DNA of 64,000 bases from NCBI GenBank assembly GCA_903813345.2, contig CAIIXF020000001.1, positions 43,059,366 to 43,123,365 on the forward strand, read 5' to 3'. Within the stretch, counting starts at the first letter, position 1, and every line of letters begins with the position of its first letter. The notes below the pieces were generated by a model that was given only the letters and a program-made list of their open reading frames with translations, did not search any database and was not told the DNA's origin. The position numbers were made by a program, and so were the translations under genes. Of the stretch, positions 1 to 64,000 are shown piece by piece. This stretch comes from Owenia fusiformis (taxonomy: Eukaryota; Annelida; Polychaeta; Sabellida; Oweniidae).

Positions 1-745
1 AAAGGTCAAAATGGTATTTTTTCATCTTGCTTCAAATTGACTAAATTTTTTATTCAAAATCATCTACATGTTCTCAGAAATTCAAATATGACTTTAGATT
101 TGACTTTAGATTTGACATTTGACCTTGAGTGACCTTCTCAAGGTCAAAAAAGGTCAAAAAGGTCTTTTTTCAACTTGCTTCAAATTGACTAATTTTTTTT
201 TTCGAAATCATCTACATGTTCTCAGAAATTCAAATCTGAATTTAGATTTGACATTTGACCTTTAATGACCTTCTCAAGGTCAAAAAAGGTCAAAAAGGTC
301 TGTTTTCAACTTGCTTCAAATTGACCAATTTTTTTTTTCAAAATCATCTACATCTTTTCAGAAGTTCAAATTTGACTTAACAAGTTCTCAGAAGTTCAAA
401 TCTGACTTTAAATTTGACCTTTGACCTTCAATGACCTTCTCAAGGTCTAAAAGGTCTTTTTTCAACTTGCTTCAAATTGACTTCAATTTTTTTCTAAATC
501 ATCTACATGTTCTCAGAAGTTCAAATCTGACTTTAGATTTGACATTTGACCTTCAATGACCTTGAAAAGGTCAAAAAGGTATTTTTTCAACTTGCTTCAA
601 ATTGACGAATTTTTTTTTCAAAATCATCTACATGTTCTAAGAAGTTCAAATCAAACCTTCTTAAGGTCAAAAGGTATTTTCCAACTTGCTTTAAATTGAC
701 CAAATTGTTTTAGGTGGTGACATTTTGTCATGTTAATGCCTTGTT
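1..745 (+). repeat. Right part of a family-A repeat with internal minisatellite
   Basis: About six degenerate units of roughly 100-155 bp make up 1-710. Each contains a run like CAACTTGCTTCAAATTGAC, then a T-rich stretch, ATCATCTACATGTTCTCAGAA and GACCTTCTCAAGGTCAAA. The array ends at GGTGGTGACATTTTGTCATG followed by TTAATGCCTTGTTT near 745. The same right end closes the copies at 15552, 48962 and 54958, so the left end of this copy lies outside the window. Non-coding. Confidence 0.75.
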
Positions 746-2023
746 TATGGATGGCATCCTCGTTTACGTCATTCGACCGAAAGCTATGGATGATACTGTC
801 ATCTCTGTGATTCAGAATAATTCAATATCTACAATGTCGACATTCAATTATACACCCATTGACTTCCATATTAATTAAAATGTACAATGATCGACAATAT
901 GTGTGTATGTGTCAGTCATGGATATACTACGTTTGAAGGCACCTATGACTAAGATGTCTATAAAATCACTGGTTCAATCCAAAATTGATGATTTACTCTG
1001 AGATTCAATAGTTTTAGACTAAACCTCATTGATTTGTTGAAAAAGTAAAAGCCTGTTAGATTTCAGATAATAGAATTGAATCTTTGATTGAGCTAGGTCA
1101 GTAGTTAAAGAAATTAGCATGCAAGGAAAAAAACAGTATTAGATATTAAACTGAAATGTTAACTCATCTTCATTCTTTCCTTCATTCTACATCCTAAACA
1201 GACATAAGATCACAGGATCGTAAAAAAGAACATACCAGATCAAGACTAAAGTTAGCATAAAACCACTGAATCATTGAGACAAAATATGGCCAAAAACTAA
1301 CTAACCGGTACCAACCCGAATTATTTTGAACCTTGTTTCAATGGAATAAATGTAGAAACTATCAAGGCCATGTAATGAATCAGAACTATCGACAGTCCAT
1401 TCACCAGTGGAGGTGACATATACATTGATTTTGCATGATACTAAACAGAGAGCCAAATGAAACTGCAATAATACAGGTCCTCCAATAAATCACGAAATTC
1501 ACAGACATAAGATCTTGAAAAACAAGCACTATCATGACAAAATGGATGCATAAATTATGAATCGGTTAATAGGGTGCTACCATATAACGACCATCATGCG
1601 CTTCATGGGGTTTAACAAAACTGCTCCACATACCAGTGCACAAAAACAATATCGTACATATTGGAATATCTTCGTGGGGATCCAAACAATTCAAAATCTG
1701 TTTTGCAGCTAGTACCAATGAGTAAGTTGATTTCCGTAAAACAGGAATATTGACAGACACAGTGCTAAAGTGGTACCATTCAGAAGTGTATATTGGATTA
1801 AATCTACGATGACAATAATCCACTGCATTAGTAATAGTTGTATTGGGAAACTACCAATTTCATAATCATGCAAAGGAGCATTGGCTGAGACGCAATCTAG
1901 ACCTCACGTTGATACACGTAACCAAGAGAGGACAAATCTAAGACATGTGTAGCAAATAGACTTCAAAATTCAGCTGATTTAAAGTGGATTAGTCGAAAGT
2001 TATTTTTACACGGAAAAGGAAAT
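746..2023. other. Spacer and probable promoter/5'UTR of the SLC7A14-like gene
   Basis: AT-rich sequence with no supported gene. Antisense ORFs at 1566-1823 and 1963-2337 have no recognisable content, and the second is a shadow of coding exon 1. The transcription start of the transporter gene must lie here or further upstream, but I see no clear TATA box or initiator. Confidence 0.4.
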
Positions 2024-5000
2024 ATGGCCACGACAACCGGTAATGGCTCCGACGAACTTACAAATCCCGACTTTAGTTTTGATACATCGAAATTCAAGAG
2101 ACGAATGTTCAGGACAAAATCCATCAAAAACCCTTCAATAGATGACGGTGAAAAGGGACTGAAAAAATGCTTGACAACGTTGGATTTGACCTCACTTGGG
2201 GTAGGGAGCTGCTGCGGCACTGGAATGTACGTGGTAGCGGGTTTGGTTGCCGAAAAGGTTGCCGGTCCAGGTGTTATTCTCTCATTTATCATCGCAGCCA
2301 TAGCATCGATGTTATCAGGTAAGTTAACACCCACCAACGGGGAATACGTACACTACATATGCACTTGAGGCTCTCTCTCATCCCACCTTGTATAGATCGC
2401 TGCAATTGGGATATTGATCAACATTAAATTGTCGAATGGTTAATTGGTACTTTATGTCATTGGTCTTTGATTAAAAATGTATGACTTGATTATCATTGAT
2501 TATTACCTAAATGTATGAAAACATTCCATTTGCATGGTCTATTCAGTTCTGTATGCTTCCTTTGACTGTTTTAGTGACTGCTTTCTCATTATAACTCCAT
2601 TAAGGATAATCACAAGGCTCAAGGAAAAAATTTTGATGAAAGATATTGTCGCACCCTCCCCCCTTATTCTGTCTATGGGTGGGAGGTACACTGAAACATC
2701 AGACCGTGGTAAATACTCCCCCATAGGACAAATAATATTTAAAGCCTATATTTAAGGCAATTTTTCGGCCAATTGTAATTGAGGAAAACAAATCTAAATA
2801 TCATAAACAAGCTTACCCAATGAGAAATCGGACCAGTTTTGGAAAAATGTAGCAAGAACAATTAGTTGCGTCCAGAGACTATCATATACGTGCATCTCTT
2901 GATAACAAAAGATACACGATGATTTATGACTTAGTTGTGGTATACTCATCTTGGATGTGATGTGAAGTTTTGGAAATCAAACTGGTAAATGATGATCACT
3001 GTGATGATGGTATAATAGGCGAGGCAGTTTCTTACTGAAGATTTTGATTGTGGTCTAATCGCAGGGGAATTTCGGAGTAAACATTGTAGTTGTGGTCTTA
3101 TCCCGGGGCAATTTTTCAGTGAAATTAATTAACCATTAATATACATGAACCTCGACACATTTGATAAGAAAGGGAATATCTCGTATACTACAAGTCTACA
3201 TCATGATAAACCATGACATCTCATTTCTTCTCAGCCCTGGGATGTTGGTTCAGGTGAAACAGACAGATGCTATGAGTATCAGAATGACAAGTCTACGTTA
3301 TTTCCAATAGGATCGTGTGACTACACTACAAGTTAGGTCTATGTAGCTGTACTCATTTTACTTTTTAATATTTTCGTTACAAATCCCCCTTCACTAAAAG
3401 GGTGATCCTCGCATAAGCCTGACAAGTACTATACTATCGCAAATAAATTCGATCGGCGACCAGTCTGATTATTGCCGTTTCGTTATTCGATGTTAGAATC
3501 ATAGGAGGGGGTTAAGCTAACCCTTTTCAATAGTTGACAACATTCATATTTTTCCAATACCTCCTATAGCCTGCTAGTACCGAATAACATTAAAAGCATA
3601 TATTTATATTATACGATCTGTCTGTTTGTTAAGCAGTATTCTCTTGATCGATGCCTCATTTGGGTCTACATATGATATCCCCGCCGTTCCAAATGATTAT
3701 CTCCATAAATGATCGGTCATAGGGAAAGATTTGCACTCCCTAAGGTCTTCATAAAAGGAATAAATTATTACCAACAAGGATTCTATGGAATTCAATGCGT
3801 TCAGCGATTCTATAAATGAATGGGTATTATTTCTGTTCGTATTGTGATTACTCGATAGACCACATCCGGTTTGGAACCGATGCTATAAGATCGTGGGTGT
3901 TGGCTTTAGATGCAATAGATCTTACGAGTAATTGAGGGATTTGAGTTTAAAGAGTCGTCTGCCAATTATCAATCTGCCTGTTTAAATGTTTGCTAGATGA
4001 AAATAGTTTAATCATAGAATCGTTGTGGGTGCAGATATCATACATCATAACAGCGAAATTGATAATGGATGATGTAATTAGTACTCTGATACATTGCTTC
4101 TCTTTGCTATACATTGTTTTTTATGGATGGTGTTCAACGGGCGGCGTAAAACGTAGAAATTGAGCCGAAGTGGGGAGTCTCTGATTGCAAGTATCTGAAA
4201 AAATTCAATGGGCATCCATGCCCTTGAAGGAATCGTCCAAATACGATCCAAGTGGTCATTGGTATTATGCCCTTGAGCTGTTAGGTGTTAATTCAATTTT
4301 GTTCAGTTGATCACTTTGGTCATGAACTTTCAATTGCCCATGCTTTGGTGCACAAGTCTTTAGCGTCTCCTGTTTTGAGCTTGTATTATGTCATAATAAT
4401 AATGTCATAATGAGCATATACGTTATGGTCGTATTAACTCAACAGGAAATACAGTATATGCCATGGCTACTCTTGAATCATGACACTGTTGCAACAGGAA
4501 CCCTATCAGTACAAATAAATAATAAATATTTCTCATAATAGATTGCTTCTGAAACAACAGTTATACATTGAATCTGTTAAATGCCTAAGTAAACATTTGA
4601 AGAAACGACTGGTCGATTTCTAGGTTTATATAGGTAAATGAATATTTCCACAGATTCCTGCCTGGGAAATTTCAAATAGCATTTGTAAAGAATACCAGGA
4701 GTATTTGTGTAGAATGGTATTTCATGACGTTGTTCCAAATTAAGCATTGCTGCAAAAATAGACACTCCCCCACTTCAGCAATGTTTCGTTCGATATTCTA
4801 CTCCGAGCAAGAAGGTTCACAATATAGCTACCGTGGGAATTCTCCAGACTTCAATACGACATAGAAGCACAATTATGGTAAACCCCGCTGATGACTTAGT
4901 AATTACGGTAACTGAAAGTTGATTTTATTCACAATCTTTGTGATGTTTTTATCGATGGTAGCATATTCCATACATCTTCATAGATATTAATGTGAAATAA

Positions 5001-8000
5001 CAAGCTGCGATAGTGGTTAACACGTCAGAAATGAACATAATATTATTCGAAGCGTATTTCAAAATTTTTGAGGAAGCCATTTTGTTTGTCGATTTTGACC
5101 AATCAGAGACGTGTCATCACCCCGATTCACATTCGTGTTACCTTCGGCCAACTTCGTTTGCAATGCAAATCTTCGGCAATCTCTGGTTTTTCTTGAGGTA
5201 TCTTCGGTTGAATGCCAAAAATCGTCACCCTATTCACTAGTTAGTTGTATTTTGATGACACCATTAGTTATGCTTTGATGACATCATGATCATAATGTGC
5301 GATGACCCCGCAAGCGCAAGGTTTCAAAACAAGCTGGATGGTTCTCGAATAACATGCAGTTTCACCAAAGAGCATTGGCAGCCATTATTCAAATTTGATA
5401 CCCCGTTGCCTGCAGTGGAACAATTTAGTAAAAGTATTTCTATAAGGTTCTCTTTGGACCAAGTTTATCGTTGAAAGATGGTCATTACGAATATTTTGGT
5501 AGTATTCAAGCTTCCTCAGCAGTTCTAGTCTGATTTTCCAGAAAGCACTTGCTACCCATGTAAAGATGGTACAATGTTTAATATGTTTTAAGTTTAAGAA
5601 AAGTTGACAATGATTTACCTGTCGACTATGCTCATACACAGGTCAACACTAAGTGGGAAACGTCTTCTCTTTGCATTAACACATGAAAAGTTTCCAAACT
5701 AGTGGAATGAAATTGACCTCAAGTCACCTAATCATGGGTCGCCAAGGGTCACAGCAGCCTCCAAGGTCCTTGAAACGCCAAAAACCTAAATATTGACCTT
5801 TGACCTTGAAATGACCTTGAGATGACCTTGACTCATAAACCTTGACCTTGACTTAGGGTCACGGAATCATGAGTTGCCAAGGGTCACAGCAGCCCCCTAG
5901 GTATTAAAAAGTAAAAACCTAGATACTGACCTTTGACCTTGGAATGACATTGACTTCAGTTCACTTAATCATGGGCCACCGAGGTTCACAACAGCCCCAA
6001 TGACATTAAATCACCAAATATCTAGATATTGACATTTGACCTTTGAATGACCTTGATCTTAAAAATGAAAGTGGGGTAAGACGGAACGATCGTTCAAAAG
6101 AAGGGATTGAGCATAGATGCCACGATGCTTTTTTAGTCTGACAAGCTAAAATACAATATTTCCCTCGAGCTAGCCGTCATATCGCCTTTCCTCAAGCCTG
6201 CTCTCTTCTTTATTTTCTAGTATTTATCGGGAAGATCCCAAGGTGATGACAGCACATGATAGTTCAATAAATCTCATAACTTACAAACAATTTACTCTAG
6301 TCAAATAAAGAACACCATGTGAAGCCCAATGTAATGGCAGTCTATCGGTGGATGTTTTAGAAGCTAATTAATACTATATAGTTTTTATTGTGATTTAATC
6401 TTGAAACTCTCATTTTAGAGGGAATATGGTTATTTTATGGTATATTATCATATAAAATATTTCTTTGATAATTGTTAGATTGTTTTCAATCAACGATGCA
6501 AATTATGGTCTGTAGAGCATTATAATTGCGTATTTGATATTATCCAACAGGGGATTGCGATACCCGTTCACTCAACTAATGAAGCTAGGTAGACACTCTG
6601 CACATTTAAGTGCATAAAGGAATATCAATGAAACATCCAATTTTGAGGCACATTCCAATATTCTAAGTGACGTGTATATTGCAGCCTTGAGTATTTCTAT
6701 TGTTAAATTGGTGAAAATGATCACACGTTTCGCATACAATTTAAATATTATTCACCTATAGCTTAAGTCTCAACTGTCCGTGGGCGATGAAGATGTGACA
6801 CTACGATTGAAATTGCTTTCGGAACTTTGATATTTTATGTATATTTGGGCTTATCAAACCTAAACAACCAACTTTTAATTCCAATCCAATAGATCCAAAA
6901 GAGTACATTTGAATAAAACCAAGATTTTATCATACATATTGCTCTTAAGAGAGTATAATATATCTCGATGCAATTCCCAAATTAATGCTTAGATGCTTTA
7001 CCAGACGTTTATTCTCGTTGCCTCCGCCATTAATCTAACGGAGATCTTCTATATGGAGAGCATAATTCCTGTTTGGTACACTCTGCGTAGATGTATTTCG
7101 TGCCTAGCGTATGTCACCAACCAGTCGCACCCACACGCGTCCATTTCATGTCGTTTAAAAGTAAAATCCCACAAGGCTATTGATTCCTTTTCAAGAATAT
7201 TTTTGTTATTGGCCTTAGAAATTGGAAAACTACAATTTATCAGGATATTTATTTGGCTTGGTTCTTTCTCCATTTTTATATTTACGGAGCATAATTCGTG
7301 ATGCTAATACATTTGTTTTGTTCTAACACTATATTCTAGGGGCTGAACGTAAGCAGTGAAAAGTGTAAAATATATTCGATTGTGGCCGGAATTACTTTAA
7401 TATTTAGTTCCGCCCACGATTAAAGGACTGCTAATTTCCTCACGAAAGATGATCCATTGCAAGTTCCATGGTTAGTAATGTTCAGTTCCAGCAACCCGTC
7501 AACTGCAGGATGATGGGGTGATGTGCTAGATACCTTTAGATACAAATGGTGTCAAGATGAACATGTTTTTGTCCTTAGAACGTATATGATAGAAAATGAT
7601 AGGTTTGAAATAATTAATTGTACGTTGTTACCAAACTAGTGGCGAATTTCGGAATGCAGAGAATCTACATGTAGTACAGGTCAAGATTATGAACCTGTGA
7701 CAAAACAATCCTATTCCCCAAAACGTTAACTATGTACTTTCAAACGAACCCACGTACAACGCTATGAACTATCTAAATATTTAGATTCAACAATATCGTG
7801 TTAAAGTAATAGAATTTTGATGTACGTCACACTTATTCAGTAGATGGGCAACGTCGATTATGACAGAGGTAATGGAATGGACACAGGGCGAGATAAAAAT
7901 GAGCAAATTACTTCAATAGTACATTGGTTGAGTTCATTGCCCATGTTAAAGGAAGTAGGCCCTAATCCCATCCAAACTTATTGAGAACCCATTCAATCTA

Positions 8001-11000
8001 AAGTAAACCAGACAAGAGCTCGATATTATCAATTCAATTTCATTAAATAAGATGTAGACATTGCTGCATAAGTCACTCAGACATACGCTCTGTCTGATCA
8101 TGGTTCTGGTTCAGACATTCCAGAGACGATACCACACTCCCGGAATACGCCATTTTACATAAAATTCAATTAAACCATGATAAACCATCTTTAACCAGAT
8201 TCACATGGGTTCTAGTTAAAGTCAGGCATTCCATGAAATTACGATCATCGAATGAGTAAAGTAAGTCCCGGTGTAGTTTCAGTCATAAACGGATTGAATA
8301 TGTCTATTCTTTTAGTCGCGGGAATTCAGTTTCTTAATGAATCTGATTGAGGTCAAAGTCTGAGACTATCTTCTAAAGCATGTCTTAGAAAGTTAGTCTC
8401 GCTTGAGACCATCGACTGCATATCATATTCATACCCTTGAAAGATTGATACAGACGGTTGCAGCACCCGCTGGGACTTCATTAGGAAATGAAATTATAAA
8501 TGTTGATGAGTTTTTAAACCTGTTGTTGTATGCTATGGTTCAGAGGAAGATCTATCCAAGAGACCTGATAGATTGTGCAATTCTTGTAATGAGAAAACTG
8601 AGGCATTGCCCTTGGGGAATTGCAAGAACTGATTGAGGTCTTTTTGATTTAACATTTTTGATTCTCTCACAATGAACTGACATCCAATTTAGTTTTGCTA
8701 ACATAGAAAGACGCACGGTTCTGTCAAATGGTAATATCATAAGACTTATGAGGTTGGTCTGCCTCCTGAGGCAATAGTGAGGAAATAAGAATCATCCTGC
8801 CTATATATCTTGGTAAGGTCAAACGAACAGAATATGGTCAGACTGCGAAAACCTTCCGGTACTAATCTTTTTAGCTAAACCTGAAGTATTCCACAAGTAC
8901 TGATATAGTAGAGTACTCATAATAAGGGATAACATATATCATGAGGTATGAGTCTCTTTTCCTCAGACTTTTAATTTTGAAAGTCGCTTTTGTATTCTTG
9001 TTCAACATGTCTCGCGTCGTGACAACGTCAATATCTTTGCGCTCTGGATGCCCATTGAGTTCATTAACGAAGGACATGTCGATGTAAGTTCATCAAAATA
9101 CTTAAATAATTAAGTTGATCATTCTCCAAATCAATTCAATGAGTTGGTTGGAAAGTGAAGTTATTTGATTCATTCTGTTACACATAAATTTTATACAAGC
9201 CATTGATAATCGCATAATGTAGCAATCCTCGTAGCTAAAGATGAACAGGAAATTGTACCAGATTGGAAAGCATCTCAGCTTTGATTTTATGCTTATCAGT
9301 AATAGTACTGTTATATTCCCAGACATGACAAAAATTGCCCACGAGTCTATTAATAGCGCTGACCCACTCTGCATTGGAAATTACAAATCACGTCACTATT
9401 AAAGTAATAAGTCTGGAAACGAAGGAAGTTCAACCTTTTTTCCCCATCAAGTGTTCCATCAATACGACTTGCGAATATTAGGAGAGATGGACAGTATTTG
9501 CTTAAGTCGTCGTAATCAATGTTGCCACCCACTCATCCACCAGAGAACCTGGTTGCTATCCAGGATAATCTCGATCACAAAACCTCTACAATGAAATACA
9601 CTGATATACTTTTTTAGTTTTAATGTTTTGTCTCAAGGCTTTCCCAGTATCGAACAAGAGATCTGAATTGCTTAACTGGTTTTCTCGTTTTATCGGAAAA
9701 CATAAGCAAATACTGTAAAGTACCGGTGATATAGCTATCCCCACAGCCCTAAGAGCATTAATTAATTAATAACAGGATCGAATTGAAAATGGATTTACCA
9801 TGGACTTACAAAAGAGATATATGTAATTAAAATGTGTCAGACGTGGTTAATGATTCGACATCAAGCATGTTCATAAAATAGCTCCAGACGGCTATCGATT
9901 TAATCCACACCAAATTTAATCTCATGCCTGGATTAGCTCTTTCAGGATATTTATCTCTTGGAATAATCTGATTGTAAACATTATGTAAGATATAATATCA
10001 ATCGATCAAATTCTTGTCACAGTAATGTTCTCTGCCAGGAGCACAACTTAACTGAGGATTAGCAATTGTGTTTCCTGAAACTTCAAAATGCGTATCGTTT
10101 TAAATGGTTCCACATGGTTTTATGTCCTGTATGTCCCAGTCATCAGAACATTAAATACACAGTGATGGATTAATAAATGCTAAATGAAGTCTGTTTTATT
10201 GTTTATCGGCTATGAATACATGTACGGAATAATCATCGCAGTTGTGAGATCAACAGACAGTTGACAAAGGCATTAACATGAATCATTGTTACAAATTATG
10301 AATCAATTTTGTGGTACTTAATATTTGGTTCAGTGGATAGAATCAACCAATCTTTTCACAACCACTGACCTCTTAGCCCATTGAATGAAATCCGACAGGT
10401 TTCAATATTACTAGTACTGGCCTCCTGTTGGTTTTTTAATGAAATTCAACAGCCACCTGGTCTCTTGATGATTGAATGGAATCCGACAGACTTCAATAAC
10501 TGAGCTCTTAGTGTAAATTTTGACAATGAAATATGACAGACTCCATCGACTGACTTCTTGATTCGGGTTCATTGAATGGAATCCGACATACTTCAATAAC
10601 TGAGCTCTAAGTGTAAATTTTGACAATACAATGAAATATGACAGACTCCATCGACTGACTTCTTGACTCGGGTTTATAGAATGGAATCCGACAGACTTCA
10701 ATAACTGAGCTCTAAGTGTAAATTTTGACAATGAAATATGACAGACTCCATCGACTGACTTCTTGATGAAGATTCATTGAATGGAATCCCACAGACTTCA
10801 ACAACTGAGCTCTTAGTTTTTGTAAATGAAATCTTCAACGACTCCAACGACTGATGCTGAAGGCCCGCCTGAGAGATCTCGTACAGTGATTGGTCTCGGA
10901 TTCAATCCTCTATTTATTTCTCTATGGCTGACTCTCTGATTGAGGTTCTATTCTTGTATTGCTTCATTAGGTATAATATAGGTGTAAAATGCCACGAGTT

Positions 11001-14000
11001 GAGAAGGTTCAACTTAATAATGATCAAGCCATAAATCTTGAATAACACTTCCATCAAGTTAATAGAGATTGTTTGAGAAAGGAATATTATTCTATAGCAT
11101 TGGAAATTACCAAGAGGACAATCTTCTTGATGTTTAATTATATACACAATGTGTCCGACACACGATCTCTTGCTAATAAAGAAAATGCACAACTCGCTAT
11201 CAGAAAAACAATGGTATGGTCGTTCAATAGTATCATTGTTAACTTCGATATGTAAGACATAAGCGATTCGATGTATCAAAGCTGAACACATCAATGTTCT
11301 TACGTTTTCCGTTTGATGGTTTGGGGATGTCTTGTGATGCAAATCAATTAAAAAATAAATGGAAAGACCTGGAACTTCAATAGGTCATGAGAGTACAGAA
11401 AACAAAGCGGAGATCAATTCCTTTTAATGGTATCACCATTTGAATATAAAGGGGCATGATTTAAAACGAAACATAAACCATACCTCTTTCATAAACACTA
11501 ATGGAATGTTGATAACAATTTATTCATTTGAAAAGAATTTCAATTAGCAATTCTGACTATCTTTCCTGGGTATCCTACAAAGTATGGATCAAAGATTCGA
11601 CGTATGGATGACTCTCATGGTGCTGGAATGTTGGTAACTAGCTCATTACTTAGTATTGTAACCAACTAATAAAAGCTAATGTCGACGTGAAACAGAACTC
11701 CTTAATAATATAACGTAGCTACAAGCCTTTCTGCCCCCTCACTAGACACCTCCCTGTGTGAGTAGTTCTCATACCTGTGTAGACAAGTAGTTGGTCTAGC
11801 TGCACGCCCATGTCACCCCCGCTCTACATACTTCATCTCTGGAGGCGAAATCGATGAGGGAGTGTCTCCAGAGACCAAAGGAAAAATGAGACCATGTTGA
11901 TAGGTTTCATTTCCACTTTATTTTCATGAGGGATGTACTTCGCAGTGAAGTTCAAGAAGAATATTACATGCAATTAACAAAGAACATTAAAAACACCTTT
12001 GGACTTTCATTCCTTTACAATTGCATTTATGCACATTCACGAAAATCTAGATGTGTAAGTTCAAGTTCCAAAAGGGGAGATACCAAAGTAATACAAAACC
12101 AGTGTAGTACAAAACATAGCATGATGAAGAAATAATATCTAAGAGCACATCTAAGTAAAATGAATCACCAATCAAAAAATGATCTGACGCAAAAATAAAT
12201 TATGTTAAATAAAAATGTTTGACCACCGCATAGTGATTTGTTATATGAAAATTCGGAAATAATGTTATACTGTTGATGAGGAAACTAGACTATTATGGAA
12301 GGATTATTTACTAGCACTTCAGCTATTTCTAGTGTTAATCCTTCACCAGTATCACAATGACACTAGAAACCTTCCCACCTGCTTATCTTCCAGACGGAGA
12401 TCAATAGCTCTCTGAAGTGATACTGTCATAGACACAGTTACAAGGTATCATTTGATTAAAATATTTGTCTACAAATTAGGAACTAGATACTCATGCCGGT
12501 TCAGCTGTTATTCAATTGAGTCTGTGAGGCCCATAATTTGATTAGCTTCGTTCCCGGCTTCGTTACAGTTTAGCTCAAATGAAAATACCCAAAGAAACGG
12601 AGCCTATAGTGAATCTATGTGTCCTCAACCATATTGAGCCCTCGATGCATTTCTTCCTAAAGAACATGAAGGCAAAACACGACACGAATGACGAAAGTGG
12701 TATAACCTTCTCAAAACTATTCCTAGTGGTAATACTGAGGTGAAATGGTCCTGGACTATCGAATGATTCAAATTGTTAGATCTATTATAGATGTTCTTGA
12801 TTCTGATTGTGATTCAGGGTCAGTTGCTAGTGAATCACACAGACCATCAATCAGTGTGATCGATGTTATCAGTGTAGCCAGCAGCGTGGTTGGACAGTCA
12901 TCATTTGCGTTGATCAACAAGTATTCAATCAAACTATTTGATGAATCAACTGATGATCCCAAGATGATCCTATAGGGTAACATTGTAATAACCGTTCATA
13001 ATATGGCATCAGTCATTGATATGGCAAATGAGGATGTCAATTCCAATTACTCCAATTGACACAGACCCCATTAATTTGACACTCAGCATTCCGTGAGAAT
13101 TGGGGATTGACGTTTCTATGAAGGTGCCGAGTAACACCAATAACCACAAGTTCCATATTAATTTTCAGGTTCCATTTATGATTTTGGACTCACTACTCTC
13201 ACTAGTACAGTCTTTACATCCACAAGAAGTGAAGGAGAGAGGGTAGTCTTGCCTCAAGACTTTTGACCCCCTACTTCTCCAACACAACACACATAGTGTA
13301 AAGTAACTAAGGGGTACAGGGTCTTGAAGCAAGGCTGGAGAGAGGGAGGGGATCCAGAGGCTTGATTTAAGACTGACAAGTCTTTCTTTGTCTGTACAAT
13401 AAAAAATCATTTTTAGTTTTGGTAAAACCAATACTGAGACTTTGTAAGAGTAATATGATGTCAAAAATATTACGTGAATCTGGGGAGTCTGTTTATCCTG
13501 ACTGAGTTATCATGTGTTTGGTATGTTTTAGGGCAATTTCCTGCAGTAGCATTGAATTAGTCAGATCAAATGCTGCGTTATCATTGGCAAATTACTTCGA
13601 TTCAGAACATCTGTTTGTTCCATCTAATTATCTTGTCAAGTAAGGAGATGTATTTGATTTCCGCAAATCAGGAAAACCCGCCCCGGGTGATGCATAAATC
13701 GATAAACTATAAGTGGTGGCAGAGGTGGGATCAAAATCCAAGATTTAATGGATATCATGTCTAAGCCTGCGAGTAACATTAGGTTCCACAAGCTGACTTC
13801 ACATAGGTTCCATATAACGTTGCATCATTCAATTATATCATTAAACTAAGCCGCCATCATTGATTATCTGAGGCAACGTTCCATAGTAGGCCTAGTTCTG
13901 CTTGATAATTGAAACAATAGAAGATTAATGGCTGATGTTATATAAATGATCTGGGAACTCGAAGTGGAGCACTAAAAATGGCAAAGAAAAACAATAAATT

Positions 14001-17000
14001 AAACCAACTAATCAATGTGTACGTGGAGATCCCATATTTTTGAAAAAGAAGATTAAGTATGAAAAAGTATGTTAGCTTCAAAAAAATCCTAAATAAAAGA
14101 TGAACACTCGCCATATCATTAACAACTACTACCTTAGACCAAAACAGTACTACCATGAGCTCTCTGTTGGGCCCATAGCATTCTGATACTCATGGAAATC
14201 TCTCTGTTGCATCGCATCTCCAGAAGGATAGAGATGGAGAGGGGGTGGCTTACCACAATGGCCCCATAGTACTTTCATTGTCAGTAGACATAATATTGTA
14301 ACCTAAAAATCATCCAAAAACAGAATCCTTAACATATCGTAACTTATTGTTGCTGTAGAGAATACACAAGGATAACAACATTACAAAACCAAACGTGAGC
14401 TTTAAAAGTATACGTTTATTAGAAATTGTCAACTAGCAATAAAAATGTATACTATATATATTTATATATTTCCAGGAGTTTGCTATGCAGAATTTGGTGT
14501 TAGAGTTCCCAAGACAACAGGTTCAGCCTATATGTATTCTTATGTCACGGTTGGTGAATTCGTTGCATTTCTTATTGGTTGGAACATGATCTTGGAATAC
14601 TTGATTGGCACTGCAGCGGGAGCTAGTGCCTTGAGCTGGTGTTTTGATTCCCTTGGCAACCACACGATGAGTGAATACCTAATAACTCACGTTGGGACGG
14701 TGATTGGTAGGTAACATTAGATGTCATCATATTTGACTCTTATTAACCTGTACTTAATTGCTTGTTGAAGACGAAACAATATGATTAAGTAACCATTTAA
14801 ACACATTGTCCCACGAAGGAGTAAACCTCTTAAATGATACCCTTTGCATTCGTTTGACTTCACTTCTTAAAAGAGAGCTTCGTCTTTAACTAGACTCTGC
14901 ACGCAGGGTAAATGAAGGTTTATAGTCCGAATATCCTAGATAGTTTTTATTAGTGGGAAATCTACTATCAGTCATCCTATTCGCTCTCTTGAGCAGTTCG
15001 TTATAGGGTTATAGGACGCTGTATATGAATCGACACACAGCATGTATGACATCCCAAATTTACAAATATGAATTTTCTGTGCTATCATCCTAAAGCACAA
15101 GTGAAACGTGGAAGTAATAACCAAATGGTTTCCTCTTGGGACCCATTAGTCAAATCCAAACATACAAAATGCAATAAAATATATAGGCCCATTAATCAAT
15201 ATTAACGAAACAATGAGAACCGTCTACGGCTGTGCATACAATCTACATAGTAACAGTATACCTTAACGTCGTGACAACTAGTTGAGGTTAACTTTCTAAA
15301 TAATCTCACACTTTTAGAATGTCTTAATTTCATGTCATGCCTATTTTATAAAAGTCCGATAGTTCTGACTTTTTCAGAATGACGTTCCCCTTTTTAAATA
15401 TATTGTTATTTGTTGGTAATCATATAAAAAGATTTAAGGGGGAACTGTTGGCAGATAGGTCCCAACGTCTTTACATTTTACATCCTAAATTCATTTCTGC
15501 CACTTTTTTTAACAAAACTTCATGTTTGACATTTATTTGTATTGTTTTCATGTCACCACCAAAAAGTGGTGACATATTGTAATGGTCTCTGTTTTTTTGA
15601 CGGCGGTTGGAATCGGCGTCTGTAAAAAATTCTTACAACTTTCAATAACTTTACAAATACTAGTACTGTTTAGTCTGACTTCAATATTTTTCAAAATTAT
15701 GATTGACTTTATATCTAAGATTTGACCTCCAATGACCTTTTCAAGGTAAAAAAGTCATATTTTCAACTTGCTTCAAATTGACCAATTTATTTTTTCAAAA
15801 TCATCTACAAGTTCTCAGAAATTCAAATCTGACTTAAGATTGTACTGATAATATTGTGAGCAACTAGGTGGTGACATTTTTTCATGTTAATTAATGCCTT
15901 GTTTAATGTTTATGAATCAGCTCATGGGGGTTCGAAGTTGTGTTTAAATGTAGCCCTTTGGGCTTTTCTTTAACAGTCAACGTCTTCTTCAATAGGAATA
16001 CATACATTCAGAGAGATAATCGATCTCTATTAGTTCTAGTATTAAAATAGGGAACAAGATGTTTAATATCATCTGTAAAACAGCAGAATTATTCGGTATT
16101 GACTGAACAGACAATTTGTGTAGTCATCTGTGCTCTACGACACTTGATCGTCGGAGTCGCATTCAAATAACTTCAGCAGACATAAATCTTAATATTCAGT
16201 AAGAAAATCCCAACCACCGCTGATATTTAAATAGGACACTTCGACATCATGATTCTGTCAGCATATATTCTTATTAAATCTCCACCGTGTTGAAATGTCA
16301 TTAACGAACCTAATTATTACACGGTGGTAAAACAGTTTAGATCTATTAATTTTATTACTTTTGTGCATCTAGCATTCAAGTCGAGGTTGGTGATTTGTTG
16401 ATGAAATGAGAAATACAAATTCTAACGACAGAAACGCAATTTAGTACGTACATACTGTAATGTGAACCAAACCCATTTCAATTGTAGATTTCTGATTTTT
16501 TCAGGAAAGGCATACCCAGATTTCCTCGGCTGTGGGATCGCAATAATTGTAACTATAATACTCGCAGTTGGAGTGAAAAAGTCTCTCGCCTTTAACCACG
16601 CCCTCAATGCCATCAACCTGATCGTTTGGGTGTTTATCATGATCGCTGGCTTCTGTTATGCCAATGGCGAAAATTGGAGCGAACGTGGATTTTTCCCATA
16701 TGGACTATCTGGTGTAAGTCAGAGTCAACCTGGTAGTATTGCATCAAAACCAGCGTAAAAGTAATTATGGTCCCCAGGGATTACTCCTTCTATATGGGAA
16801 TTATTGGCCCCAAATGAGTATAAACTCAAATGAGTATAGAATGGAAGATTTTTTTGGGGTCATTCTATAAATCAATGGAGAGGACCATCAATGGAGCATA
16901 TTCAGACTAATCAACCTAAAATGAAAAATTTGCGGGAGGTTTTTAAAATAAATCCGGTAGTTTTTGCGGTAGATTTTTGAAAAGTAATTCTTATCATTTT

Positions 17001-20000
17001 CATCCCGTTTTCAACGATGTGGCCGATTTATACGTGAATCTGTGACATTAAGAATATTGTTTAGTTAAATGCAATCGGAAAACAAAACAATGTGACAAAT
17101 ATTATTGAGTATAAGGTTGATGATCGAAATGCTTATTTAGATCTACATGAAAGTTGGGCCAGAACAAAACTTACGCTGTATGAGAGTCTGTTTGCTCAGT
17201 TTTTACATTACAAAAAATCATACATTTTCCTGGCCGCGAAACTGAAAGTTTAAGAAAGAAGGGTGACTTCGATAATATAGGTCACAGATTTGTCAGATTC
17301 CTAAATAAAATACGGTAGATTATAGCAAAAAATACGGGAAATATCAGCAAAAATAGGGAGATTTCAGCAAAAATACCTTAGATTTTACGAAAAAGATTTA
17401 CGGGAGATTTACTATAAATACGGTTCAAGAGTTTACGGGAGTGTTAACGGGAGAAAACGGTACGGGAGTTGTCATTTTTTACGGAAAAACAAAAAAATTA
17501 CGGGAGATTCCCGTAAAAAACGGGAGGTTGGCAGGTCTTACAATTGTCCATTTCGAGTCAAATTGCATTTATATATTCACATTATTATACCAGACCGGGA
17601 TTGCGTAGCCTGGTATCCATCACATATGAGTATTCATGTCAATACCCATGCATTTTACACTCCCTCTATAAGTTTGGCAAACGGAATTTCCTTTCCAAAT
17701 CTCTTCAAGCCTATTATTACGTTTAGTGATTCAAAAAATATCCCATTCCCTAAATAATTTCGATATCTTATAATCAAGGAATAAAGTTTTAGGTTCAGTA
17801 ATCGAAAAGGCATTGGCAGGCTTTGATCCGATGAAAACATACGCTTATGAAGGGGAGTGTACTTTGGCGTCGATGATTTGTTGTGGATGGGAACGATAAT
17901 ATTATCTCTTTTATCTTAAACCCTAACCCTCACCCTACATTGTAGGTATTTTCCGGTGCAGCAACATGTTTTTACGCCTTCATCGGTTTTGACATCATAG
18001 CAACAACGGGGGAAGAAGCTAAAACACCCACCAAGTCTATCCCTATTGCTATCATGGCCAGTCTTATCATCTGTCTCGTTGCTTACGTCTCTGTGAGTAC
18101 AATTGTAACGCTAGTCGTACCATACTATGAGATAAACGGCCACTCGGCGCTGGAGGACATGTTCGCTATGCGCGGAATGGTCTGGGGACGATATGTGGTG
18201 GCTGTTGGGGCAGTTGCTGGCTTGACAGTTAGTCTCCTAGGATCAATGTTCCCGATGCCAAGAGTAATCTATGCCATGTCTAGAGATGGACTCCTTTTCA
18301 AGTTAGTACATTTACAATAAATACTATTACACGTCGCACGAAACTGGGGACAATTAGCGTAACATTATGGCGTCAAAAAAACAAAACAAAACAATGAGCA
18401 GTATAGGGCGCAAACAGCCTTACAACGTCAAAAACGACAAGCGTTTAGTCAACCTAAATATAAAATACTTTATCCTTATCTAATCATTACAAAATTTACA
18501 GGGTAGCAAGATCTCGAGGACAATATTTCTAAAATGTTTTTGAATTTTGAAAAACGGTCAAGAAATCCACTTGGGGCGTTAGTAAAAATTGATACACTCC
18601 CCTTCATAAGTTTGGCAACCTTTTTTCCCCATTGAACTACGTGTTAAAGCCTCTTTACGTTTGAATTTTTATTTACTTAACCGGCGATGAAATAACTTAT
18701 AATATTAATGGAAACGTAACTTGACTTTATTTCCAATACCTCCAAATTTTCTCAATTTTTTTCCTCAATTACAATAGGTCGAAAATTGATGATAAATTTG
18801 ATGAATTTTTGAAAATCGTCATTCCCATGTAATCCAATGGGAAATGGAGGGTTCGGGGCAAATCAGAAAGCAGGATATCTTTTCAGTAAAAGATTCAGCA
18901 AAAAATATTTTTATATAGAAAATTGAATTGTCTAACTTTTTTGAACACTAAGTGTTTAGTTTATTTGATGAATATTAAAGTTACAGTGCTTCAAAGTCAT
19001 TTTTGAAAATAATTTTTCGCCTCCTGTGTTATTTCAATGGGAGAGTTTTTTTTAAAAACAATTTTGACTTTAAAGACCTATAACTTTGTTGAACCTGAAG
19101 AAACATATCAATTTTTTGTTAAATAAAGTTAGCAAATTCAATTACCTGCATAACTCGTATTTTTTGCAAGGACTTGGATGGATGGATATTCTGTCATATG
19201 ACTTGCGGCAAACCTACCATTTCCCATTGGTTAACATGGGAATGTCGATTTTCAAAAATTCATCAAATTTATCATCAATTTTCGACCTATTGTAATTGAG
19301 GAAAAAAATTGAGAAAATTTGGAGGTATTGGAAATAAAGTCAAATTACGTTTCCATCAATATTATAAGTATTTTCATCGCAGGTTAAGTGAATAAAAATT
19401 CAAAGGTAAAGAGGCTTTAACACGTAGTTCAATGGGGGAAAAAAGGTTGCCAAACTTATAGAGGGGAGTGTATGTATGGAATTTGTGGTAAAAAATCGAT
19501 GCGTCACATTTTTTCAAGTCTCGAAAACCAGCTCTTATTTTGATATTATTTGCAAAATAAACAAACCGGTTATTGTTTTGTAAATTTCGCCATGACAATA
19601 TTGTGCAGTTAAATTTTCTTTCAAATCAGACCTAAATTAGAAGGTTAAATGAAGGTAAACTTATTGCTCGTCCCATTTGCCTTCAAAACCTTACACAATT
19701 TTGAAAATGTTAAAAGCGTTCGTATAAGATAATTTGAAATGTAGCCGTTAAGCAATTGTGACGTCATAAATGCAAATGTTCCATTGAATACATTGTGAAA
19801 TTTAAGTGGGATTTTGATCATTATTTCAAAAGTTATCTCAATTTCAACGAGCCCTGTAAGCTTAAAGTGTTACGTCTTACAGCGTATTTGACGATGTCGG
19901 AATATATTTAACTTTAAAAATGTGTTGGATCCCATTGGAATTTTGAAGGAAAAATAATTTCATTGAAATGCGAATAAAAAATACTTCAAAATGATATGTA

Positions 20001-23000
20001 AAACACATAGTTGGCTTTTTAAATAAGGCAGAGATTAACGTTCAAAGCTGAGATAAGCCCGCATTTTCCGAATTGTCCCCAGGTCCGTGCACGTCATATA
20101 TTCAATTACGATTATAACTTGGTAGATAAATGTTATGAAATACCGTTGAATTAAAATACGTGGACAACTTACAGATATTCTTCGAAGTTGGAATTAACAT
20201 GATGAAGGACGACGAATATTTGCAGGACACTGTATAAATATAAATGCAAACTTATTCCAGAACAGTAAGAAAAAGAAACAGAATAGTACATAGGTCGAAG
20301 CAGTCATAAAAAGTAACCCCAACATCCCATTGATCTGAACCAGAATTAACTTGTGCCGTGCCACCCCCTCACCATCCATGGATCATTATCACACTAAAAC
20401 TCAAACACTGTGTTTGCAGATTTCTATCCAAAGTTCACTCCAAGACGGAAACTCCGATGTTAGCAACATTTATCAGCGGAATAGCTGCGGCGTTACTGGC
20501 ACTGCTCGTGGGACTCCAAGCCTTGGTTGAGATGATGTCAATAGGTCGGTATATATCACTCGAGGTAGACTCATTCGAAATGGGCGTTTCCAAGATCATA
20601 AGGACTTTCGAAAAAGGAAATGAAATATTTTACAACTTCTGATTTCCAATGGTGAACTGATTTTCTCGCTCATTAAAATTTACAAAAGCTTTGTGTAGCA
20701 GTATGTTTAATATCATAAAATAGTATCGCACAAACGCAAGACACATTTTATTCATTATAATATATATATACATTAATAAAAGAGCATTGTCCCACCAAGC
20801 CAGCAAGTAAATGCTTTTCCAAAACATTTCAGTTTTTATGTAATCATACTGTAGAGAAATATTAAATTGCAATTATGGCACTTTAATTCCTCATTTCATG
20901 TTACACAGCTTACCCAAGTTGTTTCACATCAACACTTCTCAAATGATCAATGCGACAAAGTTTTTACAACAACGGATTTATATGTAATACTCATTGATTT
21001 AACAGAGTGATGTCGCTTGTCAATTTGTCATCCTTTGCTCATGTCAGTTCCATCAACCAATCCTTAAACCTAGGATTACTGTCATCTTATTGCAAGAACA
21101 TTAATATAGTACGCATGGGTCTTATAGGTCGTATTTGTGACTGTATGTTGTAGGAACGCTACTCTCCTACACACTGGTATCCATATCAGTGTTGATCTTG
21201 CGTTATGAACCCGAACATAAACACGCCATAACCGCCCTTGAAGAGATTAAAGAAGAATCTGAACAGGACTCTACCACCATGTCGCAGTCCACATCGACGT
21301 CCAATGCCTTCACAGATGACACCCCAAGTAAAAATACGTACAAGGACGGAGCGTTTCTCATACCACCGTCATCAAAAGAAAACAAATCATATGGTACACT
21401 CATGGACAATTTCACAGATATATCTGGTTTAAACTGGTTCAAACGAAATTTAAAAATGTGGAGTTTGCGTCTCGGTTTCCCCGGGGAAGATAGACATCCC
21501 ACGCACTACACAGCTAGGATTGTTACTATTACAATCATAATCTTAGCCATTTTAAAGACATCTCTGAGTTTGTTGATCGTATTTGGGGTGTCACATATTC
21601 AAGCCGGTGAACCATGGGCGATAATTGTGCTCCTTGTACTGATATGTGCTGTTCTCATAGGCCTGGTAGTTATTCTCATGCAGCCACAGAATAAGTAAGT
21701 AAAACACAGGCGTAGGCAGCCATGGAGCAGGCAGGCAAGCAAATGTTACTGAAAAAATACTATTCAGAATTTTAAAACTAAAATTATACTATATCTTAAA
21801 TGCCCGCCTACTTTTGGACCTGACTACGCCTCCTGTAAAGGATTGACATAAAAATATTACATGTATTTTCCACTGTAGTTTTTAGCTCACATGGTGAGCT
21901 ATTGCAATCACTAACTTGTATTGTTTTTCACCCAACTTACAAGGCGAGTTAAAAATGTTTTAGTTAACCAAATTTGGCAAATTTCATCATTCTTTTACTA
22001 GTTTAACTGATATATCTGACGAATAAATGCAAAAATGATAAATGAATTAATAAATGTATTAAACTTGTGATAAAAGTAATTAAGTACATGTATATTGAAT
22101 GTTGAAGAATCAGAATTGAATAAAGGGTACTTAGGGCCTAAATAATAAGAAAGGGTAATAATTAGTAAGTTGATCATTTACAGAGTGTCTCAAAATAATT
22201 TTGTACCAGAGACAAAACATGGAATATCTCTGTAGTGAGGAAAGAATATTCTTGAAATTTGGTCAATCATCTGACAGGCAATTGAATGATGCGCAAAGTA
22301 ATTATATTTAGTTTTAGAGAAAACCCTGTTTTAGTACCCTCACTCATTTCTTTGTTAAATTATTACTTTTTATTGTGTGCACAGCTCAGCTTTTTTAGAA
22401 GAAGGAAAAAAGAGTTACTCCCATTTCATTTAGAACAATCTTTTTGGGACACCCAATATTTAAAACAATCCAAAGATGCTTTAATCCATTCCATTGGTTC
22501 CTTAGAAGATGAAACTGCATATCCGACTTCATATGTGATTAATGGCATCAATTTTGTTTTCCAGTCATAAGAAAAACCATGATGTCTATTTTTATCCATA
22601 ATTGCTTGAACCTTCTTGGCTGGATTCAATAATGAGACATTATAAAATCAATCAAAAACCTATCAAAATACATTTGTAAAGTCAGGATTGATCACCTGTG
22701 ATTTCAGGAGGAGATTAAAGTTTATGGCACCCTGTGTACCTGTGTTACCAATGTGTGCTATGATGATTAACATCTACTTAATGTTGAAACTTTCCTCTAT
22801 GACTTGGATACGGTTTGCAGTTTGGTTGGTGTTAGGTAAGAACTCTTTAAAACAAACACACTTTAAATTTGAGCTATTTTTGATTTTACATGAAAGATGT
22901 TACATTTGGATATATGCATAACGCCAATTTTTCAATGAATGCTCATAAAAGGAATGATTTTAAGATTTATAATGTGGCCCCTGCCTTGAGTTCAGAAGCA

Positions 23001-23491
23001 AAAACACTTTTTTGATTTTTAGCTTTAATGATATTCAGTTCACCATCTTGTCTCCCTTTGTTTAAAAATCACATCATTTTATGTACATGTACATTTAACT
23101 TCCAGGTATAATCATATATTTTGCCTATGGCATCAGACATAGTGTGAAGGAAGCACCCGATACAGATCCAAATCTTAGCGAACAATTCTCTCCATACAAT
23201 AAAGACATTAAAGCAGACACTACTCCAATGGAGGAGACTAAAATTAATGAGTTAAATGGCAACCTTCCACATTCCAAGTCCAACGGTGCAACGCCCCACT
23301 CAGAACAGTCTTACCAAAATGGGGCTCCCCCAATAAACAAAGCGCCACCTTTAGGTCAACAACAGAACCAACCTGATGAAAAACATGATTATTTTAAATA
23401 TGGATTCATTGCATCGCCAAAAACTGAAAAAAGTCAGTCTGATGAACATCACGATTTTATGAAACTTGGCTTCATAAAATCGGATAAATAA
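2024..23491 (+). CDS. SLC7A14-like amino acid transporter (8 coding exons, complete)
   Basis: Coding exons: 2024-2318, 14476-14706, 16505-16713, 17946-18301, 20420-20544, 21154-21694, 22708-22835 and 23106-23491. All junctions are GT-AG with matching phases, giving about 756 aa (human SLC7A14, 771). The order of segments follows SLC7A14. TM1 carries [16 protein letters not shown] (residues 61-76). Exon 2 has [20 protein letters not shown], exon 4 has [19 protein letters not shown], and exon 5 ends in EMMSIG. Exon 6 encodes a long hydrophilic loop and two helices, and exon 7 encodes [18 protein letters not shown]. The family is a CAT-type APC-superfamily membrane carrier, linked in vertebrates to lysosomal cationic amino acid/GABA transport. 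Substrate and location here are inferred. The last 40 residues are unusual in holding two copies of DE(K/H)HD(Y/F)xKxGFI. The start has MATTTGNG with a purine at -3. An AATAAA lies at 23683. Confidence 0.95.
5700..6065. repeat. Degenerate ~130 bp tandem repeat
   Basis: About three diverged units each contain a run like ATCATGRGTYGCCAAGGGTC, then ACAGCAGCCCC, then TATTGACCTTTGACCTTGRAATGACCTTGA. The unit shares GACCTTGA-rich words with the array at window start, but the full unit differs. Non-coding. Confidence 0.6.
10395..10860. repeat. Minisatellite, unit about 100-107 bp
   Basis: Four to five units each contain AATGGAATCCGACAGACTTC, then AATAACTGAGCTCTAAGTGT, then ATGAAATATGACAGACTCCA and a CGACTGACTTCTTGA run. 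Unit starts fall near 10475, 10574, 10681 and 10783. The array happens to keep a minus-strand frame open (10411-10731). That frame reads as a repeat translation, not a protein gene. Confidence 0.8.
13220..13350. repeat. Short inverted repeat
   Basis: A left arm containing AGTCTTGCCTCAAGAC is matched in reverse by GTCTTGAAGCAAGGCT about 100 bp downstream. This resembles a MITE remnant. No target duplication was recognised. Confidence 0.45.
14838..14910 (+). mobile_element. 73-bp TACCCT...AGGGTA micro-element
   Basis: It begins TACCCTTTGCATTCGTTTGA and ends CTCTGCACGCAGGGTA. Both ends match the 378-bp element at 27078-27455 almost exactly, but about 300 internal bases are absent. AATGA occurs on both sides and could be part of a short target duplication. 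It lies in intron 2 of the transporter gene, 131 bp after the donor. Confidence 0.7.
15552..15905 (+). mobile_element. Family-A non-autonomous element
   Basis: The 5' end is a palindrome (GTCACCACC, spacer, GGTGGTGAC) followed by ATATTGT. The 3' end is GGTGGTGACATTTTTTCATG followed by a TTAATGCCTTGTTT-like terminus. The middle carries a single diverged unit of the array seen at 1-710. No ORF. It lies within intron 2 of the transporter gene. Its structure (terminal palindrome, repeated subterminal word, internal tandem units) recalls HINE/DINE-type rolling-circle derivatives, but I see no CTRR end. Confidence 0.65.
16920..17545. repeat. Degenerate CGGGAG-rich repeat
   Basis: Many imperfect copies of a word like TACGGGAGATTT and its variants occur, ending at ACGGGAGGTTGGCAGGTCTT near 17539. 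The terminus resembles widespread hAT-like repeats that end in a CAGACCTGCCAACCTCCCG-type sequence (read in reverse). No ORF. It lies in intron 3. Confidence 0.5.
17658..17859. mobile_element. TA-flanked MITE (CACTCCC family), short copy
   Basis: The left end CACTCCCTCTATAAG and the right end CTTATGAAGGGGAGTG are inverted repeats. TA stands on both sides (17656-57 and 17860-61). The termini match the 876-bp palindromic element at 18595-19470. No ORF. It lies in intron 3, 86 bp before exon 4. Confidence 0.7.
18336..20090. mobile_element. 1.75 kb inverted-repeat element with 5-bp target duplication
   Basis: The left end GCACGAAACTGGGGACAATT and the right end (read in reverse) GCACGGACCTGGGGACAATT are diverged inverted repeats. 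ACGTC precedes the left end (18331-35) and follows the right end (20091-95). It has no recognisable transposase and contains a second element at 18595-19470. It fills most of intron 4 of the transporter gene. The superfamily cannot be named from this copy. Confidence 0.65.
18595..19470. mobile_element. Long palindromic TA-flanked element nested in another element
   Basis: Arms of about 250 bp run inward from CACTCCCCTTCATAAGTTTG and its reverse complement near 19450. They match with modest divergence and include GGAGGTATTGGAAATAAAGTC and its partner. TA lies at 18593-94 and 19471-72. The termini are those of the short copy at 17658. Such a palindrome would fold into a long hairpin in RNA or single-stranded DNA. 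No transposase ORF. Confidence 0.75.
21705..21840. mobile_element. Small GCGTAG-ended MITE
   Basis: The left end CACAGGCGTAGGCAGCC and the right end CTGACTACGCCTCCTGTA are inverted. The element begins about 10 bp after the exon 6 splice donor of the transporter gene. It is hAT-like in terminus style, but the target duplication is not clear. Confidence 0.5.
22181..22454. mobile_element. Mariner-like MITE
   Basis: The left end CAGAGTGTCTCAAAATAATT follows TA. The right end, read in reverse, starts GGGTGTCCCAAAAAGAT. Termini of the CAGGGTGTCCCAAAA type are typical of Tc1/mariner-related MITEs. No transposase. It lies in intron 6. Confidence 0.55.
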
Positions 23492-23682
23492 AGATACTAG
23501 TAACTGACCAATTATCATAATAACTGAATGCATGTACATGTATATGGCTATTGTGTACTACTTAAAACATCAAGTTTAACCGATTTATTGTCTCTTACTC
23601 TTTCTGTAAAATATATTGTAACCTAAATCCCCATCTATACCTATTACATGTAAATGAAAGTGTATGTGCCTCATGTGATTTA

Positions 23683-23688
23683 ATAAAG
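23683..23688 (+). terminator. Candidate polyadenylation signal of the SLC7A14-like gene
   Basis: AATAAA lies 192 bp after the stop codon. Other AATAAA hexamers occur further on (for example near 23960), so the true site is not settled. Confidence 0.4.
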
Positions 23689-23885
23689 CAGTGTACAGTT
23701 TATCATGAAATAGACAAGCCAAGCTTCCCCTTTTGTTTACTTCAAGAAAAACAAATGAAAAACACATTATCTTTGCCTATATATTATGTAATACAGAGTT
23801 GGACTTTATCAATTAAAGGGAATGACTAAAAGGACCAAACTTAGTAAAAATTAAACAAGAAAGGAGGCATGGCAAGTCTACTTTA

Positions 23886-24356
23886 CACAGGATGTTTCAT
23901 AATGACCACATTCCCCTTCACAGCCAGCCCTACATCAAATGTCCCATAATCTATATACATAATAAAGATTATTTAATTCTGGACTGATGCGCAAAATATC
24001 TGCATGTTTGGTCATTGAGAACACAATTTTACGAACAAAATAAGTTACAATTTCACTTTCATCAAAATTTGTACATTAAATTTGTACATACTGCCTGGAG
24101 ATAACAGTTTTCTAGGACATGGTTATCACAGCAGTTACAAGTGTAGATGGTTAATTGGTTTTAGAAAAGGTCGCTCTCAGATTATATTCTAAAGGTGGAA
24201 AACTTTTGGAGATATGTTAGCGCTATGTAGAAGTTCAGCTTTATCAATGTTGTTTTGATAAGTTCACAAATGATTTAGCTTTCATATGATATATAACATG
24301 GAATGAAGCTATCTAAGATTTGCTGTTGATGGAACCAGTCAGTATGAAACACCCTG
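23886..24356. mobile_element. Mariner-like MITE between convergent genes
   Basis: The left end CACAGGATGTTTCATAATGA follows TA. The right end (in reverse) CAGGGTGTTTCATACTGACT abuts TA. It lies in the spacer where the SLC7A14-like and ATPSCKMT transcripts converge and may be part of a 3'UTR. Confidence 0.5.
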
Positions 24357-24764
24357 TAAATGTATTTTCTATATAAAAATACATACATATACAAATACAT
24401 CATGACTAAATATATACATAATTATATAAATTAATATTGTTATTTATAATATATAATTATCATATTACTGTTACTTGTTATGCATCGTAAAACATTGAAA
24501 ATATAGTATCAAATTCAAATGATTGGAAATGCTACATTGAATATTTTAAATAATAAAGAACATTTTCTCATTCATGTTATCATCAAATGTTGTTTATTTT
24601 CATTTCTATGTTGTACATCAGAAATAAGAAAATAAGATATAATAAAGGTAAGTTAACTAAATGTGGAGTCTCATTCAAATTCTAAAGCACATATTAATGA
24701 AGTCTCACTGTCTGATTGTATCTTTTAATAAACATGAAAACTGAAAACCTAAATAAGCCCTTCA

Positions 24765-27700
24765 TCAAGAAACCTCGTCGGTTGCAATTTTAGAACCATC
24801 TGGAGTATTGCAGTGTTTGTCACTAGATTGTGATAGATCGTCTCTTTGTTTCTTGTACAGCCAAACTGTATCAATTCCCTCTCCTATAATGTCAGTAGGT
24901 GTCCATTTTGGTAGCGGGAAGCGGCACGCTATCACCTGACCGTCTTCTTGTAGTTCCTTGTCAAGTTTGATCTCAAGTGGTTCCATCTATTGAAAGAAAT
25001 AACAAATATTTCTTGAAGTAAAATTCACTAATTGATTCGTACACATTGGGGATAAATTTCTGGTAATAATATCCGGTAATGGTGACTGTGAATGTCTAAG
25101 TATGAATGCATTTGAAGCATTCATTATTTTTGTTTGAATTACTTCTATTTGAGTCACAAGAGTAAAAAATGTACATGCCACATATGTAAAGATAATATTT
25201 TATAGAAACTTAAGGCGTAATTCTAATAACTTTGGTAAAAGAAATGAACAAATTTTCTTGAAATTACCACCATGCAGTGGCCATCTTGAAAAAAAACAAT
25301 TCATCAACAGACACCTTTCCCCAATATGAAGAAAATCCATCCACTGGTTTTTGAGATATTTTCCAGAAGTACAGACAGGCTGACAGATGGATGGAGAGCT
25401 TCACTACAAGTATAATGTAGCTGTTGAATTTCATTTGTTAGTATAAATTAATCCTAACTACCATGAAGTGTATAAAGCTTATGCATACCATTTGTTCTAC
25501 ACCAAATATCATCACAGTATTGTAGCTGGTCAAGTCCACCTGTAAATAAACTAATAAAGTTAAATTAAGGTAGCATTTGCGAATAGACTAGATGCGAGTA
25601 GACATAATCTTGATTTACGTCATTAAATATTCCAAATTCAGTCAAAGTGATGTCATATTTGAAATCTACATGTAAAAGTACATCCAGAAATATGGTTTCG
25701 AAAATTGTTTATCAACTTTGAAAATTAATTTTTTTTGAAAGTTTGACTTCTCGTTCAGGTTGATTCCCCATAGACCCAATGTTACAAAATCACAAAAAGT
25801 GATATATCTTTTCTTGTATTGGACAGATAACATTTTATTTTACTGGACGTATTTTAATTTGCACAACTATTAAATACATAAGGGTTATATGAAAATTGAA
25901 CTACTAAAACAGGTGTAATTTAAGTTAAACTGGTGTTAAGTTAAGTGGTGAAACTGGTAACTACATCGTACCTACTCGCATCTGCGTTATTCAACTGCCA
26001 CCTGATGGATTAACCTATTATTTTATGGCCAATTCATTAAAATGTGAATAGTACCTGCCACTATTCTATTCATATTTAAATGAGTTGGACATAAAAAGAA
26101 GGTTAAACTGTCAGCTGGCAGTTGAATTCGTTGAAACGGTCCCACTCTCAATTCACTTTCCCAGGGATCCTAATTACAATTATTTTCTATATACCTTTAT
26201 ACTCAATCAGCCAAGTAAACAGTAAAAATATGGAGAACTAATCCATAGAGGACCACAAGTTTTATAAAAAAATTTGCTGCTACAATGAACTTATCACCAC
26301 TAGTTTGGTGAAGCACTGTTGACTGCTACTGGGGTACTGTTAACTTACACAGACAGTGTTGACCAATAACATTGTGGCATTTGAATGGTGCATGCTTTCA
26401 ATTAACATTGATAGGCATTTCTTGTAGTTTTAGGATTGTCAAGCCCACATAGCTTTCCAGAAACTAGTGATACCCGTCTGTAGCTAGGATTTGCCAAGGG
26501 GGTTCACTTTTTGAAAAATTCCAGGGGGCTTCACTTTTGACAATTTTGGTCCAAAAATGGCCAAAATCACATAAAAAGTGCACAAAATGGTGAAAAACTG
26601 CATGATTTTGAAAGAATTTTTGGCTGGGGGGGGGGGTTCTCGAACCCATCGAACCCCCCTGGCTACGGGCCTGCTGTATATCCATATCAAAACAGCAGAT
26701 ATCATCATAACATAACACATAAATTATGTATTGTGGTGAGAATAATTTTGTATCTTCAGACCAACAAAACCATTGATTCCTCTCTATGGTCAGCTAATAG
26801 CAACTCTTTTTGTCAAAAGGCGTTAAGTTACTCAGACTTACATTTTTGTAGGTACTAAGTTATTGAGTTACTAAGTTACTTTGAAACAGTTTACAGTCAC
26901 AAAACCTGCCATTAATGTTATACATGAGAAAGTTCCCTGACAATGAAGTCCTACTTTTTGTCAAATGTTATAGAGTTAAGGCTAAAACTGTATGACGGAT
27001 AGACAGACAGACCAAGGGATGGACGGACACCAAGGGATGGACAGACACCAAGTATGGGGAGAACTAACAGAATTAGTTACCCTTTGCATTCGTTTGACTT
27101 CACTTCTTAAAAGAGAGCTTCGTCTTCACTCTTTCAAACTAAAATAAACCTGTGAACTCAACGCGCCAATCAGTGTTCGTCGGCCAAATTTGACCGACGT
27201 TCTATATATGGGCATTCCTTCTGACGTCATCGTTGAGCCCGGAATTGACCAATGACATACGCATATTTAATTAGAACGCATTTGGCGTATGTTTCTTCAA
27301 GCTCGCTGATTGGTGGAAGAAAGGTCAGCACGTAGGTCAGAAGTGATTTACTACCCAAACTGTCACCGGTACTCGTCCTGGGGGCGGGGCTACTTAACTG
27401 TAATATGGTCTCTACTAGGCAGAGTGTAGTTTAACTAGACTCTGCACGCAGGGTAAGAATTAGTGTACCATAAATCCTTTTTATCTATTCAGTCCCTGAA
27501 GGACAGAATTATTGAGAAGTGAAATTCATTGTCTCAACAGCATATCAATGATGCTATTGACCAGATTAGGCCAAAATTGAGGGCTACAATTGATCAAAAT
27601 GATGGACATATTGAACGTCTGATTATGTAAATAAAGTTGACAATAAAACTTGGTTTTTGCAAGTTTTGGAAAACCTGTTTTGAAACGAAAATGACGTCAT

Positions 27701-30302
27701 TTATATTAAGGACGATGGTTGACAGACATTATAATAAATTTGAACTTATTATACACCAAATTAAAGATGAGTAAATTCCCTATCCAATGGTATATAATAT
27801 GACATGTTTTCATCAAGAAAATCAATATTTATTTTTGAAATATGAGTGTCCCATTTTTTTTTGACCACCCTGTATAGGTTGTAATTTACGTAATTAACCT
27901 GGAAGATAGACCCAGAAACCCCTCCTTGAATGAGACCTGTTTTCTTGAATGTGCACTAATACATATACATACAAGTACACACCAGAGCCTTTTGTACAAG
28001 TTGTGAATCACTCAGTCAAACACCCTGAAGTACTTCATGCAAAGAAGCAAATCAAGTCTTGCCTGAACCAGGGATTGAATCTGGAACCTATTGCGTAAGA
28101 GATACATGCGTTACCGCTGAGCTAATATGGGTGGACTTAATGTATGACTAATATGGTATAGTGTAGTTTTAAATGTAGTTGATATTTAAATAAAAACACT
28201 AACCTTCCAAAGGTCTTTCCTATAAAATGCTGTTTGCTTGTGAAGTCCTAATTGATAAGAACGAAGTCTTGAATACCACACCAGCCAAGGATTCAGTTCA
28301 ACTCCACTGGCCTTGAAACCCAGCTTGGCTGCTTCATGTACCTGATAAAAACATACAATAAGAAGATATCATGACTGTATAGCAAGACACAAACTAAACT
28401 GATATCTCATTAAAATTATGCAGTAGACTATTAGTTGATCGAAACTCCATAAATTTCAGTATTTTAGGCACAAAAATTTGTCAAGACTGCATCAGAAGTC
28501 AATAAAACAAACACAAACTAGAAAGCATTAATTTATAATTTAAAAAGGAATTCATCCTTGCAAAATTACACATATTTGATCAAGGCAATAATACTGAGAA
28601 ATGTAAAATATTCATAACCTAGCACCTCATTGGATAGAATTTGAGAAGAAAAATACAATCACACAAACAAAACAGTACTAAGACCCCAACTCAGACACTT
28701 ACAGAGTGAGATTTTTGTTAAAATTACAACTTTTATTGAAAAACCACTGCTACCTGATTTTCAACATACAAATGTTTATTTTCATTTTTCACCTTGTATT
28801 ACTTGATTCACTAATGTTGAGATCTTCCTGGTGTTGTTGCATATTATATCAATTTTGATGCAAATGTCACTAAATTTGCCAAAAAACTCTCAACGAGTTT
28901 GAGAAAACCAATTTGGTTGGAAGTTTTAGAAAACCACTGCCTAAAAATATCTATGTAAATGGTTAGTCAGCTGGCTTTAGATTACTTGAGTCTCTAGCCA
29001 ATACTTGGCTAGAGGGGATTGCATCTGGAATACTGTGAACTCTATTTGAAAAAAGCTGGCCGTGGTGTCATAAATTTATTGAATATTTTAAAAATCGCCA
29101 GATAAATAAATCATTAATCAAACCGGACCCAGCTCGGCTCCTTGATGAGATATGACTTGATTTCATCAGGATTTCGTCTAAAATTAAAACAAAATGGCTC
29201 CAAGAAAAATGGCAATGTTCGAAAACTGGACGAAATGTCGTTAACGCCTGACATTAGTAACTGGCTGTAAATTCTAAGTTAGCGATCCAGAAGATGTGAA
29301 CTAATACACTGATCACTTTATGTGTGTTTTGGAATTTTTGGTGGGGTAATAAGACTAAAACTCGCAATTCAAATTGTGATGTGGAAAAATGGCGGACATA
29401 TGATTTCAAATTTTATGATTACGACATGACCATTTGTTCATGCAAGAATATACATGTATCTGTACTGGAAGGCCACGATACAGTGGCCTTAGAAGAAGGT
29501 AAGCTTTAGAAAGGTGTGTTCAGTAACCTTTGGCTGTGAACTTACATACATGTAAAAGGAGGAAAACCCAAGGTTCGAAGGCATAATCACTGATTGGTCA
29601 AATCGGCAGATCAATGATATCATTCAATGGCGGTTTCAACATTTTTCGAAAGCATTTCTAATAACATTATGTTAATATCTGGCAGAATATTAGCTTGATA
29701 TTTCAAGATAAAGATGTAAGGAATATATTAGGGAGGATGTCAAAAGATCGATGTTGCCAAATAAGCCTAAAGGGGGGGGGCGGTGTCTGAAACCCCCAAA
29801 ATAAGCTTCCCAAACATTGATTCCCGGGAATATAGTTAACAGGGGGAGGGAGGGTGGTCATAACTGGGTCTTATACGCCTTTTTTAATTTCAGGCCAAAT
29901 TTTGAAAAAATAGGCGTCAAAATTTCAAAATTTGGGCCAACTTTTCGGTTTTAGGGGCCCAAAAGGGCCTGTGCAAGCCAGACGTTTTTTTCTCTGAACT
30001 GAAATTTGGGCCCCCCCTTATTGCTTCCAAGATCCACCCCTGACATGTCAGGGACTAAAACTTACCAATCTGCCATCTCCACTACCCAGATCAACAACTT
30101 TGCCAGTTCTGCCCATCAGAAGTTTCATAACATTATTAACTTGTGTTGTTGTTGCAGGAACGTATGGGAGGCATATACGCCTGAATGCAGGCAGTACAAA
30201 TGGTGTGGTCACAGCATAAATCACTCCGAAAATTCCTCCAGAAATTCCCAATAATACAACGCCAGTTTTCGTCAATTTACCGCCTTTGTTTTCTTCTGAC
30301 AT
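24765..30302 (-). CDS. ATPSCKMT: ATP synthase c-subunit lysine N-methyltransferase (4 exons, complete)
   Basis: Coding exons on the minus strand: 30302-30066, 28341-28204, 25539-25489 and 24986-24765. All are phase 0 with GT-AG ends, giving 215 aa (human 233). Residues about 10-34 form a hydrophobic anchor followed by [14 protein letters not shown], as in FAM173 proteins. [11 protein letters not shown] ends exon 1 and is the SAM-binding motif I. Exon 2 has [20 protein letters not shown], exon 3 has [10 protein letters not shown], and exon 4 has [13 protein letters not shown] and [10 protein letters not shown]. In mammals this seven-beta-strand enzyme trimethylates a lysine of the mitochondrial ATP synthase c-subunit. 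The sister enzyme ANTKMT modifies the ADP/ATP carrier. The overall match favours ATPSCKMT, but the two are close. The gene is head-to-head with SZT2. A TTTATT (AATAAA on the minus strand) lies at 24593. Confidence 0.93.
25580..25992. mobile_element. Family-F MITE, first copy
   Basis: The ends CGAATAGACTAGATGCGAGT and (in reverse) GAATAACGCAGATGCGAGTA are imperfect inverted repeats. The interior, including GATGTCATATTTGAAATCTA, matches the second copy at 46757-47330 over several hundred bases. No ORF. It lies in intron 2 of ATPSCKMT, upstream of the 51-bp exon 3. Confidence 0.6.
26469..26675 (-). mobile_element. hAT-like repeat with CAGGCCCGTAGC end
   Basis: Read on the minus strand it starts CAGGCCCGTAGCCAGGGG and runs into a G/C homopolymer tract. 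The opposite end holds CCCGTCTGTAGCTAGG. The minus-strand translation contains [15 protein letters not shown], a phrase I associate with this repeat type in invertebrate gene predictions. It is not a protein gene. Confidence 0.55.
27078..27455 (+). mobile_element. 378-bp element with perfect 9-bp target duplication
   Basis: It is bounded by TACCCTTTGC and GCACGCAGGGTA, flanked by AGAATTAGT at 27069-27077 and again at 27456-27464. A 9-bp duplication fits Mutator-like or Merlin-type transposition. The inverted match at the ends is short (TACCCT/AGGGTA and a few more bases). No ORF. A 73-bp deletion derivative is at 14838. It lies in intron 2 of ATPSCKMT. Confidence 0.8.
28030..28130 (-). mobile_element. 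tRNA-derived SINE head
   Basis: On the minus strand a sequence like TTAGCTCAGCGGTAACGC (A-box type, about 28108-28126) is followed by GGTTCCAGATTCAATCCC (B-box type, 28071-28088). The spacing suits a tRNA, but there is no acceptor stem, so this is a SINE or tRNA pseudogene rather than a tRNA gene. Confidence 0.6.
29735..30050. repeat. Probable repeat fragment with G/C homopolymers
   Basis: Runs of eight or nine G and seven C flank an AT-rich stretch with GGGCCCAAAAGGGCC-type words. The composition differs from neighbouring intron and resembles a dispersed repeat end. No boundary was found. It lies just downstream of ATPSCKMT exon 1. Confidence 0.35.
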
Positions 30303-30750
30303 TGTTCATATAGTACAACTGGTAGTATGTGACATTCTAAATTACTTAACAGTTCCAAGATATGGTTCCATTTCAAAGATATTGCATATTTCATGAGATT
30401 TTCTGATTTAGCTGATTTTTAGCAAGTCAGAAAGGCGCGAAATTAAACTTTGCGTAATAATTTTGATCTCAGAATTGCAAACATGTTTTACGTTTATCTC
30501 TTCCGAAATATGATAGAAAATTATACATTAGTTTGTTTTTAGTAAAATTAGACAGTTTGTAATCTTTTTCTGAGTATAAACTGCAAATACATTTTTGCGA
30601 AAATTGATTTCTTGCAAAACTTTCAAGGCCATCACGCATGCGCTTTGCGTCGATAAATAAGATGGAAAAAGTTCGCAAGTTTTTTTCTTTCTTTTTACCA
30701 AAATTGCATTATGATATAGTTTGCTGTAGACAATTATACCCTGTGTGGTG
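30303..30750. promoter_or_regulatory. Probable bidirectional promoter of ATPSCKMT and SZT2
   Basis: The two start codons face away from each other across 448 bp, so both promoters or 5'UTRs must lie here unless further 5' exons exist. CACGCATGCGC at 30633-30643 closely matches an NRF-1 site. AAGATGGAA near 30660 resembles a YY1 site. No TATA box is placed convincingly. NRF-1 control would suit a mitochondrial enzyme gene. This assignment is by motif only. Confidence 0.5.
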
Positions 30751-33700
30751 ATGGCAGGGGAAACAAAGAAACCCCAGAAGTCGGTAAGTCTGCGCAAAAC
30801 CTATTTTGACTTAAAATATTTGAGAAGGAAAGAAAAGTAGGTCAAAATAAAAATCAGCTGCTTGGAAAAATGTTGCAACTTACTCACTTCGAGAGCCATG
30901 TTAGATTTTGAAACTTATGGCTCTCAAACGGAGAAGTGAACAGCTGATCAATAGTGACCTTTGAAATTGAATTAAGTCGATCCGCGGCTTACTTTTGGTC
31001 TCTAACTGTGTCTTACATCAGTATCATCAATCCGTGTACTATTTTTTTCAAGGCCTGTCTGCGTCGCTAACATGCTAAATATAAGAGTTAGCTGACGTTT
31101 GGGAGTCTGACTTACCTTCTAAAGGTTAGAACCCGAATCTTAATGAAACTATATCACCTTTGTTGCGTCGATGATGATGCATAAACATAGCATTTGATAG
31201 AAATTAGCGTAAATGCTTTTCCGACTTTTTCATTTTTCATCAATGTTGACTTCCGGGAAGGCGTTGTAGTTATCACGAAATAACGCATTGACCCTTGAAC
31301 TTTACTTTGTTGACGTGTCAACCAAGCATGTCTGGTGTGAAAATTAAAAGAATATTAAGCAATGTTCTACATCCGCCAAGCTAAGTGAAGTAGTCAATAT
31401 TAAAAATTACCAATTTCAAGTGAAGTACGCAACGAACGAAACTGCGTGATCTACACTCCCACTATTGGTCTGAATGAAATGCTACGTAGAAATATGAGCC
31501 GTCTGCTGTATTAGTCGATTAATAGAGAAAGACCTGTTGGTGATGCTTTATAATTTAGACCAAAACATTGAAGAACAAACGAACCTGTAAATCGTGAAAA
31601 CAACGAACAAATATTCGGTTTTCACATATGTTCGGTAATTTTTCGTATTGAAACTTCCGGAACTTACAAGGAAATCATTCATTTTCTCGATCCATGATTT
31701 ACCTCTTGGATGTTGTGGCAAATGCTCCATGGTTGACGGAACAAAGGTGATATGGTTTCATTAAGATTCGGGTTCTAACCTTTAGAAGGTAAGTCAGACT
31801 CCCAAACGTCAGCTAACTCTTATATTTAGCATGTTAGCGACGCAGACAGGCCTTGAAAAAAATAGTAAGTATTGGAGCGCTGGAGTACTTCTTTTTCGAT
31901 CAAGACTTGTAAATTGTTCATCGAGTTAAAGTTTTACAGACCTATTTCCAATATGGCGGTTTGCTAGGTGCGAGATACGCAACGAACGAAATGAATTTTG
32001 AGAATTAGTTAGGTTCGGACAACCTCCGGAGATTTAAGAAAATGTCCGAGCAGAAACCGCCATATTGGAATTTGGCAGTAGAACGATTCACTCGACTAAC
32101 AATTACAAGTCTTGATCGAAAAAGAAGTACTCCAGCGCTCCAATACTTACACGGATTGATGATACTGATGTAAGACACAGTTAGAGACCAAAAGTAAGCC
32201 GCGGATCGACTTAATTCGATTTCAAAGGTCACGATCATTGAGCTGTCCAAATGCTCCGTGGGAAAGCTATTATATCAAAATCCAAATAGCTTTCGCAGGA
32301 AGTAAGTTGCAACCACAGCTACCGGAACAAATAGGAGAGTTGTCCAAAAAAGAAAATCCACCATCACAATTATCTGTATACCATAAAGACTATAGACTTA
32401 GAATTTCACCATGTACTTTAATAATCATCTGTCACTGCCTAATTTTTACAATGGGCCCCCACGAAGTGGGCGAAGCTAACTCACTTCGATATATATGTCA
32501 CGATATTTCCATAATAACAAAACGAAAAAACGGTACTTTTAAAATGTCAATATTTTCTGTCCCTATATCTTGACACTGTTGCACTTCGAGAGCCATGTTA
32601 GATTTTGAAACTTATGGCTCTCAAACGGGGAAGTGAACAGCTGATTAATAGTGACCTTTGAAATCGAATTAAGTCGATCCGCGGCTTACTTTTGGTCTCT
32701 AACTGTGTCTTACATCAGTATCATCAATCCGTGTAAGTATTGGAGCGCTGAACTACTTCCTTTTCGATGAAGACTTGTAATTGTTAGTCGAGTGAATGTT
32801 TTTACTGCCAAATTCCAATATGGCGTTTTCTGCTCAGACATTTTCGTAAATCTCCGGAGGTTGTCCGAATCTAACTAATTCTCAAAATTCATTTCGTTTG
32901 TTGCGTATCTCGCTCCTAGCAAACCGCCATATTGGAAATAGGTCTAAAAAACATTCACTCGATGAACAATTTACAAGTCTTGATCGAAAAAGAAGTTTTC
33001 AGCGCTCAAAAATAGCATTATGGCCTTCATATTTTTCTAGTGTCATTTTCAGTGGATTATCTTGTTGTCCCATGCACCGTGAACATGTAACATGATCTAC
33101 ATTTAGAAGTCTTCTTAATACAGACCTCAACTCAATTTTTTATACCATGGCCTATAAAACAGGGGTCCTCAGTCAAACTCTGATGTATTGGATTAGTTCA
33201 TCATGGTGCTATTTGGCAAAATGGCCTCCTACTAGCTTATTTTTCATTAGCCTTTTTTATGTTATTTTATGTTTTTTTATTGTACCTTGAAAAGTAGTGG
33301 AGCTATTTTGTTGAAATTTTTTGTGTGACTACTTAAAGGCATATTACAGTTTCTTATGACAGTTTGGCTTGTGAGCAACCATTTTGAAAAAGGACCACCA
33401 CATATATTCATAATAATAATAACTGGAAAAGAAGTGGAGTGATTTTGATGAAATTATATTTGTGATTACTTTGAGGCATATTACGCTGTATCTAGTGACA
33501 ATTTTTCTAATAGGCGACCATTCTCAAAAATGTCAGCCATTCGCTGGGATTTGCTACACCTTGCTGTTATCTAATTTATATTGTCTGTTAATATGGGAGA
33601 TGATTATTAGATACGAGGTGAGATATAAGGCTTATAGCACAGGGTGAAATGTTTTCATAAGTCTCCTTTTTTTTGAGGTATGCAGAGAGTTTTTTTTAAA

Positions 33701-36700
33701 CATTTCTACTACCTGTTCCTGTGCCTAGCCAGTTCATCTGTCAAGAAAAGAAAGTCTAACCCTGCTCAACTACTTGGAACAGATACTGGGGGTGCATTTT
33801 TTTTCATTACAGCTTTGCTATATTGCGAAGTAATGAAAATGTTAGTCTGTCAAACCTAAAAAATAAGCAAACAAAAAAGCAATCCAAACATTTGCTATAA
33901 AATATATTAGTTGACGATACATTGGGTATAAGAATTTACCATTCATTTTAGCCCTAGAACTGGTTATTTGTGATATTCATTTTGTTTCTGATATTCTCTG
34001 TAGGTGGTGGAGGCAAGTCAGGTTTACCTGCTTATGACCGAAGAGTACAGGATTTCCCGCAATATTCGTGCATCTTGGTACTTCAATCATCTTAACACAG
34101 ATATAGAAATATCAACTAAAGATGAGTCAGTAAGTATTTTGGAGTGATGATTATTTGAATGTGGCGTGTCAGTCTTGAAAGTTCTCTGTATTTTGCTAGC
34201 TATTTCAAGCCATGTCCGTGATAATTAACAGTCAGGAATTGAGATGATGACTAAACTTAAGGTAGATTATAGAGTTGTAATTCAACAAGTTGAAATAATC
34301 AATTCCAAAAACTAAGCCATGATATATATACCTTTTCGCAAGAGTTTGATTTACATCTTAAAAAGAAGGCTGCACTCCTTTGCCTAAATCAGATGTACAT
34401 GTAAGATTGTAAGTGTTTGGTCTGGCCTTTCCATTCAAAATCAATGATGCAAAAACTACCTAATCAGAAAGCCAAGCCATATACCAAAATGTAGCTCATC
34501 TTCATTTCATGTTTAGACTCCCATTGAAGAAAACTCCATGAAAAAAGCAAATTATTATATAAAAACACATCCAGGCTAAACAAAATATTATTTAAGATTA
34601 TATTAATTATTTCCTCAAGCCTAATAGCAGGTTATTTGTTCTTGCAGTCTGAGTTCAAAGAACTTGAGGTTTTGGCAATAGAGGGCTCTGCCCTACAAAA
34701 CAAACTCAGTGAAGAGACCCAAGAAGAAAGAATCTACAAACTTACAACAAATTCTATTGTTCACTTCATAGCCCGTCAGTATAGACTTGTGTTTGCTTTG
34801 GACCTGAGTCCTTCGCTGGCATCTGTGGTAAGACTTTATTACATGTATGCTTAGTGTCATATTAAATCTCTGTACCAGACCAACTCTACCCCAATATTTC
34901 ATTGAAATGTTCTGGAATGCAATGCGAGAGAATCATATAGATTTGGTAGCCAAAATTTATATTGGCAACAAAATTAAGTCAAATGACGATAAATGAGAAT
35001 CTGCAAATGATATACAATTATTGTTCTCTCCTTTTTCTCTAGTGGTCTTCTGTATGTTTGGCCATTAATTTGAAATTGTATTATTGAATCTTAACGATAC
35101 CATTATGTCTTTATTTATAATTTTCAGAACTTGCATTCTGGTGAGGTAATTTATGATGAAGTGTTCACTGCTCTGAGCAATACTCTTAGAGGACTTGTGC
35201 GCCCAGTAAGTGTTTTGAGATAAAATTATTTTTTATCCTCTGAACGTAGAGCTCCAGACATTTACATCCTGGAGGAACATAATGGAAAAAGTATGATGCC
35301 CTGCATTTGGAGGATAGTTTTCCAGTTTTTAAAATTCATAAATATTTTTTCTGACCTTGGAAATAAAGTTGTGTTTTATAGCAGTTTTAAGTTTGTTATC
35401 ACAAAGTGAAAATGCTAGGACTGTGTTCAATTGACATAATAATGTAAGATACAAAGTTGTATTCTATGATTTGCTCATCAAAATGCAGAGCATAGTAATA
35501 TGTTACATCTATCAATCAATTTATTTGAAACAATTTTTAATTCTTTCAGTTCTATGTGCCAGGTTGTAGAGTGGCAATAGCCCCTCAAGTACACATAACT
35601 GTGATTGCCCACACACCAGTGGTATCATGTAGAGCACAGCAGGTGAGTCCTTCCAATAGTTCATTGTTCCTCTCATCTTTTGTTACATAACTAGCTCAGC
35701 ACTAATTGGTTTCTCTTTGGGTGACAATCTAAAGTGAGAGAAGACAATCTTTACATCTGATTGATTAGTTGAAATAGATCATGTGACCAAAATCATATGA
35801 CCAACTAATATAGTAATACTGTAGTAACTCTTACATGTTTAATTTATCAGCTAAAATTATCAAAGGAAAACATCTGAAACAATTTGTACCTTTATTATAG
35901 AAAAAGCTATCCATTAATATTTCGAAGTGTCAGGAATAGTCACACAATGAAATTAACTTTTGTCAAAAATGAGATTAGTAAAAAAAATGACATAGTAACA
36001 CACATGTACAGTAGATATTTAAATATACTTACACTGGCCAACCCTGGTTATCAGGCTTATTATATTATTTTGGTTAGGTTCTAGCACAAGGTGTGATGGT
36101 CACTGCTAAGAATGTGGAGATCTTCCTGAAGGAGATACAACAAGAACTTGACAAATTTGAAAACATCACAGCTGAGTCATTTGCTAAGCTGGTTGAGCAT
36201 GAACTATCTGAGGTATTTATTTCATAAATATATGTTTCACTTTGCATCAGTTTATTAATTCAATCCATCATCTATCTTAAATAACTGGTTAAAGAAAATT
36301 GTCACGCATAAAGAAATGTATTTCCCTTTACTATCTTTTTGCTTAAACATCGGAGGCACCAGAGTTTATTTACTATAGCTATGAGAAAAGAAACTTTCGA
36401 TCTTAAATATCAGCTAATTAGCTTGCTTGTATCTATAACAAATCCAGTCTTATTAATATTTCTAATTTGTCTTTCCAATTCTAGGAAGAGGCTCCTGAAC
36501 ATGTTATTTTCGGACTGTTCGACAATGATGGGGAAGATGAGCCCCATGAAGACCCCCCAGAAGAAACTCCTAACTTGCTGGTATCTCCTGAGACGAGCTT
36601 TGTGAATCTGTTACGCTATGGGATCCTAGCTCTCCAACTCCTTCCTGAAAACACCAGTGCAGGTATGCAAATGTTTTTAATTAGAGGGGAAGCTTGTTCT

Positions 36701-39700
36701 AATAAATATTTAAAAGTTGTAGCTTTCAGTTTTTTATTTTTTCATTTTGAGCTTACGTCCCTGTTGATGGTGTTAAATGTTATTATGTCCCATAGAATAA
36801 TCTTAAGGCATTTGTCTATCTTGTTCAATGAGATTATCATAGGATTATAGGATAACAACATAAGCCATGTTTGTCATTAATTCCAGAGATACATGAACTT
36901 AACAGCAAAACAAAAAACAACATCTTCCTTATCTAAAAAGAATCCTGTCTTTTAGAAAATATAGTGTCCCATTTTCTCTAGTTCTGTTTCAATACAACAC
37001 TGTTTCTACTGGGATAACACCAGATTCTGTCACATTCATTTTATCGCTCGTTTACACCAGATTTTAGCAAAACATGAAAACCCCTTAAATTCATTTGCAG
37101 GTATGATTGTGATTACTGAGGGAATGGTTGGCTTGCCTGACACATCATTGTTTGAGTCTCTCCTAGTGCAGCTACGTAACAGCACAATCGCCTGCTCATT
37201 TATCCAAGTGGGCAGCAAGAACTGTGCGGGCAGTGGTTGGGGTCACATGGCCTATGTTGAGTTGATGCAGTTTATCGCAACAGCAACGTTTGGTGCCTTT
37301 TTCGCAAATGCTCCTGTAGTGGTAAGTCACTTGTTTTTTTTTAGAATTTTACTTCATAATTATTTTTCTTTGTTTTACCTTCCACATACACATGCACATT
37401 GCATCATCTTTGGTTTTTCACCAGCCACCAACTTTTTTGAATACAAAGAATTTGTAAGTCTTTTAACTTAACAACCACCATTCCTTCAGTTCTCAGCTGT
37501 AACCCCAGTGACCTTACATATTTGAGTCGAATTGTTTTACATTATGTTTACATTTGTATTTCTTGATGTTATTGCAGCCTTTGGAGGCTGAAGGGGAGGA
37601 GGGTCTGAACATATACCACAAAGCATTCTTCCTATGGAGCTTCCAGAAAGGTCTTGAAGGGTTCAATGTAGATGTCTCTAGTCAGCTCTCAAAAGTGAAG
37701 AAACCTGCTGAAGAATTGGTTTGGTCTGAAAGGTAACCTCAGAATTAGTGATGGAATTTCTTTGGAAGTAAAAAAAGTGGCAGATTTAGATGGGGGGGGG
37801 GGGGTGGTGCACATATTTTAGATTACAGAATTAATTTAATTTACCAATACAACTTCTAATTATTGCCTTCATTTATGCGTAGACAGAAAGAGAATGATTT
37901 AGACATATATGCCTCTCCCTCTCCAAAATGTTAAAAGTGTAATGTACAAGGGTTGATCATAAAGTTCTCACAATATCTCAATTCACATGAAGATAGTCAT
38001 GTTTAATGTTTAATGGGAGTATGGTATTCTAGTAAGTTTTTTTTTATTTGCCCTTGGTACCTTGATTATAGGTTACTATGGCAATCATTTCTTATTTAGT
38101 ATTTCTGTTACACTGATTCTTGCTTGATTAATAAGGCACTCTTTGCTGCACATTCTGTATTAAAATATATTAAAAATAAAGAAATTAGAGAGATACTGTG
38201 AGAACTTTATGATCAACCATTGTGTGACACCTTAGATTCTGTATCCTCTATTTTTTGCTATAATTATGTTAACCAATCTTTCTTGAATTCATTTTATAGA
38301 ATACTCACTCCATCTGGAAGTAGCATTTGGGAACCTATCATAATGCGCAAGAAACAATTGGAGAAAACGCTACAAAGTCCATTAGCGAGTATTATATCGC
38401 TGCGGCTTAGGGAGGGCTATACAATCAAACATGTCACGATAAAAGGTATTGCCTTGTCTTTTATTACTTAACATGTAGAAATAGTATGCATTGTACAAGT
38501 ATTACATTTTAAATTTGGTGCAGGTGGAATGTGTTTAACCTGTTTCATTTTATTCATATTCTGATCTCAGAATTTCTATTGAAAGATATATTTATTACTT
38601 TGTCTATTGGACTGTAAATATGAAGTATTACACCCATGTTCATTAAATGCCCCACCCATATTCCTTGTGGATACAAGATAAGCTATACAACACCTTAAAG
38701 TGTAAGATGAGATCTAAAATATAGTGTTTAAAATTAGTGAAGCTCTGTCAGTGATAGGCCCTTGTGTAATTTGTTTATATTCCCTTCTACCTGAACAGGT
38801 GAGAGTCAAATAGAGGTGTGCCTTATGCTGCCTTGGAGGGACCATGTCAAAATAGAATATACAGCATCATCTGTCTGGCCCCTCAGCAGAACTAAGTAAG
38901 TGGTTTATACATACCATCATATATTTTCAAGACCATAATAATTATTATTTTGATCATGGACATATATTTATTTTAAAACTCTCGTTAATATTACATCATG
39001 CAATCCCATCTTACTTTTTATTATCGTACCTAACAAGAGGTACGATATTGTAGTCAGCTTGACGGGCGGCGGGCGGGCGGCGTCTCACTTTTCAGTAGGG
39101 ATGGGACGGTTCGGTTCGGTTCGGTTTTTCGGATCATCAGCCGTCGGTTCGGTTTTTTTCGGTTCGGTTCATTCATTTTAAGGATTTGTATTAATTGACA
39201 TGATTAGCTGCTTTGTCTCTGATGTTATAACAATATTTTATAGATGGAATTTTATGTTATAGTATTTCATGAACAATACATATTATTTAGAATACACGAC
39301 TAAAGAATATAGTACCAGGGACCACATGATTGATTACCGAGGGATACGAATACGCGGATACGAAACGAATCTAGTAAACGAGTGAGCTAGCAACAGACAA
39401 GACAGACAAGACTAGGAATATCAAAAATGTTGCTGTAAAACAGTGTTTTTAACTGTTTTATTGATACTTGACCAATGAAATATTAATCCGAAAACGATCC
39501 GAAAAGCTGATCCGAAAGTAGGGCCGTGATCCGAAAACCGATCCGAAGGCTATGAACCACGGTTTTTCGGTATTTCGGTTATCTGTCCCACCCCTACTTC
39601 TCAGCTTGTCTACAGGTTTCCAGCCAAACCATTTGAGGGATTCATCTGAAATTTTCAGGGATGTTTCTACATATCAAAGTCAAGAACTGATTAGTTTTTG

Positions 39701-42700
39701 GGCATTCTGGGTAAATTTTAAGGTGGCCATTTTGGATTTTCGGTCCTAAAATCTTCACTTTCAAGACTTGTGTACAGGTTTTCAGCCAAACCATTTGAGG
39801 CATTCATCTGAAATTTTCAGGCATGTTTCTACATATCAACGTCAAGAACTGATTAGTTTTTGGGCATTCTGGGTAAATTTTAAGGTGGCCATTTTGGATT
39901 TTCCGTCCTAAAATCTTTACTTTCAAGACTTGTCTACAGGTTTCCAGCCAAACCTTTTGAGGGATTCATCTGAAATTTTCAGGGATGTTTCTACATATCA
40001 ACGTCAAGAACTGATTAGTTTTTGGGCATTCTGGGTAAATTTTAAGGTGGCCATTTTGGATTTTCTGTCCTAAAATCTTCACTTTCAAGACTTGTCTACA
40101 GATTTTCAGCCACACCATTTGAGGGATTCATCTGAAATTTTCAGGGATGTTTCTACATATCAACATCAAGAACTGATTAGTTTTTGGGCATTCTGGTTAA
40201 ATTTTAAGGTGGCCATTTTGGATTTTCTGTCCTAAAATCTTCACTTTCAAGACTTGTCTACAGATTTTCAGCCAAACCATTTGAGGGATTCATCTGAAAT
40301 TTTCAGGGATGTTTCTACATATCAACGTCAAGAACTGATTGGTTTTTGGGCATTCTGGGTAAATTTTAAGGTGGCCATTTTGGATTTTCCGTCCTAAAAT
40401 CTTCACTTTCAAGACTTGTCTACAGGTCAAAGTCAAATGGCCAAACCATTTGAGGGATTCATCTGGAATTTTCAGGGATGTTTCTACATATCAACGTCAA
40501 GAACTGATTAGTTTTTGGGCATTCTGGGTAAATGTTAAGGCTGCCATTTTAGATTTTCCGTCCTAAAATCTTGTCTATCGAGGCTTGTCTACAGGTTTTC
40601 AGCCAAACCGTTCAAATTTTTACATATGTTACACAGTGATAAGTTCTAGAGCTGATTAACTTTTCTGCGGCCATCTTGCTTTCTTGGTCAACAAGACCAC
40701 AATGCTGTGTTTTAGGTACGATATTGTTCACCTCTGTGCCTTGTTAATAATTTTAATCCAATTTAACAACACTGATTACAATTAAGAACCTCGTTTATTG
40801 CTTTGGAGTTCCTCTCGGCTTTTTCATTTACTCATTATGTGACCTCTCATTGATAATACCACTCATATATGCACAAATGATTCCTCCTTTTAGTCGAGTA
40901 GCTCAAGTGACAGTAAATGTTGAAGGCAGCTATGAGTTCCTACATGACGTCACCTGCTCTGTCACTAAACCATTCAAGAGCAGATACAGATCAGCAATGG
41001 TGAAACGATACAGGCACACTATACAAGGGTAGCTATAATGTTATTTCACAGGTTAAATACATTCCCAAAAATATTGTCAATTTAAGAATTTTCATTATTC
41101 GTACCATTCCTAATGAGTTTTATTTTCTAGAAATCCATAATAATAGTGCAAACCTCTTATTCTTCAAAATTATGTCCATGTATTTTATTTGAAAGAAAGT
41201 TTCACTTCTGATCTCTATTGCTGTAGTGTTAACAATGATTTATACTGAGGAAAGTCTTGTACACAATGTACTCTACTTGTACAATGTATTATTCTAGGGA
41301 AAGTCTTGTATACAATGTATTATTCTAAGGGAAGTCTTGTATACAATGTATTATGCATGGAATTCTTGTGCACAAAGTATTATCCCATGTGAAGTCTTGC
41401 AAGGCTGAGATGACTCATATTAAATATTTGTTTCAGATTAACCCAAACAGACTGCTTGTTGGTACATTTGGAATCATTTGCCACCAATCCAGTGTTTTAC
41501 CAGATACCAGAGAGGCTGTTGAATGGTGTACCTCTCTTCTACCAACCTCCCAACACCACAAATCCTGTACTTTCTATGCAACATAGCTCAAAGTAAAGTA
41601 TTGTATAAATGTTGATTTAAAGAAAGTATCAACACATTGGTCATTTATTATCCCACCGAACGAAGTTCGTGAGGGATATAGGAAAGCCGTTCGTCCGTCC
41701 GTCCGTCCGTTCGTCCGTCTGTCCGTCCGTCCGTCTGTTTGTCCGGGCGATAACTCAAATACCGTTTCACGGATTTGATTCAAATTTTATAGACTTATGC
41801 CTTATGGGTGTAGGACCTCTGCTCGAGAAGGAATTTTCAATATGGCCACTGAATTCAAAATGGTCGCCATTTTTCGTAAAAAATGTAATCTTTAATAACT
41901 CAAATACTAGTTTGCGGATTTGGTTCAAATTTTATATGCTGATGCCTAGGGACACAGTAGATATGTTCGAGTAAAAATTTTCAAGATGGCGGCTAGATTT
42001 CAAAATGGTGGCCATTTTTCGTAAAAAAACTTAATCTTTGATAACTCAAATACCAGTGAACGGATTTGGCTCAAATTTTATATGATAATGCCTAGCAACA
42101 CAATTGATCTGTTCAAGAAAGAATTTTCAAGATGGCGGCTTGATATTCAAAATGGCGGCCATTTTTCGTAAAAAAAGGTAATCTTTGATAACTCAAATAC
42201 CAGTAAACGGATTTGGCTCAAATTTTATATGATGATGCCTAGGGACACAATAGATCTGTTCAAGAAAGAATTTTCAAGATGGCGGCTTGATATTCAAAAT
42301 GGCAGCCATTTTTCGTAAAAAAAGGTAATCTTTGATAACTCAAATACCAGTGAATGGATTTGGCTCAAATTTTATATGATGATGCCTAGGGACAAAGGAG
42401 ATCTGTTCGAGAAAGAATTTTCAAGATGGCGGCTGAATTTCAAAATGGACGCCATTTTTCGTAAAAAACGTAATTTTTGATAACTCAAATACCAGTGAGC
42501 AGATTTGGCTCATTTTTAAGATGGTGGCTGAATTTCAAAATGGTAGCCATTTTTCATAAGAAAAAACGTAATCTTTGATAAGTCAAATACCAGTGAACAG
42601 ATTTGGTTCAAATTTTATATGCTGATGCCTAGAAACACAGTAGCTCTGTTCGAGAAAAAAATTTTAAGATGGTGGCTGATCTTCAGAATGGCTGCCATTT

Positions 42701-45700
42701 TTCATTTTCATTTTCGTAATCTTTGGTAACTCAACTGCCGTTCGGTGGGATTTGCTACTCCGTGGAGTTGCTGTTTTTCTAGTTGTTGTCATATTTTGCA
42801 ATTTGAATTTGGATTTTATTTTTAGTTCACTTTATTAATTCTGTTGTTAAAAACTGATTCTTTAACCATTGATTTCAATTTCCTAATTTTAATATTTGAA
42901 AATATTTGTGCCAATATAATTTATTTGACAATATTTATATATCGTTTTCAGGGACAGTGTACTGTCACAGTTTGCTTCCTTTTGGAAACCAGTGGTCATG
43001 CTAGACATCAATATATGGTAAGAAATGTATATTATATATGTATCTGAACTCTTCTCGAAATACCTAGCTATCAGAAACATGGATGTTTGTTAAAAATATT
43101 TCAAATATATATTGATTAAAGTAAAATATTGATGATGTTCTGTTAATAAGCAAAATGTAATCATTAATTTTACATTATATTATTACAGGCAAAAGTGGAT
43201 GCATACTCACAGGATCGGGATAATTCTCGAGCATGATGCTCCACTTGGGCGCCATCTACATATCCCAAACTCTACTGGTCGCTACAGTAATGCCCTCTGT
43301 AGACAAGCACTGACATCACTGAATGTACTCTTGCGGGACTGGTGTACATTTGTGTTGATGGAGAACCATTCATATATTAAATTGCTCTTTAGGTAAATGC
43401 AGATTGAAATTGATGGTGTCTTGTGTAAATTCTAGCAGGAGTAAATTATCAGTTTATCAAATACTAGAATAGGTTAATGAAAACACAGAATTAAATTCTG
43501 CGCTCAGGGCTGATGTGAAAAAGTCAATCCAACCTAGTGGGGATTGAACCTATGACTCCCTGCTTTCCAGGTTATTGCTCTTCCACTGAGCTATAATCAA
43601 ATACTACAATAGTAGAATACTGTATAAGCGGTATTTAATCCGAGTGGTTAATTTTCCGAATGGTCAAATTTCATCATTTTCCTAATTTAAATTTTCCTAA
43701 TGACAAGAAACCTCCCATTGGATAACATTATAAAGACAATATTTCCGACATTTAATTTTCCGAACCTGGCAAAAATTAGGAAATAGGCAAATTAAATGAT
43801 TAGGCAAAACTACCACTTATACAGTATTAGCCACTATTTTGCAGGAATTTCTTATGTAGTAATGTTTCACTTTTGTACATTGTGATTTACTGTATTTAGC
43901 TTTTTGGTTGTAATATTTACTTGTTTATTTCAGTGAACAGGATAAACCTCCCACATCATTCTACTTACTTAGAGTTACATCTAAACCTCCATGTATGGTG
44001 CTACGTCTTGCATTTCTAGGAGGAACTCCAGGTTCAGAAAGACATCAGGTAAAATTTGATGATGTGTAACAAGCCTTTCTGCCCTATAGAATGTGAATAA
44101 GAATGAGGCTTATACAAATCTTGTAGATGTTCTTGACTCTGTTGGCATCAATTAAAATATTAACTATAACTTTATTTTCGGCTTAGATTGTCCAGCAGTT
44201 GAAAGAGAAGGTGCTGGATTTGGGGTTCCCACAGAGGGGGACGCAGACTGAGGAGAAGCCTAAAGGGAAGTTAGGGGGAAAGCAGGGTAATCAGGGTGTG
44301 CATGTTGAAGTTCACACCCCTCCCCTACAGAGACATTGGGCAGACATCAACTGCTGTGTCTCTTCATCAAAACCTGTAGAGAAAATCCTCATGAGGTGAG
44401 TGAAAATATTCACAAACTGAGTAAACACACTCCTCATGGGGAGCAAAAATATTCACAAACTGAGTAAACATATTCCTCAAGGGGATTGAAAATATTCACA
44501 GACTAAATAACTATTCCACAAGGTGAGTGAAAATATTCACAAACTGATAAAAATATCCCACAAGGCGAGTAAAAATATTCACAACCTGAGTAAATGTCAC
44601 ACAAATTGAGTGAAAAAATTTGTGTAGGATATTTAGTATTCATGAGATTTTAGAAATCTATGTGAGAAAAAGATAATACTCATAAAATTAATTTGAGAAA
44701 AAACACCCGAAGCAGATGGCATAGTATACTCATCAACAACATCACATTAACTCTTTAAACAATGATTGAAATCTCTATATTTTTTCAGATATGAGCGTCT
44801 CCCAGATAACTTTATGTCCCTGCAGCCAGTCCACAGAGAGCAGTCACACCATGTCTTATTCCAATCCCAGCAATCTCAGAAGATGGCATCTAGCATGTAT
44901 AATATACTGTCTCGCTATTTGTTCCACCAGCGCTGGGTGTGGTCAGTGCAGTATGGGAGTGCTACCTCCATTTCAATGCAAGCTATAGGCCGAGTTCTTG
45001 CCACTCTTACAAAGTATGTGTCATTTAAATTAAAGTGTTTCTGAATCATCTTGTTTAGATGGTATGTTAATGTCCACGAAATGTAGTGTTCTGTCTCGAC
45101 TATTATAAGCTGCACAATTTTAAAACCATACTTAATGGGATATATTAGGGTAAATGTTATATACATAATCAGGTCATTACCGAGATAATGTATAAAGGGT
45201 ACTACATGTACATGTTATTTTTTCTTATTTTTCCCATCAAAGTAATTGTCCACTTTTTCAGGTTGAGACTTCAGGAAGGTTTCAACATTGCACATACCAA
45301 TTCTGGTATTATAAACCTTGTAGTGGAAGTACAGATGAAGGTAAATGTCTCTCATGAATATATCAAATTCTTTTATTTCTAAAATCTGAAAAGTAAAAAA
45401 TATATAAAAATATAAAAGTACTTGTCTCCTTATAAACCAACCTTCAAGCTAAAAGAAAAAGAACAACAACAAATAATGTATTTATTAACAGATTGTCTCA
45501 GATTTATCTCAGATTTGTCTTTATTTTAGGTTCCCATATGTGGTAAGGAGACTCCAGAAGAGAACCAACTCCAACAACAAGACAGTTTAAACACAGTTGA
45601 TCTCAGACCATGCACAGTGCAATATATTTTATTCCCACCACACACAAACACTTCTAACAAAGAGGGGTATATCTTAAATCTTTTATAATTGCAAAAACTA

Positions 45701-46039
45701 AAGCATAGTAGATTAGTATTGGTAATGTAGTCATTCAAGCTTGTTTAGTGTCTACATTATGAATTTTATGTGTTCATTGCACAAGAATTATTATTTTAAT
45801 GTATTTTTTGTAAGACAATTCTTTGTGAAAATAAATGTGCTCATTGACTTTCAAAAAACGCTTTTGACTTTTTCAGTATGTCAGAAGATGGCTTAGAAGG
45901 TGAAGAAACGACCGAAGCTGACGGTGAATTGCAATTGATCACAGAATGCTGGGTGGAGCCTCAGTATGGAACTGTCGTCAACAGCACCCCCGAGAGATCC
46001 CACTTTGATGGCTTGTCATACAGAGATATCCCAACAGCT
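30751..46039 (+). CDS. SZT2: SZT2, KICSTOR complex subunit (first 21 coding exons; 3' part not found)
   Basis: Exons: 30751-30783, 34004-34129, 34648-34827, 35128-35205, 35550-35642, 36078-36212, 36485-36662, 37101-37321, 37578-37732, 38300-38445, 38799-38895, 40894-41028, 41437-41592, 42952-43017, 43189-43392, 43934-44048, 44187-44395, 44789-45013, 45262-45340, 45530-45666 and 45877-46039. All junctions are GT-AG with compatible phases, giving 977 codons. Matches to vertebrate SZT2 run in order: QVYLLMTEEYRISRNIRASW, YRLVFALDLSPS, GILALQLLPENTSAGMIVIT, SLRLREGYTIKHVTIK, EGSYEFLHDVTCSV, LEHDAPLGRHLHIPNSTGRY, SRYLFHQRWVWSV and ITECWVEPQYGTV. SZT2 joins KPTN, ITFG2 and KICS2 to bring GATOR1 to the lysosome and restrain mTORC1. 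Vertebrate SZT2 is about 3,400 aa, so roughly the N-terminal third is here. The last exon ends in GCT|GTAAGT, implying more exons downstream. Confidence 0.93.
30887..33015. mobile_element. Nest of palindromic elements in SZT2 intron 1
   Basis: A ~150-bp block A (CACTTCGAGAGCCATGTTAG onward, ending at CATCAATCCGTGTA) occurs at 30887 and 32584. An inverted partial copy is at 32150-32232. A palindromic block C (31866-32150, ends GTAAGTATTGGAGCGCTG and its reverse complement) recurs inverted at 32733-33015. In the first copy A and C are separated by a TA-inserted element at 31039-31865. In the second copy they are directly joined, which shows the empty site. No transposase ORF. Confidence 0.75.
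31039..31865. mobile_element. TA-inserted element with ~128 bp near-perfect inverted repeats
   Basis: The ends CTATTTTTTTCAAGGCC and GGCCTTGAAAAAAATAG are flanked by TA (31037-38 and 31866-67). The two ~128-bp arms (31039-31166 and 31738-31865) differ at about one base, which indicates recent insertion or homogenisation. The empty site is seen at about 32733, where CCGTGTAAGTATTGG is uninterrupted. The target suits Tc1/mariner-type transposition. The interior has no recognised transposase. Confidence 0.85.
33250..33574 (+). mobile_element. 3' part of a Helitron-type element
   Basis: The sequence resembles the interior of the copy at 53941-54672 (AAAAGTAGTGGAG, TTTGATGAAAT, CCATTTTGAAAAA words). 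It ends GGGATTTGCTACACC...GCTGTTATCTAA followed by T. The 5' end is not identifiable. It lies in SZT2 intron 1. Confidence 0.6.
37947..38222. mobile_element. Mariner-like MITE in SZT2 intron 9
   Basis: The left end CAAGGGTTGATCATAAAGTT follows TA. The right end GATCAACCATTG is its inverted partner, with GTGAGAACTTTATGATC continuing the match inward. The right TA is changed to TG. No ORF. It lies 78 bp before exon 10. Confidence 0.65.
39024..40745 (+). mobile_element. Element with 5' palindrome and seven ~162-bp internal repeats (SZT2 intron 11)
   Basis: It starts with a palindrome (TCGTACCT, AACA, AGAGGTACGA) followed by TATTGT. It ends with AGGTACGATATTGTTCACCT and then CTGTGCCTTGTT, so the subterminal word AGGTACGATATTGT occurs at both ends. 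Units of about 162 bp from 39603 to 40640 each begin near ACTTGTCTACAGGTTTTCAG and contain GGTGGCCATTTTGGATTTTC. A hAT-like element splits the left part at 39096-39596. The layout parallels family A. No ORF of note. Confidence 0.7.
39096..39596. mobile_element. hAT-like MITE inserted in another repeat
   Basis: The ends TAGGGATGGGACGGTTCGGT and (in reverse) TAGGGGTGGGACAG are inverted. The flanks CTTTTCAG (39088-39095) and CTTCTCAG (39597-39604) form an 8-bp target duplication with one mismatch. No transposase in its 501 bp. Confidence 0.75.
41270..41395. repeat. Short tandem repeat in SZT2 intron 12
   Basis: Three to four units of about 35 bp read like GTCTTGTATACAATGTATTA followed by TTCTAGGGAA. 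It ends about 45 bp before the exon 13 acceptor. Confidence 0.65.
41651..42782 (+). mobile_element. Helitron-type element, 1,132 bp (SZT2 intron 13)
   Basis: The 5' end is A|TCCCACCGAACGAAGTTCG, and the 3' end is GCTGTTTTTCTAG|T. CGTTCGGTGGGA near the 3' end is the exact reverse complement of the 5' TCCCACCGAACG. A short hairpin (ACTCC, GT, GGAGT) stands just before the CTAG end. A CCGTCCGTCCGTCC tract lies near the 5' end. Several ~125-150 bp units follow, each with AAATGGCGGCCATTTTTCGT-like words and ATAACTCAAATACC. It is non-autonomous, with no Rep/helicase ORF. Confidence 0.75.
43512..43598 (-). mobile_element. tRNA-derived SINE head
   Basis: On the minus strand a TATAGCTCAGTGGAAGAGC A-box-type sequence (43576-43594) and a GGTTCAATCCC B box (43540-43550) stand at tRNA-like spacing. 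A matching acceptor stem is missing. It lies in SZT2 intron 15 beside a MITE at 43620. Confidence 0.65.
43620..43824. mobile_element. TA-flanked 205-bp MITE
   Basis: The ends CTGTATAAGCGGTA and (in reverse) CTGTATAAGTGGTAG are inverted, with TA on both sides (43618-19 and 43825-26). The interior repeats TTTTCCGAA/TTTCCTAAT words. No ORF. It lies in SZT2 intron 15. Confidence 0.75.
44396..44600 (+). repeat. Minisatellite that begins at the SZT2 exon 17 splice donor
   Basis: Five to six units of about 40-45 bp carry (C)AAGGTGAGTGAAAATATTCAC and CAAACTGAGTAAA-like words. The first unit's GTGAGT is the real donor of exon 17. Later units keep versions of it: GGAGCA, GGATTG, an intact GTGAGT near 44523, and CGAGTA. 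Confidence 0.75.
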
Positions 46040-46432
46040 GTAAGTTATTGGAATTTTTTTAAAGCAAAATTTTTATTGCACTTTTTTGCAATATTGTAAC
46101 TGTTGATGATGTTTGGTCCAGGTAATTTTAGTGTCATAATATTTGTCGTGGTTATGATTGAATGGGTGTATAGCGTATTGCCAGATTTTGATGAAGTTTT
46201 ATGTCTCATATTACATAGATCATTCTTTAGATTACATATATGTGCTTTTATGCTTTTTGTTTTTTCACTTGCGTTTTTTTAGATACATGCAATATTTGAG
46301 ATATGTTCATCATATATCTGATACGTGATTATTTTTCAACATTGTTCACATTCATCATATGGCACTCAGACACACAGACATGCACTTATTTTTACTATGT
46401 GTCATAAATATGTACCATCTCGAGTTTATTAT

Positions 46433-46580
46433 GTCACCACCAGAAGCTGTGACATATTGTTATAGTCTCCAAATGTTTTTTGGATGGTGTTTGCCGGTTG
46501 GTATTTGGTGGTTGGCAGTCAGCATCTGTAACATTGACATTTTGCATGTCAACACATTGTTGTTATCTCCACAAAAACAG
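46433..46580 (+). mobile_element. Family-A element, short diverged copy
   Basis: The palindromic start GTCACCACCAGAAGCTGTGA is followed by CATATTGT and GGTTGGCAGTCAGCATCTGT, as in the copy at 54958. The 3' end GACATTTTGCATGTCAA is diverged. Confidence 0.55.
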
Positions 46581-46756
46581 AGTGTTCTGTATCTAGTGGC
46601 ATCTTGATATAAAAACTGCCACATAAAACTGATCATCATTTAAAGATATTTAGACTTGTAATTCATCATATGGAACACTTGATATAGCCTTGTACAGTGG
46701 TGACATCTTTATGTTGAATCAAAACATGTTGATTTTCATTGAACTCAGCCTTACCA

Positions 46757-47330
46757 ATAGACTAGAGGTTCTAAATTAAGTCAAAATGATATTATATTTG
46801 AAATCTACTACATCTAGAAATGAGGTTTCAAAAATTGTTAATCGACTTTAAAATTTTAGTTTTCTTTGTAAAACTGATTTCTAGGTCAGGTAGATTCTCC
46901 ATAGAGCCCATGTTATAAAATCATGAAAAGTGAAATATCTTTATTTGTAATGGGCATATTTTCAGTTGTGTAATTATCAAACTTGAAAAGGTTATATCAA
47001 AATAGATTGGAGTTGAGAGGAAACTTTTCCTGTACCTGCCATGTTACTTGACCCAAATTAGCCATCTGGGGGTGAAACTGGCAACGACCTTCTGCCACCT
47101 TGGTAATTCTTGAACTGTTGATGAAGTGTCTGCACTGTGCATGTATGTGCAATATGATTTCTAGGTTATTGAGTGGATTTCCCATAGAGCCCATGGTATA
47201 AAATCATGAAAATGAAAAATCTTCTTTATTAAATGGATCGTGCATTCTTTTTCTGGTCAGAATTATATGAAAATAATGGAACAGTATTGTGGAAGTAGAA
47301 TTGGTAACTACCAACAGGGACGCACTAGAT
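46757..47330. mobile_element. Family-F MITE, second copy
   Basis: It opens with CCAATAGACTAGAGG. It shares ATTTGAAATCTAC, TTTCAAAAATTGTTAATCGA and CCATAGAGCCCATG-type words with 25580-25992 in the same order. Part of it is duplicated internally near 47157-47215. No ORF. Confidence 0.55.
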
Positions 47331-47820
47331 AACTGAATCGGTCTATTTTTCTCAAGAAATCTAGTTTGTTGCTTTAGAATATACAACTTATATATTTCAT
47401 AAATTGTCTTATCTAGACTCTAGTTGAGTTATACAGCGTTATCTGTTTATTGACTGGACTTTGCACATGTGACTAGGATGATTTACAATGCTAGCTATAT
47501 GACAATAAGTACATGTTTGATATTGGCATTGATTTTTATATTGCAAATATGCTAATGAAGAAATATTATAAGCTCCTGATTACCAAAGACCCTTTAGAGA
47601 AATGTGCTCATATACAGTATATGTTAAATAACTATACATACTGGTAGTATGTATTTAACCCACACTAATAAAGGGTAGAACCTGTGGGGCTTTAATATAC
47701 TATGAAGGTTGAACCTGAAAGTGGTTTTCCCTTACTCTATCAGAGTTCTATATGTATTGTTTCTACAGGCTGTATTGTTTTTACACAAAAAGTGCCACCA
47801 ACATAGTGTTGTAAAACTTA

Positions 47821-48193
47821 CTTTAGCACATTAAATCTAGACTCCATGGAGTAGCTCCACAAGTAGATGTGCTTTCATGAGTGTTACAAGATGAGCTCTG
47901 AATGTTGTCCATTTCATAGCAGGTACATCTGGGTTCTACTGGCAGTTCCCTTTCGAGTGGCCACCACATTCGTATTACATGAACCATACAGATTTTTATC
48001 TCTACCCTAAAACAATAGAAGGCCCGAAGAGAGAGATCACCATAAAGACCAGGGCCATTTCAATGGAATAATATGTTAGGATTGTCAATAGTAGAATCAA
48101 GTAGAATCCAGGTGTGGACAACATCTAGTTAAGCCAGTCATCCGAGACTTCTTTTGGAACTGCTCCATGGAGTCTAGTTTTAATGTGCTGAAG
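47821..48193. mobile_element. MITE with ~40-bp inverted repeats
   Basis: The left arm TAGCACATTAAATCTAGACT continues with CCATGGAGTAGCTCCA. It is matched in reverse by GGAACTGCTCCATGGAGTCT continuing with AGTTTTAATGTGCT near 48155-48190. No clear target duplication and no ORF. Confidence 0.65.
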
Positions 48194-48961
48194 AACAACT
48201 CAGAATTCAGGCAGACAAAAAGTAATGCTACGTTTTGTGAGTGGCATTTTTTCTGTCACCCTGCACATTTGATCTACCAATGAATGGGCCTTATACATTT
48301 TCAATAAACATGGCCTTATACATGTTTTATACATGTACAGCTTCTATAAACATGGCATTGACATTGATAGGTCATTTTAGGAATTTACGAGTTCTTACAC
48401 CTTTTAAAAACATGAAGTGAATTTGATAAACCATTTACATGATGTGACCTCTTTTACTCGTGCTGTACTTTGCCTAGAAGGTCCTAAAACCTTATCTTGT
48501 TAGACTTTCTCCTAAATAGATTACATTATATACCACATATAGCTATGATATTCCCATAAATGTGAATTGGGTCTATGGTATAACATCCATAATATTATTT
48601 TTTACAAAGGACAAGGAAGTTTTAAATTTTTTCACATTGACTGCAGCGCTTTCTGAGAATACACATATTGACCCCATCCCAGGCTGAATTATTTTGAACA
48701 GAATGTTTAGAAGTATAGGTTAAGTGTGTTTGATAAACGTAAATCTTTGTAGAGGATGTATTGTGAATTTAAAATGAATACATTCTGTGTTTGTGTTCTG
48801 TGCTTGTTTTTCAACACCCACAGTCCCATTTTCAACTTAAGTGCAAGGTTAGAGGTTTGTTTTTATTGGTATAATAATATAATATACTATGTACTTTATT
48901 AAATAGGAAGGAACACTATGACCTGAGTATACAAAGTTGTACACATATAGCTTGATTTGTT

Positions 48962-49116
48962 TTTATGTACCATTACCACCACAAGTGGCGACATATTGTT
49001 ATAGTGTCCAACTTTTTTGTGGAGTTTTTTGGCATTCAGAGTTCGGTGGTTGACTTTTGGTGTTCGGTGTCTGTAACAAATGGCAGGTGGTGACATTTTG
49101 CAAGTTAATGCCTTGT
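48962..49116 (+). mobile_element. Family-A element, short copy
   Basis: A palindromic start (ACCACCACAAGTGGCGACAT) followed by ATTGT and a right end GGTGGTGACATTTTGCAAGT followed by TAATGCCTTGT. There are no internal tandem units. Confidence 0.6.
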
Positions 49117-51982
49117 ATGAGTGTGCATAAATCCAGGTTCTTGATGGACATTTGTAACATACATTTTAGGCTTGTAAAATGTCAGTTTTTTACCCCCTAC
49201 CCCCATAATAAAATTACTTTTACTTAAAAACTTTTGATGTTGTTTTACTTATATGATGAATAACAATTAAAAACAGTCCTTAAAGATGGGTTGATCTGTA
49301 GTTGGCCAATAATCATTACAGAACATTGGCCATATATATTGGGAATTCGAATATGTGTTGTGTGATTTGATTGGAAGATCCTTAAACAATTGTTTGTGTG
49401 AAAGTCGAATTGAACAAAACTTTTAGAACCTGCCAGAATTCTTTGTCATTTTATGGTTGATAGAGTAAGTTTTGATTCTTGGTTGTATGTTTCTTGGTAG
49501 TCTATATTTATACCTTGAACAAAGTGATCTTTTTGGTCAACATGACATGACAAGGCTTGATATACATTTTGTGAACATATATGCACCCTTACAATATAAC
49601 TCAATAGTTCTTAAAGAATCTTAATTTCTGTGTTGGTCCCTTCAGTATGTGCCTTTCATTTATTCTCACAGAAATACTTTTGCAAAGGGCACAAAGAAGA
49701 GACATAAGCTGCGAAAGAAGTTTAAATCTTTCAGACACTGTTCTTGATGTGATCTGTTCTTAATTTTCTGATTCCTGTTTTGAACATATTTGTCAACCTT
49801 GCTGATGTAAGGGGACCTCTCTTTTTGAGATAATGGGAAAAAGTTGATGTGCATACTTTATTGTGGCATTTTATGATCTTAACAACACTTGACAACAACC
49901 TTCGTCCTTCATACATGTTATATGTGGAAGGAGTCACTGATGTTCATGGATATAATAAAGGAGTTTCATACCAATGATTTTGGTACCTTGAACTATTGTC
50001 ATTGTACCTTCATTTATTTCATATGTTTGTCTTTGGTTAAACAATAGAACAGTTATTTTCTTATCACCTTTTACAAGTCACATGGCATGTAATCTGTCTT
50101 CTGGTCAACATTGCGTAAGATAACGCTATCTTCTAGACCCCATTATGTCTTTATCTCTCTCCACTCTAAGTCAGTAAATCTTGTAAAATGTTTATGACAA
50201 TTGTGAAAAGTTAGGTCAACATGGTCTATGTAGGTGTACAGTCAGTCATACATGTATGTACATGTATATGAGCTACTGTTTTATGACACTTAATAACGTG
50301 TTAATCCAATACTGTAGATCAGAATTTAGAAAATGTAAAAGTCTGTAACCATTGTAAATTGTATATGAGCTCCTATTTTATGACACTCGGGATACTGCAA
50401 TGTGTTAATCCAGTACTGTAAACAAAAATTACAAAACTAAAAAAGGAAGCTCCAGTACTATTTACTTTATGTTGTTAATTGTCTTACAGTTAGGTCACTG
50501 TTTTTGAATTCAGACTTAGCAATACTAGTTCAAATTTAGTTAGACATTGAGTTAGATATTCAAGAGCATCTTGTTTAATTTGCTCTTCATTAGGCAATGT
50601 GTTCTTTGATTTTGATATAGTTATGCAAAGTTTTCTGGTAAAATATTGTATAACTAAATATACTTGAGAGATCAAGGCTAAAACAGTTCATGAAATAATC
50701 ACCTGACGCAAGTGCAAAAACCTTTTGGTCATCTTTATGAATGACATGGAAATTATGGTTGTTGAAAAAAACAGAGCATCTAGCCCATCACAGGACTCAA
50801 ACTTAAAACTACCACTATCTTCATTAAAGTTAATTATTTGGGTTCAGTGATTTTACATGCATGATAAATTAAGATTATTCATTGAGTAATTAAATCCATT
50901 TTTCAGAATATTCATGTGTTCATATCTCTTGTGTGAATATTAATGTACATGTACTATGCAAAAGCCTTTCACCACCATATATACAGTACATACATGTATA
51001 TATACTCCCTACAATCTCAAAAAAGGAAGGAATCTGTATATTAAAATATTCAATTCAAAAAGAGCATAAAAAGGTGACATTAATAGCATTGACTCCATTA
51101 TTGTATCTCATATCAATTTAGTGATCAGTTTAAATACATTTGCAATTTAACTTGAACTTTTGTTGTGACAAAGACATGTTATAAGTTACCATGACAACAA
51201 ATTAGGAGACATAAGGACTTGTAATGTTTTTGTAACATGTTGCTCTTAATTTTGTCAGAATTCATAGTTGTTAAATTACTTCCTCCATTTAATTCTTAGA
51301 ATCAAAGTAAAGTTGACTACAGTTCTTAAAGTGCTAGTTTTTGCAATGTCATGATTGCTGTTGAACTGCTCTCTACAAACAAGGAAATAGAAATGTCAAA
51401 AATAAATTTTTTATTCGTCACTTAATTCCCCATTTGTGTATGATTCGTGAATAACTTGTATGTCATGTACCAATATAATGTTAGCAGAGAAAGTGAATGG
51501 AAATGGAACCATCATTTTAAGAAATAAAGGTATGATTATGATAATTATTTTGGCAAAATTTGATTAGATTAACTACAGAGAAAAATTAACATATATGGAC
51601 TTTGAAAAACTTTTTGAGTGCAATTCATAAGAAGAAACTAAATACTGTAAAACATGTTGATTTCACATGTTTGTCTTGCTAATGTCTGCTTTTTTCTGAT
51701 TCATGAATTTTAGAAATGAGAAATTAATAAATTTTATAATGGATAAAATTCTGAAATTGTGATTTTATCAATACGTAAATTCTTGGTTATTTTGAATAAG
51801 TGAAAAATAGCATGCTTGATTTCAAAATGTTTTACAGTAATGTAACTGTAATACCACAGGTGTTTCTATATAGAATCCCTTAATAATGACGTTGTATTTG
51901 TCTTATGGAGAAAATATGTAGAAGAATGTTTAATATTGAATCACATATTCTTACAAGTGAAGGTATGTCTTGTGATTTGCAG

Positions 51983-52089
51983 ATATATTGCCCAGAAAAT
52001 ATGATGAACTCATGAGGAAGTAATCAAATAGAAAATGATATAAGAAAAAAACAATATCTTGACTCATCATGGATTGAAAATGGCTTAAA
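51983..52089 (+). other. Probable 5'UTR exon segment of the 213-aa gene
   Basis: TGTGATTTGCAG ending at 51982 is a good splice acceptor 107 bp before the start codon. The segment holds several upstream ATGs with very short frames, which may limit translation. The upstream exon was not identified. Confidence 0.5.
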
Positions 52090-52731
52090 ATGGCATGCTC
52101 TATTAATGAGCAGATAATTCCAAAAAGAGACCAGTCAGTGAAAAAGCTAATATCAATATTTGAAGAAAAATTTAAAGACAAAGCGGTAACTGGTCGTCAA
52201 AAGGAATATGACGAAATATCGAAAGAAGATAAACAATTGAGAGACACCTCTATTAATACTCCAACAATTGTCAAGCAAACAACCATCAACTACAATACTA
52301 CAATTATTGGAGAAACTGTTAATGTTGGTATTGGCCAAACTAAGGAGTCAGATATTGACAGTGGTTTTGTATTAGCTAATGAAACTCCGTCTGGTGACAG
52401 TAATGAAGAACACAACTTTAAAACATCACATGTAGAGAAAAAATTGGATGAATTCAAAGGAGCAGATGGTGTCATATTAAGGAATAAAAGAGATGACAAG
52501 GTTGTAAGAGAGGAGCTGAGTCGTTCTGAACCACCTCTGACTGATGTTGATTCAACTGAACTTGGTAGAAAAACAACAAATTCAAATGTTGATGATGAAA
52601 TAGCCCTTGGCAGACGGAAGATTTTGATTGCTATGTCAATATTGCGTGATAAAAAGGAAAAAGAAAAGGAAAAAACAAAAAACAAACCCTTTAAATTGTT
52701 TGGATCTCTGTTAAAAAAATCCAATCCATAA
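52090..52731 (+). CDS. Uncharacterised 213-aa protein with candidate amyloid-type motif
   Basis: I do not recognise this protein. It is a single open coding exon. The N-terminal part (residues 13-60) is basic/acidic and helix-prone (VKKLISIFEEKFKDK). Residues 63-82 (TTINYNTTIIGETVNVGIG) are beta-prone and Asn/Thr/Ile/Val/Gly-rich, resembling RHIM-like cores in composition but not matching the I/V-Q-I/V-G core. A DSGFVL sequence follows (residues 90-95), and the rest is charged and probably disordered. Residues about 176-213 are very Lys-rich and end KPFKLFGSLLKKSNP, a possible membrane- or nucleic-acid-binding tail. AATAAA lies 19 bp after the stop, implying a very short 3'UTR. The arrangement (motif, then S-x-FVL) recurs in the 167-aa gene at 58035. 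The function is unknown. Confidence 0.7.
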   Translation: MACSINEQIIPKRDQSVKKLISIFEEKFKDKAVTGRQKEYDEISKEDKQLRDTSINTPTIVKQTTINYNTTIIGETVNVGIGQTKESDIDSGFVLANETPSGDSNEEHNFKTSHVEKKLDEFKGADGVILRNKRDDKVVREELSRSEPPLTDVDSTELGRKTTNSNVDDEIALGRRKILIAMSILRDKKEKEKEKTKNKPFKLFGSLLKKSNP

Positions 52732-52798
52732 AATGAATTAGAAAAATAGAATAAAATAACAAGAATTATATACTAGGATAAAGGTGAGTGCATTTGTG

Positions 52799-52996
52799 AT
52801 GCCTTTCGGAGCAACGAGCGTAGAATTTAACAATATTGAAGGGCCTATCATTATTCATCCCGAATCAAACATAAACGATGAAACATTGATCAGAGAATTG
52901 GGGATTGAGGTCCATGAAATAACCAAACTTGCTGTTATTTTCGCCATTTATAGGGATGATGTCAATGTACAAGATTATAGATTCCCAGATGATTGA
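52799..52996 (+). other. Doubtful 65-codon ORF downstream of the 213-aa gene
   Basis: The frame reads MPFGATSVEFNNIEGPIIIH onward and is open back to 52756. I do not recognise it. It follows the likely poly(A) signal of the preceding gene. An AAG|GTGAGT donor-like word at 52781-52789 stands just upstream. It could be a degraded exon, a separate small exon or chance. Similar-sized random frames are common in this window. Confidence 0.2.
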
Positions 52997-53334
52997 AAAG
53001 ATGCATGGTTCTTCATGTATGCAGAATTAGAGCACAGTTATGCTGTATTCTGATTGGATGAGAAATTCAATTAGAGAACGGTCATGTTTGAAAAAACTAT
53101 AAAAGGTTAATACCATACAGATCTGATTGTTTGTCAGTTGAATTTTGCTTTAAAAACATTTTATTTGTGTACAAATGGAACAGTTATAGTAAAATTAAGC
53201 TATTTACCATCACTATTTATTATAGACATATACTGATCTTGAAAGACTAAAATGATTAACTTAAAAAAAACTGTTCTTAGACAATGCTATGCAGTGAGAG
53301 ACTTAGAATTGATATGATGCAATGCAGATATGGC

Positions 53335-53920
53335 TAGCCTTGCCCAAGTCGGTCTCTTTTACTTATGTTGATTTCTATTATGACCGCCTTGTACCAATGA
53401 GAAAGCCACGTGCTAAACCGACTCATTGTTTATGTCGGTAAATTTGACCAATCAACGACGGTCCTGCAGCATTAGCTCATTATTATGCACGATCAAGACA
53501 AATACACTTTTCACGAACAAATCCTCCGGCAAATGTTGCACAATTCATCATGAAAATACAAATATTTTGTCAGATAAATATCAATCAGAGTTTAGTGGAT
53601 GCATCGATCGAATACCCAGAGGTGAGAAGATTTCAACAAGAAACGTTGAAAAGATAGTAATTCGTAGATGGGTAGTTTGCTTTGTTTAGGTGGGTAAACC
53701 TGAAAACGTTTTGATTGGTCAATCAGCCTGAAGTCACACGTTGTGTCCATGCTATCTTGCCAAACAATAAGGTTTCGCGATACCCCTGACAGTGTAGGTA
53801 TTATGGAAATCTCGAAACCACTGAATAACTTATAACATCAGCGATGATGCATTAGATTGTACAAGGCGGTAATAATTCAAGATCAGGAAAAGTAAAAAAT
53901 AACCGACTTGGGCAAGGCTA
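53335..53920. mobile_element. 586-bp MITE with perfect 9-bp target duplication
   Basis: The left end TAGCCTTGCCCAAGTCGGT and the right end ACCGACTTGGGCAAGGCTA are exact inverted repeats. The similarity continues to about 60 bp (ACCGCCTTGTAC). AGATATGGC flanks both sides (53326-53334 and 53921-53929). This fits Mutator-like or Merlin-type transposition. The internal frame 53426-53689 is not a transposase. Confidence 0.88.
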
Positions 53921-53940
53921 AGATATGGCCAGTATTGTTA

Positions 53941-54672
53941 TCCCATCGAACGAAGTTTGGAGGGATATAGGGAACGCCTCCATCCGTCCGTCCGTACGTC
54001 CATCCGTCCGTCCGTATGTCCGTCCGTCCGGGCAATAACTCAAATACCGTTGGTCTGATTTTGTTCATATTTTGTACACATATACCCTATGGGAAAGAAG
54101 TTCTACTCGAAAGCCGATTTTTAAAATGGCCACTCATTTAAAAATGGCAGCCATTTTAGTGCCGATTTTACGGTACTTTAGGTGCAATAAGTAAAACTGT
54201 AATAGCAATATGTTTTAAATGTAAAAATATTATATAGGACGCTAATAAACCTAGAAATGTAGATATTAAAGAAACACATGGCAGCCATCTTGAAAAAAGG
54301 CGGCCTTTACTCGTTATTTTACGATTTTTTTTACTATAGCTCGAAAAGTAGTGGAGGGATTTTGTTCATATTTGGTATGTGAATACTATAAGCATGGCAC
54401 ACTGTCTAATGACACTTTTGGTACAAGGCGGCCATTTTGAAAAATGGCCACCATTTAAACGTATTTTACTATTACTCGAAAAGTAGTGGAGCAATTTTGT
54501 TCATATTTGGCATGTGAATACTATAAGCATGACACACTGTCTAATGACACTTTTGGTAGAAGGTGGCCATTTTGAAAAATGGCTGCCATTTTTTCTATAT
54601 ACTTTGTTTGTAAATATGCCAGCCATGGCTGTTCAATGGGATTTGCTACGCTTTGGCGTTGCTGTTGTCTAG
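53941..54672 (+). mobile_element. Helitron-type element, 732 bp
   Basis: The 5' end is A|TCCCATCGAACGAAG and the 3' end is GCTGTTGTCTAG|T. The 3' hairpin is ACGCT, TT, GGCGT. Compared with ACTCC/GGAGT at 42753-42770, a T-A pair has become G-C with both partners changed. Internal units contain GGCCATTTTGAAAAATGGC and CGAAAAGTAGTGGAG. It starts 12 bp after the target duplication of the preceding MITE. Non-autonomous. Confidence 0.75.
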
Positions 54673-54957
54673 TTGATTTAGGGCATTGGTAAATAAACTA
54701 TAAACACTATTCCAGTAATGTTCCAGTATGAATGTGCATGAACATTTTAGACATCAAATGAATTTTAATGTGGTAGTGATGTGTACAAAGTAATATTTAT
54801 TCTGAAGAAACAGCATATTTATGTGTATAATAATGCAATACTGATAAAGAAACTCACCAATTATGTCAACATTTATAGATGCAGTATTGTTTTATTCCTT
54901 TTTGAAAATATACAAAACAGTATTCATTGGTGTGCAATGAATCTTGCTCATTTTCAT

Positions 54958-55079
54958 GTCACCACCAAAAGTGTTGACATATTGTCTCTATTTTTGTGAC
55001 GGCGGTTGGCATCGTGCAGTCAGCATCTGTAACTATAACAAATGACATGTGGTGAAATTTTGAATGTTAATGCCTTGTT
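54958..55079 (+). mobile_element. Family-A element, minimal copy (~122 bp)
   Basis: It starts GTCACCACCAAAAGTGTTGA, then CATATTGT, and ends GTGGTGAAATTTTGAATG followed by TTAATGCCTTGTT. It lacks internal repeats, so it shows the minimal end-to-end form of the family. Confidence 0.65.
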
Positions 55080-57954
55080 TACAATTGTTGCCAGCTGAGC
55101 TGTCAATGTTAGACATGAAATGTTTATTGTGTTCATATTTTCTTTGTATTGGATAGTTCTCATGAGACAATGAGAAGTTAAATTTCGTATCTCATATTAG
55201 TAAGAAAATAATAATGTAAATAATAAATTTGTTTCCCTTACATATGTACCACTTACCTGAAATATACTACATGTTTTTACAGATAGTCAAGTATTTTATT
55301 CAAGAGTTCAAGGAATCTAATGGTAAATTGTTAGGCCATGTATTAATTAAATGTTTAGATTTTTGTATAAAGCAAGTTATGAGGTAATATACTCTATAAA
55401 CAGAGGTTATTTGATGGGAGGGGTGGAATATGAATATGATATTTTCCGAGGCCAGTATCATATTTTCTCGGGGAAAAAATTCATATTTCATCACAACCAT
55501 CAATAATCTATTTATTCCATAATGTTTTTTCTGAACTTGTTCATTTTCCTGTCCTGTTTTGACTGTCATCACCCAATGATGCCGACATACAATGATACAA
55601 TACCAGTTATCATTTATCATTTTCAACTTTAATGAACAAGTTTTAAAATAGAACGAACAAAATCAAAATAAATCCGTAGGAAAAGTTCTAATACAGTATC
55701 TGATATTGGATTTTGGCTGATATGGGATTCAATATAAATCCAAAACATGTTATTATGGAATAAATCACAGTATTTGAATTTATTACAGGGTGACCTAAAA
55801 AATTGAACTTTTCAATGGTGTAAATGGTGTTTTGAAATGGTGATATACGAGGGTTGCTTCAAAAGTTCTGCACCGCTTGATCTAAAAATCTCAATAAAAA
55901 TACCCTGCTGTCACGGTGCTATGGTAACAAGACTCCTGTGTTACTGGAGTTGTTAGTTGTCATGGTGCTATGGTAACAAGATTCCTGTGACCAAATTCAT
56001 GGCTTATTTTTACACAAAATAAAACTACTATTCATGGGGTGGCTGAGGCCAAATATGAAAAATATTTATAGACTATTGAGATTTTTAGAGCAAAGGGTGC
56101 AGAACTTTTGAATCAATCCTCCTTCAAGTACTAATGATTAGCATCAATGACTGAGATTTAGAAAAAATCTTGTTCTCCATCGTGCCAATTCACCAAAAAG
56201 CAAGTTATGTGTCTTAGTCTTTATTTATGTTTCAAAAAAGAGCAAGAATTACTAGGTCAGCATAAATCTTCTGCAAAAATGAAGATCAAGAACTATACAA
56301 GTTGTAGAACATTGAGAAAAGTTGGTTAGAAGCCCACAAGCAGTTCTTCCTCTGTTAGATGAGGTTTATGTAGACATTGATCCACATCGCAATATTTTAT
56401 ACAGACAAAAATAGGATTTAGTTATTGTTAACTAATCTGATGGCCACTTTGAGGCATCAAGGAGTATTGCTTGTGAATGATATTCCCTAAATAAAACAAA
56501 ATGTTTGTATAGGATCTTTCATTCTATTAGGATATGCAATTCATTTACTTTTAGGGCATTTGTTATATTATGTTTTATTATCGAACTGTAAGACTGACTA
56601 TTATAAATAAATAAATAAATAAACTAAACTATATTCTATTTTATATTCTGCTGTTGTCTTCTATGGAAGGGGAACTTTTGTTAAACTAAGTTTCACTACT
56701 ACTATATTTCACGAGGCTTGCTTTATTTTATGTCTCTTGATTTTCATTATATCTGTCCTTTTTACTCAACAGTCATTAAACACTTTTGAACCATGGACTC
56801 ATTTTCTCAAAATCTTTGTTTATAGCCATATACATGTACTTTTGTTAGTGACCTTTTTATTTTTACTTTTTGTGGGAATGACTCATTTGCGCCAAGATCT
56901 CTATCTTTATGGCTACTCCCAATTCTGTATATTCCAAAATGGCTACCATGCAAGTACGCTGATGTGAAAATGTCATAATTATTGTATGCAGAAAATATAT
57001 TTGATCGGGATTTTGTTGCTCCCTTTTCCAAATCTTTGTTAACCCTTTTAGAGGTGGGCCAGATTTACCTCTATAAATTATCAAGACTGCAACATAATCA
57101 TCTACATGATTGTTTACTTCAGTGCCAGCATGGGCATAGCGCTATATTTCTAAGTAGTACGCCACCACGGGAACAGGAGTTGAGTAAGGCAATAAACGAG
57201 CATTTAGGGGGTCTGGGCAGGAAAGTTTTGAAATTTACTTGTATTTAGAGCAGTTGCAACCATCTGGTACGCCTGTGTGTACCGGGCGCTACGCCTATGG
57301 CCAGTGTACAATCCATTAGTTTGTACCATCAATTTTTTTTGTATATAGCACTATTTCTTCATTTTGAACATTTCAATTCAACAGAAAATAAGTTGACTGC
57401 GATAATTGTCAAGTATATTTCAAGATTGAGTTTTTAAGTATGACTTCAAGCATATATTATATTCTTAAAACAATGATATCAGATATTATTATGACAAATA
57501 AGAAACCTATTAGTAATTGATTTAAAGATGACTCATCTTAAAAAGAATAAATATATCTGGCCTGATTATCATATTTGCTAGGTATAAAAATCTGTTGAAG
57601 CTGGTATACATGTTCACATGTTTTTGTACCTGGGTTAAAATCAGTTCTTCTTATTCACATAGGAAGTGTTCCTAATAGATCATTGCCTTGAATATTGGGT
57701 ACTTATCTTGACATTCATCATCTTTAGAAGAAAGCGTCATTGAATTACCAAATTTTGGTGACTCATAATCTCTATAAATTAAAGTTCTAATAATATGAAA
57801 CAGGAAGCGATGATATGGTTTTGGCAAACAGGAACATTTTTAATGGGAGTAAGACCGTTTTGAATAATGAGAAATGAAATATATTAAATAAAATAGTTAT
57901 ATTGAAGTAATAGTATGTGTCACGTTCTCGAGTGGATTTTTATTTTGTTTGCAG
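55080..57954. other. Spacer between the 213-aa and 167-aa genes
   Basis: AT-rich with a MITE at 55848, an (AAAT)n run near 56605-56625 and no supported gene. The frame at 56982-57248 reads without recognisable features and overlaps antisense frames of similar size. The upstream 5'UTR exon of the 167-aa gene probably lies somewhere here. Confidence 0.4.
55848..56123. mobile_element. Mariner-like MITE
   Basis: The left end CGAGGGTTGCTTCAAAAGTT continues CTGCACC after TA. The right end, read in reverse, has GAGGATTGATTCAAAAGTTC and TGCACC. An internal segment with GGTGCTATGGTAACAAGA is duplicated. No ORF. Confidence 0.65.
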
Positions 57955-58034
57955 TAGATTTATCAACTCCTATTTCAATCAAAGATGCCTCATTCATAAA
58001 CATGGAAACAATAGGTTTGAAAACTTTGTAAACT
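57955..58034 (+). other. Probable 5'UTR exon segment of the 167-aa gene
   Basis: TTTTATTTTGTTTGCAG ending at 57954 is a strong splice acceptor 80 bp before the start codon. Two upstream ATGs open very short frames. The layout mirrors that at 51983. Confidence 0.55.
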
Positions 58035-58538
58035 ATGGCAAACTCAATGGATGAAAACTATGCAAATGCAGATTTGAAAAAGAAAGAAACTCATCAAATT
58101 GACACTAGTAAAAATACGATCACCATAAAAGCGGAGAATGTCTACATTTCGGGCAATAAGCATAATATTAGCTCATCTTCTTGTATAAGTATACATTGTG
58201 GAGATAGCGAATCAAACTCTGAGTTTGTATTAGAGAGTAGTGATATATCTGATGACAAAAATGATGACACGATAAATTTCTGTCAGCCACAATTTAAAGA
58301 ACCACTAAGTCGTTCGACCTTTTATGTGCCAACTCCAAATGAGGACATAGTTCAGTTAAGGTTGGATGGCATCCCAAAGACTAAAAGAACAGATATAGCG
58401 AAATCAGATCCTCTTCCCAAAAAGTCTGCTTGTGAACATGTCCCTAGTGCTAGACCAGCAAGCTCTCCTAGTGGATTGATTACCAAGGTTAAGAGTGTAG
58501 TGCATGGGAAAAGTGGCTATAAACAAATGGATAAATAA
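58035..58538 (+). CDS. Uncharacterised 167-aa protein with candidate amyloid-type motif
   Basis: I do not recognise this protein. It is a single coding exon. Residues about 26-48 (NTITIKAENVYISGNKHNIS) are beta-prone with a V-Y-I-S-G-N core. This closely resembles IYNIYINGNNNKI in the 938-aa protein encoded at 63869-61053. After it come an acidic Ser/Asp/Glu stretch with NSEFVL (residues 61-66) and a basic tail (GLITKVKSVVHGKSGYK). Most of the chain looks disordered. An AATAAA (58534-58539) overlaps the stop codon and a second lies at 58558, so the 3'UTR is short. The probable 5'UTR intron and the motif-then-FVL order link it to the 213-aa gene. The function is unknown. Confidence 0.7.
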   Translation: MANSMDENYANADLKKKETHQIDTSKNTITIKAENVYISGNKHNISSSSCISIHCGDSESNSEFVLESSDISDDKNDDTINFCQPQFKEPLSRSTFYVPTPNEDIVQLRLDGIPKTKRTDIAKSDPLPKKSACEHVPSARPASSPSGLITKVKSVVHGKSGYKQMDK

Positions 58539-59275
58539 AAAGTCTCATTTTATGCCAATAAACTAAGACTGAAAAGTATCCTATTTATGGAGGTGTTCTT
58601 CTTGGAAACATACGAAACGTACATATTATACTATGCATAAGGGTCATAAGGTGACGTTTAAAGACTGAACACAAGAACTTTACTCTGAATAACTTGAAAT
58701 GATAGGTGGATTGTATTTAGAAGGCCAGTGACAGATGAAAAATACACAAGTGGTCTACTTGAATTATTGTATTTTAAATACATCTTCTGAAGGGATGATA
58801 TATTCTGTATTTTATGAGAAATCATTGGATAATGTAATTTTATAGTACTATACTATGTTCTTAGAATCTTTATCTGTAATAGTGGTATATCGATAAATAA
58901 ATTGGATTTATCAATTGTGGCTGATGGACGGATACAATACAGAGAAGCATGTAACATTTTACATCTCAAAACTTGTCTGTCCTTATCAATGAAATCAATG
59001 CATGGCATGTTTTTAAGGATGTGTCTAGATCATGAACTATACTCAACATACTCGAATGACATACTGGCCAATATTCATATGAACATCATATTCTATATTA
59101 GGGGCCTACTACTTCTATGTGATCATATAGCATCAGATATTCAATATTGAAAAAGTGTGATAAAAAGAACCGTATAAGGAGTTTACTTATATAGTATACA
59201 CGGAAGTTTTATATTTCAATAAAATTATAATAGATTTATAAAATGTTTTAGAACATATAGACTGTTTTGTTATTA
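58539..59275. other. Region downstream of the 167-aa gene
   Basis: It holds poly(A) signals and AT-rich sequence. The frame at 58902-59150 shows no family features. Nothing else was recognised. Confidence 0.4.
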
Positions 59276-60051
59276 TCCCATGAGATGGATATAGAGAAGC
59301 CATCCATCTGTCTGTCCATTCATTTATTCATCTGTCCGGGTGATAACTCAAACTCAGTTGACAGTTTTGGTTAAAGAGTTCGAGTTGGGATATAGAAAAA
59401 TGAAAAAGCAGTCATAGATTTTGGTTAATGTCTTATGGGCAAAGGATCTCTGCTCATGAAGGCATTTTCAATATGGCTTCTCATTTCAAAATGGCCATAA
59501 TTTTTCGTAAAAACTAATCTTAGATAACTCAAATATCGCTTGATAGATTTGGTTCAAATTTTTATATGCCACTGCCTCTGCTCAAGAAGGAAATTTCATG
59601 AAAGCTGTTCATTTAAAAGTGGCCGCCATTGTTCATGATAAAAATGTAATATTTAATAACTCAAATTCCAGTTGATGGATTTATTTGAGATTTTATACGC
59701 TGATGCCATAGGGACATATCAATCTGCTCAAGAAGGTATTTCCATGGTGACTGCTGAATTCAAAGTGGTTGCCATTTCTCAGGAAAAATCTCCCTAGACA
59801 ATTTACCTGGTAACATAAATACCACTTTGATTTGTTCTAAATATTATACCCCAATGCCTTATGATCATAAGACTTCTACTAGAGAAAGAATTTATAGTAT
59901 GGAATCAGGTCACTTCATCATTGTAGATTTTGCAGAAATAAAATTACTCTACTGCTTCCTGGTTATTTTTCTATTCTGGTATGTTTATTGAGGGAATTGA
60001 TAATATATTGTTCGGTGGGATTTGCTACTCTGGGAGGCTGCTGTTTTCTAG
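59276..60051 (+). mobile_element. Helitron-type element, 776 bp, diverged
   Basis: The 5' end is A|TCCCATGAGATGGATATAG and the 3' end is GCTGTTTTCTAG|T, with TTCGGTGGGATTTGCTACTC close to the end. The hairpin is weaker (CTC, TGG, GAG). Three diverged internal units with ATAACTCAAAT words are visible. It is the most diverged of the three full copies. Confidence 0.65.
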
Positions 60052-60689
60052 TAAACACTTCAACTCAAACGAGAGCACTATTTGAGTGGATTGACTGGTT
60101 TTGCTGTTGATTTGCTGAAGACAGGGTTCTTTCCTTACATCTATATCATCACGTGTGTGAGAAAGTATGAAGTCAAATAGAGTAGTAGTACCATATGAGT
60201 GCCATATTATTTTACAATCAGGTGTTTTTATTTATTGAGATTTGTCCCTGTAAGAGGTGTACCATTGGCAGGTTTTACTGTACAAGGAAGTAATAAACTA
60301 TAATTATACTATGAATTTGCAAAAATCTTGTCGACATTTACTGTTACGCTAGAGTAGTACGAGACATACAATACCAAAGATGTTTTTGCTGTAGAAATTT
60401 ATTCATATAAGAAAATAGAATCTGTACAAGAAATATCACAAAGATATGCAACATGTAGCTATAATGTAGTAATTGTGATATCACATATCAAATGAGAATT
60501 ACAATTATAATTCATTCTAAATATAGAAGATAATAAAAGGCTTTCTTTGAATATGTTTGTTCTGTATTTAATTACATAACTTATGGAAAGGCTAATGTTT
60601 TTAAACAACCTATTTATATAGATCTGATGATGTTCCAACAACCTTCACCAATTATAAATAATTAAGATTTACAGGAACTCACTAATCTC

Positions 60690-61000
60690 TGATCTACTGA
60701 CCGACCTGATGAATCTGTTATATTACGAGTCATTCAATTTATTGATGTCAATCAATGTAATATTGTCAATCAATATATTAATGTCAATCAATATATTAAT
60801 GACTCATACAAGAGTCAATCAAATATTAATGTGCTAAAATTGCAATGCTTTGTGAATAAGGCCTCAGATGAATCTGTTATATATATATATGAGTCATTCA
60901 ATTTATTAATGTCAATCAATATTTTAATGTCAATCAATATATCAATGATTCAAATAAGAGTCAATCAATATACAAGTATTAATTTGCTAAATATTGCAAT
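60690..61000. repeat. Duplicated AT-rich block with 20-bp sub-repeats
   Basis: Two ~140-bp blocks (about 60708-60848 and 60867-61000) share GATGAATCTGTTATAT, GAGTCATTCAATTTATT, multiple ATGTCAATCAATAT words, AAGAGTCAATCAA and a final GCTAAAATTGCAAT-like word. The array lies just beyond the 3' end of the 938-aa gene and may be in its 3'UTR. Confidence 0.75.
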
Positions 61001-61052
61001 AACTAAAGAAGCACATTATACTGACTGTCATATATGTTGATGTTATATATTT

Positions 61053-63869
61053 TCATGCAAAATGTTCACCATCTGGGTTGACCATGTGAGGTGTACTTTG
61101 ATTTGATACTAGTCCAAAGACATTCCCCTCCATTAAAAACATCATTCTCTCAGTCCTTATTTCAACTTTCTCTGCCGATTGTCTCACATATGATCTTGGC
61201 ATTTGCCTCACATATGATCTTGGCATTTGCCTCACATTTGACTGACTGCTTGTGCTGTTTATTTCCTGAACACAGAGTTCTTTTCTCACATCTGTAGACA
61301 TGATACAACTTTCAACAGTTTCTTGTCCTACAGTATTTCTTTGTGTTTCTACAATGGTTATGTTTTGTCGGGTAGGTTGAAAAACCTTTGTTTCCTCTGT
61401 CTTGACATTAGCAGTGTGGATGACACTTCGCGATACTTTTATATTGGAAATCTCACTCATGTCATTAGATATTTGCTTCTTTTTCTTTCTTATTACCTTT
61501 GTTCTGGAAAATGGACTTATTTTATCAAAGTCATCATCACTGTCAAAGATTTGACTGTTTTCGGTATCTGTCACTTTGTTTTTCTTTATAGTGCTAACAT
61601 GTTTCCTCTTCAGCTCAACAGTGTTGTTCATGTCATCTGTAATACTCTCTGAGAAAGTGTGGATTTTTTGGACCATATGAGTGCCATAATTAGCAGTCTG
61701 TTGTTCTTTATTTGTTGTTGGTGTTGCATCAACATGGTTTTGGTCAGCAGTGGCAGTCTGTAGAAATGTTTTCCTTCTACATACAGGTTTTCTTTCAGGG
61801 CTTTCTCGTACAAATGAATTCTCTGAGCTCTTTGCTGACTCATGACGAAGATTTGGATCAGATTTTGCACTATTGGGTGCAGTGGGAATATTGGCAGGCA
61901 GTGGCATTGGTGGTCTTTTTTGTACTCTGAACATATCTCTAATATTTTGTTTCGTTGAAGTATCTAGATTTTCATATAAGGGCGTATTATGATTGATTAG
62001 TTTTATTTGGCTCATTGGCCTAACCTTGTTTGTTATCCTTTTAATTAAATATTTTCTTGTTGGACTTTTGGAGTCTGTTGGAGATGTTTGCTTTCCACTA
62101 ATCACTGGGAAGATTTTTGTTGAAGGAGTATTCATGTGCTGAAAATTCCCTCCATATGTATATGGTAATTCTTCATAATGCTCTTCATTCTCATCTTCAT
62201 ATCTTGTATTGGTTGGCATCGGTTGGTTTGTAAATGAGGAATCTGAAGTGACCTCACCCTTGTCTGCCAATATGATACCAGCCCTACTTTTGTCAGGTGA
62301 ATTTTCATCATAGCTATTTTCATATTGTGTTGGCTGGTTTCTGATATTTTCTTCTTCTTCATTATGCAGTTCTTCTTTCAATTCCCTTGATTCTTCTTCA
62401 GAAAAATCAGAACTTTCGGAATCGGAGTCAGAGTCTTTGTATTTATAAGGTAATATTATTTCTCCATTGTTAATGTTTAAATTGAAGTATGTTTTGTTAG
62501 TTTTTGTAAATTGAGAATCTGAATTTTCTTGGTGGGCAGTGACCTTATCCTTGTTAGGCAATATAGTATCAGTGTCTCTTTTGTCACTTTTCTCATTCCT
62601 GTCTGAATCTTCAGATTCAGAATCTGCAATTCTCAATGTGTCATAAATGGACTTGGGTTCATATTTTTCAGTAGTATCTGAAGAATGTGGGTATATCACT
62701 TCATATTGTGTGGTGTTTGAACCTGAGTCAGAATCTAATTGTGAGGAACAATTAGAATCCGAGTCTGCATCTTTTAGAGAATCTTGATGTGGTAATAATA
62801 TGTCTCCATTATTTTCTTTTTCATTGTTTGAGAACTTATATTGATCATATTTCGCAAGGGCCTTGCTGTTTTCAGCAAATATGATATCAAATTCACTTTT
62901 GTCAGCTGAAGTGTCATCATAGCTATCTGAATCTTCAGAATCATTTGGAGATATTACTTCTCTGCTATTTTTGCTTACATGGTCATCTGTGACTATTGAT
63001 AATAAGTCCATGGACGCACCATGCCTCTCACTTTGATCAGAGACTGAAGGTTCAGTTGCTGTATCTGACACAAAATTTGTTCTTTTATCAACTGTTTGTA
63101 CATACTTCATTTGATACATATATGGTAAACTGTCTTCATCACCATGGCTTGAAGGATTCAAGATGTCATTTCGATTGTTTAGAGCAATGTAATCAGTTGT
63201 GATGATTGATTGTAAGTCAACATGATCATTTGGGTTCTCACTTTCATCCCTTGAAGGTGGTTCTGCAGCTACACTTGTGACCCATTCTTCTGTTCTGTCT
63301 ATTCTAGAACAAACCATCTTTGATTCTTCTCTCTTAATGTTAATGTAGGTAGACTCTGGAGAAATAGGTTGTACACACCTTTGAGTTATGCATCCTGCAG
63401 TTTGTTTTCCATTTGTGATCTTACATTTTAATTCTGTCACTTCATTTGTCGGTTCAATGGATTCTGACTTTTGTTTAATGTCCTGTCTTACCAATGGTTG
63501 TACTTTAGTATTACTTTCATCAGTATCACAAATTTCATCGAATTTATTTTGATAATGTATTATTTTATTGTTATTTCCATTTATATATATATTATATATT
63601 TTGGGGCGACGTACAACTTGAGAATCAGGAATAGCTTTGTCACCACTGTCATTTGATTTACTTGTATCTTTTTGGTTTGTGTCACCATTGTCATGTGATT
63701 CACTTGTGGCTTTTTTGTTTATGTCACCATTGTCATTCAATTTACTTGCTTCTGTTTTGCTTGTAAGTCTTTTTGTGAAAACCTCTAATATTGGTTTTCC
63801 AATATATCCAACCATGTTTAAAATGTTATGTGCCACAACAAAAATCGCATCTACTACCCCACGCCACAT
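61053..63869 (-). CDS. Uncharacterised 938-aa disordered acidic protein with candidate amyloid-type motif
   Basis: I do not recognise this protein. It is one unbroken minus-strand coding exon. The ATG lies 7 bp after a TTGATTTTGCAG acceptor (63877-63888), so a 5'UTR intron, or an upstream coding exon, is likely. Residues 1-33 are hydrophobic/amphipathic (VVDAIFVVAHNILNMVGYIG). Residues about 44-77 hold three ~16-aa repeats around N-x-GD. Residues 91-107 (IYNIYINGNNNKIIHY) are the candidate assembly motif. A long Ser/Asp/Glu-rich region follows, with YEVI, YDTL, YEEL and YENL motifs (near residues 388, 409, 566 and 633). A proline-rich RPPMPLPANIP sequence comes after YENL. Near the C-terminus RQMPRSYV is repeated in tandem (24-bp DNA repeat), and the protein ends FGLVSNQSTPHMVNPDGEHF. 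It looks like a scaffold or adaptor. The function is unproven. Confidence 0.75.
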   Translation of the reverse strand: MWRGVVDAIFVVAHNILNMVGYIGKPILEVFTKRLTSKTEASKLNDNGDINKKATSESHDNGDTNQKDTSKSNDSGDKAIPDSQVVRRPKIYNIYINGNNNKIIHYQNKFDEICDTDESNTKVQPLVRQDIKQKSESIEPTNEVTELKCKITNGKQTAGCITQRCVQPISPESTYINIKREESKMVCSRIDRTEEWVTSVAAEPPSRDESENPNDHVDLQSIITTDYIALNNRNDILNPSSHGDEDSLPYMYQMKYVQTVDKRTNFVSDTATEPSVSDQSERHGASMDLLSIVTDDHVSKNSREVISPNDSEDSDSYDDTSADKSEFDIIFAENSKALAKYDQYKFSNNEKENNGDILLPHQDSLKDADSDSNCSSQLDSDSGSNTTQYEVIYPHSSDTTEKYEPKSIYDTLRIADSESEDSDRNEKSDKRDTDTILPNKDKVTAHQENSDSQFTKTNKTYFNLNINNGEIILPYKYKDSDSDSESSDFSEEESRELKEELHNEEEENIRNQPTQYENSYDENSPDKSRAGIILADKGEVTSDSSFTNQPMPTNTRYEDENEEHYEELPYTYGGNFQHMNTPSTKIFPVISGKQTSPTDSKSPTRKYLIKRITNKVRPMSQIKLINHNTPLYENLDTSTKQNIRDMFRVQKRPPMPLPANIPTAPNSAKSDPNLRHESAKSSENSFVRESPERKPVCRRKTFLQTATADQNHVDATPTTNKEQQTANYGTHMVQKIHTFSESITDDMNNTVELKRKHVSTIKKNKVTDTENSQIFDSDDDFDKISPFSRTKVIRKKKKQISNDMSEISNIKVSRSVIHTANVKTEETKVFQPTRQNITIVETQRNTVGQETVESCIMSTDVRKELCVQEINSTSSQSNVRQMPRSYVRQMPRSYVRQSAEKVEIRTERMMFLMEGNVFGLVSNQSTPHMVNPDGEHFA

Positions 63870-64000
63870 AATGAATCTGCAAAATCAAGGATGGTATTAT
63901 TGAAGAGATTTTCAAAAAATGATTAAATTTAATTCAATCCTTCCCCTGTCAAAGGAAAGAGATTATGAATTATTACTGATTTGTCTTAACTAGCAGGTTA

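Follow-up and report, generated by a model that had tools for sequence, protein, structure and literature searches.

Three candidate orphan genes in a 64-kb window of Owenia fusiformis: two probable tandem paralogs and little support for a shared signalling amyloid

Background

Disordered orphan proteins that are confined to one lineage and contain internal repeats are a general kind of protein. The three open reading frames (ORFs) described here, of 213, 167 and 938 aa (P1, P2 and P3), lie in a 64,000-nt stretch of Owenia fusiformis DNA (the window) and resemble that kind in that they match no family, are of low complexity, and show duplication both internally and as adjacent copies; only an 11-residue segment common to P2 and P3 sets them apart from it.

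Signalling amyloids, as treated in PMC7889193 and PMC9444067, have to date been described from mammals, flies, lancelets, fungi and bacteria, and the core tetrad of the RHIM is given as (V/I)-Q-(V/I/L/C)-G (PMC9444067). The RHIM proteins RIPK1, RIPK3, TRIF and ZBP1, like P1-P3, embed a short, beta-prone segment containing Asn and Gly within a disordered chain, with VNVG in P1 as a further likeness, but P1-P3 have no Q tetrad, profile match or partner domain. The fungal PP/HET-s and bacterial BASS3 motifs are alike in being short Asn/Gly-rich segments of small, adjacently encoded proteins, and unlike in that P1-P3 were found with no Pfam match, PP pattern or NLR/cell-death neighbour among the ORFs scanned. 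The original prediction grouped P1-P3 as a new family with a RHIM-like or amyloid-type assembly motif and P3 as its scaffold. In the literature on RHIM and amyloid signalling in invertebrates, molluscs and metazoans, no description of P1-P3 was found among the titles and abstract openings listed.

Results

Gene models

All three ORFs, and the segment quoted for each in the original prediction, were located in the window where they had been placed. P1 (52090..52731, + strand) encodes a disordered protein and has its ATG right behind an in-frame stop; P2 (58035..58538), 5.3 kb away on the same + strand, also encodes a disordered protein; P3 (61053..63869, - strand) encodes an acidic, repeat-rich protein. 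An SZT2 exon is also present within the window. The 213 aa of P1 exceeded the longest ATG ORF of all 60 simulated windows, and the 167 aa of P2 were attained by the longest ATG ORF in 4 of the 60. AATAAA begins 19 nt past the stop codon in both P1 and P2, and a strong start context combined with AATAAA within 30 nt was found in 3 of 193 ATG ORFs of at least 40 aa, namely P1, P2 and a 43-aa ORF (4949-5080). No acceptor-like site above threshold was found within 300 nt 5' of P1. Codon usage, judged against a small training set picked by eye, favoured the correct frame in P1 only, and an antisense frame outscored it in P2 and P3. The frame of P3 is open upstream as far as 63884, beyond an acceptor-like CAG (63877-63879), so an additional P3 coding exon may lie outside the window. 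P1, P2 and P3 would each be an orphan protein-coding gene, with the visible coding sequence of each in one exon.

Similarity of P1 and P2

P1 and P2 gave a local alignment score of 63, compared to 36 +/- 6 in 1000 shuffles (p 0.002); this score was reached in 0, 1 and 0 of 500 window-preserving shuffles and in 0 of 1000 shuffles in a further shuffle test, and reversed P3, more than five times the length of P2, scored a nearby 61 against P1. Alignments placed DTSINTPTI in P1 (52243..52269, + strand) opposite DTSKNTITI in P2 (58101..58127, + strand). These are followed by the beta-prone segments, INYNTTIIGETVNV in P1 (52285..52326, + strand; overlapping VNVG) and NVYISGNKHNI in P2 (58137..58169, + strand), and then by DSGFVL in P1 (52357..52374, + strand) and NSEFVL in P2 (58215..58232, + strand). 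A [DN]S[GE]FVL motif does stand behind the segment in both proteins as proposed, but at spacings of 10 and 15 residues rather than 12-20.

Masking of the FVL motif and its flanks reduced the similarity to chance level (233/1000 shuffles), masking of the beta region left a weak signal (28/1000 shuffles), and the part preceding the beta segment gave a score reached in 17 of 1000 shuffles. The two beta segments alone fell short of the mean score of their shuffles, 682 of 1000 of which did at least as well, and no similarity was found downstream of the FVL motif (503/1000 shuffles). The signal thus derives from the acidic SxFVL motif and the DTSxNTxTI stretch and not from the beta segments. At the DNA level the comparison was not significant for the coding sequences (21 of 200 shuffles reached the score) or for the flanks (5', 148/200; 3', 20/200). 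The suggested paralogy finds support at the protein level, where the similarity is above shuffles, but not at the DNA level. To judge from sequence, P1 and P2 probably arose as paralogs by an old tandem duplication, and their conserved core probably consists of DTSxNTxTI, then a spacer that is beta-prone but variable, then the acidic motif S-x-FVL.

P3 and its links to P1 and P2

The segment of P3, NIYINGNNNKI (63561..63593, - strand), is 91% AT over 33 nt and sits in the most AT-rich part of its gene; the DNA of the P2 segment is 70% AT and is no AT repeat. Between P2 and P3 the quoted 11-mer alone stood out (3/500 shuffles), with 18/500 shuffles at width 10 and 9/500 at width 14, p 0.043 for 75-residue segments and p 0.32 for the whole proteins. 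No similarity above shuffled controls was found between P1 and P3. The strict P2-P3 pattern occurred in 0 of 150 simulated windows, the pattern having been derived from those two hits themselves. Similarity above shuffles was thus found for P1 and P2, for P2 and P3 in the 11-mer only, and not for P1 and P3. A three-member family is not borne out, since P3 resembles P2 in the 11-residue stretch only and shows no similarity to P1, and the scaffold role given to the 938-aa protein is not supported either. The N/I/Y segment of P3 need not share homology with that of P2. Direct alignments established degenerate internal repeats in P3 (62058..63290, - strand), consisting of a pair of ~60 aa and then units of ~90-110 aa (two clear, one weaker), and a decayed partial 3' copy lies downstream of P3.

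Disorder and predicted structure

A charge-hydropathy plot placed all three proteins on the disordered side, as expected from the original prediction, but P2 only barely; the segments are located in the first 40% of the chains. The structure prediction for P2 had a mean pLDDT of 35. The 13-residue beta propensity peaks at the segment in P1 and P2, but in P3 the N-terminal helix is higher, and an AGGRESCAN-like scale put the top hot spot elsewhere in P1, P2 and P3, which argues against a shared assembly motif. AlphaFold2 and the hydrophobic moment predicted a single hydrophobic/amphipathic helix at P3 residues 3-41 (63747..63863, - strand), with AlphaFold2 block pLDDT values, from one sequence, of 80, 84 and 74 for residues 1-30 and 57 for residues 31-40. 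A beta hairpin was weakly predicted at residues 85-97 and 103-115 (block pLDDT 50-64), with NIYINGNNNKI inside it. Comparison of the P3 N-terminus to PDB folds returned 55 matches at E up to 10, which were dismissed as meaningless (best E 3.7).

RHIM tests

The canonical RHIM core is absent, as had been noted, as the strict pattern [IV]Q[IVL]G..N.[MLI] did not occur in any of the window's six frames; a looser tetrad scan found VNVG in P1 (N replacing Q) and nothing in P2 or P3. A Pfam-A search of the three proteins returned 0 families at E up to 10, with HMMER filters discarding most weak matches; NCBIfam gave no match, and PDB sequences gave none better than E 0.83. A home-made position matrix built from the human and mouse RIPK1/RIPK3 RHIMs and scored against shuffles performed at chance (p 0.41 for P1, 0.65 for P2 and 0.72 for P3), which speaks against a RHIM-like motif; its best place overlaps the segment in P1 and P2 and lies elsewhere in P3. 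Alignment of the segments to the RHIM gave p 0.26 (P1), 0.29 (P2) and 0.08 (P3), and HMMER with a RHIM alignment returned only short, negative-score matches, in P1 and P2. RHIM membership was rejected on the Pfam search, position matrix and segment alignments. Loose RHIM-like patterns listed in the six frames numbered 37, compared to 38.6 +/- 7.0 in 150 simulations, so such patterns are common here. No kinase, TIR, Z-nucleic-acid or similar domain was found in P1-P3; the possible upstream P3 exon lies outside the window.

Neighbouring ORFs and relatives

Neighbouring ORFs were scanned for families beyond 48 kb (107 of 144 ORFs of at least 42 aa, E up to 0.1) and up to 48 kb (80 of 128 ORFs of at least 62 aa, E up to 0.01), and no NLR or cell-death family was among those listed. 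For the 107 ORFs scanned beyond 48 kb, 15 families were listed, with no death, TIR, CARD or kinase family among them; PDR_CDR, the best of these 15 (one ORF, E 0.00043), was attributed to chance given the number of ORFs scanned. The suggested PP/HET-s type met with no Pfam match, no hit of a loose PP pattern and no NLR/effector family among the scanned neighbours. Viral contigs contained no relatives of P1, P2 or P3 by exact peptide patterns, which detect close relatives only, and none of the P1/P2 alignment by two patterns. Prokaryote genomes and phage records, queried with P3 only, yielded no relatives. PHROGs yielded weak matches only (best E 0.011). A viral or bacterial origin was rejected, as no close relatives were found in viral contigs (P1-P3) and no relatives in prokaryotes and phages (P3 only). 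A scan of the proteins for short linear motifs, among them pLxIS, TRAF, degron and LIR, gave nothing convincing; P3 has five candidate LIR-like matches.

Discussion

We give roughly even chances to P1-P3 being fast-evolving, largely disordered orphans, of which P1 and P2 are probable tandem paralogs working via short docking motifs. P1 and P2 would be small flexible adaptors, whose acidic, serine-rich FVL motif and hydrophobic spacer would serve to dock with a folded partner, phosphorylation perhaps controlling the binding; taken by itself this docking mechanism is tentative and rather doubtful. P3 would be a separate acidic, repeat-rich protein whose N-terminal amphipathic helix may contact a membrane; this contact, like the rapid evolution of all three, is presumptive. 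The reading leaves the above-chance P2-P3 11-mer as a coincidence. It also takes P2 to be coding, whereas P2, and possibly P1, could be a chance open frame or decayed exon, as the simulated windows attaining 167 aa and a codon usage that fails to favour the P2 frame would allow; the similarity to P1, the strong start context and the AATAAA just past the stop codon make this quite improbable.

The 11-mer would be accounted for if the segments were a common assembly motif of RHIM-like action and divergent sequence, by which P1 and P2 template onto P3 and the P3 helix brings the resulting assembly to a membrane. Consistent with this are the weakly predicted P3 hairpin with its NGNNN turn, the VNVG of P1, one residue off the RHIM tetrad, the early position of the segments in chains plotted on the disordered side, and the overlap of the best RHIM-profile places with the segments of P1 and P2, though at chance scores. 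However, the RHIM profile is at chance in all three proteins and Pfam is blank, the P1 and P2 beta segments are unlike each other and the P1-P3 comparison is blank, no death, TIR, CARD or kinase family was listed for the nearby ORFs scanned, the segment is never the top aggregation hot spot on the AGGRESCAN-like scale, and the P3 N-terminus has no convincing PDB fold match. We consider a common assembly motif unlikely, and a shared signalling amyloid of P1-P3 has little support; the specific form of an animal signalling amyloid unrelated to the RHIM, based on an N-G-N-turn beta-arch with P3 as membrane-anchored seed or effector and P1 and P2 as small adaptors, is very improbable. Alternatively, the segments may share no function, AT-rich I/Y/N/K codons yielding beta-prone, Asn-rich peptides and the P2-P3 pattern being a post hoc coincidence. 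The AT content of the P3 segment, the equal frequency of loose RHIM-like patterns in simulated DNA and the weak P2-P3 significance after counting several widths and pairs agree with this, but the P2 segment does not consist of AT-repeat DNA and the strict pattern was absent from the simulated windows, albeit built from both hits; we regard this compositional origin as possible but not probable.

Conclusions

If true, an invertebrate non-RHIM signalling amyloid would broaden the known group, and the present evidence falls short of this. The locus advises caution: a disordered protein encoded by AT-rich DNA can contain short I/Y/N/G segments that mimic an amyloid motif, and it is the segment itself that has to be compared with shuffled controls.

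Gene models and genomic context

The three open reading frames (ORFs) lie at 52090-52731 (+; P1, 213 aa), 58035-58538 (+; P2, 167 aa) and 61053-63869 (-; P3, 938 aa). In 60 simulated windows, the longest ATG-initiated ORF averaged 131 aa and reached a maximum of 199 aa; by length, therefore, the P3 ORF is not a chance frame, the P1 ORF very probably is not, and the P2 ORF is doubtful when judged by itself. Both P1 and P2 combine a strong start context with an AATAAA beginning 19 nt past the stop, a combination found in only 3 of the 193 ATG ORFs that are 40 aa or longer, the third being a 43-aa ORF. There are acceptor-like sites ahead of P2, giving an exon start at 57955 or 57958, and ahead of P3, giving an exon start at 63876, with two more farther upstream; the 300 nt upstream of P1 contained none above threshold. 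The P3 frame is open beyond the nearest acceptor, so a further coding exon may lie upstream, beyond the window end. A codon-usage comparison, with a handful of exons picked by eye as its training set, selected the sense frame for P1 only among the three. A donor-like AAG/GTGAGT is present at 52783-52789 (+), about 50 nt past the P1 stop; its GTG is also the start of an open frame of 70 aa (52784-52996), which would thus be intronic if this donor were used.

The three ORFs are downstream of two recognizable sets of coding sequence. Residues 32-118 of a 168-aa ORF at 36965-37468 (+) match the KICSTOR protein SZT2 in PDB (E 9e-20), identifying this ORF by similarity as an SZT2 exon. Among 80 ORFs scanned in 1-48 kb, four matched an amino acid permease family, and two related families were also matched; the best of these matches, which include the permease C-terminal family, has E 3.5e-17. 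The permease ORFs, placed by eye at about 2-22 kb (+), probably belong, as exons, to a cationic amino acid transporter gene. The two sets point to an animal as the most likely source of the DNA.

P3 contains degenerate internal duplications: a 14-aa unit present about three times near the N-terminus, one pair of about 60 aa, units of about 90-110 aa (two clear, one weaker) and, close to the C-terminus, an 8-aa unit. A 57-nt stretch at 60089-60145 (-) matches the 3' part of the P3 gene at 82% identity (E 3e-10) and looks like a decayed partial tandem copy. A tandem repeat (135-bp unit, 1.9 copies) occupies 54329-54591, between the P1 and P2 genes.

RHIM and related motifs

RHIM is defined by the tetrad (V/I)-Q-(V/I/L/C)-G, as described in PMC9444067, and PP and BASS3 are reported as its relatives (PMC12261475, PMC7889193). 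A strict pattern had no match in any frame of the window (P1 carries VNVG), and a Pfam search of P1, P2 and P3 returned no family. A position matrix was built from human and mouse RIPK1 and RIPK3 RHIMs, with letters verified against PDB chains and insertion of one residue permitted after the third tetrad position. Human RIPK3, itself a matrix member, scored 67 versus at most 8.3 for P1, P2 and P3 (p 0.41, 0.65 and 0.72, respectively); the best places fell on the short Ile/Val/Tyr-Gly-Asn (beta) segments in P1 and P2 and elsewhere in P3. The RHIM-like motif of the original prediction was not borne out by pattern, Pfam or matrix. One protein of a bivalve iridovirus, which has CARD and RHIM domains, is reported to be similar to sequences of bivalve origin (PMC12452177), so genuine RHIM proteins may occur in molluscs; by the tests made, P1, P2 and P3 are not among such proteins.

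None of the beta segments was the top hot spot of its protein on an AGGRESCAN-like scale. P2, modeled from a two-sequence alignment, was disordered along its full length (mean pLDDT 35). When P3 residues 1-150 were folded alone, residues 3-41 formed a predicted helix, with block pLDDT between 57 and 84, and residues 85-97 and 103-115 a weak predicted hairpin (pLDDT 50-64) around the N-G-N-N-N turn; a single-sequence prediction at such confidence is a hint and not evidence of assembly. A PDB fold search with the P3 N-terminus found no match better than E 3.7.

Relationships among the three proteins

The original prediction was that the three proteins may form a new family; similarity above shuffles was found for P1-P2, was confined to a single 11-mer for P2-P3, and was not seen in P1-P3 protein comparisons. 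P1 and P2 scored 63 versus 36.1 +/- 6.2 for shuffles (p 0.002), a score matched by 0, 1 and 0 per 500 shuffles preserving local composition. In masking tests of 1000 shuffles each, the P1-P2 score was reached by 233 with the FVL region masked, 28 with the beta region masked and 600 with both masked. The beta segments alone gave a score reached by 682/1000, the part ahead of them by 17/1000 and the part beyond FVL by 503/1000. It is therefore S-x-FVL and DTSxNTxTI that carry the resemblance; the proposed amyloid segment does not. Against the suggested paralogy, reversed P3 scored 61 with P1 and DNA-level comparison of P1 and P2 yielded nothing significant; paralogy is likely but not proven.

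The 11-mer was the best ungapped pair of its width between P2 and P3 (reached by 3/500 shuffles; 18/500 at width 10 and 9/500 at width 14 for the best pairs there). It is modest evidence, because nine pair-by-width tests were made and the pattern had been picked by eye. The P3 copy lies in the most AT-rich stretch of its gene (91% AT over 33 nt), the P2 copy is 70% AT, and the two are identical at 21/33 nucleotides. Given this match and the predicted P3 hairpin, the proteins may have a common non-RHIM assembly motif, but that the P1 and P2 segments fail to match each other argues against it.

The economical reading is of three orphan, mostly disordered proteins. P3 is a repeat-built protein whose relation to P1 and P2 is not shown. 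P1 and P2 probably arose by an old tandem duplication and have in common a short core through which, as the masking test and the acidic, serine-rich setting of FVL suggest, they may dock.
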